From Cutaneotrichosporon cavernicola (lineage: Eukaryota > Basidiomycota > Tremellomycetes > Trichosporonales > Trichosporonaceae): DNA of 64,000 bases. The DNA is taken from the NCBI RefSeq assembly GCF_030864355.1, contig NC_083397.1, positions 2,790,001 through 2,854,000 of the forward strand, given 5' to 3'. The position numbers were made by a program, and so were the translations under genes. Within the stretch, counting starts at the first letter, position 1. Every line of letters begins with the position of its first letter. Positions 1-64,000 of the stretch are shown here, piece after piece. The notes under the pieces are model-generated. The model was not told the origin of the DNA and ran no database searches. It saw only the letters and a program-made list of their open reading frames with translations.

Positions 1-1
1 G

Positions 2-3000
2 GGCGGTTTCGTCCTCCTCGCCAAGACTCTTGCACCGATCTGGAACGCGCACATCCAGGATACGGTCTTCGGCATGCTCTTCGGTCCGACAGGAACGGCA
101 GGGGCAAGCCTCGCCTGCCCGCCTGTCATTGCGAGCGTGTTGGCCGCACTCGACGCTCTCCTCCACTCCGCGAGTGGTGGGAGTGGGGTTGCTGACATGG
201 CAAGCAGCGTCGGCAGCATCAGTAGCACGATCAGCGGGTTGTCCATCACCCCGATTCGACAGCATCCGGACGACGACTCGGATTCGGACTCGGGTACGGA
301 GATTGACGACGACGGCCGCCTCGAGAGCCTCCTCACCAAGCTCGCACAAGTGTACCGCCAGTCCTCGCCGCTGCGACGCGCTCTCACTGCGCGTCGCATC
401 GAGTCCATGCTGCCAGCCATGGTCGACTTTGTGACGATGACCGTGAGCTCGAGCTCTGCGGCGGTGGAAAGCCAGCGCGCCGCCGCGCTTCAGTGGCTCC
501 AGGCGCTGGTGGATTTAAGCAAGTCGCCCGCAACCATCATCACGCAGCTCAAGCTCCTCATCGAGCAGCTCAAGGCGTCGAGCTCGGCGGACACCGCGGC
601 GCGCACGCCGACATCTGTGGCCGGTTCCATCTCCCGCCCAGCGCCGCCAAGACGGTCCTCGTCCAACCTCTCCACATCCATGCGCTCCAATTCCAGCGTT
701 ACCAGTATCTCATCGCCCCTCCGCCGTGCACCCTCGGGTGAGGGCGGTGGACCTCTGGCGCGCCTCCGCGCCCGAAACCCAACCCGAATGCCCCTCCGTC
801 GCACGCTTACGGGCGAGAGCATCCTACAGGAGGAGCGGGACAAGAACGCTGCGTGGCGCATGATCATCTTGTCGACTGTAAGCCTATGCGACGTAACGGT
901 GAGCTGACAGCAGGACGCGCGGAAGCACGCGACAGAGACGCTCGAGCGTAAGGAGCACTGGCACCGTCTGAACCAGGTCGAGTGGCCTGGGCTGGTCGCC
1001 GCGCTGCGGGCGGAGAATGGCGTGTGGGCGGAGGACGACAGGCCTGCGACCTGGCGGCTGGATGGGAGTGAGGGCCCGTTGCGTATGCGAATTCGCCTTG
1101 AGCGCACGGATGCAGTCGACGCGCCTGGCAGACAAAAGATCCGTGCTAACCTCCGTGACGCCATTCCCGGTACAGACGAGCTCTCAAGTGCCGTCTCGCG
1201 CATAAACGCCGCGCCGTGGGAAGACCCGTTCAGTCTCGCGATGGGCGAGTCGATGGCGGAGGAGCAGCCCGCTGGTACGCCCACCAAGCCGACCGCACCG
1301 GCGGACCCGTCCCAGGCTGGCGACGACGAGAGCGACGACGACGCCTATCATGAGGTCGAGGACGAGTCCACCAACAAAATGCGCCTCGTGGCAAAGGCTT
1401 TGCAGGCTGGTGATGTCGTCGAGTCGGCGCACAACATTGTGCGGATTGTCGGCGTTGACGCGCTTCCTGGCCTGCTCATTCTCGGGCGCAAGAACCTGTA
1501 CCTCATCGATGGGCTTGTGCAGACACCAGAGGGACAGGTGATCGAGGCGGAGCACGCACCGCGCGATGTCCTCTCTATCCCGAGCGGGACGTTGGCTGAC
1601 TTCGATCCGAGCGACCAGAGATCCCACAGGTGGACATATTCCGACATCGTCGAGACGAACAAGCGCGCGTTCCTGTTCCGCGACGTCGCTCTCGAGCTCT
1701 ACTTTGCCGACAAGCAGAACTTCCTTGTCATCTTTCGCGACAAGCGGGAGCGGCAGACCGTTGTGCATAAGATGGGGATCAAGAGCGGCACAGCGCCGCG
1801 CGTGCTCAACTCTTTTGTTCTCGACACACTGAGTCGCGCGCTGGTGGACACGCGCGAGGTGCAGCTCGAGAGCATGACCCGCAAATGGCAGAGCCGCGAG
1901 ATCTCTAACTTTGCCTACCTCCAGTTGCTGAACCAACATGCGAACCGAACGCCCAACGACGTGACGCAGTACCCCGTTTTCCCGTGGGTGCTGGCCGACT
2001 ACACGTCGCAGATCCTCGACCTGTCGAAGAAGGCGAGCTACCGCGACCTGTCGCGGCCGATGGGTGCGCTTACTCCCGCCCGCAGGGAGGAGGCACTAGA
2101 GCGGTACCAGGTGATGGAGGGCGTGGGCGAGAAGCCATTCCACTACGGCACGCACTACTCGAGTTCGATGATTGTGTGCGGGTACATGATCCGCTTGAGT
2201 CCGTTCACCGAAATATTCCTCGCGTTACAGGGCGGTACGTTCGACCTCGCGGACCGCCTTTTCTCGTCGGTTCCGCGCGCATGGGACTCGGCCAGCGCGA
2301 CCAACCGTGGCGACGTGCGGGAGCTCATCCCCGAGTTCTTCTACGCCCCCTCCTTCCTGACCAACCTGAACCATCACGACTTTGGGCGCAAACAGGTATC
2401 GGGCGACGTGGTCAACGATGTCGCCTTGCCTCCGTGGGCGCTAAACGACCCGCTACTCTTCGTGCACATCAACCGCGAAACGCTCGAGAGCGACTACGTC
2501 TCGCGCCACCTCCCCGAATGGATCGACCTGACGTTCGGACACAAGCAGGGCGACGCGGCATCTTTCAACTGCTTCCATCCACTTAGCTACCGCGGCGCAG
2601 TCGACCTCGACAGAATGAAGGACGACGCCGAGCGCGCATCCAGCACTGCCATCATCCACAACTTTGGCCAGACGCCACTACAGATCTTCCGAACGCCGCA
2701 CCCACACCGTTTCCTCGGCGGTAGAACTACGCTGCCCATCGGCCAGCGGTTCGGCGTCGCTGAGCAGTGGCAGCTCCTCCTGCGCTCCGTGATGCCTATC
2801 ATGGACGTTGCGTCGCGCGTGCATCACATCCTCGAGAATGATCGGGGAGATGGCCGACCTCGGGTAGAGCAGAAACACCGTCTCGCCGTGCCGGGATATG
2901 CGGGGTTGAGTGTACAGTTTGGCTTCGCGGACCAGAGTATCCGGATCTACCATGCAGAGATGGGTCAGAGGGTGAGTCCAGCCGCTCCCTGCAGACATCA

Positions 3001-4341
3001 CTTCTTTCCTCACCCACATCCAACCAACCTACCCTCCCCACTGACTCCAGCTCGTGTACATCGTCGAGGGCATCGATGTCACTCATGCGGCCTTCGCAGC
3101 CCCAACCCTCCTCGTGACCGTGAGCTCGCTCGGCGTGCTCACAGCCTGGCGCCTGGCCGTGAAGGGCGGCGGTCTGCGGCGCGGAGACGCTGGCCTAACC
3201 CGCGAAGCAACGCTGCGGGGCGCGAACCGCACAGTCACCTCGCTGGCTGTGAGCACGGCCTGGTCATTTATCGTGACGGGTTGTGCGGACGGCACGGCGC
3301 TCGTCTGGGATTCGAACCGGCTGAGATACACTCGCGCTCTAAAGACGCCGCGCACCGATCCAATCGAGCATATCGGCATCAACGAGGCGAACGGCCACAT
3401 TTGTCTCGCCTCCGCCCGCTATCTCTACATGTTCAGCCTGAACGGGCACCCTATGGCCGCAACGAGCGCCGACGGTGGTCGCTTCCCCGAGATCCGGTTC
3501 GACGACGCGCCTCCCGAAGTCCGCACGTTTACAGGGGGCATCGCGTTCCTCCACCGTGAATTCCTTGCTTCTGGCGACTTGCTCGTCATTGGTGTGAATG
3601 GCACGCTTGTGCTGTACCGCTGCATTCCAGGGGTACGGAGATTCGAGGACCAGGACGTCGAGCCATGGCGTCTGGTTCGGCAGGGCGTCCTCTTCCGTTC
3701 TGACGAGCATGGACATGGGGACGTGACGGCGGTAATGTTTATTGGGTAAGTGTTGAGCGGCTCTTGGAGGACTAGTTGACACCAGCGAAACGCTCTACGC
3801 CGCGTTTGAGCCGACGCCACCTGGCCGCAAGCACGCGGTGTACCAGTGGTCTCTTCCTGACGCTGGCGGCTCTCTCGTCGCGCAACGCCGTGTGCCTGAT
3901 AGTACAACGGTGTGCATGTCCCCCAGCTGCGGACGACACTTTGGCCTGCTCGACCCGCGGCGATGGTGCACAGGCTGTGGAGGCGCGTTCTGCGGCGCGC
4001 ACGCACTGCACGTCGAGTTCTTCGAGAACCGGTACTGCGACGTCTGCCGCGGCCGGCTGGGTGAGGCGAGCGAACTCGGCCTCATGGGCCGGAGCCGGAT
4101 GGGAAGCCGCGCAGGCTCACTCGACCCGAGCAGAGTCCAGAGCGCGGCGGGGAGCCGGCGAACAAGTGCTACCGGACCGCGGCCGAGTGTCAGTGGTCCC
4201 ACTGGTGAGCAGAGGGGACGAGTAGTGAGTGATCGGCGGGGGTCAAGGGATCCGTCACGGGAGGGTCGCAGTACGTCGGGTTCGCAGTCGCGCGAGCGGT
4301 CGCGGTCACGGTCGCGGTCGAGGCTCGAGGTGACGGGGTAG
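2..4341 (+). CDS. BEACH-WD40-FYVE-like protein, 5' end outside window
   Basis: This is the 3' part of a large BEACH-family scaffold (BPH1/WDFY3/neurobeachin type), which acts in endosome or vacuole traffic or autophagy. The frame is already open at base 2. Exons read 2-877, 914-2971, 3051-3745 and 3786-4341 (at least 1394 residues), joined by introns ending in ctgacagcag, ctgactccag and gttgacaccag. The second exon holds a PH-like segment and then the BEACH domain: NFAYLQLLN near base 1910, YPVFPWVL near 1973, and the stretch with HYGTHYSSS and FFYAPSFLTN. WD40-type repeats follow from about 3051. The last exon has a divergent FYVE-like zinc cluster (CxxxxC, then PRRWCTGCG and FCGAHA, then CxxC). 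The tail is Ser/Arg-rich. BEACH-WD40-FYVE is the WDFY3/Alfy order, so that is the closer comparison. The family call is secure; orthology to BPH1 or WDFY3 is inference. Confidence 0.9.
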
Positions 4342-4963
4342 TGGTGGTGCTTGTAGTGTGGATGCAGCGCTTGTTAAGTAAAGCCTTGCAGCAAGTTCCG
4401 TGTGCTCCTCGTTGTCGTTCTCCTATGGCGTCATGGCTGAGCAGCTTGCGTTCGTGTGGGGTTGGTGGCAGTAGGCCTTACTATCACATCGGCTGTCCAA
4501 GAAATGTAGTCTGAACAGTGCTGTGACTGGGTGACACAAATCTGGGTGCCTCCAGGGTGGCCAAGATTACCAGGCAGAAGTCTAAAGGCCATAGCCCCAT
4601 TCAAAAGGATTCCTGAACAGCGCTGCAGACAGGAGAGACAATAAGAACGGCTCCAGCGCCTTTCATCTCTATTTTCCCTGTAAGTGGCGCTGCCACGGCT
4701 GCCACTAACCACGCGCTCCAATCCTTACCATTCCTCCTACGATCCTCGTAACAAGAGCCCCACAGAAACTGCGATGAAAGTCATGTTAGGGCGAGAGCAG
4801 CGACTCAGGCATGTACATCTACGGTATTTGCTCGCAACTCGCACCCGTTCGCATCACGCACCTTCCCCGTCAGCTTGCTCTTTCTCACTGTATCCTTTAA
4901 ATTTGGTTTCTTCATTCTTCACTCTTCATTGTTTCTCCACTCACTCCTCAAATACTGGTCATC
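4342..4963. other. Intergenic, 622 bp
   Basis: This holds the 3' region of the BEACH gene and the upstream region of paralogue A. A pyrimidine-rich run (about 4860-4960, rich in ttctcac and cattcttcac) immediately precedes the ATG of A and looks like a promoter/5' UTR. No coding sequence is supported. Confidence 0.5.
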
Positions 4964-5937
4964 ATGTCCTCAGCCCCTCGTCCCCCTCCTAGGACCCCAT
5001 TCCCCACTAGTCTTCGACCCCGCCCTAATATCACCCAGACAAATGGGAGCGACTCCTCAGACTCAGAGTCTTCTACCTCTCTCCACGCTGCAGATACCAC
5101 ATCCTCCGGTCAACACACACCTCCGTTTTCTCCTTCTCTGAATATGCCTGCGCCACACCAGACTCCTCTCAACAGTCCCATTTATGAAATGGCCGACATG
5201 CAACTCAGTCCTCAATACCCGTCTTCATCCTCCGATCCCATGTCAAACCAACCTCCTCCGCTATTCCATCCACCTTCCCTCAATGCACCTTCCTCGAACA
5301 GAAGCCTAAGTCCTTCCCGACCTGTGACACCCGAACACAGGACTCAAGTCGTCTTACCGACCTTTTTTTCGATACCGACCGCACCTCACAGTCCTAACTG
5401 GTTCCACCACTCACCGTCGTCATCGCCCACGCACCATCGGCGGTCCATGTCGCCACGGAGGGATCACCTCGGCGCTCGGCCAGACAGGCGCCGCTCATCC
5501 ACTGATCGAACGCGCCCCACCCCTGTTTCCTTGGTTGATGAAGACGACAACCCCAGCATCAACACAGAATTGTCGCCCCTGTTGCCGCCCTAACTGCAGT
5601 AGTGCGTCACAACCGGCTGCTTCACGAACGGATCACTTTCCCGGGGGGTAACGCTTCAGGAAGCCCCGCGATTCCCAGTAACCTCGGCCGTCGCGGCACT
5701 CGACATGACCGCATTCTTATGATACACAATCTTCCCAATGGTGTAAGGGAGAGGGAGCTGGCTGAGTATCTTTCCGAAAAGGTTAACACTGCTGTAGTGA
5801 CTATTTGTGGAAGTGTCGCAACCATCGAGTTCATGAATGTGACCGCAGAGCAAGCGACGATATATCGTGAATCACACCAAAGCAGTCCTGACATCCAGTT
5901 ACTGGTCTTGAGATTGACGGCACACCGATGTCCATGA
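4964..5937 (+). CDS. Paralogue A: Pro/Ser-rich protein with RRM-like C-terminus
   Basis: I do not recognise this as a named gene. An open frame from ATG 4964 to 5593 encodes a Ser/Pro/Thr-rich, presumably disordered 209-residue segment. A second open stretch (about 5600-5937) carries the RRM-like part: beta1 DRILMIHNLP, helix RERELAEYL, beta2 AVVTICG, beta3 VATIEFM, and a closing strand IQLLVLRL. The same order, disordered Pro-rich region then RRM-like fold, recurs in six neighbouring genes. An acceptor-like ctaactgcag sits at about 5590-5600, but no clean GT donor in the right phase is visible. The junction is therefore unresolved, and the locus could be two exons or a broken gene. It is the only intact-looking member on the plus strand. 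Confidence 0.5.
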
Positions 5938-6269
5938 CATGGCTACTGTAACGACCTGAACCCCAACCGTGACAGCGCATCAGGAGAGAAGAACCGGCAG
6001 ACGAATGAAGAACAAGACGGAGCGATGCAACTGTCTTAGTGGACTTGCATGCGGAACTACAATATAGTGCTTTAGCTGGCATGCATTGCTCGAAATGTAT
6101 TAGGTAGCGCTTAGGTGGCAATGTATGTCACTTTGCTCGAGAGGTTACAGGCAGCACTGTTTTTGTGTCTCCCATACAGGCATCTTCACCTTCGCTCATC
6201 ACCCATCTTTCCCGAACAATTGATCCAGTATACGACCGCTTGCCTTCCGTCTCTCCTCTGCTTTTGCAA
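5938..6269. other. Intergenic, 332 bp
   Basis: I see no coding sequence or repeat. This is the spacer between paralogue A and remnant H. Confidence 0.4.
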
Positions 6270-6537
6270 ATGGCCGAGCAGCCCCTTATCGATCCCGCCG
6301 CATGGACAATCGCCGACACCGTGCTCCCGGACTCGAACCTCACGCCACCGTTCACATCTTTACCCTCAACCCACGCCGTCGGCCTCGGACGTTCATCCGA
6401 TTCTCACCTCTATCCCCTCCATCTCTCGCATCGAATCAAGCTCCCCATCTTTCGGCGAGCGTCTAAGTGACCGCTTCCGCCCCAGCGACCGGACGGCAGA
6501 ACGCACAGCAATAATTAGCCCAATCACCCAGCTATAA
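6270..6537 (+). pseudogene. Remnant H: truncated relative of the RRM-like family
   Basis: ATG 6270 opens a short Pro/Thr-rich segment (MAEQPLIDPAAW...). Part way along, the frame that continues the family-like composition changes to one ending at TAA 6535-6537 with AERTAIISPI just before the stop. That ending resembles the first RRM-like strand of paralogue B (DERTALIGPLP), after which nothing of the domain remains. I read it as a truncated, frame-disrupted copy. The similarity is short and could be coincidence. Confidence 0.35.
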
Positions 6538-7422
6538 TCGGCGAATTGGCTGCATACCCCCCCGTGCAAGATGGTAGCATTGACTGCCTCAGAGTGATGG
6601 GGTGAGTTGTGTGGGCCGACTTCCTAGGCACACGCAGCAAGGACGCGTGACATCTTTGGAGTCGGAGGAAAGGAACGATGACAGTAATGTACATGATACA
6701 TTGATCAATGGACGGTGGGTAGTGTAACGTGCTCGACGATACTTGGTACAGTGTGAACGGGGTTTGTGGCGCTGCAATGGCGCGATTGTAATTGAAATAT
6801 AGATGAGCCGGAGATGTCCTTGACGAGTTCAGACTCCCGAGCCGTGCGTTTGCACCAAAGTCCTACTGTAATTGGACAGAGATAACAACCTCCTAGATAC
6901 TCAGATTGCCGTCATGGGCCCAATATGCGATTGCGAAGCAGAGTATGAAACGTGGAAGGAATGCCGTGCCGAGCAACTCTCCTCCGCAGACTGAACATCG
7001 TCCATAACTCCCCGCGCGTTTCGTATCCAAGGGAACGCTATTCATGTTAGGTTTAAATAGCTGTTTAGAGGAACCCGCTTTCAGAGTTTGAGTGATTTGA
7101 CAATTGACCCTCTGGGCGATTTTGGTTGATTGATTGTACCCTCATCCTTCGACGAGCGTAGCCGCTGACCATCCATCCGGCCATTTCGCTGGCCTTCAGT
7201 GACGTATTAGGATAGTCACACTAGACCATTGGGATAAACTGAGCCGTTTCCAGTCACGGTTCGCCCAAGAGTACAGCCTGACACTGAACAGTCACTTGGT
7301 GCATCATTGCAGCCCACTTGTAAAGGCGATAAACTACAGTTAAGGGGGACAGGATAAGTCCGATGAGTGTCCATGTACAAAGATGAGAGAATAGAGTAGT
7401 ATTCCTGAACTAGCTGCCGAGG
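6538..7422. other. Gene-free spacer, 885 bp
   Basis: This stretch is more AT-rich than its surroundings. I find no supported coding sequence, repeat or RNA. It separates remnant H from the 3' end of paralogue B. Confidence 0.4.
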
Positions 7423-8415
7423 CTAGAAGTGGACACGATCATCCTCCAGCTCGGGCAGGACGACACTAATGGGCCAGCGGCTGTCGATCAGGACATCGTG
7501 AACTGGGGTCAGATCAACGTCGAACACCTAAACCAACGCTTGCGGCGGGCAATCTTCGCATTGGCGCGCTGGAACACGACCTTGGCGACAGTGTTCTTAA
7601 CCGAGAGGTGCTCAATCACCCCGACGTGGTGCAGGAGGAAGGAGGTGAGGTCGTCCCGACTGAGGGTCGAAGGGAGCGGGCCGATGAGAGCGGTGCGCTC
7701 GTCGCGCGAGAGGGTGGCGGGGCGGTAGCTGTCAGTGATCCGCTGCTCGAGAGGACGTCTGCGGTATGCGCGGGGAGACCAGGGCTTATAGTGCCAGTAC
7801 ATCGGACGGTCGTGGAAAAGGGGGCCGACGTGATGCGAACGACGGCCACGATCGTGGTGACCATATGCGTGTCTGTCAGGACGATGCGGCAGGCTAGGGT
7901 AGAATTGCGGGTTGGAAGTGGCCTGGGGAGGTGAGATCATTTGATGAATTATATGGTTGCCAATGCTGGGCGTGAGAGCCATGGCTGCGTGGACCGAGCC
8001 CGAGGAATCGGGGGTAGTGCCAGGCAGACCAAGTTGGCTCCACGGGGGATTGAACGACCGCCAGTTCTGCGACGTCCACCTGCCAGACTCTTGTAGGGTG
8101 GGCGTAATGAAGGAAGGAAGCTGAACATCCTCGAGCCCATTGGTCTCGAGGCTAGAGTTGGGCTGCAGAGGCGAGAGGAAGCGGGACGGAGCATACCAAG
8201 TACTGCGCGAAGCAAAGCTCACCTCACTCGTGTCTCCAGGCGAGTGGTACTTGGGGTCTTGATCGAGGGAGGGGCTTCTGCCCTCGGGGGTCAGCGTCTC
8301 GGGCGTCGGCGTCAGCGACTCAGGTGTCGGCGTCGGCGTCAAGCGTGCCTCCCAGGGGCTATGGTCAGTCACACATCAACACGGCGGCTCACTCGTCATC
8401 GTGGGAGTATTCCAT
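7423..8415 (-). CDS. Paralogue B: Pro/Ser-rich protein with RRM-like domain
   Basis: Three exons on the minus strand: 8415-8393 (MEYSHDD plus two bases), 8358-7538 and 7502-7423, giving 307 residues. The donor after the short first exon is gtgagc and the acceptor is ccatag. The last intron (gttggt to ctgaccccag) is 35 nt and its use extends the domain. The middle is Pro/Thr/Ser-rich with TPTPES/TPTPET repeats. The RRM-like part runs ERTALIGPLPSTLSRDDLTS (beta1-helix), VIEHLSVKN (beta2), VAKVVFQRA (beta3), a basic helix, and PISVVLPEL (beta4), and ends shortly after. Function is unknown. RNA or protein binding is inference from fold shape only; classical RNP1/RNP2 aromatics are not conserved. 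Confidence 0.65.
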
Positions 8416-9946
8416 TCTGAAGTAGTTTGTTGCTTGTTTGTTATGCAGGCAACTCAAGAGATGAAGAGGAGGGAAATATGGTGTGAGAGAGACCTGAGAG
8501 GTGAGAGGTGAATGATGAGGATGATGAAGTGGGTGGTTCAGAGGTCAAGCTAATATACATGTAAAGGAGGGGAAGGTACATGTATATGTATTGTAGATTT
8601 GGTATGATCATGACGAGCTGGGGAGCGAAGTGTGACTCACTCAAAGTTACCCGAGCAAATGTTCAACTTGACACTCTCACATACGCATCCTCGCACCAGA
8701 CGTGTGACCCGATCCTCGCCACTCATGTCATTCTCGTGTCCCTCGCTCACATACCCTCATACAGATAGTATCGGGATCTCCTCCGTCGCCGTGGCCCCTC
8801 GTTTACCAGAACGACGATAATCCACCGCCCAAAGTCCAGCACATTATCATGCACTGCCGTCAGTTCTAAAACAGTCTTAAGAGCTTAACTCACACAACTA
8901 CGGTGGGTGCTCAGCCTGTGAATGTGTGAACGCCCCCTCAGTGGCGCCATGGGACATCCGTATGACCCCAACTCAAGCTGTAAGGCGGAGCAGGGTGGTG
9001 GCAAGTTAGCCAGCGCTTACCCCCTGAAGGACCCCAGTGGGTGCCACGCGCGACAGGAGAAAAAAGGGGATGCAGTGTTAGGTAGGGGTCTCTAAGCCTC
9101 GGCTTGATGCGGGGGGATCGAAGTGGCGTGGGGACTTGGCTTGAGAGTCGGCTTGGGGCTAGGTTGTGAGAAGAAGAAGAAGAAGGCGGATACGGTAGCG
9201 CCCTAGGTTGCCCATGTCAATGACATCGCTGTCAAAGCGTGGGATGCAGACTCATCATCGGGTGACAAAATGGAGTGTGGCGACGAGACCGCCAAGACTA
9301 AGCTTGGGGCATATTCACGAGCAGTTGACTTTGATATCGATTGCAGATGCTGCTCTTTGAAACCAGGTGATACAGTATCAATTTTGTTACTAGCTGCAAA
9401 GGTGTCGACCTCCAACCTCATCAGTCGAGTAAGACAAGGAAGACAAGGAGAGGTATAGTAGACGCCATGAATGACAATAAACAGGTAGTGTTCAATCAAC
9501 AAGCACGGACGAACATATCTTCGCAACGACTTACTCGAGCGGGCAAAGGCTTGATATCGATTATTCTGAGTATCGCCCACTGTACAAGATTGATGGGGAT
9601 GAGTGGAATGAAGTTAATGAGCAAATGACTTGTTGAACACGCGATCAATAGCCAGATTCTGATCCATTGTCCACATGACGCATGACGACAATCCGTCAGG
9701 TACAGTTCTAGTGACGTGACTGACTTTTGCCACCCTACTTTGACAATGACGAGTATTTGACTCTGGTCAAGAAAACAATGCGTGGGTCAGTCTACCTAGC
9801 TGGGTATGTGTACTCGGGGGCTCGGGGGTCTCGGGGCTGGGGGGGTTACAAGAAAATAGGGACATAGTACTTTGTCACCTTTGTCACAGTGCAGTGGGCC
9901 CGTGCTCTATCCTCCTGTTTGTTGAGCTCACGCACATATTACCCCA
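8416..9946. other. Gene-poor spacer, 1.5 kb
   Basis: A TA-rich patch lies near 8540-8600, upstream of paralogue B, and a short AAG/GAA run lies near 9172-9186. The open stretch at 9203-9580 on the minus strand has no family resemblance and ordinary chance length. I support no gene here. Confidence 0.4.
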
Positions 9947-11085
9947 TTAAAACGCAGTTTCGCCGACGTTCTCGCACATAACGGCCACGGCGAGGGTCAG
10001 CTTCTTGGCTCGCGCGTAGTTGTGAACTATTGTCAGCTCCATTTGTCTCATCTTCTCACGTTGCGGCTTTGCGAGGCGGCCATGCTTCTCGGCAAGAACA
10101 GCACAAGCCAATCCGATATTGTCGTCGCATTCGAAGTCCATTTTCCCGAGCTTCCGGCGAAGAAACATAGCGATCTCAGATCCGGGGACCGACCCGGGGC
10201 GGTAACGGATGAACACCGTACGCTCACTTTCGCTAAGACTTGGGGTGAAACCCAGAACGGGTGTTCCTGGGAGAGGACCGGGAGGAGAGTTAATGGTACA
10301 ACGGCCTACGGCGGTGGGATACGGCTGGTAAGAGGGAGAGGATCCAAGCGGATTGCGGGCGCGGAGGGGAGTGAAGACATGAGGCAAGCGGGATTCACGA
10401 TAGCCTGGTGGAGGAGAGATGATGGGAACGGGGCGCGGAACTGGAGGCTTGGTAGGTGACCAGAAGGACAGGTTAGGTGGGGTGAAGATGGGCTCGGCGA
10501 AGGCCGGCTGATGATCAAGTTGAGCGACGGGAGCATAAAGCGGAGGCCCTGGAGGAGAAGCCATGTTGTGAGTCTCAATTGGGTATTGATGAGGAGACAC
10601 GATCAGCTCTGGGGAGGAAGGCTGAAGAAAGAGGAGTGGGGCGGCAGCGGGACACCTGGGAGAGGGGGAGGAGTGGACCCTGGTGAAGGGCGGCCGCCTC
10701 TTATTCCAAGGATTAGTGTCGGCCGTGGATGCAAAGAACGACTTTGGAGGCCTCCCAGAGAGGGTGCGCGATCTGTTGCGGCGGTGCATTGGGATAGTTG
10801 AGCGGTGAGGAAATGCAGCTGAGAGGAGTCGGGGGGGAGTGAGCGACAGCACATCGTTCTTCGTGGGATTGGAGTACTTCTTGGAGGTCGGGTACACGGG
10901 CTCGTTAGGAACAATGCTGTCGTCATCGGCATCGTCTGCCATCGCGTTGTCGATGTCGTTGTACAGACCATTGACCCCATCCTCGGGTTTGGAGGCGCTG
11001 GTATCAACATGGTGAAGCAATTTGAGAAGGAAGGTGACTTGACTCACTCGAACGACGTTGGATACTGCCCCGAGACGTCGCCCAT
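9947..11085 (-). CDS. Paralogue C: Pro-rich protein with RRM-like domain
   Basis: Two exons: 11085-11048 (12 codons plus GA, starting MGDVSGQYPTSF) and 10997-9947, 362 residues in all. The intron runs from gtgagtc to gttgataccag. The first intron interrupts a short acidic N-terminus after GA, in the same phase as in paralogue B, which supports common ancestry. After an acidic patch (MADDADDD) there are about 220 Pro/Ser-rich residues. The C-terminal domain follows: ERTVFIRYRPG (beta1), SEIAMFLRRKLG (helix), KMDFECDD (beta2), LACAVLAEKHG (beta3), a charged helix, and LTLAVAVM (beta4). Function is unknown. An internal ATG at 10942 would give a shorter form. Confidence 0.65.
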
Positions 11086-11897
11086 GATAAAGAGGGAATG
11101 CAGTCAGAGTATAAATGGGATAGAGGGCGCAAGACAGTGTTGGAAAGGCAAGAAGGTGATGTAGAGAAAGAAGTGACAATGAGTTAAAGAGTGAATTAGA
11201 AATGCGTAGACTCGGGATGAAGCAATATATTTTGGCCGAGTGATGTTGTCAATTGTCAAGGAAGAAGGCGGTGGCATTTGTGTTCTTCCAGGGCTCCCTT
11301 CCTCGCACCAAAATCCATGCTGCTCATAGATGTGTAACTCGTTCTGTATTCTATGGATACAGTAAAGACAGTCGAAAGAGTTGGTCTCAAGGTTGGCTGG
11401 GCCATTGCCACTCACACCACTTCGCTCCAACATACACTGTAGTCACAGCCGGTTCTGGCTGGGCGATGCAAGCGAAAGCACCTCGTTCACCAAAAGGACC
11501 TGGTCCTCAACCGGAGAGTTGACCTCCGTCTCATGAGCTAGGCCTGCCAACGGCGTGGGCGAAGGCGTTGGGATGAGGTGCTAAGAAAACCCATGGGGGC
11601 GGCTGAATAGGCTGAGACGACGGTTGACGGAGAGGCGGCAGGTCTTGAAGGGGGCTACGAGTTTGAGCTTGCTCAGGCTACTGTAGGCACGTGTACGAGA
11701 TTGCCCTGGTGAAGGCATGGGTTGCATGTACAGTAGTGCCGGAGCGAGCATTCCAACTAATGCCAGCTCCTCTGACGGCCTTGCAGTTCACCTCGATCAT
11801 TCGACGCCACGCGTACTGGTATCACCTTGATCAAGTAAACAGTTGAGCCTTCAGTAGTTAAACGCTCAAATGCCCTCCAGTTTCTGAAAACACACGC
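11086..11897. other. Intergenic, 812 bp
   Basis: This is the upstream region of paralogue C and the downstream region of D. I see no supported gene or repeat. Confidence 0.4.
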
Positions 11898-12460
11898 CTA
11901 CAGTACCAATGCATTCGACTGGCAGAGGGCGCCGGTGGGGCCGATACTGTTGTTCTCAGCCCTCAGTTCTTCCCACGTCAGATAAAAATAGTGAGGACTT
12001 ACGGTACACTGTAGCGCAAAGCCTCGTGTTCAAGCTGAGCAGAGAAGTGCACATCTGCCAGCCAGTCGATTACGCAGATTCTCTCCACCGGTCCGAGGCG
12101 GAATGCGAGGGATGCACGCAAGTCCGCCACCATGATGCCGTCGGGGACGGGGTAGAACAGGAACCTCCTGACGTTGCGAGTGTGCTGGAGGGGTGTCCCC
12201 GGACCGAGGCTGAAGCGCGTGGATAGGGGGTCCGGATGACTCGGGAATTGTTTAAGTGGGACGTTCGGGGTTGAGGGGCACTTGAGAGGGATGTCGCGGA
12301 AGGAATAGTCTACTGTACCTGCTCCCTCCCTAGGTGGCTTGGTGAGTTGGACGAGCCTAGAGATGAAATTTGCAGCTTCTGGGCTAGAAGCTGGGGTTAG
12401 CCTTGATATTGATTGGCTTACCTCGTCAAGCGAGAGGTCGAGTTCCATTGGCTGGGACAT
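11898..12460 (-). CDS. Paralogue D: short RRM-like family member
   Basis: Start MSQPMELDLSL at 12460; the last intron runs from gtaagt (12002) to acaacag (11947), and the stop is at 11898-11900. Read through, exon 1 (12460-12003) plus 11946-11898 gives 168 residues. A perfect-looking intron after codon 13 (gtaagcc to ctaaccccag) and a second donor/acceptor pair (gtacag to ctctcaag) also restore frame, so the N-terminal exon structure is ambiguous. The domain reads RRFLFYPVPDGI (beta1), ADLRASLAFRLG (helix), VERICVID (beta2), LADVHFSA (beta3), then HEALRYS. The disordered region is much shorter than in B, C and E. Its beta1 PVP motif matches E and G closely, so D, E and G form a subgroup. Confidence 0.55.
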
Positions 12461-12789
12461 AGCAAGATGTTGAGGAATGAAGGTAGCAACGAGGAGTCTG
12501 GTGAGTTAGATTATTTGTGAAGAGCGGCATTCGTGGCGCCGAAACTGCGCGCATCATTGCGGCTCTCTAGCCCTACCTCAGTCCGATGAATCGGCTTGTC
12601 ATTTCTTCTGCATTTTTCCATGTCACGGTAGCCTTTGTGCAGGCCGTGTAGGCTTCCCAAGCCGTGGACCCTCTGTGGGGGCCCGTCGGTCGTTATTTTT
12701 ATACTTCTACTAAATCTTTCGATGCCGACAGAAGCGTTAGGCATAGGCGCACCAACCCGACATGTATCACAGATGAACTGGTTACAAGA
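12461..12789. other. Intergenic, 329 bp
   Basis: This is the promoter side of paralogue D and the 3' side of E. Nothing else is evident. Confidence 0.4.
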
Positions 12790-13812
12790 TTACATGAGGC
12801 TGCTGCGAGGTTGTCGCGCTCGTTCCCGATCAAGACGATCGAGCTCCCCTCCCGCCCTCGCCTTGTCTGTTGTACGGCGGGTTAAAGTGTGACGAATCAC
12901 ATCGACCATCTGTTCCCGAGAGGCCGTGGATCGACTCGGCCAGTCATCTCGGGGGAATCTCTCCTCATCTGTCATAGGGTGCGGCGCTTCAAAACAGCGG
13001 TCGCCGTGCTTAGGAAACGCCTGGACAGGAAATAGTGGGAGGGGCCATGCGAAGAGGCGCACTGGTGTCAGCTTTGCCGGGATATATGCATTGTAGCTCA
13101 CCTCCATCGATCGCTGCGGAGCGGACTGGTGTCAACTGGGAATAGCTCTGATAGCTTACAGAACTGGAGCGCCCGGTTTCCTTGAGGTTTCTCGAACACG
13201 ACGCGGGCGCAACCTCCAGCAATATGTACGAACCCCACTGCTCCCAGGTGGCGAGTTAGCTCGTAACCGAGTGCAGCCTCGGTGCCGTTGGGGACCGGAC
13301 AGATGAGGTAGTGCCGAGCGCGGTAGGTTGGGTGATCAGGTAGGGCTGGGAGGTCGGTACTAAGGCGCGTGCCGAGGCCCGGTTGTGTGAAGGGAATGGA
13401 GGGGCGGGGTGGGAGGGTGATGTGTGGGGGAGGTAGGGTGATGTGTGGGGGAGGTAGGGTTCTACGGCCCCGAGGGAGGCGACGTCGATTCGAAGCCTGC
13501 CGTTGGGGTGGTGGAGAGCCGCGAGGAGGGGTGGATTCATACACTGGCAAAGGGCGATCGGGGGTTGAAAGGTGTCGCTTGACCCTAGTTACCGGAAAAT
13601 ATTGGGGAGACGGCGGCAGAGGCGGAGGGGGATAAGAGGGGGCAGGTATGGGAGGAGAGACGGGAGGGGCTGAAGGAGGAGACACAGGAGGGGCTGGAGG
13701 AGGAGAGGATTGGGGAGGGAGGAATGGGCTAACAAGAAAAGACACGGAGGAGAGATTGCTTGATGAGTCTGTTCGCAAGTCGGCCAACCCTTGTACACTC
13801 CTGGCGGTCCAT
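12790..13812 (-). CDS. Paralogue E: Pro-rich protein with RRM-like domain
   Basis: Four exons: 13812-13797, 13768-13160, 13125-13102 (a 24-nt exon) and 13061-12790, for 306 residues. The two 3' introns (gtaagc...gttgacaccag and gtgagc...ctgacaccag) are strong; the 28-nt first intron is less certain. About 130 residues of Pro-rich sequence include APPVSPP and LPPPHIT duplications. The domain then runs RHYLICPVPNGTEAALGYEL (beta1-helix), VGFVHIAG (beta2), CARVVFEKPQ (beta3), ALQFFRSAAIDG (helix), VRLFAWPL (beta4). The 24-nt exon encodes the core of the last helix-turn. A charged 80-residue tail follows. This is the most complete RRM-like copy in the cluster. Function is unknown. Confidence 0.65.
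13395..13461. repeat. 24-bp tandem duplication in paralogue E
   Basis: The block ggtagggtgatgtgtggggg and its partial flanks occur back to back within the Pro-rich coding exon, encoding LPPPHIT twice on the minus strand. It is recent enough to be identical at DNA level, indicating ongoing length change in the disordered region. Confidence 0.7.
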
Positions 13813-14398
13813 GCCGTGTCACCAGTGAGGGATAGCGACCCGATGAGTAAGGTGTCGAAGGTCTGTTGTCAGTTAAGAGCACTACGAACGCAGCTCAACC
13901 TCGGCTGGGTTGTCGGCAGCCCCAGAGGAAAGGCCCTGGAGAAAACGCTGGGTCAGATCACATTCAAAGGTTGGGTGACGTACCTCCAGGGCGTCGAAAT
14001 CTGTATCTGCCATGGGTGGATCACTCTCAAGAGGCATGTTGACAAGATGAGTTACTGGACGAAAAGAACATTAATGGGGTTCAGAGGGAAACATTTGCTG
14101 GGATATGTCGTCACCTTCCTCCCTCCCACTCATTGTGTCTCAACCTACGGCGTGTGTCAACTATCTCATCACCTCTCCTTCTACATGTCCTCGTATGTTA
14201 TGCGTAGCTGCATCAGTCGTGGTTCTCCGGATCTTCGTTGTACCGAAGCGATGGTTGTGGGGTTTTTCAGATCTCAGTGCACCGGCAGGGTGCCGAGCTG
14301 TGAGGACCAGAGGTTGCTGCGTGGACTGACGATCTCGGTTTCCTTGAGCGGCTTCGGTGACACCGGGTACTCTGGAATCTTCCCGAAACGCGCCTTAC
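13813..14398. other. Spacer, possibly with the last exon of paralogue F
   Basis: The minus strand downstream of a good donor at 14398 should contain a terminal exon of F, but I cannot identify it. A long plus-strand open stretch across 13648-14913 looks like a shadow of the Pro-rich minus-strand coding composition. Confidence 0.3.
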
Positions 14399-15207
14399 CT
14401 TCCAAGGTCATACGGACATTGCACAGACGTAGACGGCCTCTGGGGTCAGCAGAACCTGTGAGCACAACACTGACCGCCGTCGATGGCAATGATATCACTG
14501 CCGTTAGATCCTCACGAGCTGCAGTTAGGCCTGAAGAAATCCATGGTACGCCTCTCACGGCTCTGAGTGTGCTCACGCGCTATCCTGGCCCCGGCCTGCA
14601 GTGCCCCGGCGGGACCAACGTGTACTGTAAGCAGCGCCAAAAGGCTCAGGCCAAGACCTCTACGCACGGAACAGAACAAGAAATAGCGGCAACTTTGGGC
14701 TACTTGGGTCTCAATCGGCCGGAGGGAAATTTTCAACTGGACAATATAATGAGGCAGATGAGAGACTTGGTGGCAAAAGGTGGAACGGAAGGGGCGGGAG
14801 AGGATGAAGGGTTGTTTGAGAGAGCTAGTTGCGCTGTGTGGAGTAATGGAGGTGCGACAGAAGCTCCCGTGAGAGAGACGCAAGGCGGTTATGAGGGGGG
14901 GGGGGGGGTGTAGCCGCGGAGAGGTGGTGTGTTGTAGATATGGAGCGGCCTCGAACCCTCAACATAGGGTGGGGTTGCGCCACGACGTTCCTGCGTCGGT
15001 CAGGTGGTAGCCGCTTGTGGGTGTTGGGAGCAGTGGCTAGATCATCGGCATCGGAGGATGATTTGGCGACGATTCTGGTCAGGTCTAGTGTCGAAGGGAT
15101 GTCCCTAAGTCCAAGGAGCTCGATATCGATGAGCTGCTTGCGGCCAGCCAGGTATCGCTGCGTCCGCGGGAAAGGGGCCTATATACCTCCAGGAGGTCAA
15201 CGTTCAT
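14399..15207 (-). CDS. Paralogue F: RRM-like family member with interrupted frame
   Basis: The start MNVDLLE (15207-15187) is followed by an intron (gtatat to caagcag) and an exon from 15133 reading LIDIELLGLRDIPSTLDL. That frame crosses a run of 14 C (minus strand) and soon stops. The RRM-like part lies in a neighbouring frame: CRYFLFCSVRRGLGLS (beta1-helix) and VHVGPAGALQ, then MDFFRPN. A spliced exon at 14439-14399 (donor gtgagg at 14515, acceptor ctgaccccag) gives GRLRLCNV, the beta4 equivalent. The order and the DFF...LRL pattern match paralogue E. The frame break coincides with the homopolymer, so this may be an assembly error, a slippage allele or a pseudogene. The final exon is not found. 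Confidence 0.4.
14895..14908. repeat. G14/C14 homopolymer inside paralogue F
   Basis: Fourteen consecutive G on the plus strand lie between the N-terminal and RRM-like frames of paralogue F. A one-base difference in run length changes which frame continues. Confidence 0.9.
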
Positions 15208-15824
15208 TTCGAAGGGAATGCAACAAGGCGAAAATGTCTCAAACTTGGCAAGTAAGTGAATGGAGGAAGGCGACAGATACGCAGCACCTTTCCTGGTTGG
15301 ATTAGTCGATTTCAGGTCAGACAGTAATTAAGCTTAATATACGTACGGCCTACGTCGTCTTTCCGGCAGAGGAGATACGAGCGTATCTCAGCGGGAGGTG
15401 ACGTGCCGACCGGTGGATCGCCCTCGTCAGCATGGTTGTAGTTGACTCACCTCCGTTTCCCAATGGGTGGTTGCGCCAAGGGTAAAGTGTTATCCTAATG
15501 CGGCGGTGTACAAGTCGTGACTATGGGATCGCAGTCACTCTCAGTGTCACCGCGATGGGGGTTACACCAGATGAGTTATGGCGGTTGAAAGAAGAGAGCG
15601 GAGACAGCAAGTTAAGATCCCGTCGGGGGGTTGGTACGCCCCAGGTAATGAAGCGGATCACATCAATTGATACAAGTCGAAGTCGCCGCGACGTGCGCTA
15701 GCCTTTTCCGGAGATCTGGTAAGCTACGGCCGCGTGGGGCTCGATCCCGGGGATGACACATGGCTTGGCCCGCCACGGGATGTGCGAGACCATGAGAGAC
15801 TAGACGGGCGCGCGGCCACTTCGA
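15208..15824. other. Intergenic, 617 bp
   Basis: Upstream region of paralogue F and downstream region of G. A short palindromic stretch with repeated TTGCC/GGCAA surrounds 15240. No gene is supported. Confidence 0.35.
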
Positions 15825-16360
15825 CTAGCGGGTCATAGTCGTCTTGACGAGGGCCGCATAGTGCCGGACGTGGCGGGATGGCCATGGCGAGCAGCCGTGC
15901 TTCCGTTTGCGACCACATTTGGCAGGCTCGCCGCGGTCGATTGTCGTAGTCTCGACTGTCGTGAGCTCCCTTCACCAAGTGTCCCCAGCTCACAGAAACA
16001 CAGAGGGCCCGGTTGCGACTTGTCGAAGACTATGTCGGCGATTCCCCCGCCGATGCGCACGGTCGCGGGCCCGAGGTGCGCAAGTGAGGCTGATAATCTG
16101 GCTGGCGAGATGCTGTCGGGAACTGGCCAGACGATGAAGTGGTGCCGTGGTAGAGGTGCCGGGATTGGCTGAAGGCCAGTGTGGATGCGTCTGCCGAGGC
16201 CGAGGTTGGAAGAGGGGAAGGGACGGGAAGAGCAGGAGGGGGGGATGTGATCTGCGCACAGTTGTGTGGGGCGCTGCCGCTGGTGGCGGTTGACTACGCC
16301 TCTGTGGCTCCTCTTGCGTTGCACATTGTTGGTGTTTTGAGGGACGGCGGGTTGGTCCAC
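15825..16360 (-). CDS. Paralogue G: RRM-like family member, 5' end unresolved
   Basis: The open frame begins by 16360 without an in-frame ATG, so a short first exon is probably missed, as in B and C. A Pro/Ser/Arg-rich stretch is followed by the domain: RHHFIVWPVPDSISPARLSASL (beta1-helix, shown here in part), LGPATVRIGG (beta2), IADIVFDKSQ (beta3). An intron (gtgagc at 15993 to acgacag) then joins to TTTIDRG, the position occupied in E by the 24-nt exon. After that E has a gtgagc donor, while G has gcgagc and runs to a stop at 15825-15827. So either a GC donor is used or beta4 has been lost. It is closest to paralogues D and E. Confidence 0.5.
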
Positions 16361-16548
16361 GGGCTGCTCATGCTCGTGAGTGGGGCATCGGCTTATGGAA
16401 CGACAAGGGTTGTCGGTTGGTGGGGAGATGTGAGAAGGCTCAACTGTACCGCGAAGACGTGAGTGGATGGAGAAAGTGAAGAAACAAGGAAGACAGGTGA
16501 ATGATGAAATGGTTAGCCTAAAACAACATGCATACCGGAACCCTAATA

Positions 16549-18318
<1,770 letters not shown>

Positions 18319-18613
18319 GTCGCCGGTCTGTGTTTCAGAGAGGACCGAAAGCGATGAGGAGAGAGATGGAGTGGAGAGGTGATGAGGATGATTGCGACTG
18401 TTGTTGATAGTGTGCAGGGTGCTTTCGATGACGCTGGCGCCCTATCGTGCACAGACTCCTAGCCCGCCGGCATTTGATCCCGCTACTCCGCCTAGGCACC
18501 AAGTCTGGCTTTAAACCACCTCCACCTTGACAGTTCCGTTCATCCATCAACTCGTTTCTCGACACTACATTTCCCCATCCACCTTCCAGGTTGTCTATAA
18601 TCAACTGAGCGCC

Positions 18614-19984
18614 ATGGCCAGCGCCTCTGGATACAACTACCACCGGTTCGCCCGCGCGCTGCTCAAAAAGTCGCGTAAATGGGAACCATCACTCTCCATC
18701 CAACTCTACCAGAGCTACTGGAGATTCGAGAACTCTGTGAGTGTCTGGGACAGAGCACGCGAGGAGGATCGCCGAGAATAGAACGACGATGGTTTTGCAG
18801 TCTGTGTACCTGGGTCTCGGCGACTGGGCGTGCTGCTCCTCACGAGCCACCTTTCTCCGCCTTCCTTCTGGATGCGTCGCGTGAAGGATCTCAGCTGGGC
18901 TGACAGCAGGACATAAACTTCCTCTACGATGGGCCTATGAAGCCGTTCCTCCTCGCGCTGCGCGCGCAGGTCATTCCGGCGGCGCTCATCCCGTTCCTGT
19001 ACGATATCCGGCCACCAGTATCGTTCGTCGATGGTTGTCTAGTCGTCGAAATACAGGACTTCCGCAAAACGCCAGAAGTACGAAGTCGCGTCGTGATGCG
19101 ACCTGCGCCGGAGACGCTGCCACTCACAATTGACATCATGCTCGGGCGACGAGCCGAGGTTTGGGACGAGGCGATGACCCTTGAGCTGGAGAGCCGTGTG
19201 ATGGTGAGTGATAGGAGTTGTAGCATCGAACGAGTGAGGCGGCTGTCTGTGCGATATGTCGCTGTCACTCGTGTCGCACCCACCCGTCCGCTGGAAAGAT
19301 TCGCCATCGAGCTGATCACAGGCCGCCACTTCTGCACCACTGTATCTCGGCACCTCTCCACTCGCTGCTCGAAACGCGGCGCTTTCACTAGCGCTCACCG
19401 CACCTGCCAACCCCAGCACGGGGGCTGATGGCGCCCCACGATCTTCACAGGCGCAGGGCGAGGAAGAGGATAGCGAGCAGGAGGCGCTGCGCAAGCTCCT
19501 CGCGACTGGATCCAACGGGCGGGCATTCCAGCCCAACTGGTCTGTGATCAGAGTCTTGGACCGGATAGCGAATCTCCGGAAGGAGAAGGAGCGAGAAGCG
19601 GCCGCGCGTGCGGCCGGAAACGGGAACAAGGAAGAGAAGAAGAAGCCGAAGAAGAAGCGGCCAGCGGAGGAGGAGAAGGTCGAGGAGAAGAAGGAACCGC
19701 CAAAGAAGAAGAAGAAGACGGCGGCAGCCAAGGAGAAGGAGGCGCGAGAGGCCAAGCTGCGCGAGGAACGCGAGGCGCGAGAGAAAGAGGAGCGAGAGAA
19801 GGCGGAGAAGGAGAAGGGTAAGAAGAAGAAGAAGAAGAAGGACGAGGAGCCGGCTCCCGCCGCGGCCGACAAGCCAAAGTCGAAGAAGAAGAAGAAAGAG
19901 GAGAGCGACAAGGAGGAGGAGGAGAAGAAGAAGCCGACGCCCAAGAAAAAGAAGAAGGTCGCTGCTAAGGAGGAAGGCAAGTAG
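18614..19984 (+). CDS. SPT20: Spt20-like SAGA subunit
   Basis: This gene encodes the Spt20 domain of the SAGA transcription coactivator. Exons 18614-18736, 18910-19203 and 19322-19984 give 359 residues. The domain is recognisable from PSLSIQLYQSYWRFEN, then INFLYDGPMKPFLLALR and VSFVDGCLVVEIQD, to the strand LRPTPETL-like RPAPETLPL. The last exon carries a very Lys/Glu-rich tail (residues about 215-358) with many KKKK runs, probably a charged coiled coil or disordered tail. The protein is shorter than many fungal Spt20 proteins. The start was chosen because ATG 18614 is in a good context and leads directly into the domain. Confidence 0.85.
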
Positions 19985-20335
19985 GGTGGATTGAAGGTTC
20001 ATCGGCGGTGAGGTGGGATTAGAGTACACTATAATTGTAGTTGTAGACGGGACTTGTATTATAGTCGCATTCGAGGACAGTCAACGCACCGATGTTGAGC
20101 CACATTGCCTCGTCGCTACGCTTACAAACCCCAGAGACTGGTGGACCCCAGATCCTAGAGGGCCTTCAGCAGTTTTGAGTGAGTCATGAGTCACCTGTCT
20201 CAACCTCTCTGTGCCATCATCCTATACTGTGTACATCGCGATATACAACACCAACTTTTCGGCACATCTTCTTAGCTGCTCGTTGATGGCTTTTGAGACT
20301 GCTCTTTTAGGGCAGCTCTCTCTCAGCTACATCCA
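19985..20335. other. Intergenic, convergent 3' ends
   Basis: SPT20 and the VOC gene end towards each other here. I see no additional feature. Confidence 0.4.
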
Positions 20336-20710
20336 TCACTCGGGCATGTGGCACACGGCTTCGATATTATGGCCGTCGGCGTCAATAACAAAAGCGCCGT
20401 AGTAGTTGGGGTGGTACTCGGCGCGAATGCCAGGCTTGCCATTATCCTTAGCACCAGCCTTGAGCGCAGCCTCATAGAACGCGTCGACCTCCTTGCGGTT
20501 CTTGGCCGAAAAGGCAACGTGCGCAGGCCCAGTGACGGGCTTCTCGGTGATCCAGAACGCAGGGTCCATCTGGCTAGGACCCCAGCCGCTCACACCTGGG
20601 ACGGGCTCCATCTGCATGCTGCTGCCTAGAGTGGCGAGCACAGTGCCGTAGAACTCCTTGGCGCGGGCATAGTCCGTGACGTTGATGCCGAGGTGGTCGA
20701 GCATGGGCAT
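20336..20710 (-). CDS. VOC (glyoxalase/bleomycin-resistance fold) protein
   Basis: A single-exon 124-residue protein starting MPMLDHLGINVTDYARAKEF, the usual N-terminal strand and helix of a VOC half-domain. The pattern HLGINV...FYGTVL...HVAFSAKNRKEVDAFYEAALKAG...DADGHNIEAV contains the metal-site positions His (HLGIN), His (AHVAF) and Glu (IEAV). The family includes glyoxalase I-like enzymes, dioxygenases and antibiotic-binding proteins; the substrate here cannot be told. A likely 5' UTR intron (gtgagtc to ttgacccaag) ends just before the ATG. The frame stays open upstream, but those residues do not resemble the family. Confidence 0.85.
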   Translation of the reverse strand: MPMLDHLGINVTDYARAKEFYGTVLATLGSSMQMEPVPGVSGWGPSQMDPAFWITEKPVTGPAHVAFSAKNRKEVDAFYEAALKAGAKDNGKPGIRAEYHPNYYGAFVIDADGHNIEAVCHMPE

Positions 20711-21260
20711 GGCTTGGGTCAATAAGAAGGGTTTGGGAGGAGGGAGGAGACTCACTGTGAAAGTTGGTGTCAGAGGTGTAAGGACTGAGAAGAGAGTAGC
20801 TTCAGATGAAGAGGTGAAAGGAGAGTTGATGGGGAAGAGGAAGAAGGTGTTCCACGTTTCGCTTGAGAGTTGCTCATCTTTATACGTCACATGTGGTGGG
20901 CCTGATGGGAGGGTTGATTGGGGTTGACGGGTGTGACAAGTCCAGTCAACTTTGGATCACCTCCACCGCTTCATATCGCTTCCCACAACAATCCCATTAG
21001 GAATTAGAAGCATGTTAATCTGCTTCCATTAATCCCCATTCCTAAAGGAGCGCTTAGCATTCCGCGCCCGCCGCTCAACGCCATCATCCTCGCCTCCCAC
21101 CTTGGCCACCTTGGCCTCCTCCATCACCCACCATTCTTTCGCGCCGCCCTCCCATTCCGCATCGCGCTTCCTGTCGCTCATCTCTCTCATCCGAGCCACC
21201 TGCTCCACTTCTCCACGTCGCCGCTCCACGTCAATTCCGTAAAGACCCTTGCGCCGCGCC
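20711..21260. promoter_or_regulatory. Shared upstream region of VOC gene and DLT1
   Basis: This 550-bp divergent spacer contains the probable 5' UTR intron of the VOC gene (about 20714-20756). I see no other gene. Confidence 0.4.
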
Positions 21261-22590
21261 ATGCCCGCCCGACACCGCGGCAAGCGCGGCGAGCGCGTCC
21301 GCTCCGCACTTTACCACACGTCGTTTACAATCTTTGTCCTCATCCTCGCTGCGCTGCTTATGGGCTCGGCGTGGGGGTTGGGCGAACAGGCGTGGCGGAC
21401 AGACCACCAGCGACGATGGAACTTGTTTGCGATGGTTGCGGCGTACGCTGGTGTTGTGAGTCGTACACCTTCCCCACTTTCCACTTTCCCCATCTTCTCT
21501 GCCTTGCCTCCTCCTCCTCAGTTTCTCTCTCCCTCCCACTGTCTGTCCCACCCACATACCCTCCCTCCCTCTTCCCGGCTATGGCTATGAGGAGCACTAA
21601 CGCCAGGTGATCATATCGCTCTTCCACATCGGGTCGCGCTTGACTTCGGTGCGGCGGTCGTTGAACACCATGCCCAAACCATATATGCCGACTAAGACGA
21701 TGGATTTGCCCAAAGTGCGTTCAGCAGCGTAACAGTATTCAGCCACAATGGATGAGGCCATGTGGGAACCGGAGGGGAGCGTTGTCTCCATATTCAAGAC
21801 ACCCTCCCGGCGTTCAGCTCAGCCTACTGGCCATCCAGCTGACAGCAGAAAGTCGCCAACCACATCGCTACAGAATACTCCCGCACAGCTATGATCGCGC
21901 ATATCTCGCAAGCAACAGCCGGAATGCACGAAGGCTGGGGACGGCCAAAGACGAAGTGGGAGGGTATCCATTACCGGACATCCATCCTGGACACGTTGCC
22001 CGAGATGCGTGAGTGTGGTTCGGGGGTTTCAAGGGCGTGGAAGCGATGGCATAGGGCGGGGAGCGGCGGAGTTGAAGCCGCGGATCCTGTTCGGGAGAGA
22101 GGAGAGTCATGATGCCAGCTGGCACCACACGATCCACCCAGCTTGGGATTGTGAATGAATTGGCCTCATCTTGTACTAAACTGGCCCTGCTGGAACGCTT
22201 TGACGTGCAGCAGGCGTTGTTTGCATCAGTCTCCCCTCCTCCTCCCCCTCGCTGACCCCAGGCGTTCTTCTCCTCGGCGACACACCAAATCGCCCGAACG
22301 ACCTGGGCGCTCTCATCGCCGCTGCCAGCCGCATCGACCCGTCCCATCGACAAGGGGAACCCAGTACGCTCGAGCTTTTTGTCGCCAGCTACGTCGATAT
22401 GGTCCAGCGGGCGCGATACCAGCGCGCCGAGCCGACTGAGAAGGAGGCCAGCGCCGTGGAGAAGGTCGTCGCGTTCGTGCGCAATTTAATCGCTGTCAAG
22501 CGGCAGAAGGCCGAAGAAGCGCGGAGCGCCAGCGGGTTTCTGAGTATGCCCACTGTCCACACGGTTCATGAGGGGCGTGTTGTAGCATAG
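21261..22590 (+). CDS. DLT1: Dlt1-family membrane protein
   Basis: Four exons (21261-21455, 21607-21714, 21849-22008, 22262-22590) give 263 residues. Two N-terminal transmembrane segments are visible (TIFVLILAALLMGSAWG and FAMVAAYAGVVIISLFHI). Then comes the fungal Dlt1 signature order: SLNTMPKPYMPTK, KVANHIATEYSRTAMIAHI, GIHYRTSILDTLPEM, and a C-terminal helical region with FVASYVDMVQRARY. Yeast Dlt1 is a membrane protein named for defective growth at low temperature; its molecular role is poorly known. Assignment rests on motif order recalled for the family, not on a search. Intron 3 (253 nt) is long for this window, so a small additional exon cannot be excluded. Confidence 0.75.
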
Positions 22591-22957
22591 CATTGGGATG
22601 TATCAGTGTGGCTCCGGCGTGACGTGCGCCTTAGAGAGCAGTGTCACAAATCAGAGAGCGAGGGCGCGTGTTGCTGTCGAACGCTACTACCGCTGCGCGT
22701 CCAGATGAATGACGTAGCTGTAACCGTAAGCCACTCCTGCCGTCTACCTCTGCGCAAGCTGCGCCGCCAACTTTCATACATGCACTTGACACTACTGCTA
22801 CTACACTTCATCCCTCTGCAAGGTCAGCAACGTTTCTCTCCGCGCTCACGAGTACTTGTGCGCTTCACAGTATCACGATCTCGTCGTCTCCCGCGCATCA
22901 CACCCACATTACCGCTCGCGCACTAGCGTCAGCTAGCTCCCCCCTCCCCGACGCACA
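22591..22957. other. Intergenic, 367 bp
   Basis: This spacer separates the 3' ends of DLT1 and the small Cys gene. An open stretch at 22606-22926 has no protein-like character beyond basic low complexity. Confidence 0.35.
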
Positions 22958-23128
22958 TCACTTGGACTCCCGCGTCCCCTCGGTCCGCTTATGCTCGTCC
23001 TCGACGAGATCCGGATCATCATCACACCCAATGGGGTGCACGCCAATCTGCCCGTCGGCACGGCACTTCTTAACCCCACACGGCCCGCAGGGTGGGAGGT
23101 TGCCGTCGATGTCGTCCTTTGGTTCCAT
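22958..23128 (-). CDS. Small cysteine-containing protein, 56 residues
   Basis: A short uninterrupted frame begins MEPKDDIDGNLPPCGPCGVK and ends at TGA 22958-22960. It has CGPC, then KKC and later GC, followed by an acidic DDDPDLVEDE tail. The PPCGPCG knuckle plus the acidic tail suggests a small metal-binding or redox protein, but I know no named family. The length is at the limit for chance, although codon use fits neighbouring genes and a C/T-rich leader precedes the ATG. Confidence 0.45.
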   Translation of the reverse strand: MEPKDDIDGNLPPCGPCGVKKCRADGQIGVHPIGCDDDPDLVEDEHKRTEGTRESK

Positions 23129-23659
23129 TGTGAGTAGTTGTAGCGAGATTCAAAGACGGTGGGGTGCCAAGAGAGCGTCGTGGTCTCGTCTCGTGCTGAA
23201 GCTGCTTATGTATGTATCCCTCCCAATGATGGGACCGGATAGAGCGCATGACCGAGTACTCAGAGGAGTCGACATGTGACCCGGCTGTAGGAGGAACAGA
23301 CAAGATGTTGTTGTTGCGGAATGCTGGGGCCTTGGCTGTCCTGCGGGGCCTCGGTTGTGACAACAAGTAAATGAACCGGCGATTTGCGCCATCCCAGTTG
23401 CTGCACAAACCTCAGATCCCTCAGATCCTCGGAACGACCAGAACGCACCAACTCTGATCAATGCTGACCCCAGGCGCACAGATGGTGAGAGCCTACCTTC
23501 CCCTGGAAAGATAGTCGCCGGCCACTGCACGCCACGAGTATACATGGGCCGTACAACAGTATAGTCTAGGCTTTACTGGCGATGACTCGCGAACCTCGGC
23601 ATAGGCCTGCTCAGGCTAGGCTCACCCAACCTTATCTCGACCGGGCGACAAGGCCCTGC
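23129..23659. other. Intergenic, 531 bp
   Basis: Upstream region of the small Cys gene and downstream region of the next minus-strand gene. No further feature is supported. Confidence 0.35.
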
Positions 23660-24124
23660 CTATGCCTTCTTGGCCTCGGGCTTGTCGTCGTCCTCGAACA
23701 CGTTCTCCTCGAACACGGGGTGCGCCTTCTCACCGGTACCCTTGACCCACTCAGGCTTGCCAGAGGGTGGAACGCGCCCGTCAGGCCCGACGAGACTAGG
23801 ACGACGACCGTACAGCTCGCCCCTAGATCCTGCGATGTGGGCAAGGCGGTCCGTCTTGTCGTGGGTCGGCGATATCGCCGCTCCCGCGGTGGACAAGGAA
23901 GTGGGAGTGGAAGTCGTCGCAATAGGCGAGGTGCCGGTCTTGCTGCGCTCGGCGGCCTCCTTGCTAAAGTCGCGGAAGGCTAGGAGGGGCGCAGGAGGAG
24001 ACTTGGCTGTCTGGGACGGACGGCGGCCGTAGATCTCCTCGCGAGAGGTCGTGCCGAACATTCTGTTGTTGTCGATTGGGATGGGGTTGGGGAGGGTTGT
24101 GCCGGTGAGAGAGTACGAGCGCAT
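23660..24124 (-). CDS. Disordered 154-residue protein with two YGRRPS motifs
   Basis: A single exon beginning MRSYSLTGTTLPNPIPIDNN. The protein is rich in Ser, Pro and Thr and contains two repeats of the pattern E-(I/L)-YGRRPS: REEIYGRRPSQ near residue 30 and RGELYGRRPSL near residue 105. It ends in an acidic/basic tail (FEEDDDKPEAKK type). RRPS is a plausible basophilic kinase site. No known domain is visible; function is unknown. It is tandem with PAM16 on the same strand. Confidence 0.6.
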   Translation of the reverse strand: MRSYSLTGTTLPNPIPIDNNRMFGTTSREEIYGRRPSQTAKSPPAPLLAFRDFSKEAAERSKTGTSPIATTSTPTSLSTAGAAISPTHDKTDRLAHIAGSRGELYGRRPSLVGPDGRVPPSGKPEWVKGTGEKAHPVFEENVFEDDDKPEAKKA

Positions 24125-24364
24125 GGGCTTTGGCTTGAGCTTTGAGATGATTGATGCGTTGTTGAAGAGTTAGAGTGGCGTTGAACGTTGGGTGACACTG
24201 AGTGGGGTGGGGTGGGGCCAAGTGCTGATCCCGTGACGACCGATCCGGTTCGGTCAACACTTCGGCCCGAGCCCTCCAATCCCAATTTGAATCCAATTTC
24301 ATCGCCTGGCGCAATAAACCATAACGAGTCAAGGAGGTGTGATGCCATGCATGATGTCTATACC

Positions 24365-25655
24365 CTACTGCTTGCCCTCCTTGCCCTCCCCGCCCTCCTT
24401 CTTGCTCTCTGGTGCGCCCTCGGCAGCACCCTCCGCTGCCTCTGACGCGGCCTCGGCGGCCTCGGCCTCGGGCTGCTCGCTTGCCCGCTCGGCCTGGATG
24501 CGCTCCAACGCACGGTATACCTTGCTCTGGAGGTAGTGCGAGTGGGTCGGGCCCTTGGCCTTGGCGCGCTGCCTGGCGTTGGAGGCCCCGGCCTGCGGCC
24601 CCACCGCCTCCTTCTCCTTCGGCGGTGGAGGCGGGGAGTTGGCGGCGAAGATACGCTCGTAGTTCTGACGTTAGTGGCTGTAATCAGGCTGTCGAGTAGA
24701 GGTGAATGGGATTGGGACGCCAGCAGAGGAGAGCGTAGACTGGCCGGAATGCAGCACGCCGCGGTCACGGCGGAGTTGAACTGCTGCTGCAAGCCGGGAC
24801 TCTATCCTCCGGGCGGTGCGTTCGACACGCTCGGTGTTGCGATGCTCCCCCCGTTCCTGGCGGGCTGCGCGATATACGCGACACCGTCGCGCACCGAGCC
24901 GCGGGGCACCGCGGCCACGATGTTGCCATGGACAGGACGCCCAGCGTTCCAGCCACCCCACAAACAGCCGCCCAACTTCCGCAAACAAACGCACCTCCAA
25001 GATCTTCTCCATCGACTCGTCCTTCTTCACGTTCAGGATCAGGTGCGCCTCCTCGAGCGACATGCCCAGGTCCTGCGTCACCGCCTTGGAGCCGCCGCCA
25101 CCTGATCCCGACGGTCCAGCCTCGGGCGCATCGGGCCTATGCCTTGCGTCTGATGTTAGCTGTATTCTCGCGGTGAAGTCATTCAGCTTCGGCGCCGAGG
25201 CCTCGGCCCGGAAGGTGAAGGCGGAAGATGGCAGGTTGATCGAGAGCTCGTCTCTCGGCAGGATCACAGTAGAAGCTGCAGGCGACAGGGGACTCCCTGC
25301 TTGAGCGGTCGAATTCAAACAGCTAAAACGTACGGGATCCGGCGTGCCAGTCCCCGCTCTCGTCAAGACGGATCCTCTCAACTCTCGGAGCGCGATGCTC
25401 AACAGACAGACCTGCTCCAGGCTTCTGCACGACAGACAGACCTGCTCCAGGCTTCTGCGTGCAGACCTCGGCAACCTTTCGCCAACTTGCCAAAGCCTCC
25501 ATCTCCACCCTCTAAGCGTAACTCACTTGCCATGGCCTGGCGGCCCGCCGCGGCAAAGGCCTTGCCAGTAATGCGGAGGCTGTCAACGACGAGCTGCGCA
25601 AGAGCTCGGGGCGCGGACTGAGGTCAGCTGATCTTCACGTGAGCAAACGCACCAT
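24365..25655 (-). CDS. PAM16: Pam16/Tim16, import motor J-like subunit
   Basis: Pam16 is the degenerate J-protein partner of Pam18 in the TIM23 import motor at the mitochondrial inner membrane. Exons are 25655-25653, 25617-25527, 25149-24995 and 24664-24365 (182 residues). The first exon is the ATG alone: gtgcgt follows directly and the intron ends ctgacctcag. The sequence then reads SAPRALAQLVVDSLRITGK, a family-typical N-terminus. The J-like domain contains GMSLEEAHLILNVKK, NYERIFAAN and HYLQSKVYRALERI, lacking HPD as expected. A Gly/Ser linker (about residues 40-52) and an Ala/Glu-rich tail are lineage additions. Two introns exceed 300 nt, long for this genome. Confidence 0.93.
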
Positions 25656-25996
25656 TTTTGGCTAAATCAAGCAAAGGGGGGTGGGAAAAGGGGCGGAGAA
25701 GGGGCAGAAGCGGAAGCCTGAGTAGGTCGGGGTGAAATCAACCGCGGAGTCGTGTCGGAGTGGTCGGCGTCGACGGAGGTAGCTAGCGATATCGGAACAG
25801 AGTGACTTTTGGAGAATTGGGCGGCAAATGCAAACTCACCCCAGGTCCGGGCAGCCACGGACGGAGTTTTCGGAGATTTACCCGGGGCCCCATTTAACGT
25901 GTGATTCGCGTGGGAGATGTTTGGTTCCGAGTTGACTGGACTGAGTGGTGATTGCAATCCCAACTTCTGATAATCACTCTCCTCCTCGTCGCTGGC
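25656..25996. promoter_or_regulatory. Divergent promoter region PAM16/POL4
   Basis: 341 bp lie between the divergent start codons. No TATA element or repeat stands out. Confidence 0.45.
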
Positions 25997-28900
25997 ATGG
26001 TTGGCGCGGACATGTTCCCTAGGCCGAATTGGCACGACTGCGTGTTCGCCCACCTTGACCGCATCGACACCGATCCGGCGTTCGATGAGGACCCGGACGA
26101 CGTCAAGGCGTACGAGGCTTGGGTGCGATCCGAGGTCGCTCGCAAGCTCGCTGGAGGGAAGACGTCTTCTCCAGCTCCTGCTCTATCAGAACCCCAAGAA
26201 CTCCTCCTTGATCCTTCCTCACAGGCCCCCAGACTCAGTTCACCTCCAGTCACCTCTAGAGCCTCCGCAGTTGACCCAACATATCCCACTCGGCCGTCCA
26301 CCAGGCACACCATGGCGACGCCGGCGCGAATTAGCACTGCACCGACGGTCGAGACACCAACTCTTACCGCACAGCTTCCCGCTCCACCAACAGGTCGGCT
26401 ACTCGATACCCCTATGCATGTCGCTACGCCTCAGACGCCGGACACAACACACCCCAGTGCCGTCGCCAGAGGGCCGCGCGACGACCCCACTACTCCCGTG
26501 CCGCTTGGGACCGCGGAACTCGACAAGCTCCAGAAGAGGAAGGGGTTCCAGGAACTCACAAAGCATCTGAATGACATCCTGCCTCAGCTGGGTCCCGCTC
26601 CCGCCCCAAGACATGGGCGAGGACGAGGACGAGGACGCGGCCGCAGTCGACTAGGGATGACGAGCCACGTCAACATCGGGGGAAGCGTGCTCTCCGGCAC
26701 GCGCATCTGCCTGGCACCTAGTGGTCCATTCAAGCCGCGTGCCGCTATCGTATATTTTTCTATTCAAGCCTGGCTGACCTTAGGTCGTCCGGCTGGGCGG
26801 GCAGGTCATGCTCCATCCGGACACGGCCGTCACTCATGTTATCGAAGATTCGGGCGTGTCGGCTGCCATGCTCGCGCGTCGACTCGGACTCCAGTCCCTG
26901 TCGGATCTTCCCGTCGGTACTCAGATCGTCAAGTGGGAGTGGGTGACTCAGTGCAAGTTTGAGGTTGGCTATTTCGTTGTGCACGTAAGTTGACATCAGG
27001 CAAAGCTCCTCCCGACCGACAAGTACCTTACCTTCCCCAAGACAACTCTCACTGCCGGCCCATCGCGCTTCGCCGACATCACAGATCAGGTGCGCACGGG
27101 CTCGCGCGCGATACGCCGGTAAGCTCCCTGCTGCGTTCCCGACCTAATGTCCAGGCGGCGTTCTCACACGCCTCCCGACTCCGAGACCGAGTCAGATCGT
27201 CCCCGGCGCATGGCCACAGCGCAACGCTGTGTTGCCGGCTTTGCACCAGGCGGGGCGCCTCCACGCTCGATGCCTGCGTTGGCTTTTTCACGTGGTACTT
27301 CGTCATACGCCTTCACCTCTCGCGCGGTCGTCTCCGCTGCACCTTCCCGCACAGCCTCGAGCAATAATCCCTCCAGTGACCAGCTGTTCAGCGAAGCTGA
27401 CCGCATCGCGACGCGTCACTCACCTCCCATGAGCCCTGGGTGGGTGGAGCCGAGTGGTGGCGAGCAGGACGCGCTCGACATCCTCATCGTCGGCATTAAG
27501 GACGGCAGTATCTCAACGGAGGACATCGAGTCAGATGAAGAGGATGAAGAGGTGAGCTAAGAGCTTCTCCTTTAGCTCATCGCAGCCAGGCAACCCATCT
27601 CGAAAGGCTGACTTCTACAAATGCGGGCAGGCCCACGACGGCGATCCGAAGAAGGGTCTTAACGAGTGGCTCGCCGTCCAGTTCGACAAGCTCCATCATG
27701 TCTACGAAGGACAACAGGGAAAGAACGAGTTCTCGATCCGTGGCTATCAGCGGGGTGGGTTATCCAGTTCGGAGTATGCAGTGAGCATGATGATCAGCCT
27801 TCGAGGCCTCCCTTCGACCAACCGCAACCATCCACTATGATCCATCTGGACACTGCATCCTATCCGGCTTCGGGGGCCGTCATCCATCCTCATCTCTCTC
27901 CCACGTTGTGAGCCGCCGCTAACTTCCAGCCGCTGGTATTCTCCGTCGCACAGACTTTGCCATCACGAGCGGGGCGCAGGCGCGCAAGATCAAAGGCATT
28001 GGGGAGAGCTTGGCGCAGCGGGTGAGTCAGGCCTTTCCATGGGCTGTCCAGCTGGAGTTGACACTCTAGGAGCTGATGGCAGATCGACGAGTTCCTTGAG
28101 GGCCGCTTAGGCCGCGCGTACTACGAGGACACAGTTGAGGCGCGCACCATCGCAACGTTCAAGGACGTGTACGGCGTCGGCAAGAACTTTGCCGCCGAGT
28201 TGTATCGGAAAGGTGCACGCTCAATCGAGGATCTTAAGACGAAGGAGTACGGCCTAACGACGGGCCAGCGTGTGAGCTGCATTGCATTTATTGTAGCTGA
28301 CAACAGGTCGGTGTCGAGCTCTACGACGACCTAATCTCGCGCATGCCGCGCGACGAGTGCCGACAGCTGTTCGAATTAATACGTTGCGCGGCCGTCGCTA
28401 TCGATGCCAACCTCTGGATCGAGATCATGGGAAGCTACCGCCGCGGCGCGGAGACGTCTGGCGACGTCGACATCCTTATCACGCGCGACACGGCCGACAG
28501 ACTCACGCACGCTGGCGTCCTCAAGCGCCTCATACAAACTCTGCGCACGAACGGTGTAATCACACATGAGGTGAGCTTAAATTCCCGCACAGACCTCTAG
28601 CTGACACCAGCTCTCGACGCCGCATAATTACTCCGACCTCGAGGCGAAGTGGATGGGCGTCGGCCGCGTACCGGGTGGCAAGTATCGCCGCATTGACATC
28701 CTCACCATTCCCTTCGAGAATTGGGGCGCCGCGCTCATCTACTTTACGGGCAACGCGGTCGTGAGCTCACCAATCTAGGTTTATAGCTGACAGCAGTTCA
28801 ACCGTTCCCTCCGCCTGTATGCGCGCAAGCAGGGCTACTCGCTCAATCAGCGCGGCCTGTTCCGCGGCGTCATCCGCGATCGTAAGGGCAACAAGACCAC

Positions 28901-29053
28901 TGCTGGTAGGTAGGCGCAGGAGATGGCGCGCAGGCAGCTGCACTCTGCAAGCTTGAGCTGACATCAGGCGAGATGGTTGCGTCGCGCACTGAAGAGGAGA
29001 TCTTTGACGTCCTTGGAATCCGCTGGCGTCCGCCTCATCAGCGCTGCCCCTAA
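25997..29053 (+). CDS. POL4: X-family DNA polymerase (Pol lambda/Pol4 type)
   Basis: This polymerase fills gaps in non-homologous end joining and base-excision repair in the nucleus. I place 11 exons: 25997-26749, 26784-26963, 27000-27118, 27155-27551, 27586-27754, 27930-28021, 28083-28271, 28307-28570, 28611-28760, 28797-28905 and 28968-29053 (835 residues). A BRCT domain (RICLAPSG, then VVRLGGQVM...VTHVIED...QIVKWEWVTQC) follows an N-terminal disordered region. A Ser/Pro linker comes next, then the 8-kDa region with helix-hairpin-helix KIKGIGESLA, a second HhH (DVYGVGKNFA), and the palm GSYRRGAETSGDVDILI with a third Asp in RRIDIL. YFTGNAVFNR and the C-terminal thumb complete it. The start is uncertain: ATG 25997 or 26012. 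Confidence 0.92.
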
Positions 29054-29848
29054 GCCGAACCTCCACCCCCTTCGCCACATCCACCACACCTACTACCTCC
29101 ACTTCAAGACCACCAACCGAAACACAACACAACATCATCCACCCTAACTAAACGACATATCACCATTACTGTATATTGTGCACCTGTATCATATCTCACC
29201 TGTTGAATGAATATACTGTGGATACTATCAACATGGTCTGCGACATTGTCCGCATAACTGAATGCCACAGGGTCCATAATCATGCCGAGTTTAGCCAACC
29301 AGGGATTGAGAACGAGCTTGGGAAAGGCTCGCAGAACTACTGTAATATGGACTCCCTCTGTGCTCCAGGCTTCCTGGCGCAGAAATCCGCCATTCTAATT
29401 GCCCACTGATGAATAACATATCCACCGCGATGCAAAAAACGATTGAATGGATCGTCAAAGCCGGCCCTGTCGGCCATGGTGGACCATTGCGCCTCGAGTA
29501 CCGAATCGACGCCACGCAGAACTACTGGCTGTCTGACGGATGGTGGAGGGGTCAGGTTGCTCCAGAGAGCAAAGGGCTCGAAAGCTCGGTAGACTACTCG
29601 TCAACGGGCAAACGCGGCGACACTGGACAGCGAGCGGGTCTGAAGGTGCAGTCGGCCCATTGTATTTGATGACGGTCATGTTGAATTGAACAAAGAAGAC
29701 TCGCATCAATCTGTTCAATTGAGGTCCCAACCGCAAGACAGGCACGTACCGCACAATCTCGACCACCCTGAGCCGCGCCACGACTAGTCTCCAACATCTC
29801 AGCAGCGAGTCAAGCACTAGTGATACATTTTCTATTGTATACAGACGT
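29054..29848. other. Convergent intergenic region, 795 bp
   Basis: POL4 and the MFS permease end towards each other. I see no gene or repeat between them. Confidence 0.4.
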
Positions 29849-31443
29849 CTACTCTACGTACACCTCTGGTCTATCCGTACGCAGCTCGTTGCCACGCGCG
29901 ACCTGAGCGCTGTTTTGGCGGTTGCTCCAGCGGTACTGTGCGTGTTGCAACACTGCGACGCCTGTTCCGAACGCCACAAGCCCCACACCGACTCTGAACC
30001 CGATTGGGTATGTCGGCGCGTCGTTCGCACGCAGTAGCTGCGAGCCGCAGAGTGCACCGACATTGCTCGCCATAGCGAACATGGCCATGGCGACCGCGCG
30101 ATGCTGTGGCGTACGTTGGTTCAAGCTCAGCCATGTGGCGTTGAGAGGATGCCAGGTGAGTGCAAATCCGGTGGTGAGTGCCATGGTTGCGTATTTGCCC
30201 CACTTGTTTGAGGTGTGGGACATGGACTGGAATGCGATCCACATGACGAGCGAGCAGGTGGTGAGGGCCATCACGAGCAACCCTTTACTGCGGACCTTGT
30301 CGGAGAGTAAGCCAGAGGATGCCATGACGAGCACGGCAATCCAGCCGCCGACGGAGGAGAGGGCGTTGGCGCGGATCGTGTCGAAACCAAACCCCTTGAT
30401 AAGGAGGGGTGCGTACTGCGTCATGGCCGAGGAGGCGGTGACGCACGCAACGATGTGCAGGATGTGCGGATAGTTGCGCCAGTTTGTGAGCGTGTTCATG
30501 ATGTCCTCGCTTGTGAGTGGGGTTCGTGGGCCTGCTTTGCGCGGGTCATCTAGGATAACGCGAGCGTAGATGATCTCGCGCTCGCGCTGAGTGAAAGGCG
30601 AGAAGCTCCTGCCGAGGAGGGGGAGGGGATTTTGCGGGCTATCGGGAAGGAAGACCAGGAAGACGGCCCCGCAGAAGATGGCGACACAGCCTTCGATGAG
30701 GAACAGGTTCTGCCAGGGTCGGAGGTGGTTCTTGATGCGGAAGATGCCAGCAGCCATGAGACCGCCAATGCCAATGACTATGACGTTGCCGAGGTAAAAG
30801 AACGAGGTGCGTGAACCGAGCTCGGTGCGCTTATAGAACGTCGAGAGGGTGTAGAGTGCGCCGGGGATGTATCCACACTCGACAATGCCCAGGACAATGC
30901 GTGTGACCAGGAAGGAGCCGTAGTTGTGCATGAACATCTGGAGTGTGGCCACGAGTCCGAACGCGAACACCTGGGCGGTGAGCCAGCGCTGCGGGCCGAG
31001 CTTCTGGATGAGCATCTGTGAGGGGATTCTGCTGTCAGTGGGGAATAACCGGAGACGTACTCGAAGAGGATGATGCCGAGGTAGAGCAGCCCCTGGCCGG
31101 TGTTGTACTGGTTCTGGGTGATACCGACATCCTTGAAAAGGGTGGAGGAGACGGCGTTGGCGATGTTGTTCCGCTCCAGCTGGAAGGAAACGAAGCCGAA
31201 GAACAGGAGTAGGAGGACTACGAGGTCGAGCTTGCGCACGACCTTGCGCTCCTCGGCTTCGGTCCAGTCGAACTCGAGCTTGTCCAAGGGTGCTTCGCTA
31301 TGCACTGAATCCTTCGAGACGTCGCTGAAGCCTCCTGCGCCCTCGACGTCCTTTTCGTACGCGATGTCATCTGACATCAGCGGGGGAGCGTCCTGGGACG
31401 TACATTGGAGGGAGCTTGCTGTATGGGGTGTTATAGCTGCCAT
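29849..31443 (-). CDS. MFS permease of the Dal5 anion:cation symporter type
   Basis: A plasma-membrane major facilitator of about 520 residues in two exons (31443-31061, 31028-29849) separated by a 32-nt intron (gtacgt to ctgacagcag). Splicing restores LFEIPSQMLIQKLGP, the hallmark of the allantoate/nicotinate/biotin permease family. The cytosolic N-terminus is acidic. The first transmembrane segment contains LDLVVLLLLFFGFVSF, followed by LERNNIANA. About twelve hydrophobic segments can be counted, with a central loop containing LPDSPQN and TQREREII. The substrate could be allantoate, a vitamin or another organic anion; sequence alone does not decide. The C-terminus is short and polar. Confidence 0.93.
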
Positions 31444-32409
31444 GGTGTATGCGCGCGATGGTGAGTTGACAGTGCGTGAGGGGGAGAGGCACGAGAAGAG
31501 TGTCGTCTGGCGACGCTTTCACGCTCCCTCTCAATCTCGAACCTCGGTGGCTGGAGTTACGTCCACTGCAGGATGACGCGTTGAAGTAACGGATTGGCGC
31601 ACCTCAATCGGGAATGATCTCTGTTCGCGTCGCTGTATGAGGACAAGTGCCAGCTGCGGGTAGTATTATGTGAGTGAATCCGAATAGCGGGATGATGAAG
31701 AAAGACGAGTTAGTTCTCTCGGCGCTATACCCTGTGCTACGCTTGCCGAGGCCGGCTCTACCTACGCCGAGAAGAGATGCATGGTGGCCGCAGTTGGCCG
31801 TGAAGAGCCTGAGAATGTGCGGGATTGTGAAATGATGAGCAACATCAACCAAACGATGGCGCAATACTACATCTTCACCAAAACGAAACGGAATCAAATA
31901 TATTCGCATCTTTGGCGAGCCTAGCGATTTAAACTCACAGAAGATAAGATCAAGCGCGGGCTGATAACCATGAGGCACATACACATACACAAGGGGTTCA
32001 GCGCAGTTCAAGCTTACACTCCTCGCGTCGATGAGGGAGGACGAGTCACTTTGTGCACCTCTCAATCAACTGGCCAAACTTTGGGAAGAGAGGCGGAGGC
32101 CATGGCGATTGGAAGAAGTGGGCTGATGATCAATGTGTTTCAAATAAGGCGGTGTACTGTGGCTGACTGTCTTCCACCCCGCGCGCTCACCTTAGGAATG
32201 TCAGACCCAAAAAGCCACAGCGATGCGTCTGATTGTTGTTGTACGTACTCTGTGCCAGCATTGAGGAGGTGTATGGTTGCAGTGATATCTGCTTGACATA
32301 TCTTCAGCTGGAGCAAAGCTGCTCCGCAAATAGTCCCGTCCTCCACTTTCATCACTCAGATTTCGCGTCATCTTGTCCGAGTTCTACTTTTCCAACTAGC
32401 CATCACACA
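31444..32409. other. Divergent intergenic region, 966 bp
   Basis: Upstream of both the permease and the EIF1AD-like gene. I see no supported gene. The pyrimidine-rich stretch at about 32335-32400 looks like the 5' leader of the latter. Confidence 0.4.
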
Positions 32410-33112
32410 ATGCCGCCCCGTCCACGCCCCAAAGCGACCCCCGCGACGGACTACACCCCCTCAGGCTTACCCTCCGACCACCACCTGGTACGCCTCGGTG
32501 CTCCACAAGGTTCGAACCAGTTCGCGACGGAGATCGCCGGCCAAGCCAAGCTCGTAGACATGCCGGCGCGCGTGCGGCGGACAGCGTTTGCTACGAGGGG
32601 TGAGTGAGGGAAGGCAGACATGAGGACTGTTGGCGTCATAGAAGTTGCGCTCTTTCAGCTTGATTAGGTCATTTAGAAGCTGACAACAGGCGCGTTCGCT
32701 ATCGTCCAGCTTTATCCCGCCAGCAAGGACCGCGTGGCGGGCGAGATCGTGCACGTCGTGACAGGGGCTGAGGTCAAGGAGTGGCGCAAGGCTGGGGAGT
32801 GGTGAGTCGCTCTCAGTGCTGTAGTAGCAGCTTTGACAGTGGGCCTCATGAGAGGCTGTCGGCCGTGCTCTGGCTTCACTCATGACTGGGCACTGAATGG
32901 ACAGTGCGAGCTCTCCTTTCAGATCTTAGGCCCGGACAAAGCTAACTCCCAGGCCCAAGGCGTTTGACGAGGCTGTGGCCGCGGAGCAATCGCGTCCTCT
33001 CCCGAAAGCAGACGACGACGACAGCGACGACTCGTTGCCGGAGAACACGAATAGGCGGAAGCGGGTCGTGCACGCCGACTCGAGCAGCGAGGAGGACAGT
33101 GACGACGAGTAA
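32410..33112 (+). CDS. EIF1AD-like OB-fold RNA-binding protein
   Basis: Three exons (32410-32599, 32690-32801, 32953-33112) give 153 residues. The S1/IF1-like core matches the eIF1A-domain protein EIF1AD: HHLVRLGAPQGSNQFATEIA, DMPARVRRTAFATRGAFAIV, then AEVKEWRKAGEWPKAFDE, where the WP-x-AF ending is characteristic. The C-terminal 60 residues are acidic and Ser-rich (DDDDSDDSLPEN and SSEEDSDDE), also typical. EIF1AD proteins are linked to 40S ribosome assembly in animals; a role here is inference. Phases agree at both introns (acceptors ctgacaacag and aactcccag). Confidence 0.85.
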
Positions 33113-34027
33113 GCACTGGGTCGCTCCAGCTGCGAACACATCCCTCAATCCCGCCTCCCGTCTGTTGGCAGAGGCGCCAGTGATCCGATGGTGGGGAATC
33201 CACGTCCACGTCCAGGCTGCCCGACAGCCGCACCGCGCTGGGCATCACAGTATAGATGAGGTGTAACCCATTGTTGTACATAGACATAGATGTACTCGCA
33301 TACCCCCACCTCAACCTGTCTAACACACTAGCCGTCCATTTGTATGCTGCTCACACGTAATAGTACGCGGCACCCGCGGTGGGCCGTTAACAGTGACCGT
33401 TCGATCGTGGGAGAGATTGGTAGGGATGACGTTCTCAGAACGAGCAACCATGTGCTGCCCATTCCCCTGTAGGCGCAGCCCCGACGGGCGCTGAAGATGT
33501 GTCCGAGAGGTCGGCACAGAGGGTGTAAGGCTACTGGGAGTATTTGAGCCTGCCAACGCGCGCCGGTTGTAGGGGTTAGCGCGTTTGGGGGGCAGGATCA
33601 GGCTTGATCTTGGTGAGGTAGACGAGCCGCCATTGAGTGGGATAGCTGGTGGTACGGTCGAGTTTGGGTGGAGGGTATGGCGGTTCGTAGTAGCTGACAT
33701 TCTACTCGAACGAGGGGCATACGGTGGGGTCGACTTTTGTTTGATGTCCCATCCTATGGAGGAGGGAATGGCGCTGGGCTGCCATACATGGCCTGCATCG
33801 CTTCGTTGACGATCGCCTACAGGGGGGCGTTGCCGCATGCGGTGGCCTTATGCTGTACCAGATGTGTGGCGATGCGGACACGCGTATGAGACAGTCAGTA
33901 GCTGGTGAGATTGTGCCGCGAACTTGTATGTAACATCGGGAACCATGCAATGCCTTGACTACCATCCACTGTCCTGATCTGCCTACTCTTGTGCCCTGCA
34001 CCCGACTTCTCTGCCTGTCTCGCTGGC
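33113..34027. other. Intergenic region with one weak open stretch
   Basis: A minus-strand open stretch at 33838-33320 encodes a Pro/Ser/Arg-rich sequence of low complexity (an ATG at about 33702 begins MSATTNRHTLHPN). No domain, intron signal or family resemblance supports it, so I do not call a gene. Confidence 0.3.
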
Positions 34028-35122
34028 CTAGTATCCCGCATTCGTCCCCGACACGTCGATCCCGTGCTCCTTCGACAGCTCTGGGTACCACTTGCCCGCA
34101 ACATCGCGATGTGAGCTCATGCGGTTGACGACGGCATATAGTCCTGGGTTCTGGGCATACAGTGCGGCGAACTGGAACCCAGCCGTGTCCGTGACGACGT
34201 TGGTGGGCTTCTGGTCGAGGATCTCCTGGGGGATCGGGGTAGGGTAGAGCTTCTGGTCGAGGCGGGCACCCTGGAAGTACGCGATCGAGTAGCGTGGTCC
34301 CTTGCCCGGTACAGGGTTGAGGACGCGGTGGGTGGTGGCGACGGCGACACCGTCGACGAGATATTCGAGCCCTGTGCCGATGTTGACGACAAACGTTCCG
34401 CGCATGGGGGTAGCGTCAATCCACTCGCCAGCGTGGTTCTGGACTTGGAGACCAGGCATGTCGTTGGCCTGATACAGCACGGTCAGGAGCGAGGCTGTGT
34501 CGCGGTGTGCGCCGACGCCCTGGTTTCCGTCACTTGGCGCGAGCTCGTCAACGGCAGGGTACTTGATGAGCTTGGCGCGGTGCTGCTGGTTCTCTGTCAC
34601 ATACTTCTCCAACGCGTCGGGAGCGAGGCCGAGCGCCTCGGCCACAAGACGGCTGAGGCGGTTGGAGAGCTCGTGCGTCCGGTCCCAGTACTCGAGGATG
34701 GCCTCCTTGAAACCGGGGATGGCCGCCTCGTCAGGCCACACGTTTGGGCCCGTCAGGCGCTCGTACTCTGGCTGGCCGGGCTTCCAGAACTCCTCGAGTT
34801 CGTTGGCAAAGTCCAGCTGCTCGCGGTTGTCCTTCTTGTTCTTGGTGATCTCGTTGCCCTGCACGCTGTATCCCAGGAAGGTAGGCGAGTTGATCTTGTC
34901 CGCCTTGAGCTTCTCCTCAAGCGGCAGGTCAAAGAACTCGATGGCCTTGGCGGTGGTCGCGTCCAAAAAGTCAACGTCGATGCCGTGGTTCTTGACGTAG
35001 AAGAAGCCGACATGTACGAGTGCTTGCCGCAGATCTGCGAGCAGACCGGCCTTGTCCGTCTCTACACGCGTGAGGTCGAGCACTGGGATCGACTTGAAGT
35101 CGTCGGTAGTACCAACGGTCAT
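34028..35122 (-). CDS. 2-oxoglutarate/Fe(II) oxygenase, isopenicillin-N-synthase-like
   Basis: An intronless 364-residue enzyme starting MTVGTTDDFKSIPVLDLTRV. The N-terminal DIOX_N region contains GFFYVKNHGID. The double-stranded beta-helix has the metal triad His206 and Asp208 (GAHRDTA) and His265 (TTHRVLNP). The 2-oxoglutarate-binding R-x-S is Arg277/Ser279 (PRYSIAYF). All catalytic positions are present. Members of this superfamily hydroxylate or desaturate diverse metabolites; the substrate cannot be inferred and there is no biosynthetic cluster around it. The frame is open upstream, but those residues (Cys/Arg-rich) look like leader sequence, so I chose ATG 35122. Confidence 0.93.
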   Translation of the reverse strand: MTVGTTDDFKSIPVLDLTRVETDKAGLLADLRQALVHVGFFYVKNHGIDVDFLDATTAKAIEFFDLPLEEKLKADKINSPTFLGYSVQGNEITKNKKDNREQLDFANELEEFWKPGQPEYERLTGPNVWPDEAAIPGFKEAILEYWDRTHELSNRLSRLVAEALGLAPDALEKYVTENQQHRAKLIKYPAVDELAPSDGNQGVGAHRDTASLLTVLYQANDMPGLQVQNHAGEWIDATPMRGTFVVNIGTGLEYLVDGVAVATTHRVLNPVPGKGPRYSIAYFQGARLDQKLYPTPIPQEILDQKPTNVVTDTAGFQFAALYAQNPGLYAVVNRMSSHRDVAGKWYPELSKEHGIDVSGTNAGY

Positions 35123-35851
35123 GATTGCGAGGTGTAGGAAGTGGGCGTTAGGAAGGGTGGCGTGAGTAGAGGAAGTCAAGGTCGTGTTACAGCGCCAGAA
35201 TCGAGGAAGTTTGGAGAAAGGAGTTGAACAACAAACTCGCTCCTCTTTTCGAGGATTACCAACCCGCGCCACCAGGGCGGCAAAGACGCGGTGGGCAGCT
35301 TGGCAGTCTACCAGTTCCCGGTGAAGTCCGCGTCAAAGCCGAGTGGAGATGGATCTCGTCAGCATACCTCAAACCAATGGCGTCATCCACCAAATCTCCG
35401 CTCCTCACCCACGCCGAGATTTCAGCCAAGCTTCCAAGCCATCGGCTTCCACAGGCCGCGGAACTTGTTCGCCTCGGCGCCGGATGTTCTCTAAGCACTG
35501 CAAAGTTGATAGCACATGCGTTGCGTCTGCGCATGGCAGTGTCACGAGATCTGTGGCACTGCAGTCAGCGCATCCGTCGAGAGAGAATGGAGAAGACGCC
35601 AAGGCGGTCCCGGCGATCTCCGACTGCTGATTCAGGCAGTACTTGGCGAGAGGGCTTTGATGGGATGGAGTCACGTCTTTCCGGTCTCGGTTTGCTTTGT
35701 TCAGCGCACGGGCCTCAGCCGCTCTCTTCGCCATGGATGGCGCGACTGGTGCCTTCAATGCTTATCATCTATGCATACAGATCTTGGAGCATTGCGGATG
35801 GTCGTACACTTGAGCTGAGAGCAAGTCAAGAAACTTCTAGCGCTCTAATGT
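35123..35851. other. Intergenic, 729 bp
   Basis: Upstream of the oxygenase and downstream of the J-protein gene. Both strands are open for long stretches owing to GC content, but nothing resembles a protein family. Confidence 0.35.
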
Positions 35852-37261
35852 TTATCTCCGCACCGATGAGAGGTACCGCAAGTCGACCTTCTCCGGCTCG
35901 GGATCGAGGTCTGGCAGCGGCGCAGGCAAGTTGACTGCACTGTCGCCCTGACGTGAGGCCCACGACACACCGGGCATTTCGACTTTGAACTTGACATACA
36001 GGTCGCCCTTGGTTGCGCGACCACGCACGGGCATGCCCTCACCGCGAATGACGAGCTCGTCACCATGTTGGATGATTCGCTCACCACGTTTCGACTCGAC
36101 GCGCAGCCCTCGCCCATCGAGGTGGACGACAAGGATGCGCTTGAATCCCAGCAGCGCTTCGGAAAGATTCAAGGTAACAGTCGTCTGCAGGTCCGCGGGC
36201 GATTGTGACGCCCGCATGAACGCTGTGTGCGGCTTGATGCGAATGTGGAAGATGACGTCGCCGGCGGGGACGTCAGGCTGCTGTCAGCTCACAATTTGAC
36301 CGCTGTCAGCTGAGTCATGAACCCACCTCCTCGTCGCCCTCTCCCTTGAGCGCGATACGCTCGCCATTCTCCGTCCCCGGCTCGATCTGGAACTCAACGC
36401 GCTTCTTTTCCTTTGTGACCTTTTTGCCCTTGCAGCGCTTGCAGCGGTCTTTCTCGCGGATGTGTTCGCCCGCTCCGTCGCAGTCCGTGCACGTGACACG
36501 CATCTTGCCGACCACGCCAGGTGCCAGCTAGAGCATTAGTACAACTGCGAAGAGTCTTCCAAGTCTCTGACTTACATGTCTGTCTGCGAAGATGACGCCC
36601 TTGCCCTCACACTTGCCACACGTGGTCATCTTCATGCCCTCACGTCCTCCTCGCCTGCAGTCAGCTACCACTTTGTGCTTACGACACCCACCCCTTACAC
36701 GTCTTGCAGTTGCGGTCGCGCTCCAGCGACATCACCACCCGCTTGCCTTTGTACGCCTCCTCGAGGGTAATCGGGTACTCCAGGTCGGTGTTAAGCCCGC
36801 GCTTCGGCCTGGGCCCTCTTCCTGCGGGGTCGAAGCCAAACGACGCGCCCCCCATTCCGCCCATACCAAACCCGCCGAACATGGATTCGAACATGTCAAA
36901 CTCATCCGCATACCCACCGCCGCCGCGCGGTGGTCCGTCCGGGCCATACCGGTCGTAGCTTTCGCGCTATTGTCAGCAATCGGTAGGCCGTGAGCGTTTA
37001 CGAGGTTTGGGTCCATGAGTGTCTCGTACGCCTGTCCGATGGCCTGGAATGTCTCGTGCGCCAGGGGATCGTCGGGGTTCTTGTCCTGCCGATGAGCGGG
37101 TGGCTAGGGAAGGTGCTTACAGGATGGTGCTTCATGGCCTTTTTCTTGTAAGCACGCTTGATCTCGACCTCGGTGGCCTCGATGTGGATCTCAAGGAGAT
37201 CATAGTAGGCAGTATCGGCAACCACTGCGTGTCAGGTGACTGCAATCAGGTAGAGCTCACT
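35852..37261 (-). CDS. Class A DnaJ/Hsp40 co-chaperone
   Basis: Seven exons (37261; 37224-37121; 37085-37002; 36966-36692; 36654-36576; 36527-36327; 36277-35852) give 389 residues. The start codon appears split: A at the end of a leader exon (37261), then gtgagc...ctgacacgcag, then TG GTT GCC. The J domain has an intact HPD (KHH-P then DKNPDD across an intron). A Gly/Phe-rich stretch (FGGFGMGGMGG) follows, then four CxxCxGxG motifs (CKTCKGRG, CGKCEGKG, CTDCDGAG, CKRCKGKK, the last lacking the final Gly). The two C-terminal substrate-binding domains follow. It ends LSSVRR with no CaaX box, unlike Ydj1, so an Xdj1-like or other cytosolic/ER class A protein is possible. The fold call is secure; the orthologue is not. 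Confidence 0.92.
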
Positions 37262-37778
37262 GTTGCTGAAGACGGTGAGATAGGTGGCAAAATCAACAGA
37301 AGTGATGGAAATTCCGGGCCTCCACTTTGCCATTGGGCCACCCTAAGATCTGGGGTCTCGACACGTGGTCGAATGCAAACTTGGCTCCGCTAATTGATTT
37401 GGACGTGTTCTAGTTGATATTAGCGGAAGGGAGTAATACAGGGGAAAGGGACGCGACCTCCACCCTGTGAGATCTGGACGAGCGTTCCAAGGTTCCAAGG
37501 TTCCAAGGCACGGATCCGCGCGACGTGCAGCCCGTACTGTTGGATCCCGTCTCGTCTCTTTCTCATTCTCTATTCCCTCTCTTATCCTCTCTGATCCTCT
37601 TCATCATCATCGACAAGGACAGTCTCGTCAAGATTCATTGTCCTGTTCATCTTGCTCGATCGCTTCTCTTGTATCCACTACATCAACGCAAAACAGCAAC
37701 GACCTCGACGATAGACCACAACCTACCAAACCCCATCCCCCAGCCTCTCCTCCTTCACACATCATCGCAACTTGCACA
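37262..37778. promoter_or_regulatory. Divergent promoter region DnaJ/GYP5
   Basis: 517 bp lie between divergent start codons. It contains a triple direct repeat gttccaag (about 37487-37509) and a C/T-rich leader before the GYP5 ATG. The long open frame running through it in phase with GYP5 is probably leader sequence. Confidence 0.4.
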
Positions 37779-40700
37779 ATGTCGTCCCCCAGCAAGTCCG
37801 ATCTCAGTGACCTGGCTACCAGCCCATCGGAAACCAAGCCTGCTCTTCCCTCCACGTTCAAGACGGCACCCAAGGCCCGCACGGTTTCTGCCTCGAGCAG
37901 CACTGGCGGCCCAAGCAGGGTGCGCGCAGCAGCCTCCTTGTGGGAGAACAAGAGCTCCAGCTCGCCGGCTAGCAAGCCTCCTGGGCGTCCGGTCTCACCC
38001 GGCAAGCTTCCGGGAACGGGTCGCATGACGCCGAGCTCGAGCTCTGGGAGGGTCACGCCTTCCTCGCGCCCCACTGCCACGCGCTCCAACTCGAGCGGCG
38101 GCCGTGCCACGCCTACCTCGACCGCCAAGCGCACTCCTCTCTCACCCAAGCTCAGCATACCCAATGGGCAGGCCAACGGTTCTGTGCCCGGCTCGTTCAA
38201 GTCAACGAGCTCCGAGCTCGACATGGCCTCGCCCCGCTCGGCCACGCCACCGCCCTTGTTGGCTTCGCCTGTGCCGCCTGTGCCATCACTCCCTGCAGTG
38301 CATTCGCCCGTGGAGAAGGAAAAGGTGGACGTGCTGTCCCGTGAGCCGACTCCGCCCCCTGTCGCTTCTCCTGTGAGGTCGCCCGTTTCCCCAGCCACGT
38401 CCACCCTCCTTCCAGCTGCGCCGATCTCTCCGACAATTGACCCTTCACCTTCCGTGCCAGAAGCGAAGCCGACGATCTCTTCTGTGCCACCAGAGTCGGT
38501 CATCGAGGCGAACCTTCAAGGTAACACGCCGCTGGAGGAGAGCGCTAAGAACGACGCCAAGGCCGTGAAGACCTCACCGAAGGCGGACGCCAAGGCTGCG
38601 AAGAGTACTGCGCCACAGGTCGAGAGCAAGACCACATCGAAAGTCCAGCGCAAGGCGGCGCCAAAGTTCAAGGAACTGCGTGAGGACAAGCCCAAGCCCG
38701 CACCGGTTATCATCAAGAAGCCCGAGATCAAGCTCGAAGACAAGCTCAAGACCGCGATCAGCATCAAGCCTGTCGAGGTCGCCGAGGAGCCGACGGTCGC
38801 ACGCGACGACGCGACACGAGCATTGCCGAACGACGACCAGAATGTCGCTCTAGCTGAAGGCAGCTGCGTCACAGTGTCCTTGGCACCAGCTGTCTCTCCA
38901 GCGTCTCCCGCAGCTCCCGTTTTCCAACCACCGCCTTCCGCTCCGACAACCCCTGTCACTCCGTCTCGCGTCGCAGGTGTAACGTCGCTGTTTAGCCGGG
39001 TTCTCCCCGCATCTACCTCGACTTCGACTCTCAATCCACCTGCAACTCCCACTGTTTTATCCACTATGGCCACACCACCCCGCGACTCGTCCAAGAGCGC
39101 GATGAAGGACGAGCACCTCGACGACGCAAGGCTTTCAGACGAGCAGTGGGCCACAGCCAGGGTCAAGGGTAGCGAGACCTCGGGCTCGAGCAACAAGGAC
39201 CGCGAGAGCACGCCCGCGCCCTCTCCTACGCCCACGCCTACCACCAAAAGCCGCTTCTTCTCCAGCGCGACTTCCGCTTTCAGCACCCTTCAGCTCCCGT
39301 CGGTCTCCCTTCCCTCATTGTCAGCCACTACCTCCTCCCAGTCTCGATCGGCCGACATCGCGCTGCCACTCACCGAGGCCTCGCATTTGACCCCTGCACC
39401 AGCTATGCCTTCAGCGGGGGTGGGCACATCGCCCGGTTCGTCATGGCGGACGACCATGACGCACTTCCTGCAGCGTACGCAGTCCGCGTCCACCACGCCA
39501 CCTCCGGTCCCCACCACACCTTCTCGGAATGGCTCAGGATCAATCCAGACGCTCAACCGGGCCGACTCGTCGTCCGACTTGTACCACCACATGCGCGAGG
39601 TTGAGCAAGAGCCGCTTGGTGAGGGCTTTGAGCGCGTGCGTAACGAGATGGAGGTCGCAGCGCGTGAGATCCGTCGTGAGCGCGTGGGGCGTGGGATCTC
39701 GCTGGGCACGGATGAGAATGTCGATTGGGCTTTTTGGGGGACCGTGGTGCAGGATTACGATACAGTGGCCAACGAACGGCCCAAGGAGCTGTCTCGCGCC
39801 ATCCAGCAGGGTATCCCGGCTGTCATACGCGGTCCGATCTGGCAGCTGATGAGCGCAAGCAAGAATGCCAACCTCGAGGAGACGTACAAGACGCTGCTCA
39901 AGCAGACGAGCCCTTACGAAAAGAACATCCAGAAAGACATCAACAGAACGTTCCCGTCGCACAAGTTCTTCCAGGGGGCGAGTGGCCAGGAAGGGCTGTT
40001 TGTCGTCTGCAAGGCGTACTCTCTGTACGACCCCGATGTTGGCTACACCCAGGGCCTCGCGTTCATCGTGGCCACCCTCTTACTCAACGTACGTTCTTGC
40101 GTCATCGAGAGCTGACATCCAGATGCCGGACGAGGAGGCGTTTTGCGTGCTTGTCCGCCTCATGACGTCTTACAACCTCCGCTCGCACTACCTCGACAAC
40201 ATGCCAGGCCTCCAGCTCCGTCTGTTCCAGTTCGATCGCCTCGTCGAGGACGTCCTCCCTCTCCTCAACGCGCACCTTGTGCGCAAGGGCATCAAGAGCT
40301 CGATGTACGCGTCGCAGTGGCTGATGACGCTCTTCTCGTACCGGTGAGTCTTCCACGCTACCAGCGAGCCTGAGCTGACATCAGCTTCCCCCTCTCCCTT
40401 GTCTACCGCGTTACCGACATTGTGCTGGCGGAGGGCACCGAGGCTGTGTTCCGTTTCGCGGTCGCCCTTCTCCGCAAATGCGAGGACCAGCTTCTCAAGC
40501 TCGAGTTCGAGGAGCTGCTGGCTTTCCTGACCGGTGACCTGTACGAGTGCTACCGCATCGAGTCTGAGGATGGCGAGGAGCATTGGCGCAGCAACGACTT
40601 TGTCCGTGACGCCTACCAGACCAGAATGTTAGTTAACCTTGGTGTGCTCAAGCTAACACCAGCACGCCGTTAATGTTGGACCAGTACGAGTCGGAGTGGA

Positions 40701-41198
40701 ACGAGAAGTGTCGCATCCAGACCGAGCATCTCCGCCAGCTGGAGGGGTACGCACGCGAGACAGAGCAGCTGCGCGGCGCCAACCGCCATCTCAGCAGCCA
40801 AGTGTGAGTGTGATCAACTGTGCGTGCTGACATGCAGCAAGAACCTTGAGGGGTCACTGGCAACGATGAACCAGGAGCACGTCGAGCTCGTGCGTCAGCT
40901 GGTTCTTGCCAAGATTGCCAAGGAGGACATGGAGACGGAACTTGTCAAGTACAAGGCGATGTGCGCTGCGCTGGCGCAGGGTCGCGAGGAGGATGTGGAT
41001 CTGCCGCACATCGCGAGCCGTGGTTCGCACACGTCGCTCACGCCGCTGCCACCAAGTCGCCGCGGTAGTGCCGTGGTCTCGCCTACTTCGCACAGCCCCA
41101 ACCTCTCGCCGCAGCGGTCGGCGGCGTCGGGCCACGCCTCGCCCATCACCTCGCCCACGGAACGCGTCCCGCCCGGCCTCGCTGGCCGGGCAGACTAG
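37779..41198 (+). CDS. GYP5: TBC-domain Rab GTPase-activating protein (Gyp5-like)
   Basis: A 1091-residue protein in five exons (37779-40088, 40123-40343, 40385-40627, 40663-40803, 40838-41198). The first 600 residues are Ser/Pro/Thr-rich and disordered. The TBC domain spans the exon 1 end to exon 3: RGPIWQLMSASKN, IQKDINRTFPSHKFF (the IxxDxxR arginine finger), GYTQGLAFI (the YxQG glutamine finger), then the WLMTLFSYRFPLSLVYRV region. Both catalytic fingers are intact. A coiled coil with QLRGANRHLSSQV and a Ser/Pro tail follow. This is the Gyp5/Gyl1/EVI5 arrangement acting on Sec4/Ypt1-type Rabs in exocytosis. The frame is open upstream of ATG 37779, but the leader is C/T-rich. Confidence 0.92.
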
Positions 41199-41350
41199 AT
41201 GGCTTCGTTGATAGAACACACGAATGTGTGGTGCAGTAGAGGGCGGTGCCGGCGCTTGCTCAAGTTACATGGTACATTGATGCATGTCCAGCGGACATTG
41301 TACAAAGGCGCTCTGGCCAAGGTGTGCTCGCTCGGTCTCTACTCTCGTAT

Positions 41351-42460
41351 CTACGCGTCATAGTCCTCGTCAACCTCGACTTCGCGTTGAGGCGCCGCGC
41401 TACCGGGAACGACCTCCTCCATCTCGTCGTCTTCGCCCTCGGCGTCCTGAACCCCAGGCTCGTCCTCCTCCCCATCGGCGTCGCTGTCGCTCTCGCTCTC
41501 CGACTCGGACATGCCGTCGTCACTGAGCACCATCGCCGCATCGGTCGGCACGAGGTCGAACGTGACCTCGGTGAGCCTCTGCGACGCGGGCGGCAGACGC
41601 ACGACCTCAAACGATTCGGGGAGTGGGGGTAAAGGAACGGAGTTGAGCTCATGCGCGAGGTTGGCAAGGTACTGGGGTTAGCCATGGGATGCGGGCCAAG
41701 CGAGGGGGAGAGGAAGCAAGTGGAGCCGAAGACAGGTTGTCGAAGAGAGAGATACCTGATCACAGCTGAGTCTACGACATTGTGGAACAGACGTGGTCGC
41801 CCGCAGGAGACTAGAACGTGGGTTTGCGTCGATATGCAAGGAGGAAAGGTGGATGAGAGGGCAATCCAACTGGCGGGTGCGGGTGGGAACACTCACATCC
41901 CGGGGAGGCTGCTCGACGAACTCGTGCCGCCGGCGCATTTGGATGGCGAGTTCGACATCCTCTTTCTCGATACGGTTCGCCTGTGCACCCGTCCGCCCAG
42001 CATGGTCCGCGAGCTGCTGCGCCGCGCCAAGGACGTCGGCGGTGTAACCTGAAGTCAGCTGGAGGTTACAATAAGGGACAGAGAGCTGGAGAGGCGAGAG
42101 GCTCGCTGAAGAGAGGAGGAAGGGAAGGGGAAACAGCGCAATTAGAGAATGGACAAGGAAGGCATGACAAGTCAACGAGGAAGGTGAGACGCAAGACCTG
42201 CACGCATCCGTACACTCAGTGCAGCTGGTTGACAGCAAAACACAGCTGCATCTCGCGCACCGGAGCAGGGGTGGGGAGGCGGAAGTGAGGAATCACTCAC
42301 GATGCGCAAAGTCGAGGAGCTGGTGGATGACGCGGTCGTCGGCGTCGCTGATCCCCTTGCTCGCGAGGATAAGGGCCAGCAGGCGCCCGTCGCGTGGTAC
42401 AGCTGTCAGCTGCTATAATACGCTGAATGGCTCACTTGGTCGGGCTGAGGTGGATGTCAT
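41351..42460 (-). CDS. TAF9: TAF9, TFIID/SAGA histone-fold subunit
   Basis: Four exons (42460-42436, 42402-42301, 42048-41897, 41671-41351) give 199 residues. The start MTSTSARPT leads into VPRDGRLLALILASKGI, the first helix of the TAF9 histone fold. RVIHQLLDFAHR, then YTADVLGAAQQLADHAG and EKEDVELAIQMRRRHEF, complete the fold that pairs with TAF6. PPRD and YLANLAHELNSVPLPP follow as in other fungal TAF9 proteins. The C-terminus is acidic (SESESESDSDADGEEDE). All junction phases agree and one acceptor is gctgacag. It is divergent from ELP3 across 357 bp. Confidence 0.92.
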
Positions 42461-42817
42461 GAAGTGGATGAGAATGGAGAGATGTTGAACGAGAACGCGA
42501 AGTGGAGGGATCGTCAACAACCTAACGTGAGGAAAGGGAATTAGGGGAGGGGGATTAGGGAGCCACGTGCTGATTAAGTTTGTTTTTAATATGTACTATG
42601 TGGAGGGGAGGAAGATATTTGATCCCGCTCGCCACCCAACTTTCTCTGCTCGAAGTCACCAACCACTCCACAAACACTCTACCACTTCCGACTCCGTCAG
42701 CAAGGTTGTGTCCAACTGTACAGTGGACTCAATCGCTAGCTATACGCAACCCCAATACTTCACCTCATTCTTACTTGACAAATCTCTATCTCCCTGCTCA
42801 CCAGCCCCACCCTCACC
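42461..42817. promoter_or_regulatory. Divergent promoter region TAF9/ELP3
   Basis: 357 bp lie between start codons. An AT-rich patch lies at about 42565-42605; the ELP3 side is C/T-rich. Confidence 0.45.
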
Positions 42818-44549
42818 ATGATCGCGAAAGAACCCTCGCAGGCGGAGCTGCACCTGCTCTGCCTGTCCTCCATCGTGCGCGACCTGATCACAGCGTACGA
42901 GGGCGCGTCATCCTCGTCCAACTCGGCCGCGCCCAACCTCCAGCGCCTCCGCGCCAAGTATGCGCAGAAGTATGGCCTCAACTCGGTCCCCCGCCTGACG
43001 GATGTGCTCGCTGCCGTCCCCGACGAGTGGAAGGACCGCCTGCGCGGGTGGCTCATGGCCAAGCCGGTCCGCACCGCGTCGGGAGTTGCCGTCGTCGCCG
43101 TTATGTGCAAGCCGCACCGGTGTCCGCATGTCGCCATGACCGGCAACATCTGCGTGTACTGCCCCGGCGGACCGGACTCGGACTTTGAGTACTCGACTCA
43201 GTCGTACACAGGGTACGAGCCGACATCGATGCGCGCTATTCGGGGTCGGTATGATCCGTACGAGCAGACGCGTGGGCGTGTTGAGCAGCTCCGCAGCTTA
43301 GGTCACTCGGTGGACAAGGTCGAGATCATCATTATGGGCGGCACGTTCATGAGCATGCCCGAGGACTACCGGCACAGCTTCATTGCGGGCCTGCATAACG
43401 CCCTCAGCGGTGCTACGACCGAGGATGTTGACGAGGCGGTCAAGTTCTCGGAGCAGAGCAAGACCAAGTGTGTTGGTATCACGATCGAGACGCGCCCAGA
43501 CTACTGCCTCAAGACTCACCTCAGGTGAGCTCGAAGGGGGAAACGAAAGCTGACATCAGCCAGATGCTGCGGTACGGGTGCACACGTCTCGAGATCGGTG
43601 TGCAGAGTGTATACGAGGATGTGGCCCGCGACACCAACCGTGGACACACGGTGCGCGCCGTGTCTGAGTCGTTCCAGATGTCCAAGGATGCGGGATACAA
43701 GATCGTGGCGCACATGATGCCTGACCTCCCCAACTGCGGTATCGACCGCGACATCTGGCAGTTCCAAGAGTTCTTCGAGAACCCCGCCTTCCGCTCGGAC
43801 GGCCTCAAGCTCTACCCGACGCTCGTCATCCGCGGCACCGGTCTGTACGAGCTCTGGCGCACCGGCAAGTACAAGAACTACCCGCCAAACCTGCTAGTCG
43901 ACATTGTTGCGCGCATCATGGCACTTGTGCCACCCTGGACGCGCGTGTACCGTGTGCAGCGGTGAGCTTTCTTCCGTTTTATTGACAAGCTGACACCAGT
44001 GACATTCCCATGCCGCTCGTCTCGTCAGGTGTCGAGAACGGCAACCTCCGCGAGCTTGCGCTGGGGCGCATGAAGGACTTTGGCGCCGAGTGCCGTGACG
44101 TGCGATTCCGCGAGGTCGGTCTGCACGAGATCCACAACCGCGTGCGCCCGCAGGACCTTGAGCTCCTGCGCCGCGACTACACTGCCAATGGTGGATGGGA
44201 GACGTTCCTCTCGTACGAGGACCCTGAGCAGGACATCCTCGTCGGACTCCTCCGCCTGCGCAAGTGCTCCGAGGGGACGTACAGGAAGGAGCTGGTTGGC
44301 ATGCCTGGTGGGTGCTCGCTCGTTCGCGAGCTGCACGTCTACGGTACGGCTGCGCCCGTCCACTCGCGCGATCCCAAGAAGTTCCAGCATCAGGGTATCG
44401 GAACACTGCTCATGGAGGAGGCGGAGAGGATTGCGCGCGACGAGCACGGCAGCTCGCGTGTCGCCGTCATCTCGGGCGTCGGGACACGTGACTACTACCG
44501 CCGCCTCGGGTACGTCCTGGACGGGCCGTACATGGTCAAGGACTTGTGA
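42818..44549 (+). CDS. ELP3: Elp3, Elongator catalytic subunit
   Basis: Elp3 is the radical-SAM/acetyl-CoA enzyme that makes cm5U-type modifications at tRNA wobble uridines. Exons 42818-43524, 43560-43961 and 44000-44549 give 552 residues, the normal length. The Fe-S cluster cysteines are Cys102, Cys112 and Cys115 ([17 protein letters not shown]). [27 protein letters not shown] and [14 protein letters not shown] are strongly conserved Elp3 blocks. The C-terminal GNAT domain has [16 protein letters not shown] for acetyl-CoA and ends [13 protein letters not shown]. Introns are 35 and 38 nt, with acceptors ctgacatcag and ctgacaccag. There are no disrupted motifs. Confidence 0.98.
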
Positions 44550-44912
44550 TTCGGCAGGGATACGGATTAGAATGGTGGCAACGGGCGCCGTCTGTGTGTA
44601 GACCGACATGTATGGATTGGCTTCTTGCAGTATTAAGTCGAGGCTATGCTGTGGCGTGGCACCTTGCCGAACTAAGGGCTGATAATGTCGCATGCAGGCA
44701 TCTCTTAATTCAGAGTATTCATGCCGGCGACACCTCAATTTGGCAACGGGCAGTGGCATATAGAGGCAAGATGCGTTGCCCATCTGAAATATAAACACTG
44801 GGAATGCTCTACCCCTTATCCCATCTGCATCTTCTCTCATATTTTCCATATCCATCGCTTACCTACTTTTATTCAATCCTGCAAAACTTCCCTATCGACA
44901 TCTATATCCACG
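44550..44912. other. Intergenic, 363 bp
   Basis: The 3' side of ELP3 and the boundary into the gene-poor accessory block. Nothing else is evident. Confidence 0.4.
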
Positions 44913-45180
44913 ATGGCCTTCTACATGCCCAACCACAACCTTCCCCACCACGCCTTCCCCGTACCCCCCGCATGACAATACGATCCCGACGTAGTGCCCG
45001 CGTACCAAAAGGCAATCCATAAAGACAACAAGTGCGAACTGCTCAAGTGTCCGGGGTCGCACGGAGACCACCTCATTACCCTAGGGCAAAGATCAAGGAT
45101 AAGGGCGGCACCATCAACTACCGCTGCTGCCCCATCATGACAACGGAACCGGCTCCAGGTGCCCCGAGAGTCTTACTACA
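44913..45180 (+). pseudogene. Broken Cys-containing gene fragment
   Basis: ATG 44913 opens MAFYMPNHNLPHHAFPV, with a TGA at codon 21 (44973-44975). Past that stop the same frame reads QYDPDVVPAYQKAIHK, then CELLKCPGSHGDH. A frame change then gives AKIKDKGGTINYRCCPIM. The CxxxxC...H...CC pattern resembles a small zinc-binding module. It lies directly upstream of the kinase-like relic and could be its N-terminal part. I cannot name the family. Confidence 0.4.
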
Positions 45181-45270
45181 CACTTGTCTTGGTCACAACG
45201 GATTAGGAGCGGCATTCCGGATTACGTACGCCGAGTATCGGGTCAACGGGCAAGTGGGGGCAAGGAGGTG

Positions 45271-45345
45271 TTCCAGTACTCGAGCCCTTTGAATCGCGCG
45301 CACGTTCAACCTTATTCGATGCATCATAAATTCACCCTGCAACAG
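45271..45345 (+). repeat. Dispersed repeat, copy 1
   Basis: About 75 bp sharing the core cgcgcgcacgttcaac...ttc.atgcatc with three other copies (46392-46484, 49378-49454, 53513-53592). This copy is the most diverged at its left end (cagtactcgag) and ends ctgcaacag. Confidence 0.75.
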
Positions 45346-45429
45346 AGGGTGATGACCGTCTACCCGAACGAGAAGACGACCCGTGGATCTTCGGCAGCCG
45401 AAATATACCGCCTTCGACGACTGGGGGAG

Positions 45430-45910
45430 ACTCGCCAAGTGACACGCATCTTGACCTGGGAGGCGAGCCGCTTATTCCTGTACCTCATCATCGTGAGGCT
45501 GAGTTCGGTTTGCTCAGGGAACTCATCAGCAAGGGCGGTCTGAGCGACGACCGTCTCTTAGGGTACCTCTCGTGAGCCTTCAACGAAGCAGACGGCACTG
45601 ACATAAAATCTCATGCACCTGCGCTCGAGGCCGTTCACTGCAAGGACATGGCGCAAGTGATCAAGTGCGATAATATCGTGATTGCCGCCTCCACAATATA
45701 TAACCTGGAGACGAATCTCCTAGGAGGACGGCAGATCAAGCTAATCGACTTGGGAGGAGCCCAGCTCTGCCCCGAGTCAGCGCCTCCCGTTGCTTGCCGG
45801 ACACCATATCGGTTCCCTCCAGAACATATGCTGCCCATCTACTCACAAAGACTCCCGACATCTGGAACCTGGGAATCGTGATGATGGAGGTTGTTGTTGA
45901 ATGCCCGTAG
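45430..45910 (+). pseudogene. Decayed protein-kinase-like gene
   Basis: Kinase subdomain echoes appear in order but in shifting frames: a helix-like ISKGGLSDDRLLGYLS, then ALEAVHCKDMAQVIKCDNIVI (subdomain VIb position with the HRD lost), IKLIDLGGAQ (DFG become DLG), TPYRFPPE (APE-like), and after a further frame change DIWNLGIVMMEV (subdomain IX). At least two frameshifts and a stop interrupt it. It differs from the two nearby intact kinases, so it is an older or separate copy. Confidence 0.55.
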
Positions 45911-46790
45911 GCTCCGGCGCCGGGCATTTTCGATACAACCTGTAATCTCGTATTCACGTTTCTGCATTACTCTTCATACCTCATTACAACGGTTGTCGAG
46001 GGATGCGAACTCGAAAAGATCTTGCTCCTCGCGGCAGATTATCAGACGAAAACGCTTCTGCGAAACCACGACTTCGGAAATCGGTACGCGGCTCGTAAGC
46101 TTCGAAAACGGTGGCTGTCGCGCCAGTTCTGGAACGCCGAGGTAGGAAGACTGCGTGAGTTTCCAGCTGGTGAGCTGCAGATCTGACGACTGTCGAGTCC
46201 ACCGTCACCCAGTGTCTTCAGTTGGAACCACAAGCAAGATTCGCTGACACTCAGATCGCCCGTTCTTTGAGAGCGGCCTGCGAACTTGGCTTGGAGAAGA
46301 GGAAGCTACGGAAACCGCTGGCCGAGGGTGTTTGGGCGAGCGACAGGCACATTCCTTCCTTGTCGACTTGGGGCCCGTCTGCAGTTTCTCTCTGTTGTAG
46401 AGTGAATGCACGATGCATCGAATACGCTTGAACGTGCGCGCACTTTAAGGGGCCCGAAGTTAAGAAGCTCGAGTACTACAACACTCTCTAGGTCCAGCCG
46501 CCATGCAGCAACATCTCGGCCCTCGCCTTAGCTCCAGCCAGTAGGGTAGTCGGTAACGTCAAGCACAGGCAACGCACCAACCTGGTCGGAACCAAACCTA
46601 CCGTCGTTAATTGCGAGTTACCATTAACCAACCCTGATGGACTCAACGCTGTGCACAAAACGACTGACGTATGGTGGAACAAACTACTGAACAAATTCCC
46701 TTTACCCTTAAGGCTCGAGTGGCGAGTGGCAGATGGCTGGAATCACAAGTGAAACCAATGACAAACTTTAAACCCTGTACCCTGAATGAA
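45911..46790. other. Non-coding accessory stretch
   Basis: Except for the dispersed repeat at 46392-46484, I see only short chance open frames here. Confidence 0.4.
46392..46484 (-). repeat. Dispersed repeat, copy 2
   Basis: The reverse complement of the consensus, longer than the others because of about 15 extra bases (cccgaagttaagaag). The ends ctgttgtag and ctcgagtactacaacac are inverted relative to each other. Confidence 0.8.
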
Positions 46791-48678
46791 TCAAGCCACA
46801 GACGCTGATGCGACTCTGAATGTGGCAAAAGTCTGTGGGCTCCTTTGGGTAAGAAAACGGTACTGTGAGAAAGCACAGATCCCTCCATGGCCTCCAATAA
46901 TAACAAATGGGGCCTTTAAGAGGTTGGCGTTGGACCAGGTGAACGACTGGAGGATATACCCAAACCTATCAGCTGGAATATCCTTTTGTAATCGTCTTAA
47001 AGGACTGTAGACGACCATGTATGAATCTGGCGTACTTGAATGTACTTGACCAACACCATATCTATAATGCATTAACGTCGCCGCTGGGTTGCAAACATGC
47101 AAACAACAGCTAAAGTATGACAATAGGGATACATGTACTAATACAACCGGGGTAGAGAAGAGCAGACCTTTGTACAAGCTACACAACCACCAAACCAGCC
47201 AGCCCCGACCTATTTGGAAGGTGGACGAGGGGGGAAGAGATGATACTGGCGGAGGTCCAGGCCCCCATCGCGGGCCTCCGTAAAGGTCGAACACGGGAGA
47301 AGGCAACGGCAGTATCCGCCAAGCGTCACGCGGTGGCCGATTTTCGTCGGAAGTCGCGCAGAGACCTGCGAAGAAGTCGTCTCCTTTGTCCTGGAGCTGA
47401 GGAGGAGGCGCAAGACGCCGGCAAAACGAATGACCCATGCGACGCCGGTACTGCATCTCCCAATACTTCAAGTCCGACGCAATCCTCGACGCCGAAGGTC
47501 TAAGCGCCGGGTCCGGTGACAGCCAATCCATGATCGCTCGCTGCACTGTTCAATTAGCAATGTGTCACACATCGACCGTGCCGACGGTCCATGACTCACA
47601 GGATGCGCCGATGTTGCTGTTCCAGGCCTCGTTCTTGAACCACCCCCGAACCGGGCCCAGGACCGGCAGGTTTTCGGCATCATCCACAGCGTTGAGCGCC
47701 TCATGATCATACTCGAGCTCAGCATTCCATGCTACTTCTGAAATGCACTCCCCCTCCATGAGCTCGACAATCATGAGGAGAACTGTCCAGATGTCTACTG
47801 CTGCTGTCACATCCTTCTTCCAGTCCCTCTGCTCTGGTGCCATGTAGCCTGCTGTGGAATCGGGGCGGTGTACACAGTGTCCATCCTCCAGAAACATGGA
47901 AAGTCCCCAGTCAATGATGACCGGGTGGACCATTCCCTGCTCATCCGATGTCAGGACAATGTTTGCGGTCTTGAGGTCGAGATGGAGAACATCCCGCCTG
48001 TGCACCTCCGCGAGGATAGTGCACAGCTCTCTGCCGTTAGCTTTGTACACCTCTCGTCTCTTTTAAGGGAAAGTGTCATGACGACGGTCCGTTCGGTGCG
48101 AGCGTACAGTCGTCGCTCCACGCCTCGCCGAGCTAGTGGTGCGGAATGACCCCCGTATTTATCGAGGGGAGTTGATTGAATATAATGTCACGCCATGACA
48201 CTCACCGGCTGACACGCAGGGTCTCGCCCAAGCCCACACCACCTGCTGCCATGTACGCAGACAGGTTCCCCATCTCTCCGAGGTCCAGCAGCAAGAACAG
48301 GTGCTTGGGGCTGTAGCCTGCCCAGTGGAGCTGTGCAACACCTGGCACCTGGTGAAGACGGCGAAGGACAGCGACCTCGTTGGCCCATCCCACGCGGCAG
48401 TTCTCGTCGTTGACGCAGACTTTGAGCGCCAGCGCCTTCTGCTGGTTCTGCCACTCAACCTGGAAGGTTGAGCCAAAGCCACCGGATCCAAGGCGCTTTA
48501 CAATGGTTGCGCCGTGGGGAGCACCAGCCCAAACAGCGTCTGCTGCTTGACCGCTCTCAACTGCCTCTGTCTCCCACGACCCCTCAGAGTCCTCGACATT
48601 CGTCGCCTCATTGTAGAGTTGGGTGGCACTGGCATCCTGCTGATAAGGATCCAGGTCGTTGGAGTTGGAGTTGGCCAT
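46791..48678 (-). CDS. Protein kinase K1, HLD-type catalytic loop
   Basis: Exons 48678-48206, 48057-47600 and 47545-46791 give up to 561 residues. The Gly loop is GSGGFGSTF (about residue 64), the VAIK-type Lys is in ALALKVCV, the catalytic loop is LHLDLKTANIVL (Leu replaces the HRD Arg, Asp kept), the metal loop is DWGLS instead of DFG, and MAPEQ and DIWTVLLMIVELM follow. Subdomain XI ends WLSPDPALRPSA. It is therefore a non-RD kinase with an atypical metal loop and may be weakly active. The C-terminal 150 residues after the kinase (Trp-, Cys- and Leu-rich) may include an unspliced intron, so the true stop is uncertain. It is a paralogue of K2 (shared KVCVN and VLDLG/LLDLG). Confidence 0.7.
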
Positions 48679-49102
48679 TGTGAGAAGCTTCTTCAGTTAG
48701 CATGGCATCATCACGACGAGTACGTACTCGAGGTAAGGAGGTGGAAGGGGAGGAGTTTGTGTGTATGTGTGTGTTTGTGGGTGTAGCAGCGTCTGTGTGG
48801 ACAGGTGACTGCTGGGAGTGTTGAGAGCTGATGAATAAAGAAGGAGGAGGAGCTTCGAATGAGTTTTTATGCCTCTGCTGCAAGACTCCTCCTCCTCTGA
48901 GCTGCCTCGTTGCCCGCCTCACTGTCTCAGTGTTGAACGCTTGGGGAGAGAAGCGACCGCAAACTGTCCTCACATGATCAGAAACCGTCCTGGCATGATC
49001 TGTATCCTGTCTCGCGCTAGTAGGCTAGTGTGCAAAGTCAGAGCAGGGATTCGCAACCGAGGAGCGACCGTGTCGAGTCAATAAATTGAGTACAACGGCG
49101 TT

Positions 49103-49198
49103 GGGAATTAACAACCGCGTACAAGGCCCAGGGAATTAACAACCGCGTACAAGGCCCAGGGAATTAACAAACGCGTACAAGGCCCAGGGAATTAAGAG
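49103..49198. repeat. 28-bp tandem repeat, about 3.4 copies
   Basis: The unit starts gggaattaacaaccgcgtac and ends aaggccca. Copies start at 49103, 49131, 49159 and 49187; one has a single C-to-A change, and the last is truncated. Confidence 0.95.
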
Positions 49199-49377
49199 AG
49201 ACAGAGATTCTGAAGGCGGGTAGAGCCACCTTGTGCAGGACCGGAGCTGATCAGCTTTTTCCACGACTTACCGCGTTGCGCAAGGACAGTATGTGGACGG
49301 GCTGTGGCTCCCTCCGTTTACCTTAAGGAATGCACATATCTGTGTAACCTACTAGGCGGGCTAAATCAACTAAGGCG

Positions 49378-49454
49378 CTGCTGTGAGTGAATGTACGACG
49401 CAACGAATACGATTGGACGTGAGCGCAATTTAAGGGGCTCGAGTACTACAACAG
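49378..49454 (-). repeat. Dispersed repeat, copy 3
   Basis: 77 bp, the reverse complement of the consensus. The ends ctgctgtgag and ctcgagtactacaacag are imperfectly inverted. Its right end merges into the adjacent hairpin. Confidence 0.8.
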
Positions 49455-49470
49455 CCGCACGCGGCTGTTG
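49449..49470. repeat. Perfect 9-bp inverted repeat
   Basis: caacagccg and cggctgttg flank a 4-base spacer, overlapping the end of dispersed repeat copy 3. It could be a terminator-like or transposon-end structure. Confidence 0.8.
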
Positions 49471-51040
49471 AAGTGAGGTATGAAGACTGCAGCACGTGAA
49501 TACAAAAATGCGAGCCTTGTGGAATGCTGGGCCTACGTGTCATCCAACGGCCGCCCGGTGTGCCTAGACGACTGTTAACAATACTATGAATCAGTTAGAT
49601 TGAAACTGTCGGTATGGGTAGCGATGGCTGGTAACGTTGCCCGGGCACAACGTTCATGCCTGTATCACCAATGACAATTGTAGAGTTCAATCCCCGCTAG
49701 TGGGCCTGACTTTGTCGTTCGGTTTACCTAGTGTTTTAGAAATGCGAGACTGGACCGGCCGGACCACGCTCATTCGCTTGTGTTGCAAGGTAACTGCGGA
49801 TGGCGCCGATGAGTTAGTCTTTCTCCACTTGTGTCGTTATGTGCGAGATCCTATAACGGACTTCCCGAGGTGCGAATGAGAACGTAAACTGTTTTTTGAA
49901 TGTCAATTTCGTGTAGATACTTGTGTACGCCACTAGACCAAATGGGTCATGACGAGGTAAGTTGCGGCAGAGTCGGCCAGCCATGGCATGGGCATGTTCA
50001 ACTTAGGAATCCAGCCTAGGATTGCACACATTGAAAATGTCCACAGAGTCCTGTTCCATCCCAATTCCATGTTGACGCTGCACTGCTTGACTCACGGCTA
50101 GAGAGTGTGGGATGTGGCGTTTGGTCAGGGTTTAGTAGTTGAGTTTGATAACGCACGGTCCGTACCTGGATCTGTCCTTGCCACTGAATTGTGGAATGGT
50201 TTGTTGGACACTTCAGGGTTGAGGAGAGTATAGTCTCAGGGTTTAACGGGTTGAAACATCATCAGCTAAGCAAGATCGTGTTGGCGGAATTGGTGGATGG
50301 CCCGAGGATTAGTAACCGAAACCGTCCACAGCTTGCTCAACCACGAGCTGGTAAGTGGGCCGCAGCTCTCAAAGTCAGCAAACAAAGCTGCCGCTCCCAA
50401 CCAGTTAACCAGTTGGCGGAGATCCGGGCACGTTGTAATATGTGGATGGACTGGCACGCTGCGCCATTGGATACAGCCCGTTTGTAGCTTGTTCATTAGG
50501 AATGCCAGTTGCACATATTTCTGCCCGCGGAATGCCCCATCGCAACACTTTCAGGACGGCCAAACACTCTCTCGGACAGAGGGCACAGTTGCAGATCTCG
50601 TGGAGAGCCATCGCCACGTGCTGCGGTCGGCAAATGCGGAGTGTAGCATCAGGTCTTGCCACGTCAGAAGACTCTCGTAAATTCAACTCGAACGGCGAAC
50701 GGGCATGGGTGTCAGGCCACCATTTCCATTTGCGGCAAGGGCCTTACAACATTCCCCGGCAAGCCGGGATACCAGCGCTTGAGACATGTCAGTTCCTAGG
50801 AGGACGGAATCACTGAATGAATCACTGACGCCACCCCAATCGATTTTCCCTGTGGAGCGGAAGTGACACAGTCAGAGCCGAGTGAGGGCCGTGAGCTCAG
50901 CGGTGAGGCAGTGGTTGGTCAACCTCCAGAGTATTAAACGTGGTTCAAGTCCAACAATCCATCGCTTCCCCATTGTCAATCCCCACCATCAACATCAACT
51001 GTCAATACCACTCCATTCCAAGATCTTAGACCTACCAACC

Positions 51041-52336
51041 ATGTCTCGCCCCATCACCAACACGCACACCACTTCAACCATTGAGGGTATTGCCTGTGAG
51101 TATCAATCTGGGAAGGTTATTGTTGCCCAAGCCCCAAACCCGAACTCTGAAGTGGTGATTGGCACGCCCACAGGGGCTACTAGGGCACTTGATGCCTCTG
51201 TTGCCACGGATGGCATTTCAGATGCCCAGAGGGCATGGTACGCGCTTCTGGACGACCACAAGGCTGGCCAGTCCGAAGCGCAGCGCATGTTGATGAGCGC
51301 ATGTGAAAAGTCAGCGTCGGGTTGGAAGCATCTCTTCCCACTGAGTGTGTTTGAGCGGGTGACCGAGTTCCTGAAAAAGGACGTGTTTGGTTTCGGCGTG
51401 GACGCGGAGGTGATTTTCGGCAAGGAAGCCCCCAAGGTACAGTTGATGAGGCGTCTAGGGAGCGGAAGCTTTGGTAGTGTTTTCGAAGTTGCCGACCGCG
51501 CTGGGAAGCGGCTGGCCATGAAAGTTTGCGTGAACAGCGCGAATGAGCGGTCAGCGTGGAGCCAGGAGGTGCGTTTTGGCGCTGTTCTTGCAAATGTTCC
51601 AGGTATGGTACATGTGCGCGAGACGGCGTGTACTTCCGACTTTCTCTTTGTCGTGTTGGATCTCGGGCAGGGGACGCTCCAGAGGGAGCTTGTGGATGGC
51701 GCGATGACCCTGCGTCGGCGCTTGTTTGTGGCCACGAAACTCTCACTTGCAGTTTCGTCCTTGCAGGAGCGCTGCATCTTCCATCTCGACCTCAAGCCCG
51801 AGAATGTCGTCATCGTCCGCCCCGAAAACGCCAACCGGGACACCGAGCCCCGCATCATCGACTTTGGCCTTTCGCTCTCCTCCCTCGGCCCAATCTCTGC
51901 TACACGGCGTGGTACCCTTCGTTACCATGCACCCGAAGTGGCAGCCGCTGGGCTTGTTACTTCCGGAGCCGACGTGTGGGCTTTGGGACTGATGCTGTGG
52001 GAAATCGTCGCTTCGCCATCCCACTGCCTCCGTGAGCTGGGGTATCGCGCGCGCCAGCCACAGGATATGGCAGAGTGGCGCTTGCTTAACCGTTGCAGGG
52101 GTCATGACTACCTGATGAAGCGTGAGTACCTCATCACTCGTACCCTGCAGAGAGGCCCCACCGAGGCATGGTTCACGGCCCCCGTGTGGGCGACGGATAT
52201 TGGGCGCCACATGCGCATGTACGTTGAGGCGTGCCTGGTTGTAGACCCGATGCGTAGAGCGCCAGCCGGATATGTTGCGCAGGGACTTTCGAATTTCTGG
52301 AATCACGTGAACAGCACCCAGGATGCGCCAACCTAG
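51041..52336 (+). CDS. Protein kinase K2, HLD-type catalytic loop
   Basis: An intronless 431-residue kinase starting MSRPITNTHTTST. A 135-residue N-terminal region of unknown fold (with FPLSVFERVTEFLKKD) precedes the catalytic domain. The domain has the Gly loop GSGSFGSVF (140-148), Lys161 in AMKVCV, catalytic loop HLDLKPEN (His248, Asp250; the HRD Arg is Leu), DFG 274-276, APE 297-299, and DVWALGLMLWEI. All residues for catalysis are present apart from the RD Arg. No transmembrane segment is visible. It is similar to K1 and opposite in orientation, about 2.4 kb away, which suggests local duplication. The substrate is unknown. The frame is open upstream, but ATG 51041 follows a typical C/A-rich leader. 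Confidence 0.85.
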   Translation: MSRPITNTHTTSTIEGIACEYQSGKVIVAQAPNPNSEVVIGTPTGATRALDASVATDGISDAQRAWYALLDDHKAGQSEAQRMLMSACEKSASGWKHLFPLSVFERVTEFLKKDVFGFGVDAEVIFGKEAPKVQLMRRLGSGSFGSVFEVADRAGKRLAMKVCVNSANERSAWSQEVRFGAVLANVPGMVHVRETACTSDFLFVVLDLGQGTLQRELVDGAMTLRRRLFVATKLSLAVSSLQERCIFHLDLKPENVVIVRPENANRDTEPRIIDFGLSLSSLGPISATRRGTLRYHAPEVAAAGLVTSGADVWALGLMLWEIVASPSHCLRELGYRARQPQDMAEWRLLNRCRGHDYLMKREYLITRTLQRGPTEAWFTAPVWATDIGRHMRMYVEACLVVDPMRRAPAGYVAQGLSNFWNHVNSTQDAPT

Positions 52337-53076
52337 CCTAGAGGAAAGAGCGACCAGCCGCGCACTGTCTGCAACGGAACATACCCAGAAGTGGAGCGGT
52401 GGACGGAATCCAAGAACCCGACAAGGATCTGGCAACAACCAAAGCCGGCAAAAACGACAGGCTACAACGCACAACATACAAGATGAGTACGTACATGGCC
52501 AATCCGTTGACAAGCTTCCCCATGATGACCGCAGGACGATCCAGAAGCACACTGTGGATGTGTTTAGGAGAGGTACGGTGGGACGGGATAATATTCTCCC
52601 GAACTAGATCGGCTCGACTCGAACGCATTCGGCGGCGTCGCCGAGGCCTTTACCGCCGAAATACGATCGACCGCCCCTCCGCCTTCCCATTCAAGTTCGG
52701 GATCGCCGCGGCGCATGTGGTGACGTGTGAGTCAAGGTGGGACTGCGGCAAGTGTAGCAACTGACTGTTCCTGTGGCGACAATCCGAGACGCAAGCCGGC
52801 TGGAAGACGAGGACGACCGAAATTCGACGGGATACGTTCCACCCGCGATGGATACGATGCGGTCGATTGTCAGGCGAGCACATGTACACCCGTACAGAGG
52901 AAACGACTCCCCGAACGGGGCGGAGGCGACCGTACGAGCAACGCAATCTCGCTGGACGAGCTTTCCTGCGACGCGGCGATCGGCGGGATAAGGGTCGGCC
53001 TGGCTCCGGGCTAGAAGGACGTGTGGGCGACAAGTTGATCTGCCACTACTGGCCTGTGGTAGCAAGACGGCGATAG

Positions 53077-53145
53077 GTCGAGGACGCAGCGGCGGCCACA
53101 GCGAGGGTCGAGGACGCACCAGCGGCCATGACGAGGGCGCCCGAT
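53077..53145. repeat. Imperfect 31-bp direct duplication
   Basis: ggtcgaggacgcagcggcgg and ggtcgaggacgcaccagcgg each continue into ccac/ccatgacgag. Two units are seen in a non-coding stretch. Confidence 0.65.
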
Positions 53146-53512
53146 AAGGAGATCAAGTTGTAGAAATTGAATAAAGATGATGAACAAGCGAGTGTGACCA
53201 GCTTTTTTCAAGCAACCTGCTGGTGGTGTTTCATTCGGGTGTGGACGCTCTGGTTCAAAACTTCGTCTCCGTCCATACTGACTACTCAGGCACGATGGGC
53301 TATACAGTGCATGCATTCTCGCATTGACTGTGTGGAAATGTGTCATTGACTTGCACCGATGGGCTAAACAATCTGAACAACTTGAAGTGGGGAGAGGGAG
53401 GATTGGCGAGGTCACGGGGCTAGCGGGGGGAGTGTTTGGAAGTTTGTGAGACCGGGTGTCGAAGGTTTTGAACGGGCTAGCAATTGTTGGTCGGATGGGT
53501 CCGTGGCGTGGT

Positions 53513-53592
53513 TGCTGTGGTAGTACTCGAGCCCATTAACTCGCGCGCACGTTCAACCGTATTCTATGCATCGTACATTCACTCTACAACAG
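53513..53592 (+). repeat. Dispersed repeat, copy 4
   Basis: 80 bp from tgctgtggtagtactcgag to cattcactctacaacag, in the same orientation as copy 1. It is the best preserved copy, with imperfectly inverted ends (ctgttgtag against ctacaacag). Confidence 0.8.
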
Positions 53593-54671
53593 TTGGATGG
53601 GCTAGTGGCGTACTTGGAGGAGCAGGTAATGATATACATGGGTCCGTGGTTCGGGAAGGCGAGGAGGGCAGCGTGTTGGCGGAATATTGTGAACATTGAC
53701 ATGTCGGTTGCCAGTGTTGATGCTTCTCGGTACGACAGGAATGGAACTTGTGCGGATCGATAGGGAGAGCCGTCGGATGTGTTGAACTTGTCGAGGTGGA
53801 TAGATGTAGTTGGATAACTGCTGAACGCTGGTTGTAGCCTGGAGATGGTGATAAGGGGTTTAATCGCGCCGGTGCAGAAGTTTGAGGAGTGTTGTGTCGA
53901 TGCTGGAGAATGCTCGTTTCATACTAGGTGCCTAAACAATGTCTTCAATGACTTGCAGAGTCGTCCAGCGCCTGATGACACACAACTCTCTGCTCCGTTG
54001 TGCTTGTGTTGTTTGGCTAATTCAAACCCAGAGTTATTAAATGCGGGGTTGAGAATCCTCAAGGTGATTGAATCATTGTAACGGGTGAATGGCGTCAAGT
54101 CAGACAGTCTCTGGATTCCCTCTGCGGCGGCGGATCGGCCGACGCGGCGGTGCTCTTGCCCCCGGGCAGCGAGAAGAGAGTGAGAACGATAACAACTAGC
54201 GAATTCTAGAGTCTGACAAACCACAATGGATCTCACACTCATAGCGAGCCACCCGCCCAGCTCTCTTCGGTAAGAGTTGGCGGTGAGCAATGGTAAACAC
54301 ACCTGTACCAATGACGAACCCAAATGTCGTCTTCCTGCCGGTTCCTGTGGCTTTGACTACTTGGTTCCGGTACTGTACCATTCCTTCGACTCATTCCAAC
54401 GCGTCGACGCGATTTCCACGGAATCAAATAATATCTGTCTCAAAGGTATGTGTGGGTTGGTTTTGGCTGATCCAAGCTGTTGCACGTGATCGGGTATGCC
54501 ACGTGGCCGTGTCCGAGATCCGGCGTCCCGGCCGAGTAAAGGCTGTGGCCGGTGGCCGGTGGCCGGCTCAACCGAGGTTACACAAAGTGGAGGAGGTACG
54601 GTACTTAACCGACAGTGTTGCCCGCATCGTTTGCTCCTCTTTATCCATCAACCCGCCCACCAAGTCTCGTA

Positions 54672-57049
54672 ATGGACGTCGAACAGTGAGCACGTCGGCG
54701 ACAAAGGCTGACGCAAGGTTCCGCAAGGCTGGTATGTCTCTTCTCAGCTTCTGATTGAGTCGGCTGGCTGGGGCGACTCGATGCGCATTCACTCGCCTTG
54801 GCATTCAGTGCGGGAGACCGCACAACGCTACCTCAACGCTACCTGCGGACGCGTTGTCAAAACCTCTTCTCATCCGCGTCTCCAAACCCACTCACACCAG
54901 GCTATGCTGCCATCGACCAAATCTGTGACTACTACACCTCGCTCGAACAGCGTGATGTAAAGTCGGCCGTCAAGCCGGGCTACCTCCTCGAGCAGCTCAG
55001 CAGTGAGTTTCATTCACCCTCTAATCTGACCGCAGCAACCCCGCCGACCAAGGGCGAGGCGTTTCCCGCCATCGCTGCCGACTTTCAAAAACTCGTCATG
55101 CCAGGAATCACCCACTGGCAGCACCCCAAGTTCTTTGCATACTTCCCGTCGGTGGTGACCTTCGAGTCTATCCTCGGTGACATGTACAGCTCGTCCGTGT
55201 CCAACCCTGGATTCAATGTGGGTACTTTTCACGCTGTGGCTGACGTATAGTGGTCGTGTTCGCCGGCGTGTACCGAGCTCGAGCAGTTGGTCATGGAATG
55301 GATGGTAACGATTTTGGGGCTTGATGACGTTTTCCGCACAAGTTCGGGCAAGGGTGGGGGTATTATTGGTGTGAGTATTTCATGGCGGAGGTTGCGGCTG
55401 GATAATGGACGGCGTACAGTGGAAGAGAGATGTCTAGAGCGATGGCTCGGGGGTCAACCGGATGTGACAGCCCACCAACCGCACTGGCGTTATCCATGCC
55501 CGCCCCCATCTTATCTGGTTGAACACTAATCCCAGACCTCGGCCTCGGACATGTGCCTCACGGCGGCCATAGCGGCGCGCGAGCGCGCCCTCCGCGTCCT
55601 TGCGCGCGAGCACCACAATGCGAACGGCACGGCCACGCCTACCGAGGGCCCAACCGACATCCCCTTCAGCGTGCGGTCGGAGAGTACCAACAAGCTCGTC
55701 ATATACGGCTCGACGCAGACGCACAGCATCGGCGTCAAGACTGCCTTGCTTCTCGGCCTGCCGTTCCGCGCCCTCCCTGTGAAAGCTGAAGACGGGTACG
55801 CGCTGCGCGGAGACGTGCTCCAGGCCGCGATCGAGGAGGATATCAAGAAGGGCTTTGTGCCGTTCTTCGTTAGTGAGTGTGGTCGGCCCAGCTGGTCTCC
55901 CCAACCCCCAATGTCCCTTCCCTCTCCGCCGCGCTCCCCAACCCCTATTCTCCTCTCCGCCGCGCTCCTGTTAACATCCAGTCGGCACAGTCGGCACCAC
56001 GTCGTCGGGCGCGGTCGACTACATCGCTGAGATTGGCGAGGTTGTGCGCCAGTACCCCACCGCGTTCCTTCACATTGACGCCGCGTGGGCCGGTATGGCG
56101 TGGGCGCTCCCCGAGCAGCGCGAGATGCTGCGCCTCGCCGAGGTTAACAAGTACGGCGACTCGGTTTGCACCAACGCCCACAAGTGGGGCCTCGTGGGCT
56201 TTGACTGCTGTGAGTGATGGTGATGTAAGGGGTGGGTGTGGGAGTGGCCTAGTGGCGATGGCTGCAGCTTGAGGTCTGCGACGCTATGGGTGACGCCTTG
56301 GATAGGGCTGCTCTCCCACCGCTCAGGCTGGCCATTCACCTGGCTTGAACGGCTTGCTTGGTCCTTGCCCTTGCCTGTCGGCTGATCGGCTGCCACTATC
56401 CGGGTTATCATCCTAACACATCCTTGCACGTGCACGGTTCCTGAAGCACGACACATTCCGCACGCCTGATCCGATAAGGCGATGACTGACACCAGCTCTC
56501 TTCTTCGTCCGCGACCGCCGCGATCTCACAGAGGCGCTCGACGTCACGCCCACGTATCTGCGCACCAAGGAGGCCGACGCGGGCACCGTCATCGACTACC
56601 GCAACTGGCAGCTTGCCCTTGGCCGGCGTTTCCGCAGCGTCAAGCTGTGGTTCGTGATGCGCGGTTATGGCGTCGAGGGCCTGCAGGCACACCTGCGTAA
56701 TGGTATCGACCTGTGTAGCGACCTCGCTTCAGTGGTGTCCAAGGATTCCAAATTTGAGATTGTTGCGCCACCGCGACTTGGCCTCTTGTGTTTCCGCCTC
56801 AAGAAGGAGGGTGCAAACGCAGCGGAACTGGACGGGCTCAATGTCGAGCTCAACAGCCGGTTGGCGGCGCGCCCCGACGTGCACCTGACGCAGACGATTC
56901 TCAAGTCTGAAGACGCGGGGGAGATCTTCTGCATTCGCTTCGCTATCGGTGCGCTGCGGACGACTAAACAGGACGTCGATGAGGTGTGGGCCGAGGTGGT
57001 CAAGGACAGCGATACGTTACTTCTTGAGGGGGACAGGCTCAAGAATTAA
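54672..57049 (+). CDS. PLP-dependent aromatic amino-acid decarboxylase
   Basis: A group II decarboxylase (tyrosine/DOPA/tryptophan type) that removes CO2 from aromatic amino acids. Eight exons: 54672-54685, 54718-54731, 54901-55002, 55036-55217, 55251-55370, 55536-55872, 55982-56209, 56496-57049 (516 residues). Two 14-nt exons encode MDVEQFRKAG, giving the family-standard start before YAAIDQICDYY. HPKFFAYFP, SNPGFNWSCSPACTELE, the histidine-bearing STQTHSI, HIDAAWAG and the PLP lysine in TNAHKWGL are all present, then WFVMRGYGVEGL. No catalytic residue is missing. The substrate (tyrosine, DOPA or tryptophan) is not decided. It sits at the right border of the accessory zone. Confidence 0.93.
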
Positions 57050-57585
57050 AAGGCAAGAAATAGGGTGGCAGGGCCGTTGTAGGTTTCGTTGACATGGATG
57101 ACGGATGATATCGGTGAGGATGAAAGGGGGGTTTGGAGCTACTAAGACTAAAGAGATGGCTGGCCGGAGTAGTTGTGATAGGTGAGCGGTGTTTAGAGGG
57201 AGATAGGAACGAGAACGAGGGGGGTGGATTTGGTGCTGGCTGGCAAATTCCCACGCCTGTTCCATTTCTCCTTGCCTCCCCCCTCGCCCCCCGCTGACAC
57301 GATTCGGCCACCCATTCCATCCTCGGCTCTCACTACAGCTCTATCACACGTTCTTACAAGCCCGTGTTCCGTGTTCCGTGTTCCTTGTTGAGATACGGAT
57401 AGGAGAGACACGCACTCTGCAGACGAACGCACGCACACCAAAGCCCGTCCCAACTGGCAAACCGCAACCTAAAGTTGGACTGGCGTGACATGGAGTGAGT
57501 CACATTTGTTTGTTTGTCTCCTTGCCACCTCTACCCATCCATCTCCATCTCAATCACCATCACAACATCACTCTCAACATCCACC
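57050..57585. other. Intergenic, 536 bp
   Basis: Holds a short tgttccg direct repeat (about 57367-57385) and the C/A-rich leader of the next gene. No gene is supported. Confidence 0.4.
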
Positions 57586-58926
57586 ATGCCCCTCCGCACT
57601 TCGGTCTCGGATACTTGGCCACGCTCTCAGCCGCCAAGCTATCATGTACAACCTCCTACCCCGGCGAGAGGTTCGCCGGCGCACACCCCCCGTCGCTCCG
57701 GCGTAGGTTCGCCAGCCCATACTCCCCGACACCGTCAAGTTTGGGAGGCGCCTGGCGTCTCTCATTCGCCTTCGGGCTCTGGCACGACTACCCCGCGCCA
57801 TGCGTACAAGATGAGCTCCAGCAGCAGCACTCATTCGCTGCGGCACAGCAGCTCGAACGGCTCACTGCGCGGTATGAGTAGATCTGGGTCACACACCTCG
57901 CTCGGCACCTCGCCATCGTACCTCCCCCGCTCGCGGTCTATGAACCAGCACCTCGTCTACTCGCACTATCCGTCTCCCGTCACAGAGATGATGGAAGTCG
58001 TCGATCCCATCCAGCACCGTCCTTCGCCACCGAGCTCGCACCTCGCCAGTTCCGGAAGTGCAGACGAGCCCGAGACCGAGTACGAGAGCGACGAGATGGC
58101 CGAGATGGAACACGGATTCGATCCGCCATGCCAGTTCTACGGATATCCTGCCAGCGAGACACTTTACGCAGCCAGTACTTGCGAGTGCTGTGTACCAGTG
58201 CACACCCATACCCACCATACGCCGGGCTATGGACTCGTCCTGGCTAACGAGCACTACCCCCACCCCCACCTCCACGAGACCTATTCCACGCCCCCTCGGA
58301 GCGGCATGCTGACGGGCTTCGCGCACAGACTGTTCTACGACTACATTGCCCCTCACCTCCCCGAGGACCTCCAGGCGATTATCGCCGACCCGCCCGACCT
58401 CCGCCGTCCCGACTCGCTCGTTCCCCTCCTCCGCGTCATTGCCCCGTACGCGCAGTACCTCATCTTCCTCCTCGCCCTCTATATCGTCTACGCCTTCGTA
58501 ACCGGAATGGTGAGCTACGCGGCCCGTTTCATCCGGTTCTGTTTCCGCATCGGTCCCGTGATTGCGATCATCGCGTGGATCATGGCCGCATCTGGACAGG
58601 GAGGCATTGAAGTCGTCTACGAAGCGCTCAAGTCTTATGCCGGCCTCACTCCAACCGACGGCGGGGCGGCTGGTCGTGCGCGCGCCCGCGGGGCGCGCCA
58701 GTACGGGCACGGCCAGTACCATGCCAATCCGCGCACCCGGACGCATCGGCGCAGGCAAGAACCGCAGCCCGATATCCTCTCGGCTATATTCGGGAACCCG
58801 GCAACGGGACAGGAGGGCGTCGCGAGTAACGTGCAGGACTATGTGCGGGCTGCTGTCGCCAAGGGATTGGGGCTTGAGTGGCTCGTGGGGAAGAAGGAGG
58901 AGGGGAAGAAGAGCAAGACTCGCTGA
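57586..58926 (+). CDS. Two-pass membrane protein, possibly Apq12-like
   Basis: An intronless 446-residue protein starting MPLRTSVSDTWPRSQPPSY. The first 230 residues are Ser/Pro/His-rich and disordered, with a GSPAHTPR repeat. Two hydrophobic segments follow close together (YAQYLIFLLALYIVYAFVTG and FRIGPVIAIIAWIMAA) with an amphipathic link, and then a basic tail. Apq12-family nuclear-envelope proteins have this paired short-segment arrangement (FRIGPVIAI pattern), so I suggest that family at moderate confidence. Apq12 affects nuclear pore assembly and membrane lipid state. It could instead be an unrelated ER membrane protein. Confidence 0.6.
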   Translation: MPLRTSVSDTWPRSQPPSYHVQPPTPARGSPAHTPRRSGVGSPAHTPRHRQVWEAPGVSHSPSGSGTTTPRHAYKMSSSSSTHSLRHSSSNGSLRGMSRSGSHTSLGTSPSYLPRSRSMNQHLVYSHYPSPVTEMMEVVDPIQHRPSPPSSHLASSGSADEPETEYESDEMAEMEHGFDPPCQFYGYPASETLYAASTCECCVPVHTHTHHTPGYGLVLANEHYPHPHLHETYSTPPRSGMLTGFAHRLFYDYIAPHLPEDLQAIIADPPDLRRPDSLVPLLRVIAPYAQYLIFLLALYIVYAFVTGMVSYAARFIRFCFRIGPVIAIIAWIMAASGQGGIEVVYEALKSYAGLTPTDGGAAGRARARGARQYGHGQYHANPRTRTHRRRQEPQPDILSAIFGNPATGQEGVASNVQDYVRAAVAKGLGLEWLVGKKEEGKKSKTR

Positions 58927-59348
58927 GGTTATACACGTGTCTGGGTAGAGTAATGATTACGAACTGAACGTGCGATCGTAGCGATAGACTTTAGATGTAT
59001 ATTGTATGTGTGTAGGCTTGGGAGAGTGGCGAGTGGGGCGTGGCGAGTGGCGAGTGGCTCTCCATTGTCTCTCCAATGTCTCTGCAGTGTCTTATCCTGG
59101 GAGAGGGAGGGAGGGAGTGGGGCAGTTGGATTACGCTGACGCAATGTTCTCGCTCGGTGGAGGTTGTGGCTGCATCATCGTCTCCTATCCTCCATCTCTC
59201 TTGACATTTCCATCCTCAACTCGGCGTCACTTCCATTGACCCCTACCCTCAACTTTTCAGGCTACGACTCGGCCCAGCTTGTCAGCTTGTCAGCAGCACG
59301 GCGTTAAACACCGGCCGCCTTCCTCACTGTTCCCATTCGTCTGCCACC
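58927..59348. other. Intergenic, 422 bp
   Basis: Contains a gagtggcgagtgg direct repeat (about 59024-59060). It otherwise looks like 3' UTR and upstream sequence. Confidence 0.4.
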
Positions 59349-60930
59349 ATGTCAACACCACCGGACCCACCCAAGCTGCCCGGCCTCGAGACTAACAGAA
59401 TCCCCAACCTCCCACCAGCATGCTACTAGTAAGTTGTGTAGGCTAACTTGGGCGCAACCTGGCGCCGCTTGAGGCTCTTTGCTCTAATCACGCCCTCTCA
59501 TCTCCGCCGCGCAGAGGAAAGTCGCGCCTCTCATCTCTGCCGCGCAGAGGAAAGCCGCTCCTCTCATCTCCGGGCTGCGGAGCGAGCTCTCCCTCACACA
59601 AGGCTCCGACCGCCGCTCACACCAGCATCCCCGACTTTATCACGCCTGAAGAAGAAGCATACCTCCTCCGCAAGGTCGGCGAGACGCCGCAGCCAAAGTG
59701 GAAGACTGTTGGGTCGGGGAGGCGGTTGTGTTATTGGGGTAAGTGGAAATTGCACCCATGTTCCCTGACATGCGCTGACACTAGGCGGGACGATGAGCAA
59801 GAACTCTGTGCTCCTCCCAGAGGCTATGCCGGAATGGCTCTCGTCATTGTGAGTCTTCTATCCTGGTTGTGCGGGCAAGTCGCCACAGACTTTGCCTACA
59901 GTTGGCGTCATTCGCCCCTCGGCAGTGGTTGCAGCCGCTCCCCACTGCCTGCAGCAGGAACTCGCACGTCCTTGCTCCTCTAACGGCCTATGAAGTACCT
60001 TGCTCAGCTGCTGACTCCAGCCCCGACATTGTCGAGCGCATCGACGCGTTCCTCGATTCCGCGGCTGACGCGGATACGGACAAGGGCAAGAGCAAAGAGC
60101 GCGTCTTGGGCATCAACCAGGTGCTCGTGAATGAGTATCACCCGGGGCAGGGGATCTCGGTGAGTTGAGCGCGGAAGTAGATTGCTTCGGGATGGCTGGG
60201 AGGATGGCAGGAACCTGCGCTTCGGTGCCGGCGATTGTCTATGCGTTGATGAGGCACCTCGACCGTATTCGTGGCGAGCAGCGAGTTGAGGGCTCTGGGT
60301 GTGATCGCTCCAGCGCAACATGTCTACGGCCCGCAGACGCGTGACCGCTCACCGGGCCGCACTAGTGCGCTTTCTGCAACTTGTTGATGTCGTTGCCGCG
60401 CTGACACCAAGCCCCACGAAGATGGCCCCGCGTTCCGCCCCCTAGTAGCGACGCTCTCACTCGGCTCGCCAACCATCCTCGACATCCACCACTACGTGTC
60501 ACCCACTACACCATCGCCACCGATGATCGCGACCGAGGGCGACGCGGGGAAGGCGATCGCTGCCGTTCCCTTGGGACACGTGCTGCTGATGCCGCGCTCG
60601 CTCTTCATCCTCACGGGCAGCCTGTACAGCTCGCATCTGCACGGCATCGCTTCACGAGAGCGCGATTCGTTCATTGCGCCGGTGCGGGAGAGTGAGGCTT
60701 CTGCAGCGGATTCCGCCGCAGAAGGAGATGCCCTCCCGCCCTCGACGGACAAGGCCAAGGCAGACGCGGACGTCGTCGCAAACGCGCATCTCCTGGGGCT
60801 CGACGCGCTGCCCCGCGACGCGTTCACGTACGAGCGGGGTACGCGTGTGAGCTTGACGTTCCGGCACGCGAACAGGGTGCTCAAGGGCGGCGCGTTCGGG
60901 CTGGCGGCCGGCGGCCTCCGGAGGGCGTAG
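59349..60930 (+). CDS. ALKBH6: ALKBH6-type AlkB dioxygenase
   Basis: A 2-oxoglutarate/Fe(II) dioxygenase of the AlkB superfamily, whose members remove alkyl groups from nucleic acids. Exons 59349-59428, 59626-59738, 59785-59848, 60021-60159 and 60412-60930 (304 residues). The start MSTPPDPPKLPGLETNR is followed by IPDFITPEEEAYLLRKV, YWGGTMSKNSVLLPEAMPEW and NQVLVNEYHPGQGIS. The last intron ends before PHEDGPAF, which carries the HxD metal pair. LVATLSLGSPTILDIH follows, and RVSLTFR supplies the Arg for 2-oxoglutarate. The order matches ALKBH6. An Ala/Asp-rich insertion sits between LYSSHLHGI and TRVSLTF. Substrate in fungi is unknown. Confidence 0.87.
59491..59577. repeat. 33-bp tandem repeat inside an ALKBH6 intron
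   Basis: The unit cctctcatctccgccgcgca, continued by gaggaaagtcgcg, occurs twice with a third partial copy, entirely inside the first intron (59429-59625). Confidence 0.8.
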
Positions 60931-61294
60931 GCGCGACTGAGGGGACTTGTCTGTCCGAGCAGTGCTGGTTTGCATGATGGAAGCTGTGTCAATCGGGTGC
61001 TTGTGCACGGATCATGTACGCCATACGCCAATGTACGGATTAGATGCCTCGAATGTAGCTGGTAAACCGAACAAGAAACCTGACGGCTGTGCTGGAATGC
61101 GGAACAACCTACGGCCGATCGAATCGCCACCAACGCCAAGACCTCGGATCCGTCCAAAGTCGGGTGATACCTCTCCGCCGAGTCGTAACCAGCGACTCGT
61201 GCGCTTGTCACTGATCACGATCGCTCAAGCTATCAAGTATAAGATGCGTGTCTCCCTGCCTGCACCAGAACCAGATCCGCATCCTACATCCACC
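60931..61294. other. Intergenic, 364 bp
   Basis: Upstream region of the NADAR gene. An in-frame ATG at 61244 could extend that protein by 17 residues. Confidence 0.4.
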
Positions 61295-62099
61295 ATGGCG
61301 ACATCCAACATGTCCTCGAACGCCAAGCCCAACACCAAGCCGACCTCGTCCAAGCCACGCAACGCCGACCCCAAATACCCCTTCTTCTTTTTCTACGGAC
61401 ACACGCCGTCGAATCCCACTGGCGCCCTCAGCCAATGGCACGCCACGTCGTTCGTCGAGGACGGCAGGACGTTCCAGACTGCCGAACACTACATGATGTA
61501 TCAGAAGGCCATGCTGTTCGATCCCGCTGCCGCGCAGGAAATCCTGGATGCCCCGGGTCCCAGGGAGGCCAAGGCGCTTGGAAGGGCGGTCAGGAATTTC
61601 GATCGGAGGGTATGTCTTGGAGGAGGAGAGGGAGGGGAGGAGAGAGGGAGGAGAGGAGAGGGAGGAGAGAGGAGAGGAGAGGAGAGGAGAGGGAGGGGAG
61701 AGGAAAGGAGAGAAGAACAGACGCTGATGCAAGCTCTGGGAAGCCATGTGCGACGCTATTGTGGAGAGGGGAAATTACCTCAAGTTTACGCAAAACCCTC
61801 ATGCGTGGGCGGTTTTGTGTCCCGAGAGAACGGGGGCCAAGGTGCTCGTAGAGGCGGCGCCGCGGGATGCGATTTGGGGCATTGGGATGGGATGGCAGAC
61901 TGCAAGGGGCCGCGAGGCGGAGTGGGGCCAGAACCGGTGGGTTGTCAAGATTGCCAAGACTGACGGCAGACTTGGCAAGGTGTTGACGCGCGTGCGGGAG
62001 CGTATTGTTGCTGAGCACAAGGCGGGGAAACACGCGCCTGCTCAAGCTCAAGCTGCCCGCTCATCTCGCTCACCCCGCTCGCAGCGTAAAGCCACGTGA
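61295..62099 (+). CDS. NADAR-domain protein
   Basis: Two exons (61295-61609, 61734-62099), 226 residues. The NADAR (YbiA-like) fold is recognisable from FFFYGHTPSNPTGALSQWH, VEDGRTFQTAEHYMMYQKA, AKALGRAVRNFD, then LWEAMCDAIVERGNYLKFTQ, and later WGIGM and NRWVVKI. Characterised NADAR proteins cleave N-glycosidic bonds in riboflavin intermediates or remove ADP-ribose from guanine in nucleic acid; which applies here is unknown. The intron is a nearly pure GGAGAG/GGAGAGA purine tract with acceptor atgcaag, an unusual one. The start is ATG 61295 or 61244. The gene is convergent with the following kinase gene, 76 bp apart. Confidence 0.87.
61622..61714. repeat. Purine (GGAGA) tract in NADAR intron
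   Basis: About 93 bases composed almost entirely of G and A in GGAGAG units, within the intron 61610-61733. Confidence 0.85.
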
Positions 62100-62175
62100 C
62101 CGTGGCCGTGACCAACAAGCAAACACGCACCATGCATATGTTACCCATACCTATCATGCCCACAGCACTCACACC

Positions 62176-63575
62176 TCACGCGAGCCACCGCCGCCATTCG
62201 GGGCCAATACACCCGTCGAGCTCGATACGTTCCTTCTCCACGCTGTCGGGCTTGAACCGCGCCCCCTCAAAGTCGATAAGCCGCAGTCCTCCCCCGTCAC
62301 CCAGCTCGCGCCGGATATGCCGCAGCTCCAGGTCGCCATGGACGACCCCCGCGCCGTGGACCTTGGTATAGAGCTGGGCGACGGCGCGGCGTTGTTGTGG
62401 AATCAGATCATCCCATGTTCCCTTGCCCCCGTCGTGCTTTCGGTGAATCGCCCGTCCCACACGCTCGAGGACGAGGGCATACAGCCGTCGCCCCTTGTCG
62501 TCTGCGCCGGAATAGACGCCATAATACCGCGGCACAGCAGTGCCCTGCAGCGAACGTAGAGGACCAGCGTACATCTCCGCCTCGAAGAGTGCTGCGCGCA
62601 TATTGGCTGCCGCTTCGGCCTCCTTGGTCGTTGGGCTGGTTGAGGAGGAAGAAGAGGAGCGCGCGCGCGCGCGGGGAAACTTGCCAATATCGGGAGAGAA
62701 GAGCTTGACCACGAGCTGAGGGAAGCTGGAGGTAGAGGTTGAGGTCGAGGTAGATGTATTGGTCCTGGGGGAGCGGAAGGCCGGCTCGTCGACGGATCTA
62801 CGTTCCATTGTCGGTTCGCCTGGGGCCGAGGGATCTTGGCCGAAACTGGACATTCCGCGCGGCTGGCCAGCGCTTGCGCCGTAGACTGTCCATGTACGCC
62901 CTGCCCCTAGAAGAGGACCGATACGCAGACGCGTTAGGGCTTCGGCGGCGGGGCATTGTTCAGGTGTGTGAAGGGCGCGCAGGAAGGGGATGCTGGCGAC
63001 GAGAGAGGTGAGTTCGGGATGGGCCGAGCCGTAACCCATCCTCAGGTTAGCCGGGAGGACGAGGGAGAGTTTGGGCCCAGGCTGGCGTCAGCGTTGCTTC
63101 GGGGGAAGGAAGGAAGGAGAGGGGGGGAAGGAGCCGAAGGTGTTGAGGGGAGAGGGGGAAAGGCTGGGGAGGAGGGACAGGGGTGGAGACCATCGCTTGA
63201 GAAAACAGTACCCACATCAGATGCGGCGCGGAGTCCTTCTAGACCCGCCTGTCCACCGGAACTCGAGCTCGACGACTCCGACCCAGACCCCGACCCGGAA
63301 TTGGAACTAGAACTCGAGCTCGAGCTTGATCCGCGGATATCGCTCGCTTCGCTCCCGTCCTCTGGCTCGAGCTGGCCACGGCGACTGGAGAGCGGCTCGA
63401 ACGGTGGTGGCGGGCGGTCGTCGCGGCCCATACTGTAGTTGTCGGGACTGCGGACGGCGGCTGAGGTGATACCAGCCCTCTGCGTTCTTCCGATGCGAGC
63501 GGTGGGCAGCGCAAGGGGGCGCAAGACGGGTCGTATTGCGTAGGCGCGAGAGAAAGCTGTTAGGATTTGGCGCAT
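62176..63575 (-). CDS. Kinase-fold protein with mitochondrial-type N-terminus
   Basis: Two exons (63575-63216, 63081-62176), 421 residues. The first 40 residues (MRQILTAFSRAYAIRPVLRP and so on) are Arg-rich and free of acidic residues, like a mitochondrial presequence. A Ser-rich acidic stretch follows. The intron (gtgggt to ctgacgccag) bridges a stop between the two frames. The C-terminal domain resembles a kinase fold: IGPLLGAGRTWTVY as a loop-like start, LVVKLFSPDI with the Lys, and HGAGVVHGDLELRHI as the catalytic loop (HGD, as in aminoglycoside/RIO-type kinases), then RLIDFEGARF. The family is uncertain and the substrate unknown. The Ser/Thr runs include TSTSTSTSTS. Confidence 0.65.
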
Positions 63576-63920
63576 GGTTGTACTGCCGTGCTGTGTGGGC
63601 AGATGTGAAGAGGGAGAGTGAAGAGGAAGTGAGAGAAGATGAGAAGCAAGGCGGTTAGGGAAGGGGGAAGGGGGAAGAGGGGTGGAGTGAGCTGGAGTGG
63701 AGGTGAGGGGTTCCGGTTAATTGCGCGGAATGTTGAGCCGGGTGGAAGTCTGACTCGACTGACTTCGGCAATATCCAGGGCTGAAGAGCAAACTAACAGT
63801 CACCAACTCCCTCACATCCACCCGAGTTTGATGCCCCCTAATTCATTGAATTCATTAGCCCCCGGCTCGCATCACGACTAGCCTCCTTGCAATCTGTGAC
63901 TAGGTGGCGATTTGACGTGC
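63576..63920. other. Intergenic, 345 bp
   Basis: The upstream region of the kinase-fold gene, A/G-rich near 63600-63700. I see nothing else. Confidence 0.4.
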
Positions 63921-63930
63921 AAAAGAATAT

Positions 63931-64000
63931 CTCACCACTGTGAGTCGAACACAGGACCTGCGGATGTGACTCTCGATCGAGAGGAAGTTGACCAATTACA
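63931..64000 (-). tRNA. Probable 3' half of a tRNA gene, cut by the window edge
   Basis: On the minus strand, CTGTG-TTCGACT-CACAG forms a perfect 5-bp T-arm with a 7-base loop matching the B box. AGGTC precedes it as a normal variable loop, and TGGTGAG plus A follows as a 3' acceptor strand. A TTTT run (63921-63924 on the plus strand as aaaa) then suits Pol III termination. Upstream sequence (TGTAATTGGTCAAC) looks D-arm-like. The anticodon stem cannot be closed within the window, so an intron is likely and the isotype cannot be given. Confidence 0.45.

What the first reader, a model, noticed from the sequence alone, without database searches (positions are those of the whole stretch)
4964..16360. 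Tandem family of disordered proteins with a highly diverged RRM-like domain
Seven loci (A, B, C, D, E, F, G) and one remnant (H) occupy about 11 kb. Each has a short acidic or polar first segment, a Pro/Ser-rich disordered region of variable length, and a C-terminal beta-alpha-beta-beta-alpha-beta pattern. The first strand is often (F/L/I)xxPVP or similar, and the third strand is (A/V)xxVF or similar. DNA-level similarity between copies is low. B and C share a first intron in the same phase after GA, and E and F share the DFF/QFF...LRL ending. This looks like an old but still turning-over lineage-specific expansion. A binding or regulatory role (RNA, protein or silencing) is inference from fold shape only.
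Basis: partly seen in the sequence, partly recalled or inferred. Interest (0 to 1): 0.85.

Follow-up and report, generated by a model that had tools for sequence, protein, structure and literature searches.

The report
Tandem yeast proteins with eroded RNA-binding fold
A cave yeast carries a row of seven very different sibling genes, some of them apparently broken, whose proteins end in a small fold like a common RNA-binding module that has lost most of the usual RNA-gripping residues; what they do is not known.

Summary
The array is real. It lies in Cutaneotrichosporon cavernicola, about 170-185 kb from a contig end, between a BEACH gene and VPS4. Of seven copies, A, B, D, E and G are each recovered by a profile of the others (0 of 2000 shuffles as high); C has weaker support plus a shared intron; F is marginal and looks disrupted; remnant H matches B (0 of 5000). 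New here: a phase-1 intron splits the same alignment column in A, B, C, E and G, possibly D. The family profile resembles RRMs, but this leans on copies A and B; the first half of the fold is modelled confidently, the second is not, and no copy passes Pfam's cut-off. RNA-stacking aromatics are nearly gone (1, 0, 0 of 7 copies; 17, 16, 20 of 20 selected RRMs of this genome). Public relatives were found only in C. cavernicola and strain HIS471, by searches that also missed known members. Codon usage supports the coding frame in only 4 of 10 stretches. Best reading: fast-evolving, weakly constrained proteins with a non-canonical, perhaps protein-binding RRM on a disordered tether. Function is inferred, not shown.

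The parts
4964..5571 (+). Copy A, first exon: Pro/Ser-rich segment (donor uncertain, GTCGCC at 5572)
   Evidence: open frame, P+S 38%; own frame not favoured by codon usage
5665..5866 (+). Copy A, RRM-like domain beta1 to alpha2
   Evidence: leave-one-out 18.6 bits, 0 of 2000 shuffles
5899..5937 (+). Copy A, last exon (end of alpha2 and beta4) after a 32-base phase-1 intron 5867-5898
   Evidence: with it Pfam RRM_1 aligns over 1-68 of 70 positions, 13.8 bits, below the 20.7 cut-off
6457..6534 (+). Remnant H: B-like start of the domain, then a stop
   Evidence: 0 of 5000 shuffles as high against B
7423..8415 (-). Copy B, exons 8415-8393, 8358-7538, 7502-7423; 307 aa; domain at 7712-7539 and 7503-7426
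   Evidence: model identical to public protein P0003, CcaverHIS002_0510400; 28.3 bits
9947..11085 (-). Copy C, exons 11085-11048, 10997-10060, 10026-9947; 351 aa; domain at 10237-9950
   Evidence: model identical to public protein P0002, CcaverHIS002_0510410; weak by sequence, intron shared
12010..12460 (-). Copy D; domain beta1 to alpha2 at 12187-12011; last exon uncertain (possibly from 11946)
   Evidence: leave-one-out 20.6 bits with the putative last exon, 0 of 2000; 6.9e-6 without it
12790..14037 (-). Copy E, exons 14037-13984, 13947-13900, 13862-13160, 13125-13102 (24 bases), 13061-12790; 366 aa in my model; domain from 13331
   Evidence: 48.5 bits, 0 of 2000; public P0001 has the same domain splicing but skips the Pro-rich exon and runs on into D
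14515..15207 (-). Copy F: possible first exon (ATG at 15207), domain piece about 14718-14530; later pieces in other frames, probably disrupted
   Evidence: 8.2 bits, 1 of 2000 shuffles; tblastn of P0001 30%, E 0.008 in the window; no single open model found
15825..16432 (-). Copy G: linker and domain 16432-15994, 24-base exon 15955-15932, beta4 frame after an intron with GC donor at 15931; first exon of the HIS471 counterpart not found
   Evidence: window G left out: 4.9e-6; P0004 82% over its residues 27-182
908..3556 (+). Flank: BEACH-domain gene (context only)
   Evidence: PF02138, 1.8e-109
16552..18010 (-). Flank: VPS4-type AAA ATPase (context only)
   Evidence: PF09336 8.6e-25 and PF00004 in three exon frames

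Best explanation
An ancestral gene with a long disordered Pro/Ser-rich segment and one C-terminal RRM-like domain was duplicated in tandem between BEACH and VPS4, and the copies have since diverged fast, some being lost (shown: the array, the shared domain, the shared intron; inferred: the history). The domain keeps the RRM order of at least its first half, has a very short beta2-beta3 turn, and has lost nearly all the aromatic residues with which RRMs stack on RNA (shown by sequence). The likeliest way of working is a protein-binding or otherwise non-canonical RRM on a flexible tether, acting as a weak adaptor in RNA or chromatin assemblies (inferred). Constraint on it seems low or changing (inferred).
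Confidence: 0.4

Rival explanations
1. The domains still bind RNA, but through loops, helices or the basic disordered linker rather than RNP1/RNP2, as quasi-RRM or xRRM proteins do (these names recalled).
For: Domains of 6 of 7 copies are net positive, +1 to +4, A being -3; linkers of A, B and G hold Arg/His-rich stretches; closest sequence matches are RRMs of RNA-binding proteins.
Against: The two invariant domain positions, Pro and Leu, look structural (F not included); no conserved basic or aromatic surface residue was seen in all copies.
Confidence: 0.22
2. The array is mostly decayed: duplicated genes under little or no selection, still partly open, with no present function.
For: H is truncated, F is split over frames, G's first exon was not found and it has a GC donor; own frame favoured by codon usage in only 4 of 10 stretches, low GC3 in A, E, F; G differs from HIS471 at 20 of 146 residues, near the at most 23 changes expected without constraint at under 7% divergence over 327 non-synonymous sites.
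Against: B (307 aa) and C (351 aa) are open, spliced and on 4 contigs each; B's GC3 is 0.72; domain core retained in five copies.
Confidence: 0.22
3. A conflict-driven family (self/non-self recognition, meiotic drive or defence against a mobile element) whose fast change is due to positive selection.
For: Tandem array 170-185 kb from a contig end, damaged copies, narrow distribution so far.
Against: Positive selection was not tested, as no DNA of relatives could be compared; no Pfam domain of another kind in P0001-P0004; G's divergence needs no positive selection.
Confidence: 0.08
4. Chance: unrelated Pro/Ser-rich ORFs in which a reader saw a pattern.
For: C and F are weak by sequence alone; ORFs up to 329 aa arise in shuffles, and a 425-aa opposite-strand frame exists here.
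Against: 0 of 2000 shuffles for five copies; shared intron position and phase.
Confidence: 0.02

Closest known systems
RNA recognition motif, Pfam RRM_1 (PF00076); nearest solved sequences: RRM of Nrd1 'Negative regulator of differentiation 1' (2rt3) and RRM of Npl3
   Same: Order beta-alpha-beta-beta, Pro turn after beta1, Leu-rich alpha1, 'IDG' before beta4 in A and E at the place of 'LNG'.
   Different: Below the Pfam cut-off; RNP aromatics lost in nearly all copies; much shorter beta2-beta3 turn than in the 20 RRMs compared.
Protein-binding RRMs, including U2AF homology motifs (UHM; features recalled)
   Same: RNP aromatics lost; E and the HIS471 counterpart of G have R-x-F ('RLF') before beta4.
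   Different: R-x-F not seen in A, B, C, D, F, nor in G of this window ('RLL').
Occluded RRM (PF16842) and PHM7 cytosolic domain (PF14703)
   Same: Sub-threshold matches for copy A only (E 0.084 and 0.21).
   Different: 13.2 and 12.2 bits against cut-offs of 30 and 27; the other proteins scanned do not match.

Membership tests
RRM_1 (PF00076) | Score above the curated Pfam cut-off (20.7 bits) | tested here: not met
   Best is copy A, 13.8 bits; no RRM hit for the others scanned. None of 102 own-genome PF00076 matches lies in the array.
RRM_1 (PF00076) | beta-alpha-beta-beta-alpha-beta fold | tested here: inconclusive
RRM_1 (PF00076) | Profile similarity to RRMs | tested here: met
   Family profile: hhalign 85.7%, shuffles at most 2.7% of 200. 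Singly only A and B exceed 1000 shuffles; 16% without A.
RRM_1 (PF00076) | RNP2 and RNP1 aromatics that stack on RNA | tested here: not met
   RNP2 position 2: 1 of 7 (C); RNP1 positions 3 and 5: 0 of 7 each, positions assigned by eye from the alignments; 17 of 20 (one gap), 16 of 20 and 20 of 20 in RRMs chosen from 102 matches, mostly the best.
RRM_1 (PF00076) | RNA binding | not testable with these tools
   No binding data.
U2AF homology motif (UHM) | R-x-F in the alpha2-beta4 loop (recalled) | tested here: not met
   Seen in E only, of seven window copies, and in HIS471-G; last exons of D and F are uncertain.
U2AF homology motif (UHM) | Acidic helix alpha1 (recalled) | tested here: inconclusive
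   By eye, alpha1 of A has four Glu; those of B, D, E and G are not markedly acidic.

The most novel reading that the evidence does not exclude
The array is a gene nursery in which an RRM has been freed from RNA and turned into a fast-changing recognition module, each strain keeping its own set of intact copies, possibly for self/non-self or genome-conflict functions in a yeast group whose chromosomes rearrange quickly.
Probability: 0.1. Interest if true: 0.7.

Novelty: new variant of a known kind. Interest (0 to 1): 0.4.

Why it matters
It would be a clear case of an RRM drifting away from RNA binding inside one small tandem array, with intact, altered and broken copies side by side. The intron at one fixed place makes kinship checkable even where domains share only about 15-39% identity. 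It also warns that such genes are missed or fused by gene prediction: E and D are merged in one public record, and no public protein was found here for A or F.

Tried and rejected
Own-genome searches with E, B, P0004, A, C, D, P0003 and F found no credible copy outside the array. One weak match on contig 2 (E 0.16) lies in a 93-aa frame overlapped by a 474-aa ORF on the same strand and was set aside as chance; a profile scan of that place failed and was not repeated. These searches are insensitive: within the array E found only itself and G, and B, A, C, D and F found only themselves.

Protein searches are also insensitive: E's domain (12 candidates, E up to 1) returned only P0001 and none of P0002-P0004; the alignment search (only the 7997 candidates sharing most words, E up to 10) did not return P0001. 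F was in one of three searches, A in two. So absence from other species is a lower bound.

A shared N-terminal motif was considered and dropped. Single-sequence AlphaFold2 of P0004 was poor, mean pLDDT 40.9; I had meant to give an alignment and did so. Pfam matches of other kinds were all under cut-off.

Literature (7 searches): C. cavernicola, 6 papers listed; RRM expansion in basidiomycetes, 0; Trichosporonales gene families with tandem duplication, 0; rapidly evolving tandem RRM in fungi, 2, neither on topic by title; non-canonical RRM, 1; quasi-RRM/UHM, 0; degenerate RRM, 5. None of the titles describes this family; I claim nothing wider. Of PMC10568926 I saw abstract and sections 6 and 16; of PMC10033678 and PMC3169606 only passages.

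Rows dropped: F was left out of A1, A6 and A8; C out of A1; P0001 out of A6 because it drew D away; a fragment row for E's beta4 after it aligned to beta1. The 20 RRMs were picked from 102 matches for length and score.

Full report
Where it is. The only named matches to the window's array proteins are records of Cutaneotrichosporon cavernicola and strain HIS471. The window is contig 5, 2,790,001-2,854,000, of an assembly of 20,208,035 bases in 8 contigs; contig 5 is 2,979,660 long, so the array lies about 170-185 kb from one end. Genomes of this species were published with RNA-seq-guided gene prediction (PMC10568926, abstract and sections 6 and 16); which strain this is was not determined. The array sits between a BEACH gene and VPS4.

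Is it real. Six domain stretches were aligned and each was sought with a profile of the other five among six-frame ORFs of the window: 5 of 6 were recovered at E 2.5e-8 to 2.9e-4; C was not. With seven spliced domains, A, B, D, E and G beat all 2000 shuffles; C (5 of 2000) and F (1 of 2000) are weak. C alone against the rest in hhalign scores 19.1 (probability 7.4%) against at most 14.75 in 100 shuffles, and B+C matches D+E+G at 85.1%. Remnant H resembles B (0 of 5000). A scan of the window with the family profile found nothing below E 0.5 outside the array. Six ORFs of 200 aa or more exceed the shuffle maximum of 3, but one of the six is an opposite-strand frame.

Gene structure. My models of B and C are identical to public proteins P0003 and P0002. 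The public model P0001 (266 aa) has E's domain splicing but skips E's Pro-rich exon by an intron of roughly 545 bases and continues into D. The well-placed introns in my models are 32-50 bases; longer ones are the uncertain first introns of A (92 or 107) and F (112) and the putative one of D (63). E's region resembles the HIS471 counterpart of G across linker and domain (E 1.85e-9), so I prefer separate E and D genes. In A, B, C, E and G a phase-1 intron splits the codon at column 62 of the domain alignment, in helix alpha2; D allows the same. E and G share a second phase-1 intron that sets off a 24-base exon, in G with a GC donor. With A's last exon, Pfam RRM_1 aligns over 68 of 70 positions, under the cut-off. 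Codon usage learned from the flanking genes favours the own frame in 4 of 10 stretches tested (B, C, two of E) and not in A, D, F or G; this counts against strong, long coding constraint.

What it has lost. Aromatics at RNP2 position 2 and RNP1 positions 3 and 5 are present in 1, 0 and 0 of 7 copies, against 17, 16 and 20 of the 20 chosen RRMs. In TbRAP1 replacing the two conserved Phe by Leu removed RNA-induced shifts (PMC10033678, passages). So stacking on RNA in the usual way is unlikely; protein binding, as by the C-terminal RRM of Pub1p (PMC3169606), is the likelier use. This is inference.

How it evolves. Three protein searches gave four proteins: three C. cavernicola records and one of HIS471. 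They missed known members (one search gave only P0001; one search did not give P0001), and no fungal genome other than this one could be searched, so the true spread may be wider. G differs from its HIS471 counterpart at 20 of 146 residues, 9 of 54 in the domain. With the published identity above 93% and 327 non-synonymous sites, at most about 23 changes are expected at the genome-average rate without constraint; this is rough, as no HIS471 DNA was compared. In this window no counterpart of the first exon of HIS471-G was found, F has no single open model and H is truncated. This is a birth-and-death picture, with age unknown.

Verdict. It is a new variant of a known fold with a narrow known distribution. 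Its function is open; I give 0.40 to the non-canonical RRM adaptor reading as a whole and 0.22 each to other RNA binding and to decay.

Noticed in passing
12002-14037 (-): The public record CcaverHIS019_0510970 (P0001) fuses copies E and D into one 266-aa protein and leaves out E's Pro-rich exon; probably a gene-prediction error.
   Followed up: partly
10904-10934 and 15023-15053: C and F share a 31-base stretch at 71% identity that encodes a 'DADD...PN' segment after the first intron; possible further trace of common origin.
   Followed up: no
15900-15931 (-): The second domain intron of G begins with GC instead of GT, and a beta4 reading continues open behind it.
   Followed up: partly
HIS471 protein P0004 (CspHIS471_0100790): By its locus tag the G counterpart is early on the first chromosome of HIS471, whereas here G is near the end of contig 5; the array may lie on a rearranged arm. 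Inferred from the tag only.
   Followed up: no
13636-14913 (+): A 425-aa open frame on the strand opposite to E and F; no family match sought for it.
   Followed up: no
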